Positions 1-26,044 of a DNA stretch of 26,044 bases are shown here, in pieces (the first letter of the stretch is position 1; each line of letters starts with the position of its first letter). This stretch comes from a virus. The DNA lies in the IMG/VR virus record IMGVR_UViG_3300034280_000202, positions 1-26,044 of that record; one strand, written 5' to 3'. A program made the position numbers and the translations under genes. The notes under the pieces are model-generated. The model was given only the letters and a program-made list of their open reading frames with translations, was not told the DNA's origin and did not search any database.

Positions 1-21
1 CCGCAAAAACGCGGGGTTTTT
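1..21. terminator. Intrinsic terminator at window edge (partial)
   Basis: CCGC (1-4) pairs with GCGG (11-14) around an AAAAAC loop, followed by GG and five T on the plus strand (17-21). Read on the minus strand, the same hairpin is preceded by five A and is cut by the window edge, so a T-run beyond position 1 would make it bidirectional. It lies about 190 bases after the last gene of the late operon and is a plausible end for that transcript. Confidence 0.5.
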
Positions 22-213
22 ATTCGGCTCGACCAAATATTACTCGCAGAGTCAGGTACATGATAACGACGTGCGCGTAATACGGGCGGAATATCACTCG
101 CGCAGGTTAAACACAGCGAGCCGCTGCGATTGCTCGTAACGGCTCTCCCGGTGCTGTGGTTGTGGCCTGCATGATGCCAATGCCGTAGGCTATGACGGTC
201 CGGTGCTTTCGTT
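22..213. other. Non-coding tail of the late operon
   Basis: No convincing gene is seen between the adhesin stop codon and the edge hairpin. The only minus-strand ATG reading frame starts near 172 and encodes about 21 residues without a clear ribosome-binding site. An imperfect hairpin could form from GAGCCG (118-123) and CGGCTC (140-145), but its loop is long and it has no T-run. Confidence 0.4.
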
Positions 214-3200
214 TTATATAACTTGCGTGATTCGTATTTTTCCTCTGCCACCAGCTCCTCCGGGCCGAATCGGTGTATCGGCTGACGCTGTTCCTACAGC
301 ACCACCACCGCCACCGCCTGGAACTCCTCCATCGTCCGCCGTTGTGCCATTTCCGCCGCCGCCGCCCAGAATTGACGCTAGAGCACCTGTGCCGTTTGTC
401 GCGTCGTCACCGTCCTCCTCAGGGCCAGCGGATGACCCGCCGCCTCCTCCATAACTGGTTGACAAGCCTGCCGCACCATCACCGCCACTGTATTTGGTCG
501 TGCCGATGCCTGAGGCAGCAGATCCACCAGCCCCTCCGGCCTCGTCGTCGTCCAGTGTTGCACCGGTCCCACGTAAACCACCTTTTGCTAATATGGTCGA
601 TGATGTCGAAAACCATGAATCTTCGCCATCTTGCCCGTTTAAGTTTCCGTCGACGCCACCGTCACCGCCTCTTCCGACTGTGACCGTGTAGATCGTATCC
701 GGCACGACCGTGATCGTTTTTTTAGAATATGCGCCGCCGCCACCACCGCCCGCCGCAGAGCCTGAATAATCATCTGTTGCACCGCCACCACCTCCACCGG
801 CCCAACATTCCACCTCGACTTCTGTAATTCCTGTCGGGCATTGCCATGTCGTCGTTTGAGTGTAAGTCCAGACTGATGGTGGTGTGATCGGCAACGTGTA
901 ATGAATCATGATTCCGCCAAATTGAGCGTTGTACCCACTAAATGCACCGGCACCGAAAATGTCTACTTTTTTCCCGAGAGACGGAATTCCAGTAAACGGG
1001 TTTCGATTGACGCCATGAGTATCGTAACCACCGGATGAAGCGTATACCCCTGCTGCTGAATTTCTGCCTGAGTACTTAACGTCCCCGTAACTGCTTGAGG
1101 CTTGTCCTCCGGTTCCGTAGGATGTTGTGGCGTTATTGCCAGCTTTGCCACCGTCGGCGAAGCAATCAGTGGTGCTCATAAACCATGTCGCACCGCCGTC
1201 TGTTTGAGCATCAAACGGGGCCGTTGCGTCAGACAATCCCGCACCACCGACCTCAAAAGCAATTGATTGTCCTTGCGTGACTGTGAACGTTTTTCTGGCA
1301 TACGCACCTCCACCACCGGTGTATATGTTTGATGACCCACCACCTGCCCCCCAACACTCGACAATGAGTTCTGAAACACCTACAGGCACAATCCATGCAC
1401 TCGTCCACGGCAGATATGGATTGTTGTTGGTGGTTGCACGTATCCCGTGCCATACACGTTTCGCGACCGCCTGTATGCGTTCTACGGTAATGCTGGTCGG
1501 GTACAAGCTGTCCGACTGATCGGTGAATGTACCAGTCGTGTTGACGACTGGCGTGTAACATCGCACAAACGTTGATGTCGTGGGGGCTTCCCAATTGCCC
1601 AATCCGTTCTGTTGATAGCCAAAGTCGAACGGTGCTCCAGAACTGCGAGACCTTTTTAAGTATTCAATTTCGCTGGTCGTGTTTTCTGGAACGTAGGTGA
1701 TAATTTCTCTTGTAGTGCTGTTGTCGTAGGGTTCTGTGTGCAATTCAATGACAGGTATTTCACAAGCCCACACAAACACGACACGGCAAAACCGCACATA
1801 ATAGTGCCACGTTCCTGTCGCGTGTGTTGACAAAACGGAGCTGAGTGCGTTTTCGCCATTTGTTACGGATGTTGCTGGTTTTTGATCGGATGCAAAAATG
1901 TACTCATCACCAAGGGCTTCATCCGGTCGCAAATATCCGCCATTAAATGTCAGTTTGTAGGTGTGTTTAGTAGGGTCAAATCCGCTGTTAAAATACGCAC
2001 CAACACCAAATGCACCGTCGGAGTATCCTTCAGTAGGCGCTGTTGTGCTTACCGAACCAGAACCGGTTCCTAGCTTAACTGTATTGACGCTGCTCAGTTT
2101 ATAAATTTCATACCAAACATCGATGCCGAAAAGTATATTGCGTTTGAAAATCCACTTGTCAGCGGACGGTGGAAGTTTCCACGTGCTTACAATGCTGTTG
2201 GGAATATATCCAGTGCTTGTTCCCGCACTAGCGACTTGCGTATTGCTGGTGATATTGTAAGACCAGTTGCTAGGCGTCCAACTGTCGGAAAATGTCAACT
2301 TCGCAAACGCTAAAGCGCAGCCTCTTTGCGACCCACCAGAACCACCGGAAGCAGTGGTCACGATTTCAACGATCAATTGACTGTATGCAGAAGCCGCTAA
2401 ACCGGACAATGCAGATAACGGAACCGCCAACGTATACGTCGTCCAGTCTGCTGGGACGGTACGTGTTTCCTGAACAAGTACGGTTGTGCTACGTTTCAAT
2501 GCTACAGTAACACTCACCGCATTGCCTGTATCTCCGATTCCAACAACAACTCCGTTTTTGCTGGCACCGATTCTATAATGCAAAACGTGATCGCCTCGAT
2601 ATCCCGGAGCTGTCACCGTCGCCAAACGTGTTCTGTAGGTTCCTACTGTATTGTCCGTTGTGTATACGAATGATGCGTCATTTGTGTCAGACGTGAGATT
2701 CGCATATTTGGTTGTGTTGTCTGGGGTGCCCGTTGCATTAGTAGCCAACACATCTGCAGATGGTCGAACGCTGAATGAATTTTCTTCTATGGCTGATAAG
2801 ATGCCAGTAATTGGAATGCCATTGTTTAAAATTCGATAGTATCGAGGTCGAATTCTAGCCGCGAGATTACTCGAATTGAAAAGCCCGATTTCGGAAAACG
2901 GCAGTACCAAATGAGTGATCGGCTGGTTCGATACATGGTTGTCTGGATGACATGTTTCCCGCAACGCCGACCTAGTGAACGTACTCGGAGGCGTGTTGTA
3001 TATTGATCCTGCATTCGCTGGCACGCCGCCTACTGTTCTCCATCCGAGACGCGGCTGAGTGACCGGAAAATATTGTATTTGTGCTCCAGATGACTCAAAC
3101 ATCGGCCACAGGTCATTATCCGCAGACGGCATGAACGTTTCATACCGCACGCCGTAACACAGTTTTATTGAGCCAGCAGCCCACGGAGAACCGCTATCAG

Positions 3201-3348
3201 TGACGCGATAATGTACGTCATTTATCGCCGTCCACGCTGCTTCTTCATCGCCAATATCGTTTAGTGTTGTTGACGTGATGCGAGAATGACGCAGCCAATA
3301 ACCGTTGGCGACCGCGTTACTACAACTACAGCAAACCCGAAACGCCAT
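214..3348 (-). CDS. Large tail adhesin with two C-terminal glycine-rich domains
   Basis: The protein has about 1044 residues. I chose the ATG at 3348 because GAGGT sits 7 bases upstream and the previous gene stops just before it; an in-frame ATG at 3411 would overlap that gene by 58 bases. The N-terminal two thirds is beta-rich and Ser/Thr/Asn-rich with no motif I can name. About residues 651-819 and 829-1044 form two related glycine-rich modules. Each starts with a strand ending in ECWGAGGG or ECWAGGGG and is followed by many GGGG loops and KKT/RKT strands. Such polyglycine-loop folds occur in phage tail adhesins, where the loops contact the host receptor. As the last gene of the tail block it is the best candidate for the receptor-binding protein. 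That role is inferred from composition and position. Confidence 0.7.
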   Translation of the reverse strand: MAFRVCCSCSNAVANGYWLRHSRITSTTLNDIGDEEAAWTAINDVHYRVTDSGSPWAAGSIKLCYGVRYETFMPSADNDLWPMFESSGAQIQYFPVTQPRLGWRTVGGVPANAGSIYNTPPSTFTRSALRETCHPDNHVSNQPITHLVLPFSEIGLFNSSNLAARIRPRYYRILNNGIPITGILSAIEENSFSVRPSADVLATNATGTPDNTTKYANLTSDTNDASFVYTTDNTVGTYRTRLATVTAPGYRGDHVLHYRIGASKNGVVVGIGDTGNAVSVTVALKRSTTVLVQETRTVPADWTTYTLAVPLSALSGLAASAYSQLIVEIVTTASGGSGGSQRGCALAFAKLTFSDSWTPSNWSYNITSNTQVASAGTSTGYIPNSIVSTWKLPPSADKWIFKRNILFGIDVWYEIYKLSSVNTVKLGTGSGSVSTTAPTEGYSDGAFGVGAYFNSGFDPTKHTYKLTFNGGYLRPDEALGDEYIFASDQKPATSVTNGENALSSVLSTHATGTWHYYVRFCRVVFVWACEIPVIELHTEPYDNSTTREIITYVPENTTSEIEYLKRSRSSGAPFDFGYQQNGLGNWEAPTTSTFVRCYTPVVNTTGTFTDQSDSLYPTSITVERIQAVAKRVWHGIRATTNNNPYLPWTSAWIVPVGVSELIVECWGAGGGSSNIYTGGGGAYARKTFTVTQGQSIAFEVGGAGLSDATAPFDAQTDGGATWFMSTTDCFADGGKAGNNATTSYGTGGQASSSYGDVKYSGRNSAAGVYASSGGYDTHGVNRNPFTGIPSLGKKVDIFGAGAFSGYNAQFGGIMIHYTLPITPPSVWTYTQTTTWQCPTGITEVEVECWAGGGGGGATDDYSGSAAGGGGGGAYSKKTITVVPDTIYTVTVGRGGDGGVDGNLNGQDGEDSWFSTSSTILAKGGLRGTGATLDDDEAGGAGGSAASGIGTTKYSGGDGAAGLSTSYGGGGGSSAGPEEDGDDATNGTGALASILGGGGGNGTTADDGGVPGGGGGGAVGTASADTPIRPGGAGGRGKIRITQVI

Positions 3349-3353
3349 ATCGT

Positions 3354-3737
3354 TTACCTCGATGCCATCGGCCCGCAGTCGCCCATGAACCACCAGTGAC
3401 CGTCGATCCATTCGGCTTTACCGAACGTGTCCGCTTCGTAGGAATCGGATTCGCTGTGGTTCCAAACGGTGACCTGTTCCACGTCGCCCGATGCTTCCGT
3501 GTACTCTTGGTCCTCAACTGAATAATCACATCGAGTAGCGAGGCATGACGTCGCACCCGTCAACGCATGTGTAGCAACGTCGAGAGCCGCATCCAGTATC
3601 ACCGCAATCGGTGGCTGAGTCCCGGTCGGTCGTGGACCTTTGCCGCCTGTGGTCGGTCCCTGCTGCATGCGGCGCAAGTAATCTTGCCACAATGCTCGGG
3701 CCTGCTCGACTGTGAATACTGGTATTTCATCGGCCAA
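3354..3737 (-). CDS. Small distal tail-region protein, unknown function
   Basis: This 127-residue protein most likely starts at a TTG (3737), preceded by AAGGG about nine bases upstream; no in-frame ATG fits. It begins MADEIPVF and has an acidic, Trp-containing C-terminal half (VTVWNHSESDSYEADTFGKAEW). It starts five bases after the previous stop and ends five bases before the adhesin ATG, so it is part of the tail operon. I see no transmembrane segment or catalytic motif. It could be an adhesin chaperone or a small baseplate part, but nothing in the sequence decides this. Confidence 0.6.
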   Translation of the reverse strand: MADEIPVFTVEQARALWQDYLRRMQQGPTTGGKGPRPTGTQPPIAVILDAALDVATHALTGATSCLATRCDYSVEDQEYTEASGDVEQVTVWNHSESDSYEADTFGKAEWIDGHWWFMGDCGPMASR

Positions 3738-3742
3738 TGGTT

Positions 3743-4387
3743 TTAGCCCTTGATGTCGAGTGCGAAGTCAATGTTTCCGATCGTTGGCGTGACCGCAGTC
3801 GCGGTAGCTGCATCAGTGCAGGCGATCGCGATTCGGATATCCAGAACGTCACCCTTCACGAGTGTCGTCGGTGTGATCGTGAATGACTTATCCGCGAACG
3901 TCAGACTGTTGATTGACTGCGCCGCAGTCGCACACAAATCAGATCCCAGTGCTCCGGTCTTGTCGTGCTTGTAGCATTCAACGTCGACGGTGCACGATGT
4001 GTCGGCAATGGTCGTTTTCATGCCAGCGGACAGCACCAGAGAAACTGTTTCGCCGTCGTCGTAGCATTCTGGCATGACAAACGTAAACCGAGCGTAGCGT
4101 GTCGTGGCTCCTGCAGCCTTCAGGTCTCCGGCCTGCACCATCGGATGAGCAGTGCCAAACGTTCCGCCGATCAACGCAAGATCGTCAGTCGCTGCAGTGC
4201 CCGGAAGATTCGTGTGGAATGCGTCCCACACTCTTAAGCCGGTCAAGGCCACAGGACAACGCACCGCAGCGTCCTGGACAAGAATCGTGTCGCGTGTTTG
4301 GGCACTGATTGAGTCGCTGGCGACGGTAAGCGTGCCTCGCACTGATGCGTTACCGGAGACGGTCAGAATATCAGTCGACAATGGCAT
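3743..4387 (-). CDS. Beta-rich tail structural protein, unknown
   Basis: This 214-residue protein starts at an ATG preceded by GAGGGG about six bases upstream. It is rich in Ala, Thr, Val and Asp with alternating polar/hydrophobic strands (for example ARFTFVMPECYDDGETVSLVLSA, shortened here to its core), as expected for a jelly-roll or beta-sandwich virion protein. It lies between the post-tape-measure tail protein and the small protein leading to the adhesin, so a distal tail or appendage role is likely. No enzyme motif is visible. Confidence 0.55.
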   Translation of the reverse strand: MPLSTDILTVSGNASVRGTLTVASDSISAQTRDTILVQDAAVRCPVALTGLRVWDAFHTNLPGTAATDDLALIGGTFGTAHPMVQAGDLKAAGATTRYARFTFVMPECYDDGETVSLVLSAGMKTTIADTSCTVDVECYKHDKTGALGSDLCATAAQSINSLTFADKSFTITPTTLVKGDVLDIRIAIACTDAATATAVTPTIGNIDFALDIKG

Positions 4388-4397
4388 TGTGAGCCCC

Positions 4398-5252
4398 TCA
4401 GACTAAGCCTAAAGCAGAAAATGGAAGTGACCCGTATATCTGGGTGTATTTGAATAGTGCGTTGTCTGGATTGGTTTCTTTAGTGCCGTCTGCTTTTAGC
4501 AGCACTGGCTTCGCGGTGTCAGCTCCCTGATCATCGGTGGCACGGCGCACATCGGAACCTATTTTCACGTAGTATCCTTCATGAGTCCATCGCTTATACC
4601 ACGCTTGCGCGGCAGTGGCTCCGGCCAGTGGAGCCCGGAATTGGATGCGAGCTGTTACGTCCCACCCGCCCTGCGGTGCACCGTAGGAAAACTGACTCTT
4701 TGCAGAGAATCCGACAAGACGAGCCGTCCCAGCAGGCCATCCGAGAAACGTGTCCGAGTTCGTTGAATGCCTGTAAGCAGAGATCGCATAGGTGTTGATT
4801 GAGTTAAACCGTCGACGAATTACGCAGGTCTGATCCGCGATCTCCATCGTAAGGCCCTCAACCTTTTCGCCGTTGGCCGTCACGATAGCTCTGCCGTTAA
4901 AGTCGCGGTCGATTGGTTCGGTGGAAGTCGTATCAGAAAACTCCACGTCGATGATTTCTGCTTCGAAGTCCGGCGACGGTACGCCCTCATAAGTGACAGT
5001 CACAACATAGAAAGCAGGTCCAAGCGGCGACACATTGTACCCAGACACGAATGCGTAGATCCCGCTCGGGTGCTGTTCTCTAATCGATGGAATTCCGTCG
5101 GCCGTCAACGCCACGGTCAGATCGTCACCGACTTCGCACAGCACTTGATACGCTTCGGTAATCTGAAATTTCGCTGTTGCTGCGTTGAAGTTTTCCGTGG
5201 TGAAACTTCCGCCGGTCTTTGACCACATTTTTGTGACGTTGATTACGCTCAT
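4398..5252 (-). CDS. Tail protein downstream of tape measure (distal tail/baseplate candidate)
   Basis: This 284-residue protein has a start codon that overlaps the tape-measure stop in an ATGA arrangement (5249-5252), indicating translational coupling. It is a soluble mixed alpha/beta protein with no signal peptide. The gene directly after the tape measure in siphophages usually encodes the distal tail protein or a minor tail-tip protein, and I assign it on that position alone. It contains phrases such as AYRHSTNSDTFLGWPAG and AQAWYKRWTHEGYYVKIG, which I do not recognise as a named family. Confidence 0.55.
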   Translation of the reverse strand: MSVINVTKMWSKTGGSFTTENFNAATAKFQITEAYQVLCEVGDDLTVALTADGIPSIREQHPSGIYAFVSGYNVSPLGPAFYVVTVTYEGVPSPDFEAEIIDVEFSDTTSTEPIDRDFNGRAIVTANGEKVEGLTMEIADQTCVIRRRFNSINTYAISAYRHSTNSDTFLGWPAGTARLVGFSAKSQFSYGAPQGGWDVTARIQFRAPLAGATAAQAWYKRWTHEGYYVKIGSDVRRATDDQGADTAKPVLLKADGTKETNPDNALFKYTQIYGSLPFSALGLV

Positions 5253-7042
5253 GACACGGTCACCAGTTTGGAACCTTTGGCCGTGTTCTCAGCAATTTTT
5301 TGCTGCAGTTCCAAGTTTTTCGCATGCAGCTTCGCGATTTCTTGTGTGTGCTTCTGGGTTTGGTCAAGAATCTTGTTCGTCTTGTCCATCGGGTCCGAGC
5401 TGCGCCCACTAGTTAGCAGTCGTGATTCGCTGGCCATCAATGGCCCGGTTTCTTTTGGCTTCTCCATTGGGCCTTTGTCTTTTTCCAGTGCGGATTCTGC
5501 GGCAGCCAGTTTCTTCGCTGTGGCCTCGTCGACGCCCTGATTGATTAACGCCTGAGCCTTTGCTGCTTCCTTGCCCTGTTCAGCTTCCAGTTTTTTGAGT
5601 GCCAGTCGTTCCTGTTCCGCTTTCACTAGATCAGCGATACGCTGTTTTTCTTTGGCCGCCTCCTGTGCGTTTGTCTCTTCGGCTTTCGCTTTATCCTCTT
5701 TGGCCTGCAATGCCGATTCAGTGGCCGCCAGCTGTTTTGCCGCTGCTTCCTCAACGCCCTGTGCAATTAACGCCTGCACTTTTGCAGCCTCTTTGCCCTG
5801 CTCTAATTCCAGAGCACGCAACGCAAGCCGTTCATTTTCCGTGCGAACGATACCATCGATTCGATCGCGTTCCCGCTGCGCGTCCTGAATCGCTTTCTCT
5901 GCTGCTTTGGCTCGCTCCTCTTCAGCACGCTTCTGAGATTCTTCCAGCTCCTTCTGTGCTTCGGCTTTGGCAAGAATCGCGTCGCGTTCCTTCAGCAATC
6001 GCTCTGCTTCTCCGCGATCCTCGATGGTCGTGTTGCGAGCAGCATCCAGCAGCAACTGTTCTTCTTTAGTTGCTGCAAGGTATTCCACTTCCTGTTTCAG
6101 CTGGGCGATGTACGCCTCTGATTTGTCCTTCGCTTCGTTCGCTTTGGCGAGTTCTTCATTTTGCCGAGTACGCTCTGACGTGATCTTCTGCAGTTCGTCG
6201 CGTTCATCCCGCAGTGCCGCCAGTCTGGCTTTGTCGTTTTCCAGTTGTTCCTGAGCCTGTATCGCGTATTCTTTACGATTGCCGGTGATCTGCCAGGAAT
6301 CCGCCCAATCGTCAACCGCTTTTTGTGACACGGTCACGTTTTTACTGACTGCGTCGATGTCTTTGTTCAGCGTGTCCAGCAACGCTTTGTACTCGGCCCG
6401 TTTCTTGTCCGGATCGCGAATGAGTTCGATATCCTCTTTCGCGTTCTCCATCATTACAGAGCGAGTTTTTTGCAGCCGGTCTTCCAGTTCCTTGGATGCT
6501 TCTTTTGCTCGTTCCAGTTCGCGGGTGAATTTCTTTGTTTCAAAAATCACATCGCCGATCGCTTTACCGATAGCCGAACCGATAGTGGCGGCCAGTGCGA
6601 CCAGCCCGAGCTTAAAGGCGAGTGCTCCGGCTTTGCCGGCTTTCGACACCTCGCCGAAAGAACTGATCTTTTCCGTTGCTCCCGCCAGTTGGGAAGCGAA
6701 GTTGCCAAGTTCTGTGTTGCCGGTCAGCTGTGCCAGAGTTCCAACCAGCTCGGTCGTTTTCTTCGCGTTGCCGCCGACGTCCTTCATAGCTGCGCCGGTG
6801 TTATTCATCTTGCCGCTTATTTTGTCCTGAGCTGCGGCGAACTGTTCTGCTGACAACGCACCATCGCGGTGCAACTGGTTCAGTTCTTCCAGTTGTTTTG
6901 CGTACCTGTCGGCAGGTTCTTCGAGACCGGACAGGATTTGATTCACTCGCTTGAGTGACTTGTCCATGTTCTCCGCAGTCGTCGCGAACTTCTGCGACGC
7001 CTGGTCGTCAGCTTTGATAAGTATTTCGACTGCTTCGCTCAT
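5249..7042 (-). CDS. Tail tape measure protein
   Basis: This 597-residue protein sets tail length and is ejected with the DNA in siphophages. Residues 1-95 are helical. About 136-167 is a hydrophobic, Ala/Gly-rich stretch (LAFKLGLVALAATIGSAIG) typical of tape measures. About 170-470 is strongly charged heptad-like helix rich in Glu, Lys, Ala and Arg. Two related segments, residues 394-447 and 468-521, repeat with a 74-residue period. The gene follows the G/GT chaperone pair, overlapping it by 35 bases, and precedes the distal tail genes, which is the canonical place. It is short for the family. The general tape-measure rule of roughly 1.5 angstrom per residue would give a tail near 90 nm. Confidence 0.85.
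   Translation of the reverse strand: MSEAVEILIKADDQASQKFATTAENMDKSLKRVNQILSGLEEPADRYAKQLEELNQLHRDGALSAEQFAAAQDKISGKMNNTGAAMKDVGGNAKKTTELVGTLAQLTGNTELGNFASQLAGATEKISSFGEVSKAGKAGALAFKLGLVALAATIGSAIGKAIGDVIFETKKFTRELERAKEASKELEDRLQKTRSVMMENAKEDIELIRDPDKKRAEYKALLDTLNKDIDAVSKNVTVSQKAVDDWADSWQITGNRKEYAIQAQEQLENDKARLAALRDERDELQKITSERTRQNEELAKANEAKDKSEAYIAQLKQEVEYLAATKEEQLLLDAARNTTIEDRGEAERLLKERDAILAKAEAQKELEESQKRAEEERAKAAEKAIQDAQRERDRIDGIVRTENERLALRALELEQGKEAAKVQALIAQGVEEAAAKQLAATESALQAKEDKAKAEETNAQEAAKEKQRIADLVKAEQERLALKKLEAEQGKEAAKAQALINQGVDEATAKKLAAAESALEKDKGPMEKPKETGPLMASESRLLTSGRSSDPMDKTNKILDQTQKHTQEIAKLHAKNLELQQKIAENTAKGSKLVTVS
5480..5863 (-). repeat. Internal tandem duplication in tape measure gene
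   Basis: Codons 394-447 (5702-5863) and 468-521 (5480-5641) encode related segments 222 bases apart. Shared elements in both copies include ERLAL, EQGKEAAK, QALI, QGV and ESAL. The copies differ at many positions, so the duplication is old. Confidence 0.8.
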
Positions 7043-7367
7043 TCGCTACTTTTCTCTCTTCGCTTTCGAAGAACTGAACAGCGTCGATAAAACTTGCTGA
7101 CTGATCCAACACACCACCACCGATCGGCGGCATCCCTTTCCCGAACAGGTCTATCAGGTCAATTGACGTCACAATCGACCGACAGTAACCGTTCGGGCAT
7201 CCCTCAACAGTAAACACTCCGTCCTGACAGTCCTCACACCCGCCACCGTTGCATGACGGGCATTCGATTTCCAGCAGGTTCGGTTTCTCGCTGATGTCTC
7301 GACACTGGCCACGGGTGCAACTTCTACAGATCATTCCGCCCCGTATCAGCGCCGCTACTCTGTACTT
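7008..7367 (-). CDS. Tail assembly chaperone T extension, cysteine-rich, reached by -1 frameshift
   Basis: This frame lies -1 to the upstream G-type gene and stays open from the slippery A-run (7366-7374) to the stop at 7008. It also has an ATG at 7334, which would give 108 residues alone, but by analogy with lambda G-T it is expected mainly as the C-terminal part of a 235-residue GT fusion. In siphophages the T part recruits the tape measure and G binds tail tube subunits. Counting from Met 7334, cysteines lie at 3, 6, 11, 25, 28, 33, 36, 46 and 51, with CPSC, CEDC and Gly-rich spacers. This resembles a DnaJ-type zinc domain. The rest is acidic and ends just inside the tape measure gene. Confidence 0.75.
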   Translation of the reverse strand, partial: KYRVAALIRGGMICRSCTRGQCRDISEKPNLLEIECPSCNGGGCEDCQDGVFTVEGCPNGYCRSIVTSIDLIDLFGKGMPPIGGGVLDQSASFIDAVQFFESEERKVANERSSRNTYQS

Positions 7368-7714
7368 TTTTTTTCGTCCTGTGTGATGTGCTGGTTGTAC
7401 ATTGCCTTTCGAAGTACTTCCCGAGCCTCGCTATACGTCAACACGTCCCGCAATGCGTCCGGAGTGAACTCCATCCCGTTCATGTGCTTCCAACCGACAA
7501 CAACGGTGGACAACACTTTGCAGGTTTCGTCAAATAGATCGGCAATTGAAACGTCATCATCCTTTGTCCACAGTTCAAGAACCGTCCCGATAGATTGCTG
7601 GCCCCGCATGGACTGCGACCGCGCAAAGAACGTCGGCCTGCTGTCTGCTGGCTTGTTTTTGTCGGAGTCCAGTACGATTGGGTACTGCTGACCCGGTTCC
7701 AACGCGAGTGGCAT
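7355..7714 (-). CDS. Tail assembly chaperone, G-like
   Basis: This 119-residue soluble, mostly helical protein lies between the tail tube and tape measure genes, the fixed position of lambda gpG and its equivalents. The start ATG (7714) follows GAAAGAG closely, and the previous gene ends nine bases upstream. Its last codons run through nine A residues (GAA AAA AAA AGT) before the stop at 7355, which gives a canonical A AAA AAA slippery heptamer for producing the longer GT form. Identity rests on position, size and the frameshift signal rather than on a sequence motif. Confidence 0.8.
   Translation of the reverse strand: MPLALEPGQQYPIVLDSDKNKPADSRPTFFARSQSMRGQQSIGTVLELWTKDDDVSIADLFDETCKVLSTVVVGWKHMNGMEFTPDALRDVLTYSEAREVLRKAMYNQHITQDEKKSTE
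7367..7373 (-). promoter_or_regulatory. Programmed -1 frameshift slippery site (A AAA AAA)
   Basis: On the minus strand the G gene reads GAA AAA AAA AGT, so the zero-frame heptamer is A AAA AAA. Slipping back one base gives AAG TAC AGA GTA and continues without a stop through the ATG at 7334 to 7008. A -1 slip between the two tail chaperone genes is a conserved feature of siphophages. I did not find a definite downstream pseudoknot by eye. Confidence 0.8.
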
Positions 7715-7722
7715 AAACTCTT

Positions 7723-8649
7723 TCAGTCAAAAGCAATAGTAAGTTCTGTGTCTGCACTGCTGCCCTGTGTCGCCAACCATGTGAGGTTGTCAACCATCAT
7801 GTCAGAGCGATTGCCCTGCTGTTTGTTTTCAAGTTGGGCCTTCGGTGCTGCAATCGTGATTGAAGAACCAGAGGAACCGATCTGCATGGAAAACGCCTGA
7901 GCGGTCGGAGTTAACCAGAGAGAATCTCGGTCTTGCGTTGCCACAAGCACGGACTCTGGATCCGCTGTGATTATTGGTGCCCGGTTCGTGACCAGAGCCG
8001 ACACGTATCCAGAACGGTCAGTGGCGTTGACACATTCCCGCATGATCACGCTGTTGCCTGCGTCTACTTCGACGTTCGACGTGCAAAGTGCAACACTGTT
8101 CCACGTCAGAGCACCCGCTGCAAATCGCAGCGGGGAAACAGTCGGATAGGTCGGAGCAATGAGGGCTGTGTCTGTTTCGTTGCTGGAGTACTTGCCCGTG
8201 AAGGTAAACTCAATGTAAGCAACCTTGCCAGTCGGGCAAACGATTTTCCACGTGCCCATTGCACCGGACAACAGCGTGCGTTTTCCGTCTTTGTAATGAC
8301 CGATCGTCAACGTTTTAACGTTGCTGCCTGGTCCTTCGGACTTCGGAGAAAACGTTCCGGCGGCATCCACCCATCCACATGCAGGTAGCAGTACACTGGC
8401 CCAACTTGGGATGTCTGTGCCGTTGTACGTAAGATCATGAATGATGGTGCATGAGCCTGTCATGCCTTCGGCAATGCTGGTCAGGTAGTTAAACCCGCCC
8501 TGACCTTCACGCCGAGTAAATGCGACGTTGGGCTGAATCATGAAGTCGCGAGCGTTGTAAACGCCTTCAGCACCGGTCAATGATTCGGCTGTTCCAATCG
8601 TCGTTTCCGTCTTTGCAGCGAATACCGCGCGACGTCTGAGCAATGGCAT
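7723..8649 (-). CDS. Major tail tube protein
   Basis: This 308-residue beta-rich protein starts at an ATG preceded by AAGGG nine bases upstream. It opens with MPLLRRRAVFAAKTETTIGTAESLTGAEG, cut here to the recognisable AAKTETTIGTAE. Starts of the form 'K.E.t.GT' are common in phage tail tube subunits. The middle carries a KVAYIEFTFTGKY strand pair of the tube-fold type. It comes after the Z-like minor tail gene and before the G/GT chaperones, matching lambda gpV. Hundreds of copies would stack as rings to form the tail tube. Confidence 0.75.
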   Translation of the reverse strand: MPLLRRRAVFAAKTETTIGTAESLTGAEGVYNARDFMIQPNVAFTRREGQGGFNYLTSIAEGMTGSCTIIHDLTYNGTDIPSWASVLLPACGWVDAAGTFSPKSEGPGSNVKTLTIGHYKDGKRTLLSGAMGTWKIVCPTGKVAYIEFTFTGKYSSNETDTALIAPTYPTVSPLRFAAGALTWNSVALCTSNVEVDAGNSVIMRECVNATDRSGYVSALVTNRAPIITADPESVLVATQDRDSLWLTPTAQAFSMQIGSSGSSITIAAPKAQLENKQQGNRSDMMVDNLTWLATQGSSADTELTIAFD

Positions 8650-8661
8650 GAGTTCTTTCCC

Positions 8662-9246
8662 TTATGTTTTGACGAGACCACTTGCGCGGAGTACGTTCAG
8701 GTTAATTCGACGATCGATCTGCTTGCGGAGTTCTGTTTCGACTGCTTTGGATTGTGGTGCCGCTAAACTGTTTTTGACGTATGCGCCCCAGGCTGACACG
8801 CCTTTGATCTGAATAATCGGTAGACGTTTTTTGCCGACCCGCTTAAATGCGTTGCCTCGCCAACTGGTTTTCACCGCTCCGGGTTTCGGTCCCAAAAATG
8901 CACCCGTCACGCTTCCTCTGCCGCCTCGCTTGCTGATTTTGAATGTGACTCCAGTCTTATTCTGTTTTGCTCCAAAGTGCCGCAGCCCCAGTCGTGGTGT
9001 TTTCTTCAGAGACACGACAGCCGACAGGTTTTGCTCCGTCGCACTCGCTCGAATACTCAACGGCTTTTCTGATTCCTCTTTTTTCAAGTTAACCGTAGCC
9101 CGAATGCCGCGACCCATTTCCAGCTTCGTTTTCTTGCTTACCTGATTGATTGCTGCAGCCAGTTCCTTTTTCATCTTCTTGCCCACGCTGGCCGATGCCG
9201 TCGCTAGCTTCTGCAGTTGGTTCTGATCGATTTCAATTGCCAGCAT
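8662..9246 (-). CDS. Minor tail protein Z-like
   Basis: This 194-residue basic protein is almost the length of lambda gpZ (192). It begins with helices (LAIEIDQNQLQKLATASASVG core) followed by a Lys/Arg-rich beta region (KISKRGGRGSVTGAFLGPK) and a C-terminal helix, which is the usual plan of the gpZ family that helps complete the tail at the head-proximal end. Its ATG overlaps the previous stop as TGATG, so translation is probably coupled. It sits between the tail-terminator candidate and the tail tube gene. Confidence 0.7.
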   Translation of the reverse strand: MLAIEIDQNQLQKLATASASVGKKMKKELAAAINQVSKKTKLEMGRGIRATVNLKKEESEKPLSIRASATEQNLSAVVSLKKTPRLGLRHFGAKQNKTGVTFKISKRGGRGSVTGAFLGPKPGAVKTSWRGNAFKRVGKKRLPIIQIKGVSAWGAYVKNSLAAPQSKAVETELRKQIDRRINLNVLRASGLVKT

Positions 9247-9743
9247 CAGTTGCGTACCGTGTACGGATCACCCTCGGAAACTCGAAACGTCACAATGACC
9301 GGAACTGCGATTCCATCATATCCACCGTCAGACGTTGCTGTGATTTGCGGCCCGAAGTCTGCATTGATCGCATTGCCGTCAAACGTGTGCCATGTGCCTG
9401 ATGTTCTGATCGCCTTGTGAATCGCCGCTTCTGCGACATCCTCATATAGCTCCACTGGTGTCGGGTCTTTTTCGCTGGGAGCGATGTGTACCCGCACCAA
9501 AAACGTCTGCTGATATGCAATCGCCGGAGGATTGCCAGGACAGTCCATGTCATTGACTCGTGTGATTTCTCCACGAGTCAACACAATCAAACCGTGTGCT
9601 GGTGTGTACGTTGCAATCTTTGTCGGACGCACCACGTTGGTGAACGTAAATGCGTCGTTCGGTTCTGTGATCAATGTTTCCAACCGTGTGAAAATCTCAT
9701 CGGAGATTTTTGTAACGATTGGTTTTTCAGTGATCACCGACAT
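9246..9743 (-). CDS. Tail terminator/completion protein, U-like
   Basis: This 165-residue protein begins with a helix containing SDEIFTRLETLI, then strands, a second helix with DVAEAAIHKAI and a C-terminal beta hairpin (AVPVIVTFRVSEGD). This alpha/beta order and its place among connector genes fit the tail terminator family (lambda gpU and relatives), which caps the tail tube. It overlaps the previous gene by ten bases. The assignment is by fold pattern and neighbours, not by a diagnostic motif. Confidence 0.6.
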   Translation of the reverse strand: MSVITEKPIVTKISDEIFTRLETLITEPNDAFTFTNVVRPTKIATYTPAHGLIVLTRGEITRVNDMDCPGNPPAIAYQQTFLVRVHIAPSEKDPTPVELYEDVAEAAIHKAIRTSGTWHTFDGNAINADFGPQITATSDGGYDGIAVPVIVTFRVSEGDPYTVRN

Positions 9744-10096
9744 ATCAGCACCAGCATTCCCTCGTCATGCTCGGTCAGCATCTGCACCGATACTTTCCGA
9801 GCTGTTTCGCCGATACGTGGTGCCAGTTCGATCTGATCACCACCGGTATCAAGTTCTGCACTCGTGATCCCAGTGGTGACGTTGTTCGCAACTCGCACCT
9901 CAAATTCAGTCAGAATCTGCTCGTCCGGATTGAACGTGGCCACCTGATTGCGGGTGACGACAGCCTTGATCGTTCGTGGCTGTCGCACCGCAGCAGTGTG
10001 GAACCGATGCGGGTGGTATGTGACTGTTTCAGCGAAATGCTCGCTGTTCAGAAACACTGTGCCCGCATCAGTTACAATCCGGCCTGCAAGACTCAT
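9734..10096 (-). CDS. Head-tail joining protein, FII-like
   Basis: At 120 residues it is close to lambda gpFII (117). It contains the pattern HFAETVTYHPHR followed by IKAVVTRNQV, reminiscent of head-tail joining proteins of that family, and a beta-rich C-terminus. Its start overlaps the stop of the decoration-like gene in an ATGA arrangement (10093-10096), and it is followed by the tail terminator candidate. The expected role is to join the filled head to the tail. Confidence 0.6.
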   Translation of the reverse strand: MSLAGRIVTDAGTVFLNSEHFAETVTYHPHRFHTAAVRQPRTIKAVVTRNQVATFNPDEQILTEFEVRVANNVTTGITSAELDTGGDQIELAPRIGETARKVSVQMLTEHDEGMLVLICR

Positions 10097-10743
10097 CGAC
10101 GTGACACAACCTTCACATAGTCGACTGTCAGCGCGTCTGTGTTGCTGTCGCTGGTCTTCTGAATCTGAAAGATTGGCTGCAGCCCGGATGAATACGCTGA
10201 CATCGTGAACGTTTCAGTACCGACCTTCACACCGTCAATGTAAAACTTGACGTCGGACTTGCCGCCGCTGAAATCGATCACGAATCGTTTGTATGTCGAA
10301 CTGAGCGAGACGCCTGTCGCGTTATCGTCATTGTCCGTTGTTCCATCGTCGGTTTCGACGACGACTGCATTGCTACCGGCCAGTTTGAAAAACGCATTGG
10401 CTGCAACAGTGTCCGGATCATCCGCACGAGCCGAACCGAGGCCCATCACAATCGTTGTTGCACTGTCGAGAGTGGCGGTAACCTTTGCCCGGAATTCCAT
10501 ACGAATGATGGAATCGATATCAAAGTCCAGAGCGTCGTTGAAATGCAAGCAGACGTTTTCAACTTCCGTCGTGGATGCCAGCGTCAACGTCGCTTCGCTG
10601 GTGCCCTTTGTATAGGTCGGAGCACCGGAGCTTGATGTGTCATCTACCAGCCAAGCTGTGGCTGGATCCGCTGACGTCGGGAAGGCCGCCACTGCCCCGT
10701 TGAAATCATCATAGAATTCCTGAAAATCCTGAATACCAGCCAT
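10093..10743 (-). CDS. Jelly-roll (LamG-like) head or decoration protein
   Basis: This 216-residue acidic, beta-rich protein starts with MAGIQDFQEFYDDF. The stretch around residues 75-95 (FDIDSIIRMEFRAKV) and the later KRFVIDF, KFYIDGVKVG strands match the concanavalin/LamG jelly-roll style. It follows the capsid gene after a terminator and precedes the head-tail joining gene, where many phages keep capsid decoration or cement proteins. AAAGG lies about nine bases before the ATG. Decoration is inferred; carbohydrate binding is equally possible for this fold. Confidence 0.6.
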   Translation of the reverse strand: MAGIQDFQEFYDDFNGAVAAFPTSADPATAWLVDDTSSSGAPTYTKGTSEATLTLASTTEVENVCLHFNDALDFDIDSIIRMEFRAKVTATLDSATTIVMGLGSARADDPDTVAANAFFKLAGSNAVVVETDDGTTDNDDNATGVSLSSTYKRFVIDFSGGKSDVKFYIDGVKVGTETFTMSAYSSGLQPIFQIQKTSDSNTDALTVDYVKVVSRR

Positions 10744-10800
10744 CGGCTTTTACCTTTCAAACAACGGTTGTCGCATTCCGCTACGTTGTGGAGATGCTTT

Positions 10801-10836
10801 TTCAAAATGCCCGGCTGACTACACAGCCAGCCGGGC
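10801..10836 (-). terminator. Intrinsic terminator after the capsid gene
   Basis: GCCCGGCTG (10809-10817) and CAGCCGGGC (10828-10836) form a perfect nine-base-pair GC-rich stem with a ten-base loop. On the minus strand the stem is followed by ATTTTG, a short T-run. It lies 20 bases past the capsid stop codon and before the next ribosome-binding site. It probably lowers expression of the downstream genes relative to the capsid gene or stabilises the capsid message. Confidence 0.75.
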
Positions 10837-10855
10837 GAGATCATTCACCCGTCGA

Positions 10856-13090
10856 TCATGCACCGTTGTGCTTGTACAGACCACGGTAATCAATCGCAGC
10901 AACACCGAACGTCTGACGAACCTTGTTCTTGTAGACGTCCTTGTCGAAGTCCCATTCAGATTCAAGAACTGGAGACTGTTCGCCTTCCAAAAAGGTAATT
11001 TCCACGGTGTCGACCTGGCTGTTGTTCGCTGCCAGGTACCATGCCGTTGAACTGTTGGCGTCGAGCAGTGGCTCAACGATAACTTTCAGCGGTCGGTCTC
11101 CGTTTGGTCCGTAGATGTTCTTCGTGTTGCTGTTACCAGCGGCAGAACCACCAACAGACGGATCCGCAATAGATCCCAGCAATTGCAGTGCAGTTGCGCT
11201 GATAGCCGCTGGCACAATCAGAAATGCAGGCTGAATGTTCAGAATGACGTCTGAACGCAGCCCCTTCTTCGTCATCATGCTGATGTACGCAGTGTTCAGA
11301 GTGGAAACACTCGGAGCACCGGCACCAGTCGCATAGTTAGCGTGACCGCCTGTAGTGGTTTGTGCTGTCGCATTGAACAGCAACCCGGCATCGGCCATTG
11401 CTGCATTGGCAGTCAATACACCATATACCGCCTGATTCTGCAGACGTCGGCAGGCGGCTCCCTGCATTGCAGGGATACGGCTGATCGCGTCCAGATCATC
11501 ATTCACAACGGTTTCCCATGTGATCGTGAACATGTTGCCGTATTTGTTGACTTTGTAGGATTCCTTTGCATCGCTCATCGCTGCGTCGGGATATTCCTTG
11601 CCTTCCGGAACCATTTCCGGTGTGCCCATTTCACTGAAGCGAATTCGATTCAGTGTCTTGAAGTCGCTGGTAGTTCCCGCATCACGTGCCCACATCGACC
11701 AGGTATAGGGAGCTTCCTCGTATCCAGCCAGAAGGGTCTTGTTTGCCGCATCCAGCAGCAGGTTCGCGAAACTGCCGGTCGTGTGGTACGCATCACGCTG
11801 GATTCGGAACCGGTTCATCGACCCCGGGTGACCCATTGCCACAAGTGCGATGTCTTTCGGAGCCATCCGGCGAACATCGCAACCCATCTTTTCAGCGTAC
11901 ATTTCAGCCATGCGGCTGAGCTTCATGTTTACGAAGTCCTGATGTCCTTCAGCCGGTTTTGTTACTGCGGCACTGCGAATGCCGCCCTGTCGGAACGTTC
12001 GCATGATCAGGCCATCTCTGGCCGCTGCAAATAACTTGTCGTCAGCAGATTCGGTTAATGCCACTCTGTCGGAACTCTGTCCAATCGGTGTTGTTGCCAT
12101 TTTTTGTAGGATCCTTGCTCGTGCTGTGTTGAGGTCAATGCCTTCATCGCAGAGCGAGTCGGCAAACGATCGTTCGATTTTGTGCTGAGAACACAACGCC
12201 TGAATTTCTTTGCGCCGGGTCTGGTCTGCTTTCGCGTAAGCTTGAATGGCTCGTGCGATGGACTTTTCCACAGTCTTTGGATCCTCTTCAGTTGCAGCAA
12301 CTGGTGCGGCTTCGCTCGCTGGTGCTGCTGCTGAATCGGCTGCCATCACCTTCTTTGCGGGATCTTCCGTCATGGAGTTTTCCACCATGTCTTCTGCCTC
12401 TGGCTCGGTGTCTGGCTTCATCTTGCCGACAACCCAGGAGAGAATCTGATTCGGATCGACCATGCCTTCAGGAAGTCCCATTGCCGTAAGCTGGCTCAAC
12501 AGTGCCTCGTCCATTCTCTCAACCTTTCTTTCGAGGTCTGTATACGACCTGCGTACTGTGGAAAGTTCGTCTGCACCAGTAGCACAGATCGAAGCGTTAT
12601 GCGGCTGCCATCGCGTGTGGATAACTGCCGGACCATCGATAACAGCCCCGCGACTTGTCGTAAATGACTTACCGTGAGGAATGAACAGTGATTCAAGAGG
12701 CAGAGCGGTGATGGAAAAGTCAGTGATATGACCTTCATTCATTCGCTGGCAAATCAACTGAGCTTCCGGATCACTCGCAAAACTGGGAGTTCCGTGTAAC
12801 TCGCCATTGACTACCTGCAGACTGCGGACGCTGCCGAAGATGTTCCGCACCGTGGAATCGTCATGCGAATCGACAATCGGAATCTGAGCTTGATTCGTGC
12901 GGAGAACAACGCCTTCCATCAGCAGTACTTCGCTGATGACATAGCCACGCTCTTCGTCGTAACGCCGTACCGGGGTCTCTGTGGCGATCACCACATCAGA
13001 TACACCGTTTCCGTACCCGACCGAGCGCAGAACAACGCTTGTGCGTTTCGCTTTCGGTATTGTTGGAAGTTTTCCCGGCTTACGTGGCAT
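10856..13090 (-). CDS. Prohead protease / scaffold / major capsid fusion protein
   Basis: This 744-residue polypeptide combines three parts. Residues 1-175 look like a caudoviral prohead serine protease: VDSHDDSTVRNIFGSV holds the likely catalytic His76, and DFSITALPLESL holds the likely Ser126. Residues about 180-345 are acidic, Ala/Glu-rich and helical, as expected of a scaffold. Residues about 350-744 resemble a Mu gpT/HK97-fold capsid, with RFSEMGTPEMVPEGKEYPD and later KVNKYGNMFTITWETVVNDD. Maturation presumably releases the capsid part by self-cleavage. The gene overlaps the portal stop by 11 bases and ends just before a strong hairpin. Confidence 0.85.
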   Translation of the reverse strand: MPRKPGKLPTIPKAKRTSVVLRSVGYGNGVSDVVIATETPVRRYDEERGYVISEVLLMEGVVLRTNQAQIPIVDSHDDSTVRNIFGSVRSLQVVNGELHGTPSFASDPEAQLICQRMNEGHITDFSITALPLESLFIPHGKSFTTSRGAVIDGPAVIHTRWQPHNASICATGADELSTVRRSYTDLERKVERMDEALLSQLTAMGLPEGMVDPNQILSWVVGKMKPDTEPEAEDMVENSMTEDPAKKVMAADSAAAPASEAAPVAATEEDPKTVEKSIARAIQAYAKADQTRRKEIQALCSQHKIERSFADSLCDEGIDLNTARARILQKMATTPIGQSSDRVALTESADDKLFAAARDGLIMRTFRQGGIRSAAVTKPAEGHQDFVNMKLSRMAEMYAEKMGCDVRRMAPKDIALVAMGHPGSMNRFRIQRDAYHTTGSFANLLLDAANKTLLAGYEEAPYTWSMWARDAGTTSDFKTLNRIRFSEMGTPEMVPEGKEYPDAAMSDAKESYKVNKYGNMFTITWETVVNDDLDAISRIPAMQGAACRRLQNQAVYGVLTANAAMADAGLLFNATAQTTTGGHANYATGAGAPSVSTLNTAYISMMTKKGLRSDVILNIQPAFLIVPAAISATALQLLGSIADPSVGGSAAGNSNTKNIYGPNGDRPLKVIVEPLLDANSSTAWYLAANNSQVDTVEITFLEGEQSPVLESEWDFDKDVYKNKVRQTFGVAAIDYRGLYKHNGA

Positions 13091-14909
13091 CCGCTGCCAT
13101 CTCCGTTTCAGGAACCTGAGTCATGTCTGTGTCAACAGTTCCATCCAGTGCATCAGTAATCAGGGCACTCGCAGTCGCTTCTGTCAGCCCCAGTGTCTGT
13201 AAAAACACTCGTGCTTTGGTCTCAGTTGCAGTGCCTGCGATCAGCTCAGCAAGGATGTCTTCAATCGCTTTACGATTTCTACCCCACTGCAGCCGCGACA
13301 TGTCAGACATTTCGCCGGTCGGTTGATTCGCTGTGGTATCTGCAATGGCTGCAGCACCGGTGGCCGATAACTGCTGAGCCTCTGCCTGAGCGGCTTCCAC
13401 GTTCGCCATGTCGGCGGTAACCAGTCCCAGAGATCGCTTCAGTTTTTCTTCTTTGGCTCGCTGGTAGAACACGTTTCGCCAGTTCTTGCCACGCTGCCCG
13501 AGTTCGTCTTGATATGTGCTCTGGAATGACGTCAGTGCGGAATCCGATGCAGATTGCTCGCTTTGTGGGTCGACCCATTCCCATGCTGGCGTCTGCCACT
13601 CGACAGCGGTTGACGTTCTGCGATCGGCGAGAATGTCCGTCATCGAGGCAAATCCATCCACGCCAGCCGTTGCAGCCTGATCATTGAACCGGTCCCAAAC
13701 CGGCTGGCAGCAATGCTGCACCATATATTTCTGCCATCGGCGAAAACGTCGACGGTCTTCAAGCATGCTCGTTCGGCTGCTGCTGTAACTGGTGCCGCTG
13801 TAGTTGCGGGAGACGACTTCGTAACTCAGCCCCGTGCCGACGCTGATTCCTCGCAGCATGAGGTTAATCCACGGCTCAGATGCGGAGTTCGGTCGACCGG
13901 GATTGATTGACTCGATGGATTCACCTTCGTTCAAATAGGTGACCATCGCCGGTTCGAGATACTCCAGCCGGTTGCCGTTCACGTCGGTTGACTCTGAATC
14001 AGTCGACGGCATCAGCCCCGCACCGGGACGGCCATTTGTTTTGATGGCGATACCGAAACAAGAGGCGACCGCAGATGCCTGAATTTCGTTATCGACGTAT
14101 ACGCCGAGATCCCGCAGCCATGACATGACAGGAGCAAACCACGACACGCCGCGAGTCTGCCCGATACGATCCATCCGGTACAAATGCAGAATGTCTTTTG
14201 CGTCGATGCGTTCTGGTTCTTGACGTCCGGTGGTATATGGCCCGTTTGGATGCTCAGGATAAATCCAGTATGCGAGCGGTTTCCCGAGTTCGTCCAGCTC
14301 CACGCCGCGTGTGATGCGGTTTCCGTCTGTGCTGCGGACCTTGTATGTGTCTTTCTCAGTCGCGAGCCTGTCGGCTTCAATCAATTCGATCGCAAGGGGC
14401 ACCGGGCGATAAATCCCGCGATATTTAAGCGATGGCGTTTTGACCAAATGAATCAGCACTTCACCGGCCTCGACCATCTCACGCTGTGCGAGCTGCTGGA
14501 TCTCTGCAAAATTCAACCGTCCGTTGACGTCGCAGACCTCGCACCATTCCGACCAAACCTTGTCGCGTGATTCGTTTACGTCTTCAATGTCGGTTCCTTC
14601 AGGCGTTTCTACCTGAGATTGAGCAGTGATACCGCAACCGACCACTGAACTGACGATGGTATCAACCACGCCCCAGGCATAAGCGTTGTCACGGACCAGA
14701 GCACGAGACCACGCCCGCAGTGCGTCTGCCCCGAACGGCCCGAGTAGCTCGCTATCTGCTGACTGGTTGCGGGGCTTTTTGTTGTTTGTCAGCCGATTGG
14801 CTTCCGCCCCCGCATACATGCGTTCAAGCGTGCGCCGCTGCATTGTGCGTCTTACACCGGCTGCCGGTGACAGCATGCCCACAATGCGATCGATGGTGGA
14901 ACCAATCAT
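13080..14909 (-). CDS. Portal protein, lambda gpB family
   Basis: This 609-residue protein would form the dodecameric ring at the capsid vertex through which DNA is packaged and ejected. Signatures of the lambda portal family include ARALVRDNAYAWGVVDTIVSSVVG, seen here through its RDNAYA..V.T.V..VVG core, then a QLAQREMVEAGEVLIHLV segment, IELIEADRL, ILHLYRMDRIGQTRGVSWFAPV and DNEIQASAVASCFG. The C-terminal region is Ala/Gln/Glu-rich. Its ATG overlaps the stop of the gpW-like gene (ATGA at 14906-14909), and it is followed by the protease-capsid gene, as in lambda. Confidence 0.92.
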   Translation of the reverse strand: MIGSTIDRIVGMLSPAAGVRRTMQRRTLERMYAGAEANRLTNNKKPRNQSADSELLGPFGADALRAWSRALVRDNAYAWGVVDTIVSSVVGCGITAQSQVETPEGTDIEDVNESRDKVWSEWCEVCDVNGRLNFAEIQQLAQREMVEAGEVLIHLVKTPSLKYRGIYRPVPLAIELIEADRLATEKDTYKVRSTDGNRITRGVELDELGKPLAYWIYPEHPNGPYTTGRQEPERIDAKDILHLYRMDRIGQTRGVSWFAPVMSWLRDLGVYVDNEIQASAVASCFGIAIKTNGRPGAGLMPSTDSESTDVNGNRLEYLEPAMVTYLNEGESIESINPGRPNSASEPWINLMLRGISVGTGLSYEVVSRNYSGTSYSSSRTSMLEDRRRFRRWQKYMVQHCCQPVWDRFNDQAATAGVDGFASMTDILADRRTSTAVEWQTPAWEWVDPQSEQSASDSALTSFQSTYQDELGQRGKNWRNVFYQRAKEEKLKRSLGLVTADMANVEAAQAEAQQLSATGAAAIADTTANQPTGEMSDMSRLQWGRNRKAIEDILAELIAGTATETKARVFLQTLGLTEATASALITDALDGTVDTDMTQVPETEMAADAT

Positions 14910-15121
14910 CGACTGGTCCTCTGCATCTTGGCAAGGCGAAACATTCCGCCGCCCGATTCGCGGTCGACCTGCGTCTGCAACATGTTTCGCTGTTCGAACA
15001 GCGTCGACAGGTCGAGTGCAGTTACCGTGCGCGATCCGATCGAGTACGATGAGGCACCGCCGGTCAGCAGTGCTTCAATCGCTGCGTCAATCTGTGCCAG
15101 CAGTGATGCGGGTGTTGCCAT
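14906..15121 (-). CDS. Head completion protein, gpW-like
   Basis: At 71 residues it matches lambda gpW (68). It begins MATPASLLAQIDAAIEALL and continues with a short strand pair (SYSIGSRTVTALD) and a second helix (LSTLFEQRNMLQTQV), which is the helix-hairpin-helix plan of gpW. I take the ATG at 15121; a TTG at 15157 would add 12 residues. It lies between the terminase and portal genes, exactly where W sits in lambda. It would stabilise packaged DNA and prepare the portal for tail addition. Confidence 0.75.
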   Translation of the reverse strand: MATPASLLAQIDAAIEALLTGGASSYSIGSRTVTALDLSTLFEQRNMLQTQVDRESGGGMFRLAKMQRTSR

Positions 15122-15150
15122 GCCCGCAGTGTCGTTCCACTGCGGTGAAA

Positions 15151-15179
15151 TTGGCAAAGATTACTGGCGGTGATATGCT
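15151..15179 (+). promoter_or_regulatory. Sigma70-like promoter for the plus-strand cassette
   Basis: TTGGCA (15151-15156, five of six to consensus) and TATGCT (15174-15179, four of six) are separated by exactly 17 bases. The promoter points into the two plus-strand genes, about 40 bases before the first ATG, and lies just upstream of the divergent gpW-like gene. Confidence 0.6.
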
Positions 15180-15220
15180 ATGGTGTGGTAACGTGTCGGC
15201 ACACTTTTAGGAGAGTGGTC

Positions 15221-15430
15221 ATGAGTAAAACAGCAGCTGGCGTGATTTTGGTGGCAGGTCCAATTGTCGCGTTGCTGGGTGGCGATATTTCAGCCACTGC
15301 GAATAACCAGCCGTCAACACCTGATACGGACTGGTACTATTCAATGATCAACGGATTCGGCATCCTGCTGATTCTGACCGGGCTGGGAATGTTCTTCTAT
15401 GGGGCGATGCGGTTCGCTAAGAGCAAATGA
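15221..15430 (+). CDS. Small two-TM membrane protein (moron or holin-like)
   Basis: This 69-residue protein starts at an ATG with AGGAG seven bases upstream (15209-15213), the best ribosome-binding site in this part of the window. Residues 6-20 (AGVILVAGPIVALLG) and 43-65 (INGFGILLILTGLGMFFYGAM) are hydrophobic segments joined by a polar loop with several Asp, Asn and Pro. The C-terminus is basic (RFAKSK). Size and two-segment topology resemble class II holins, but small membrane proteins that block superinfection look the same. It is divergent from the surrounding genes and has its own promoter. Confidence 0.7.
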   Translation: MSKTAAGVILVAGPIVALLGGDISATANNQPSTPDTDWYYSMINGFGILLILTGLGMFFYGAMRFAKSK

Positions 15431-15462
15431 CACAGATTTTACTGCAGTAAAAGGTGCCCATT

Positions 15463-15684
15463 ATGCCTATTCGCATGTTTGGCGACGATACCCCAGTATT
15501 ACGGCTGGCCTTTGATCATCAGGACGCTATTTCCCAGTCTCCACCACTGGGTACGCAACGTGTAACAGTGGTTGATGGCGAATCGATTACGGAACAGCTT
15601 GTGAGTGTTTCGGCACAATCTATGACACCCGGAGTGTATCAGATAACATTACGATGGGAACCTGTTACGCCTGCAATTCCTTGA
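15463..15684 (+). CDS. Small soluble protein of the plus-strand cassette
   Basis: This 73-residue protein starts at an ATG nine bases after AAAAGG; a GTG at 15454 would add three residues. It is probably all-beta (VLRLAFDHQDA, QRVTVVDGES, PGVYQITLRWEPV) with no signal peptide, membrane segment or cysteine. It begins 32 bases after the membrane-protein gene and ends inside a hairpin that also closes the convergent operon. I do not recognise it. Co-expression with the membrane protein is likely from spacing and strand. Confidence 0.6.
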   Translation: MPIRMFGDDTPVLRLAFDHQDAISQSPPLGTQRVTVVDGESITEQLVSVSAQSMTPGVYQITLRWEPVTPAIP

Positions 15685-15710
15685 GGTAGTCGCGCCATCA
15701 CTCTACCTCT
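15683..15710. terminator. Hairpin between convergent genes, possible bidirectional terminator
   Basis: GAGGTAG (15683-15689) pairs perfectly with CTACCTC (15703-15709) around a 13-base loop. It overlaps the stop codon of the plus-strand gene and holds the stop of the minus-strand zinc ribbon in its loop. The following T-run on the plus strand is short (TTT after C), so termination may be weak. Confidence 0.45.
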
Positions 15711-15859
15711 TTCCACGTCGCCCCGCAAAACCCACACTTGCAATACCGTGTGCGGCCCTGCGTACTGTATACCCGAGAACATGACCGCCCGTCAATCTTG
15801 GCGTCCAGATCACGCAACGCCTGACACGTGGAGCATGGCTGCGGGACAAACTCCGTCAC
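15698..15859 (-). CDS. Small zinc-ribbon protein (Com-like)
   Basis: The likely product has 53 residues, from a GTG at 15859 with AAGG five bases upstream, starting 17 bases beyond the terminase stop. An in-frame ATG at 15982 would give 94 residues but overlaps the terminase gene by 107 bases. The protein has a CSTC pair near the N-terminus and a YCKCGFCGATW pair near the C-terminus, as in single zinc ribbons such as Mu Com, with an extra cysteine between. Such proteins bind RNA or DNA. Its place right after the large terminase suggests a packaging or late-expression role, but this is inference. Confidence 0.65.
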   Translation of the reverse strand: MTEFVPQPCSTCQALRDLDAKIDGRSCSRVYSTQGRTRYCKCGFCGATWKEVE

Positions 15860-15875
15860 CCGCGCCTTCGGTGCC

Positions 15876-18110
15876 TTAACGTTTTCGCAGGCTGTTGACC
15901 CATCCACCGGTTCGGCGTTTTGGGACTCCGTGCCGCTGGCCTGCAGGTTTCCCTGACGGTGGTTTCTGTTGTGCTTGCTCATTTGGGTTCTTCTGCCTTG
16001 CAGTAACTGAGGGGCCATCCGGGTTTTCCGCTGTTGGTGACAATAGATAAATGCCGCGAGCACTTGCCGCAGCCGCTGACATGTACAACGCGTCCAGCCA
16101 GTGATTGTTTTCACTGACTTTGTTCCAGTACGTCTTTGTTCCTTTGCCTTCCTTGAACTCGCTGACCAGTTCCTCCGCGACAATATGCTGTGCGAAGCTG
16201 GTATGCTTCCGGTCGTTTGGTTGCACGAACAGCGACAACGCACCACGCCTCAGAAAGTTCTGATCGTCAAACGTCGGAGTCAGGAACCGTTCATGCACGA
16301 ATTGTTTCCAGAAGTCTGTATCCAGTTCGTATAACCACAGCCCCTGTGCCTCCTGGTATGATGCGTGAAAATGGTTTCCTGGCTTTATCTTGTCGGTTGC
16401 TGTCGTTTTGTCCCGGTAGTTGCCGATACCCTTCGTCACGTAGAACGGTGAACCCTGCACATCTCGCACGAACTGATACGCCGCATCTGTAAACGTGCCC
16501 GAGTCGATAAATACCGCATCCACCTTCCTTGGTGATCCGGATGCGTCCACGTATTTTTTTTGCAACAGCTCATCACGCCAGTTCAGCAACGCTCGGTGAA
16601 TCATCGGCTCGCTGGCTTCGTTGTTCATCGCACGATCAGTGCCAGTCACTTCGGCTCTTCCATAGTCGATCACACACCCGCCAGCACCCTTCCACCATGC
16701 GACCACGACCCAATGACAGAGATATTTTCCGAGGTCTATCGCCGCTGTGATGCAGGACGCATTTGCTGGTAATTGGCCGCGATCCAGTCCGCTTAAACGA
16801 CCTGCTACGGTATGCCATGTGAGACCGCTCCCTTGTGGGCCGACTTCTTCCGGTGGATCGTTATCAATTTCAGTGGCGACTGCCTTTTCGCCGAGGTCTG
16901 CAACTTTGTTGTAGTACGACTGGATCGCTGACAGTTCCAGCGGTTCGCCGTCTTCATGCAGTTTCTTACTGTGGCTTTGTGGGTTGCTAATGATGCAATC
17001 CCGCTCGATCTCTGCTTGATTGTCACGCCAGAAACGAAACGCCACCCGTGCATCCGGATCCGTTTCTTCGGTCTCAATTCTCAGTCGCAAATACTCCTGC
17101 ACCAGATCCATGCGATCCGGCGGCTTAATCATCTTGCGATATCGCTTGCCCTTCCATGATGGTTTCTGTTTCGGATCGGTAAACTTAAACGCTACAGACT
17201 TGCGATTCTGGATCGTGCAAAGAAACACACGCGCGACACGTTCCGCTGACGATGCCAGACCCCCGATATCCTGCTCAATGATCTCCTCGTTCTTTTCAAT
17301 CAGTGCATCGGATTCCGCTGCTTGACGGTCCTCAATGTCGTCAATGATTGCGATATCTGGCCGCACATCTCGATAGTTCGTACCACGGATGCCGCCATCA
17401 ATGCCGATGCTCGAAATGATCTGGCCACGGCTAACTGATTCCAGATCGCCCGGCCAGTCGTCCGGTAACTGATGCCGTCCGATGGTCGGGAAGATAATGT
17501 GATCCGCTGCCAATTCCGCATTGGTGAATTCACCCTCTACCGTCTGCATGCGTGCTCGTGATGACCAGCCGCCGATCGCTTGCAACGGTCTACACAACTC
17601 AGGAAAGTCCTGCAGCAGCAATTCTGATTGCTGCAGCTTTTCGCGGACCGTCCTCAGTTCTGATTCGCTCTTTCGTTGGTTCTTCCCGATGACGATCGGG
17701 AATCGCGATAGCCCGGTCAGCACCAAAAACAGAGCGGTATAAATCGCCAGTTTCGTTTTGCCTTCTCCGCGAGTACCTGCGATTGCCTGATCCCCTCCAT
17801 ATCGTGCAGCCCGAATGATAGATGTGTGCATGTCGCGACGGTCTGCGGTGAACGGTTCAAAGAACACATCAGGGAAATATGTCCGCAGAAATAACTCCCC
17901 ATCCTGCATGGTTGCCCGTCTGCGGTCAGCGTTTACAGGGCAGGGAATTTGCAGGTCACGTTCAGACGCTCGTGATTTAGCTTTACGAACACGGTCCCTC
18001 GTGCGCTCGTCACTTGTCAGCATCTCCTTCGCCTGCGGATGTGAGCTTAGCAAGCTCTCCAGGCGGCAGACGTCCAAGGATGTCAAGTAATCTAAGACGC
18101 TTGTTGTCAT
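15876..18110 (-). CDS. Terminase large subunit (TerL)
   Basis: This 744-residue protein is the ATP-driven DNA packaging motor and nuclease. The Walker A motif is AGTRGEGKT at residues 111-119, and a Walker B-like IAIIDDIED is at 253-261. The C-terminal RNase H-like nuclease shows three Asp positions: D459 in AAIDLGKY, D536 in AVFIDSG and D673 in NHWLDALYM. The tail after residue 695 is Gln/Pro/Lys-rich and probably disordered. The ATG at 18110 has AGGA about six bases upstream and overlaps the preceding gene by 101 bases. A second ATG at 18023 would shorten it by 29 residues and reduce the overlap, but AAGGAG there directly abuts the codon. Confidence 0.93.
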   Translation of the reverse strand: MTTSVLDYLTSLDVCRLESLLSSHPQAKEMLTSDERTRDRVRKAKSRASERDLQIPCPVNADRRRATMQDGELFLRTYFPDVFFEPFTADRRDMHTSIIRAARYGGDQAIAGTRGEGKTKLAIYTALFLVLTGLSRFPIVIGKNQRKSESELRTVREKLQQSELLLQDFPELCRPLQAIGGWSSRARMQTVEGEFTNAELAADHIIFPTIGRHQLPDDWPGDLESVSRGQIISSIGIDGGIRGTNYRDVRPDIAIIDDIEDRQAAESDALIEKNEEIIEQDIGGLASSAERVARVFLCTIQNRKSVAFKFTDPKQKPSWKGKRYRKMIKPPDRMDLVQEYLRLRIETEETDPDARVAFRFWRDNQAEIERDCIISNPQSHSKKLHEDGEPLELSAIQSYYNKVADLGEKAVATEIDNDPPEEVGPQGSGLTWHTVAGRLSGLDRGQLPANASCITAAIDLGKYLCHWVVVAWWKGAGGCVIDYGRAEVTGTDRAMNNEASEPMIHRALLNWRDELLQKKYVDASGSPRKVDAVFIDSGTFTDAAYQFVRDVQGSPFYVTKGIGNYRDKTTATDKIKPGNHFHASYQEAQGLWLYELDTDFWKQFVHERFLTPTFDDQNFLRRGALSLFVQPNDRKHTSFAQHIVAEELVSEFKEGKGTKTYWNKVSENNHWLDALYMSAAAASARGIYLLSPTAENPDGPSVTARQKNPNEQAQQKPPSGKPAGQRHGVPKRRTGGWVNSLRKR

Positions 18111-18354
18111 CGGCTTCCTGTTTTTTTAGTTCCAGTTCTTCGCGTTTCAGGTCTGCCTGATCTGCTTTCACCAGTGCTTCAAATGCCTGCCGTTTTAATT
18201 CCGGATCTGGATTGTTTTCGACAACGTTCAGCAGTTCTTCAACCGCTCTTCTACGTCTGTCTTCAAGTCCTGTGAGCCATCCAGCCACTAAGGCACGTCC
18301 AGTCAGTTTGATGTCTGCGATCGTCTCCAGAGGCACGCCAGCCCCTTTCCCCAC
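18010..18354 (-). CDS. Terminase small subunit candidate
   Basis: This 114-residue, highly charged and helical protein lies directly before TerL. The N-terminal part (ETIADIKLTGRALVAGWL) could form a short helix-turn-helix-like unit, and the rest is a long Lys/Glu/Arg-rich helix (KRQAFEALVKADQADLKREE core), as in the oligomerising part of small terminases. The start is uncertain: GTG at 18354 has no clear ribosome-binding site, whereas GTG at 18336 has AAAGGGG six bases upstream. A small subunit recognises phage DNA and loads TerL; here that is inferred mainly from position and size. Confidence 0.55.
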   Translation of the reverse strand: MGKGAGVPLETIADIKLTGRALVAGWLTGLEDRRRRAVEELLNVVENNPDPELKRQAFEALVKADQADLKREELELKKQEADDNKRLRLLDILGRLPPGELAKLTSAGEGDADK

Positions 18355-18449
18355 ATGGCTATCAGGACGGACGGAGTTTCATTTAAGAAATCGGGGCTTT
18401 CTCGATCGCAGTGTATAGTTGAAAGCTAAAAGATCGTTTAGCAAAAACC

Positions 18450-18869
18450 TCAGCTTTGGTACGCTGCGACCTTTCTACACATCGCAATAAACTGGTCTTG
18501 TGCCATCGTGGCCTTAGCCGTGTTGGCGTCGATGTGCAACCATTGCAAGTTCTCAATGATATCTGTGCCGCCTTTTGACACCGGAACAATATGATCTAAC
18601 CGTGCTGTTTGTGGTGTTAACTCAATGCCGGTGAGAGCACATCGAAACCCTTGCGTTTTTAATAATTGCATCAACTCATTTGCGGTCGCGTGGTTTTTCT
18701 TCTTCTTCTTCTCTTTGCTAACGAACTCACAGCATTCAGTACCTTGCGATCCCACGGATCGCGTGAGTTTTTCCTTATTGTGGCGATCATCTGTTTCATT
18801 TGCCCTGCTATCAAACCACTCCATTTGCTGCACTTCTCCCTCCGTGTTACATGAATCATGGGTTCGCAC
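18450..18869 (-). CDS. HNH endonuclease domain (3' part of frameshifted AP2-HNH gene)
   Basis: The C-terminal half holds an HNH nuclease: FRCALTGIELTP, then LDHIVPVSKGGTDIIENLQW with the catalytic-type His and the Asn, and HIDANTAKATM as the last metal/DNA element. The frame is -1 to the AP2/zinc part upstream and fuses naturally near the A-run at 18694-18698, where a sixth A would restore one 372-residue protein. If translated separately, ATG 18824 with GGAGAA nine bases upstream is a better start than ATG 18869, giving 124 residues. HNH nucleases beside terminases either aid packaging cuts in HK97-like phages or act as homing enzymes; the AP2 partner favours homing. Confidence 0.75.
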   Translation of the reverse strand: MRTHDSCNTEGEVQQMEWFDSRANETDDRHNKEKLTRSVGSQGTECCEFVSKEKKKKKNHATANELMQLLKTQGFRCALTGIELTPQTARLDHIVPVSKGGTDIIENLQWLHIDANTAKATMAQDQFIAMCRKVAAYQS

Positions 18870-19567
18870 CTACTAACTAAACACACCACTGCAGCGTTGC
18901 AACGTTTCTTCCATTCAGTTTGTTTTGCTGCAGATACACTGTTGCGTTGCGTGACACATATCTGCACCCATTGATTCGCATTTCTTCTTTCCTGCGAGCG
19001 ATCCCTATACCATCGCTGCTTCACCTGCGACACATGTTGCTTCCAACGCCGCTCCTGCCCGTCCATGTGTTGTTGGCTCGCAGCCCATGTTCGCTGACAC
19101 GTAATAGAGCATGCAGCATTTGTTGTCGTGTCATACCGCCTTAAAGGATTTCCACATATAACACATGACATGATTTTTGTGGTTCGCGATCTTCCCTTAT
19201 GCCCACATTCTTTGGAACAAACGACTTGGCGTTTATCCATTGTGTTTAAAGGCTTGCCACACACTTTGCATGGTCGGTTTTTGAGTGCTTCTCTCCCTAC
19301 TTGTCGTCGTTTTAAACCGCACTCTTTGCAGTCGCATTTATTCCAGTGAAACTCCTTGCCCGCTTTACCAGTTTTTCCACACGAACTACATGTTCTTATC
19401 GCTCGTTGTGCAATTGGCAGTGTTGGCCACACCTCAGCAGATCGGTTTTGAGCTTCCTCTAATGTCCTGAATTGGCCGAACTGTTTTTGCTTTCCGTTGA
19501 CACGAAACACAACACGCCATCGCTGTTGCTGTTCGTTCCAGTGACAACCACGATGCCTTCCAGTCAT
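18671..19567 (-). CDS. AP2 and zinc-ribbon DNA-binding part of AP2-HNH homing-type nuclease (frameshifted)
   Basis: This reading frame encodes 298 residues. Residues 4-46 match the AP2 DNA-binding fold (GRHRGCHW, WRVVFRVNGKQKQFGQF, LEEA). Three cysteine-pair ribbons follow: C60/C63 with C80/C83, C100/C103 with C117/C121, and C135/C138 with C153/C157. The rest is basic, with PWDRKVLNAVSSLAKRRRRRK near the end, after which the sense continues in the -1 frame as an HNH domain. The last few residues before the stop at 18671 are therefore probably not native. The ATG overlaps the stop of the preceding tail gene (ATGA at 19564-19567). AP2-HNH proteins are known as mobile homing endonucleases. Confidence 0.75.
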   Translation of the reverse strand: MTGRHRGCHWNEQQQRWRVVFRVNGKQKQFGQFRTLEEAQNRSAEVWPTLPIAQRAIRTCSSCGKTGKAGKEFHWNKCDCKECGLKRRQVGREALKNRPCKVCGKPLNTMDKRQVVCSKECGHKGRSRTTKIMSCVICGNPLRRYDTTTNAACSITCQRTWAASQQHMDGQERRWKQHVSQVKQRWYRDRSQERRNANQWVQICVTQRNSVSAAKQTEWKKRCNAAVVCLVSRCEPMIHVTRREKCSKWSGLIAGQMKQMIATIRKNSRDPWDRKVLNAVSSLAKRRRRRKTTRPQMS

Positions 19568-20835
19568 ATTTCCACCGTATAGGTTCCCGCATCCGGAATC
19601 GTCACGTCAACCCGGCGTGTATATGGTGCGTTGCCGTACACAATTCTGTAGACCGCCTCGCGAAACAGATTGACGCTCACTAATCCATCAGCATCGGTGG
19701 TCTGCACAGGCGGCACTGACAGAACTGGCGGTGTATCAGCCGCTGTGGTGTCCCATTTTACAAATGTAATTTCCACAGGCTGACCAGACATGTCAGCCCC
19801 GTATTGATCGAACACATGGATAGTGACGGCACACAATGCCGGATCATCTGGAGGAGTCACGCTGACAACTGTCATTGAATAGGTTCGCGTTTCCGTACCA
19901 TCTACAATCAGTGACGTGCCTGCGTAGGTGTACCCAGACTTCGTGATCGACACGGTATATGTGGCATCGTCGAGATTGAACACCACCACCCCTGATACGT
20001 TCGTCAGTCCAGTGTAGGTGTTGACTCCCTCCACTACCCGCACACGTGCATTCTGCAGAACAGTGGTTCCATCGTTAACCGTGATAGTGACAGTACGTGC
20101 CCCTGATCCGGTGCCAGTGGATAGCCCGTCAATCTGATCACTCAGTGACTTGAGCGTATCATTGTCAGCACCTCGCAGCGTTGTGATGGATGCCGCAGTG
20201 GCCAGTGTCGACAGCGCAACATCAATTCGGCCCGCAATTGTCGCGGTCCAAACCGCAGTACTCAGAGCGGTTGCTGCCAGTGCTGCATTATCGGTTCCCC
20301 TCATGTCTGTATTCGTCGTGCAAGTATCTACCAGCGTGACACGTGGCAGCGTTGCCCCGGCTGCAAAGGTTGCTGTGTCGATTGCGTTGTCAGCGATCGA
20401 GGCAGCAGTGATCACGTTAGCCCCGATTGAGGTGACTGTCACACCGCTGGCCAATGCTGCTGAATCCGTCCCCCTCATATATTCCGACTGAATTCCAAAC
20501 GATCCCCGGGGTACTGAAACACCATCAATGGATTGACTACCGACCGTTTTCGCGGTGTTGAACTTGACCTGATACCGTGCTCCGGTTGTCCAGAATCCGG
20601 AATCTCCTGTGTCGTTGCTGGTATCAACCACGAGCAAATGGCAACCAGCTTCAGAGTTAAACGGACTCGTAACCGTCATTCCGTTGGTTGTGGCTTTGGC
20701 TGTTGCAGAACCGTTCTTGTAGATCGCAAAATCGCTGGTTGTAAACGCAGACGACGGTGCAACTGGTGCTCCTGTTGACGCGAACGTTTCAAAGTAGATT
20801 TCAATGGTTGCGTCTTCTGTGAGATTCCGAAACAT
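19564..20835 (-). CDS. Tail/appendage protein with repeats and Ig-like domains
   Basis: This 423-residue protein starts at an ATG that overlaps the preceding stop as TGATG; a TTG one codon earlier is possible. The N-terminal about 115 residues form a beta-rich unit like upper-baseplate or fibre-attachment domains (MFRNLTEDATIEIYFETF core). Three spaced motifs follow: MRGTDSAALA, MRGTDNAALA and LRGADNDTLK. Two C-terminal carboxypeptidase-regulatory or Ig-like beta domains cover about 248-325 and 335-423 (TGLTNVSGVVVFNLDDATYTVSITKSGY core). It looks like a virion fibre or surface protein. Its position before the terminase genes is unusual for a tail gene. Confidence 0.65.
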   Translation of the reverse strand: MFRNLTEDATIEIYFETFASTGAPVAPSSAFTTSDFAIYKNGSATAKATTNGMTVTSPFNSEAGCHLLVVDTSNDTGDSGFWTTGARYQVKFNTAKTVGSQSIDGVSVPRGSFGIQSEYMRGTDSAALASGVTVTSIGANVITAASIADNAIDTATFAAGATLPRVTLVDTCTTNTDMRGTDNAALAATALSTAVWTATIAGRIDVALSTLATAASITTLRGADNDTLKSLSDQIDGLSTGTGSGARTVTITVNDGTTVLQNARVRVVEGVNTYTGLTNVSGVVVFNLDDATYTVSITKSGYTYAGTSLIVDGTETRTYSMTVVSVTPPDDPALCAVTIHVFDQYGADMSGQPVEITFVKWDTTAADTPPVLSVPPVQTTDADGLVSVNLFREAVYRIVYGNAPYTRRVDVTIPDAGTYTVEI

Positions 20836-22004
20836 CAACGCACCAGCCCTGTCGACAAAGTGTTATACAATCCGCCACTACCGCCACTTGCTGCAGTTCC
20901 GTGTACTGCGACTGACACCAATCGCCCGGAAGTATTTGCTGAATATCGCCAAGGAAAACTGAACACCTCATATCCTTCGGTAGCGTTCACCGTTGCGGCT
21001 TGCGAGTAAGCCGCTACCGTATTCCCTGAGTCTGCACTATTTCCGAGTGCAACGGTCCATGCAATGGGACCGTTACTTAGCTCAGCCGGTTCAGCAACGG
21101 CCCCCTGCCCCGAGAACATCGTGATAGCAATTGTGCCTGCAGTTTCAGTTGCGACTGTTGCTGGTGGAAAATACGGCATCGTCGAACTGACAGTCGTGTT
21201 TGCGTAGACCACCTCGGACCAGCCTGAAATCCTGTAAGCGATGCAAGTGCTTGATTCGCTGATAGACGTCGTAACGGAAACTGTTGTTCCTTCGCTGCCT
21301 GATGCTGTTTTGGAAAACAGAATACTCTGATCCGTCGCGGTGATCGTGCTGACTGCGATTGACCAACCCGATGGCGTTGTGATGGTCCCCGTGGTTCCGT
21401 CTTTGTTGAACCACAACAGCAGTAGGTCACCTGATGCGATTCCAGATGGTAGGTTTACTGTGTGCGTTGTTTGATTCGCTGAAAAGTATGTAACTGCCAC
21501 ACCTTCAATGACTGGTGCTCCGCTCAGTGTCGGCATTGCATCATACGTGATCTCCAGATAGGCAACGTCGACGTAGGCTTCACCGTCAATCGTCGCTCCG
21601 GAATAAGTCAACTCAAATGCTGGCGATGAACTGCTGAGCCCGCCATATTCACCGGTCACTGTGCATGATGCCCATCCCCATGCACCTGATGACGGCTTGC
21701 CCGTCAATGTTCCAGACCGCCAAACACCGTTGAGACGGATTCGGACCGCACTGATGTCACCGTCTGAGTTGCTGTCAAATTTGAGATACACCCAGAGCTT
21801 TGCACTGGTGATTAGCCCTGTTACTGTCGGTGACGCACACCCGTACTGCTGAGCACCAGACGAATCACCCGAATAGTATGCGTAGTCGCTGGTTCCGCCT
21901 GCAGTTGGCTGAGTCGTCGCGTCATCAATCAGCGTAAACGGATTACTTCCGCCCCATCCGGAATTGAGTGTCGCGTTTGGACGTAGTGGTGAAGTCGTCG
22001 GCAC
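20835..22004 (-). CDS. Beta-rich surface/adhesin-like virion protein
   Basis: This 389-residue protein begins at a GTG (22004) with GGGGAG eight bases upstream, three bases after the previous stop. The first half is a jelly-roll-like unit with KLWVYLKFDSNSDGDISAV and YVDVAYLEITYDA strands. The second half has the pattern LPSGIASGDLLLLWFNKDGT, then TPSGWSIA, SKTASGSEGTTVSV and CIAYRISGW, which I know from phage and bacterial surface proteins that handle ligands. It ends in a Gly/Ser-rich tail. It is coupled to the Ig-like gene downstream, so the two probably act in one appendage. Confidence 0.6.
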   Translation of the reverse strand: MPTTSPLRPNATLNSGWGGSNPFTLIDDATTQPTAGGTSDYAYYSGDSSGAQQYGCASPTVTGLITSAKLWVYLKFDSNSDGDISAVRIRLNGVWRSGTLTGKPSSGAWGWASCTVTGEYGGLSSSSPAFELTYSGATIDGEAYVDVAYLEITYDAMPTLSGAPVIEGVAVTYFSANQTTHTVNLPSGIASGDLLLLWFNKDGTTGTITTPSGWSIAVSTITATDQSILFSKTASGSEGTTVSVTTSISESSTCIAYRISGWSEVVYANTTVSSTMPYFPPATVATETAGTIAITMFSGQGAVAEPAELSNGPIAWTVALGNSADSGNTVAAYSQAATVNATEGYEVFSFPWRYSANTSGRLVSVAVHGTAASGGSGGLYNTLSTGLVR

Positions 22005-22007
22005 TCG

Positions 22008-22610
22008 TTACGCTCCCCACGCTGTTTCAGCAGCTGCTGCAATTGTTGTTGGCGTCGATTCTGCCAATCTCGATTCCGCTTCGGCTGACTCACGAACTGC
22101 GTTGCATTTCACGATCACGGCTGCGACTGCGGCCTCTTTTTCCGCTGCGGCTTTTTGTGCTGTGTACTCAGCCTCTGTCAGTGTCGAGAACAACCACCCT
22201 CCACCCAAATCAGCGACTGCGTCGAAGTCTGCGAGTGTCGGCATTGTCGCCTGACCAGCAAACGCAGTACGCATTGCCCAGAACGGAGCAGCGTGAGCAG
22301 GCGACGTCGTATCAAATGTGACGTTTCGAGGGTTTGTAATGTGTGATAGCCATCGATCCAAAGCAGCGACGGATTCAGTTTGATTTGCTGCGACCAGTGC
22401 CGCCTTCATCGCCAGCACGGTGCCCGTCCATTTCTCGTCGGTCTGGTTGCTGACGAGTTTCGTGAGCATGCCGCGAAAATTCAGCAGGAACAGCAGTTCT
22501 GATAATTGAATCGGACGAGCCGTTAAACCGCAAGCCGTTAACTGTGCAACGATTTCCGCATCAGTCCCAGTGAGACCCAGGGCTTGTGCTTTTTGATAAG
22601 CGTTACTCAT
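22008..22610 (-). CDS. Uncharacterised helical phage protein
   Basis: The product has about 200 residues from ATG 22610, where GAGGG lies five bases upstream; ATGs at 22622 and 22634 are possible but less well spaced. It starts SNAYQKAQALGLTGTDAEIV and is helical, with LLFLLNFRGMLTKL as a hydrophobic helix and an Ala/Glu-rich C-terminus (YTAQKAAAEKEAAVAAVIV core) likely to be coiled. No catalytic motif is recognised. It is followed three bases later by the adhesin-like gene. The coiled C-terminus could anchor or chaperone the fibre genes, but that is a guess. Confidence 0.55.
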   Translation of the reverse strand: MSNAYQKAQALGLTGTDAEIVAQLTACGLTARPIQLSELLFLLNFRGMLTKLVSNQTDEKWTGTVLAMKAALVAANQTESVAALDRWLSHITNPRNVTFDTTSPAHAAPFWAMRTAFAGQATMPTLADFDAVADLGGGWLFSTLTEAEYTAQKAAAEKEAAVAAVIVKCNAVRESAEAESRLAESTPTTIAAAAETAWGA

Positions 22611-22694
22611 GAGATCCCTCATCTCCTTCCACACCGAAACTCAGATACCAGATCGTTTTGATCACGTTGCACAACAAACGGAAAGAGGCTTTGA

Positions 22695-23399
22695 TCAATC
22701 TACTGCCACCCACCGAGGTTGGCTTAGGTCCAACCCGTGCAACCGTGCTTCCTGCACTGCCGGTGGTTTACTCAACTGCACCTCAATCAGTCCCACTTTC
22801 TCTGCGATATCCAGAATGTTGTTCACCCCGAATATCGACATGATTACGACCAGCACGGCGAACGCAATTTTTGGGTGTTTCATACTGACTCTGATCGTCG
22901 CATTGATCCAGTTTTCCTCCTCGGTGCGTGTGGTCAATGTGCTGATATGCTGATTCATCTGTGACAATTGTTCCTGTATTTTTTCACACCGCTGCATTGC
23001 CTCGCCGAAGGCACTGGCGGTCCCGTTTTTTAATGGATTCCAATTACACACAGCGAACTCAAAATTTCCGATAGCTGGCTTACGCTGCACAAACAATTGG
23101 CCCCATTCGGGCTTCCCGCCTTTTGGGACATATTGCTTAGTGATTAAGTATTCCCGGATTCTACCCGCCTTAAGTTCACCAGCCGCGTCTATGTCGGCCT
23201 GCAGATCCGCTCCCTCTGCACTTAGCTTTTGCCAGCCTGCTTTTTTTAGCTCACTGATTGAGGAATACCCGGTCCATTGCAGAAATGCTGCGTTAGCCCA
23301 GTAGATTTCGCCATCCACACCGGAGATCAAATAGCACGACGGCATCTCCTGTAAAATCTCAACCAGAATACTCACAGGTTGTTCATCAATATTCCACAT
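22695..23399 (-). CDS. PAS-domain protein with coiled coil and one transmembrane segment
   Basis: This 234-residue protein has a PAS sensor fold at about 12-120: CYLISGVDGEIYWANAAFL and QWTGYSSISELKKAGW are typical opening elements, and GQLFVQRKPAI and FEFAVCNW fit the late strands. Residues about 128-165 form a polar helix or coiled coil, followed by a transmembrane segment at about 176-196 (PKIAFAVLVVIMSIFGVNN). There is no kinase, GGDEF or methyl-accepting domain, and the C-terminal tail is only about 38 residues. PAS domains sense small molecules, redox state or light, or mediate dimerisation. Such a protein in a late operon beside membrane genes may tune lysis or host physiology. The ribosome-binding site before the ATG is weak. 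Confidence 0.7.
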   Translation of the reverse strand: MWNIDEQPVSILVEILQEMPSCYLISGVDGEIYWANAAFLQWTGYSSISELKKAGWQKLSAEGADLQADIDAAGELKAGRIREYLITKQYVPKGGKPEWGQLFVQRKPAIGNFEFAVCNWNPLKNGTASAFGEAMQRCEKIQEQLSQMNQHISTLTTRTEEENWINATIRVSMKHPKIAFAVLVVIMSIFGVNNILDIAEKVGLIEVQLSKPPAVQEARLHGLDLSQPRWVAVD

Positions 23400-23453
23400 A
23401 TTCTTTGTCCGGTCTCCAAGTGTCTCCGCGATTCAGTTACCGGAACGTTCCTT

Positions 23454-23493
23454 GCCTGCGGTATTGTCCTGCCGGACGCCGCGGGCTTTTTTT
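23454..23493 (+). terminator. Plus-strand intrinsic terminator inside a minus-strand region
   Basis: GCCTGCGG (23454-23461) pairs with CCGCGGGC (23479-23486) with one G-T pair. Inside it GTCC (23466-23469) pairs with GGAC (23474-23477) around TGCC. Seven T follow (23487-23493). This is a strong terminator for rightward transcription, yet all neighbouring supported genes run leftward. Confidence 0.7.
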
Positions 23494-23517
23494 ATTTCCA
23501 CCGTACCATCAGATCGG

Positions 23518-23530
23518 GATCACCTCCCCT
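23518..23530 (-). promoter_or_regulatory. Extended Shine-Dalgarno sequence without an evident gene
   Basis: The minus strand reads AGGGGAGGTGATCCC, which contains GGAGGTGATC, an uninterrupted complement of the conserved 16S rRNA 3' end. The first ATG after it (23509) is 13 bases from GGAGG and opens only a five-codon frame (MVRWK then stop at 23492). Confidence 0.55.
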
Positions 23531-23546
23531 CTATGGTTCCTGATTG

Positions 23547-23864
23547 TTACGCCTGCGTCCTGTCGTAAAGCCAGGCCACGATTTGAGCCACAACCGCACG
23601 AAACACCATCCACATCAGCAGATATCCAATTCCCTGAGGATAAATCTGATTGATAGCATCCTGTTTCGTGCGAGGTCTGTTTGGTCCTTCCAATGCCTTT
23701 TCAAATTCAGCCAGCGTATCAATGCACAATTGACGTTTTCGGGAACGTTGCTTCGGTTCTTTGCGATTTACCCACGCCTGTTGCGGTAGCTCTTGACACT
23801 TGAACTCACGCAACATGTCTATCACTATTTCGTTGCGGTCTCTGTCGAGAAAAATCGCACTCAT
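23547..23864 (-). CDS. Small C-terminally anchored membrane protein
   Basis: The product has 105 residues from ATG 23864, which forms ATGA with the preceding stop and has GAGGT about four bases upstream. A longer frame from 23972 lies inside the lipoprotein gene and is unlikely. The N-terminal half is charged (KEPKQRSRKRQL), and residues about 77-100 form one hydrophobic segment (GIGYLLMWMVFRAVVAQIVAWLY core) ending in a short polar tail. It sits between a lipoprotein and a PAS-membrane protein. It could be a holin- or spanin-like part of a lysis set, but a single C-terminal anchor is not diagnostic. Confidence 0.6.
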   Translation of the reverse strand: MSAIFLDRDRNEIVIDMLREFKCQELPQQAWVNRKEPKQRSRKRQLCIDTLAEFEKALEGPNRPRTKQDAINQIYPQGIGYLLMWMVFRAVVAQIVAWLYDRTQA

Positions 23865-24835
23865 TTGAACCTCACAATTAGGTCCGGCGCACCTGAAAGC
23901 AACAGCGTGATCGACTTTGCGGCAGAGTCGTACTGAATGCCTCGCAGTGCTGCTGTCCATTTGGCACGCCATTTAGTCAGCGTGATTTTTGCCGGTGGAT
24001 TTAGTGTGATGGTTTTAACTGTGTCGCTGATGGTGCGAGTCGATGCGGACCAATCGAAAGCAATGCCAGCAGTTTCATTGGCATATCGCCCCGTTTCGAA
24101 TATTTCAAATACCGCTGACGTGGCCGCGTCTGGTGCATCAATGTCGATATTCAGTAGGCTTCCGAACGGCTGCTGTGCTGCTTCGTCTGACAGGTGAACG
24201 GTCAGAGCAGCGGCAACGGAATCAACCGTTACCGCTCCCCCGATCACTTCACACGCAACAGGCGTGCTTTCATCGCGAAACGCTTTGAGCGTCGTGAACC
24301 AGTTCAGCAGCGTTTCGTTAGACTTTGCACCGGGATAGCTTGCCGACTTGTCGTATGGAATCCATCGCGGCACACCACCCATTGCCGCAGCCGTCTCCGC
24401 GTTTACCTTCTCGATTGCATACAGGCCATCAGGAATATTTCCAGCCGAAAGAATTCTTTCCTGCGTGATGCAACCACCGCAGACAAAAGAACCATCTGAT
24501 GTGTAGAGCGTTGCCACCGGCCCCGACTGCACCGCACGGCTGAACGTGATTGAGGGCTCGGGAACCGGCTCAATAAAATCAGAACCAGCGGGATCTGGAA
24601 GCCCGGAGGCAGGTTGCGGTGTGTCCTCCGGCTCAGGTTCGACCGCTGGTTCTGATTCGGAGGGTTCGTTGAATTTGGTGCGGATAGCCTGCAGTGCGAT
24701 GGTATTCGGCATGATAGGCTCGTCGTCGACAAATACCGAGGCGGCGCGAAGCTGCTGCTTCGCTTCTTCGATGCTGGCCTGCTGCGTTGCATCGACGCAG
24801 CCAGTCAGCAGAATGATCGGGATAAAGCACCGCAT
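23861..24835 (-). CDS. Putative lipoprotein, unknown function
   Basis: This 324-residue protein starts with MRCFIPIILLTGCVDA, a short signal sequence with a lipobox whose lipidated residue would be Cys13. After a helical stretch, residues about 56-95 form an acidic Pro/Glu linker. A folded part follows with a CGGC pair (Cys119, Cys122) and a C-terminal beta/alpha region (KITLTKWRAKWTAALRGIQY core). GAGG lies seven bases before the ATG. Lipoproteins in phage late regions can be outer spanins or superinfection-exclusion proteins; this one is large for a spanin. Its partners in the operon are a papain-like peptidase upstream and a small membrane protein downstream. Confidence 0.65.
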   Translation of the reverse strand: MRCFIPIILLTGCVDATQQASIEEAKQQLRAASVFVDDEPIMPNTIALQAIRTKFNEPSESEPAVEPEPEDTPQPASGLPDPAGSDFIEPVPEPSITFSRAVQSGPVATLYTSDGSFVCGGCITQERILSAGNIPDGLYAIEKVNAETAAAMGGVPRWIPYDKSASYPGAKSNETLLNWFTTLKAFRDESTPVACEVIGGAVTVDSVAAALTVHLSDEAAQQPFGSLLNIDIDAPDAATSAVFEIFETGRYANETAGIAFDWSASTRTISDTVKTITLNPPAKITLTKWRAKWTAALRGIQYDSAAKSITLLLSGAPDLIVRFK

Positions 24836-24836
24836 A

Positions 24837-25658
24837 TCAAATCCTCAGTGCTTTCTTCGCGTCTTCGATCGTGAATTCGCGGGGCGTGACGTTTGGCATG
24901 TCGGAAAGACCGACGAACACAGACATTTGCTGCCGCATAGCCTGCTCAACCATTGCTGGTGCCCATTCCGACCAACCCACAACACCAGACGCTTCTCCGT
25001 GTGAGTTGAACATCCACACATAAGGACGGCCCTGACTGTCTTTGCGTTCTGACAGCACGAAGAGACCGATCGCATGCCCACCGTTTCCACCGACCCATTG
25101 TTCTACGACCGGTGCTGCATAACGCGAGGACCACGGAATTCCACAGTCAACGTATCCCTGACCAGATCCCAAAAAAGCCCGGATTCCGTCGTAACTGGTG
25201 ATGCGTCGAGACGTCTTAACCTTATGAATAGCAGCGTTTTCCAGCACTGCCTGATAGTTTGCTGGCCTGGCGTTGTTGTACCGTGGTGGATAAGGCCACA
25301 ACTTTTCTTCACACAGCCCAACTTCAGCCAGTAGTTTTACGCCGCCCATGATCGTACTGCCGACGTCGCCGGACAACCGGTCGATGCGTTGCGTTTCGTA
25401 GTACATCATGGCACGAGACAACTGCACATCGACTTCGTGCGTTGCGAGAATTCGGATCCATTCTGAACCCGTGCTGCCAGAATGCCCTCTACAACTTCCC
25501 TGAGACCCTTGCTTCTCACAGCGAAGCACTTCGCGGGGATCCAGTGCGATTTCTCGATAGACCCCAGAATTCATCAACGCGATAACTTCAGCATCGTCCT
25601 TAAGTGCCCTGAATGCCTCCCAGTCCTCGCGTTCAATATGCCAGTCATACCATTGCAT
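24837..25658 (-). CDS. Papain-like (C1) cysteine peptidase
   Basis: This 273-residue protein carries the papain-family catalytic set: QGSQGSC with oxyanion Gln50 and nucleophile Cys56 (papain spacing of six), His195 in GGNGGHAIGL, and Asn219 in FNSHGEAS, replacing NSWG. Between them are GDVGSTIMGGVKLLAEVGLC and LWPYPP, which match the family helix and loop. There is no signal peptide or propeptide of the classical kind; about 49 residues precede the active site. The ATG overlaps the previous stop as TAATG, with GGAGGG nine bases upstream. It may be a protein-cutting lysin, a virion protease or an effector. No muramidase or amidase gene is seen nearby. Confidence 0.8.
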   Translation of the reverse strand: MQWYDWHIEREDWEAFRALKDDAEVIALMNSGVYREIALDPREVLRCEKQGSQGSCRGHSGSTGSEWIRILATHEVDVQLSRAMMYYETQRIDRLSGDVGSTIMGGVKLLAEVGLCEEKLWPYPPRYNNARPANYQAVLENAAIHKVKTSRRITSYDGIRAFLGSGQGYVDCGIPWSSRYAAPVVEQWVGGNGGHAIGLFVLSERKDSQGRPYVWMFNSHGEASGVVGWSEWAPAMVEQAMRQQMSVFVGLSDMPNVTPREFTIEDAKKALRI

Positions 25659-26035
25659 TATTGAGCGCCCTCCAGTTTCGCAGCCAGTTCAGCTTCCGCA
25701 TTTTTTTGAATGGCTTCTGCAACGGCGTTACTGTATGGCTCGAAATCTGCCGCACGATTACGGAAACGATTTGCATTGAACCATTTCACGCCCGCCTCAA
25801 GTCCTTGGCTTGTCGCACCGTCAAAGGGCTGCTGTGCGAGTTCCCGCAGAACTGCAACCTGTGTCTTCCGGTCAGCGTTGTAGGCATCCTGCAGAACGTC
25901 GCTGACAACTGGTGCCGGTGGTTCTGGATTTGGCGTCGGTGCCGCGTCACGGTTGAAAAACCAAACGCCAGCCACTACCAGGATAAACAGCAGCAGCGGA
26001 TTCGATTCCGGCTGCTCACTTGCTTTTACTGGCAC
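25658..26035 (-). CDS. Small membrane-anchored protein, possibly partial at 5' end
   Basis: The product has 125 residues from a GTG at 26035, but the frame is open to the window edge, so the true start may lie outside. Residues about 12-28 form a transmembrane segment (NPLLLFILVVAGVWFFN), followed by a Pro-rich linker (APTPNPEPPAPVV) and a soluble helical domain to the end. The topology suggests an N-terminal anchor with a domain facing the periplasm or cytoplasm. It overlaps the start of the papain-like peptidase gene by one base, so the two are probably co-translated. Confidence 0.6.
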   Translation of the reverse strand: MPVKASEQPESNPLLLFILVVAGVWFFNRDAAPTPNPEPPAPVVSDVLQDAYNADRKTQVAVLRELAQQPFDGATSQGLEAGVKWFNANRFRNRAADFEPYSNAVAEAIQKNAEAELAAKLEGAQ

Positions 26036-26044
26036 TGGCCACCC

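Follow-up and report, generated by a model that had tools for sequence, protein, structure and literature searches.

A conserved eight-cysteine, probably zinc-binding domain in the T part of a predicted G–T tail assembly chaperone of a phage from IMG/VR

Results

A tail gene cassette on the minus strand

The window analyzed here is the whole 26,044-nt stretch of the IMG/VR virus record IMGVR_UViG_3300034280_000202 (positions 1 to 26,044). In transcription order, its cassette consists of genes for a portal (PHROG_21, E 1.9e-102), a capsid-protease fusion, three small proteins, a tail completion protein (PHROG_27, E 5e-16), a presumed tail tube protein, G, T and the tape measure protein (Table 1). 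T lies between the presumed tube gene, which it adjoins by way of G, and the tape measure gene.

Table 1 Features of the tail chaperone region and its neighbors in the window
Feature	Position	Strand	Remarks
Tape measure protein gene, 597 aa	5249..7042	minus	overlaps the 3′ end of T; PHROG_3336/1272/1538, E 8e-4 to 6e-3
T ORF from its ATG, 108 aa	7008..7334	minus (7334 to 7008)	C-terminal half of the predicted G–T fusion
C-terminal part of T	7011..7181	minus	LFxKGxPPxxGGxLDQSxxF motif and predicted long helix
Cysteine-rich domain	7182..7328	minus	C-x2-C-x4-C-x13-C-x2-C-x4-C-x2-C-x9-C-x4-C; first eight Cys invariant
Pre-ATG stretch of the T frame, YRVAALIRGG	7335..7364	minus	in the T frame, translated only after a frameshift
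Slippery A9G run, read as GA[A AAA AAA] AGT in the zero frame	7365..7374	minus	−1 shift leads into the T frame
Gene G, N-terminal part of the tail assembly chaperone, 119 aa	7355..7714	minus	ORF; weak PHROG_313 match, E 8.5e-4; alignment A4
Presumed tail tube protein	7723..8649	minus	upstream of G; PHROG_290 ‘minor tail protein’, E 1.4e-10; tube role inferred from gene order
Capsid-protease gene, 744 aa, joining a protease to the major capsid protein	10856-13090	minus	PHROG_4523, E 9e-125

A first-pass annotation, made from the sequence alone, had placed the T part of a tail chaperone at 7008-7334 without naming a strand. The ORF does exist, and it lies on the minus strand; on the plus strand, stops interrupt the reading at these positions.

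Conservation was followed in 83 loci, which are the window and 82 related IMG/VR loci. In all 70 relatives with enough sequence downstream of T, an ORF of 314-643 aa starts between −103 and +4 nt of the T stop, and 64 of these ORFs are closed by a stop. The downstream ORF was picked by position and length alone, as the longest with its start in the interval of −120 to +200 nt around the T stop.

Probable fusion of T to G by a −1 frameshift

The 3′ end of G reads ...GAC GAA AAA AAA AGT ACA GAG TAG. The −1 frame is open through the A9G run and joins G, as it reads KKKYRVAALIRGG-MICRSC... into the T ORF. A peptide of the predicted G–T fusion would span ...DEKKKYRVAALIR.

The A9G run is kept in 79 of the 83 loci. 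Counted by distinct T sequences, 57 of 61 have it, as do 24 of 28 representatives that are <85% similar. In 21 further loci, A9G is present in 8 and a run of eight A in 13. The G stop is located +1, +7 or +16 nt past the slip in all of the 82 loci except L105, and the T frame stays conserved.

Selection on the ten codons between the slip and the ATG was assessed in 13 pairs. In 8 pairs, dN is 0 with dS ranging from 0.25 to 1.55. In the other 5 pairs, dN is above 0; dS is undefined in three of them, and dN values of 0.21 and 0.05 stand against dS values of 0.74 and 1.01 in the remaining two. Judged by these substitutions, selection maintains the protein sequence that the ten codons encode in the −1 frame. 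Furthermore, no ATG occurs between the slip and the cysteine domain in 29 of the 83 loci (27 of 61 distinct T), and none of ATG, GTG and TTG occurs there in 14 of the 83 loci (14 of 61 distinct T).

Because the stretch before the ATG is selected in the −1 frame and there are loci without an ATG, a G–T fusion is the most likely form in which T is produced, through a putative frameshift. Nine A's could also permit transcriptional slippage, and the shift at A9G could be either ribosomal or caused by transcript slippage on the A run. Downstream of the slip, no clear stimulatory RNA structure was found, as the mean z was −0.95 versus −0.47 in the control, with z ≤ −2 in 6 of 26 loci downstream and in 3 of 26 control stretches. 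No Rfam family was found at 6900-7800.

In four of the eight-A loci (L196, L197, L217 and L253), G ends inside AAAAAAAATGATG with its stop overlapping ATGATG. On these sequences, it is possible that T is started there by re-initiation, instead of or besides frameshifting.

Profile support for G itself is weak, in that the PHROG_313 family ‘Tail assembly chaperone’ is matched by 4 of 19 G members, and a Pfam scan of G gave no relevant match. The assignment of T to a G–T tail chaperone in the first-pass annotation is supported by the conserved slip run, the conservation in the −1 frame and the tape measure gene that follows directly.

An invariant cysteine pattern in T

The T ORF has cysteines at residues 3, 6, 11, 25, 28, 33, 36, 46 and 51; residues 25-28 form a CPSC motif, and residues 33-36 are CEDC. 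The nine cysteines noticed earlier in the first 51 residues, together with these two motifs, are thus read directly from the translation. The binomial chance of nine or more cysteines in 51 residues is 8.8e-9, when the background is taken from the 20 other minus-strand ORFs of the window (1.18% of 7529 aa). The richest 51-aa stretch in these 20 ORFs, when concatenated, has 7 cysteines. The neighboring proteins have few, 1 in G and 0 in the tape measure protein.

Invariance across an alignment is a firmer proof of a cysteine domain than such a count. Alignment A3 has 49 members, the window T plus 48 out of 60 distinct T found in the 82 loci; the 12 left outside were 8 near-duplicates and 4 sequences cut by contig ends. 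Although identities to the window T reach down to 35%, eight of the nine cysteines are invariant in 49 of 49 members. The ninth (C51 in the ORF, C61 in the fusion frame) is present in 45 of 49. At the conserved cysteine codons, family members switch between TGT and TGC.

Viral contigs were also searched with a C-terminal motif that contains no cysteine, LFxKGLPPxxGGxLDQSxWF, and the best 80 of 136 relatives were kept. From these, 77 loci were cut anew, many of them on contigs already in the set, and 21 had a new T. The cysteine domain was present in 21 of these 21. The remaining 56 of the 77 loci close with the final 50 residues of T sequences in which the domain had been seen before. The 21 new T sequences thus show that the cysteine domain and the C-terminal part of T travel together, within a motif search that favors near relatives.

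The T of L099 (L099:4537-4893) is divergent, having a loop between the CxxC pairs that is ten residues longer and two exact CXXCXGXG motifs. It is the most DnaJ-like member seen in the family.

Comparison with other tail chaperones

The lambda gpG/gpGT system has the same gene order of G, T and tape measure, a −1 frameshift close to where G ends, as predicted here, and a T that is a low-abundance C-terminal extension, as described in PMC5009743. On the other hand, lambda T has 0 cysteines, and the slip run differs, being A9G here. No profile match linking lambda T and the window T was found. The T proteins of HK97 and TP901-1 are also unlike the window T, with 1 cysteine each and no CxxC.

It had been claimed that such a domain is not typical of T. 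This holds for lambda, HK97 and TP901-1 (0, 1 and 1 cysteines, no CxxC). In the Rhodobacter phage RcKemmy (L264:11992-12339) and the Nostoc phage Nsp-JY21 (L271:1441-1830), by contrast, the T frame has a C-x2-C-x3-C-x2-C knuckle, which lies early in the −1 frame. These knuckles are four clustered cysteines rather than the eight-cysteine pattern, and their flanking motif is another one. The Nsp-JY21 frame has one further cysteine upstream of its knuckle.

The RcKemmy chaperone was reached via the capsid-protease gene, and its annotation joins the two frames as a frameshift product. The Nsp-JY21 fusion is our reading of the frames, whereas the record lists two separate genes. When RcKemmy T was used in tblastn, 13 records were matched, 11 from Rhodobacter, 1 from Synechococcus and 1 from Nostoc. 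Because of the knuckles in the Rhodobacter and Nostoc phage T frames, cysteine knuckles in T are not unique, and the eight-cysteine form is a new variant.

In a tblastn search of 50,697 GenBank phage records, there was no match to the window T, the window G, or the T of L098, L101, L104 and L105. Bacterial genomes scanned with alignment A1 gave 245 matched pattern stretches, none of which was confirmed, and no host was assigned.

Among the open-licence papers listed by the literature searches, none had a title or abstract beginning on zinc or cysteines in tail chaperone T, and none was listed on the C-x2-C-x3-C-x2-C knuckle of RcKemmy and Nsp-JY21. In the excerpted parts of PMC2628397, PMC5313236 and PMC10580944, the zinc or DnaJ-like domains belong to different genes, not to the tail chaperone. 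The words ‘zinc’ and ‘cysteine’ are absent from the main text of PMC8601537.

Structure prediction

The AlphaFold2 model of the T frame had a pLDDT of 83.9 and a pTM of 0.76, and the block means over the cysteine part were 84-92. When the cysteine domain was predicted alone, the pLDDT was poor at 53.5. The domain may need the flanking helices to fold, as far as these models indicate.

The T model was compared with known structures. Foldseek against PDB returned 18 rows with a best E of 2.3, and the best E against BFVD was 0.95, so neither search gave a match at E 0.001. A VIA-align comparison found nothing, the best Z being 2.3.

Probable zinc binding and the proposed role of T

Eight strictly conserved cysteines make zinc binding by the T domain very probable. 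Invariant cysteine ligands in sets of four, the generic mark of zinc domains, are present here as the eight cysteines of 49/49 members. The eight obligatory cysteines probably form two Zn(Cys)4 sites, a stoichiometry that we infer from the pattern.

We consider it likely that the ORF supplies the T half of a tail assembly chaperone of the siphophage type, with a probable two-site zinc domain, made as G–T by a −1 shift and recruiting the tail tube. This reading starts from sequence-level facts, namely the ORFs, the slip run, the −1-frame selection, the cysteine invariance and the gene order. A minority of ribosomes (or slipped transcripts) would shift −1 at A9G to yield G–T, and the rest would yield G. 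The T half would be composed, in order, of a short helix, the eight-cysteine zinc-binding domain, a helix, the LFxKGxPPxxGGxLDQ motif and a long helix.

The later steps are modeled on lambda. There, the tape measure is bound by G and by the G part of G–T, whereas the partner of the T domain is the major tail protein, which T may recruit, according to PMC5009743 and PMC4493119. By this analogy, T would bind the tail tube protein; many G and few G–T would coat the tape measure via G, and T would recruit the tube subunits. Zinc most likely staples the small T domain so that it presents a tube-binding surface, which would be a structural role and not a DnaJ-like folding of substrates.

That the same T domain uses its cysteines for redox, disulfide or iron-sulfur chemistry, and not for structural zinc, is rather improbable. 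CxxC-x4-C and CxxC-x4-CxxC spacings are typical of zinc knuckles, and those of T are of this kind, although the variable ninth cysteine leaves one cysteine spare. In addition, tail chaperones work in the cytoplasm, and gpG/gpGT are absent from mature lambda virions, as stated in part of PMC5009743.

Relation to the DnaJ zinc domain

Another possible origin of the T cysteine domain is capture of a true DnaJ central domain by the phage, which would act on the unfolded tape measure protein. We find this very improbable. The likeness itself is real at the level of the motif, as T contains CPxCxGxGC and Gly-rich spacers, and in common with the DnaJ central domain (PF00684) it has CxxC pairs with Gly spacers and eight cysteines. 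However, DnaJ has four CXXCXGXG repeats, and the window T has only one (CPSCNGGG), the rest being CRSC-x4-C, CEDC and the lone C46 and C51. The two exact repeats of L099, and second knuckles that are more DnaJ-like in L101 and L104, come closer.

With a single sequence in phmmer, the E. coli DnaJ zinc domain (1exk) was hit at E 0.17. The Pfam model PF00684 (DnaJ_CXXCXGXG) matched 2 of 49 T members with a best E of 0.52, and it matched neither the window T protein nor anything else in the whole window. No J domain was found in Pfam scans of T and G.

For comparison by hhalign, a DnaJ set of 71 distinct zinc domains was assembled from 80 of 81 fetched genes showing four repeats. Since the set consists of close relatives of E. 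coli dnaJ with identity of at least 70%, the DnaJ profile is narrow. The hhalign probability was 14.6% for the cysteine domain, and that of the whole T against the DnaJ zinc domains was 23.3%. When columns were permuted with the cysteines fixed, only 3 of 150 permutations reached the real score, but 8 of 150 scored as high when the C, G and P columns were all kept.

When the family profile was compared with PDB, the best match was the cysteine motif of phenylalanyl-tRNA synthetase (PheRS) alpha at E 7e-4, and DnaJ was absent among the 3 rows. PheRS alpha (PDB 4p71, 2rhq) has the same C-x2-C-x4-C-x2-C followed by G, and the profile match extends over 30 residues. It is, however, an unrelated bacterial enzyme with only local motif likeness.

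The profile comparison with the DnaJ central domain that had been proposed as a check therefore yielded no significant match, with either PF00684 or hhalign (14.6%), and such scores as were obtained can largely be put down to spacing. Of the proposed DnaJ-like zinc domain, the motif likeness (CxxC, Gly spacers) and the very probable zinc binding stand; descent from DnaJ is not supported, given one repeat and no significant profile match.

The first-pass annotation had further reasoned that T binds the tape measure, for which a borrowed protein-folding module would be an adaptation. In the lambda model, at least in the excerpts of PMC5009743, the tape measure is bound by G, and T binds the major tail protein. 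Because lambda T binds the tail tube protein and not the tape measure, a borrowed folding module acting on the tape measure is unlikely. In short, T resembles the DnaJ zinc domain in motif, and on the sequences compared ancestry is not demonstrable. Given the DnaJ-like motifs in L099, L101 and L104, a very old link to DnaJ is possible.

A precedent for reuse of DnaJ-like zinc motifs in a protein-binding protein is anti-TRAP, a small protein with such motifs that binds another protein (PMC2896485). Anti-TRAP differs in having two CXXCXGXG motifs, in forming trimers and dodecamers and in not being a tail protein. Its family PF15777 had weak, non-significant matches in 10 of 49 T members at E up to 10, the best E being 0.093.

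Several other Pfam families were matched by T members, weakly and without a common theme. IBR was matched in 29 of 49 (best E 0.0083), the coronavirus NSP13 zinc-binding domain in 5 of 49 (best E 1.4e-4) and adenovirus E1A in 5 of 49 (best E 0.0033), and all three were read as chance likeness in cysteine spacing. PHROG_25876, a family of unknown function, was matched in 41 of 49 (best E 5.4e-4; window ORF E 0.99) and also in 4 of 14 control genomes, which was taken as a shared cysteine motif.

It is hardly credible that T is instead a small zinc protein independent of G, with translation beginning at the ATG at 7334 through internal initiation or re-initiation. In favor of it, an ATG precedes the cysteine domain in the window, as at 54 of the 83 loci, and an ATGATG overlaps the G stop in four further loci (L196, L197, L217 and L253). 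Against it are the −1-frame selection before the ATG, the loci that lack an ATG or any start codon from slip to domain, and the long A runs kept across loci. It is possible that some free T is made in addition to the G–T fusion.

Implications of the eight-cysteine T

Little is understood of how T, within a tail chaperone, takes hold of the tube protein, and the eight fixed cysteines of the G–T chaperone provide a compact, testable handle. Point changes at the named cysteines should separate G–T stability from tube recruitment. The family also provides a signature for tail chaperones in uncultured phages, which is eight or nine A, then xRxAAxIRxGxLCxxC...GCPN...LFxKGLPPxxGGxLDQ.

On a wider view, the eight-cysteine T might represent a class of tail chaperones with zinc-dependent tube recruitment, in which the zinc or redox state licenses tail polymerization, and the knuckles of the Rhodobacter and cyanobacterial phages might be its reduced form. 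We regard this extension as unlikely, though conceivable.

Other genes of the window

Remote relatives of the capsid-protease fusion occur in 115 GenBank phage records, none of them reaching 60% identity. The gene next after it in the head-tail cassette (10093-10743, minus strand) has a match to a concanavalin A-like lectin domain, Pfam Laminin_G_3, at E 5.6e-5 and 23.8 bits, which is under the curated cut-off of 27.6. Farther away, a gene at 18671-19567 on the minus strand encodes a 298-aa protein with 19 cysteines and 4 CxxC, the N-terminus of which matches the HNH endonuclease families PHROG_99/PHROG_4578 over only ~36 residues.
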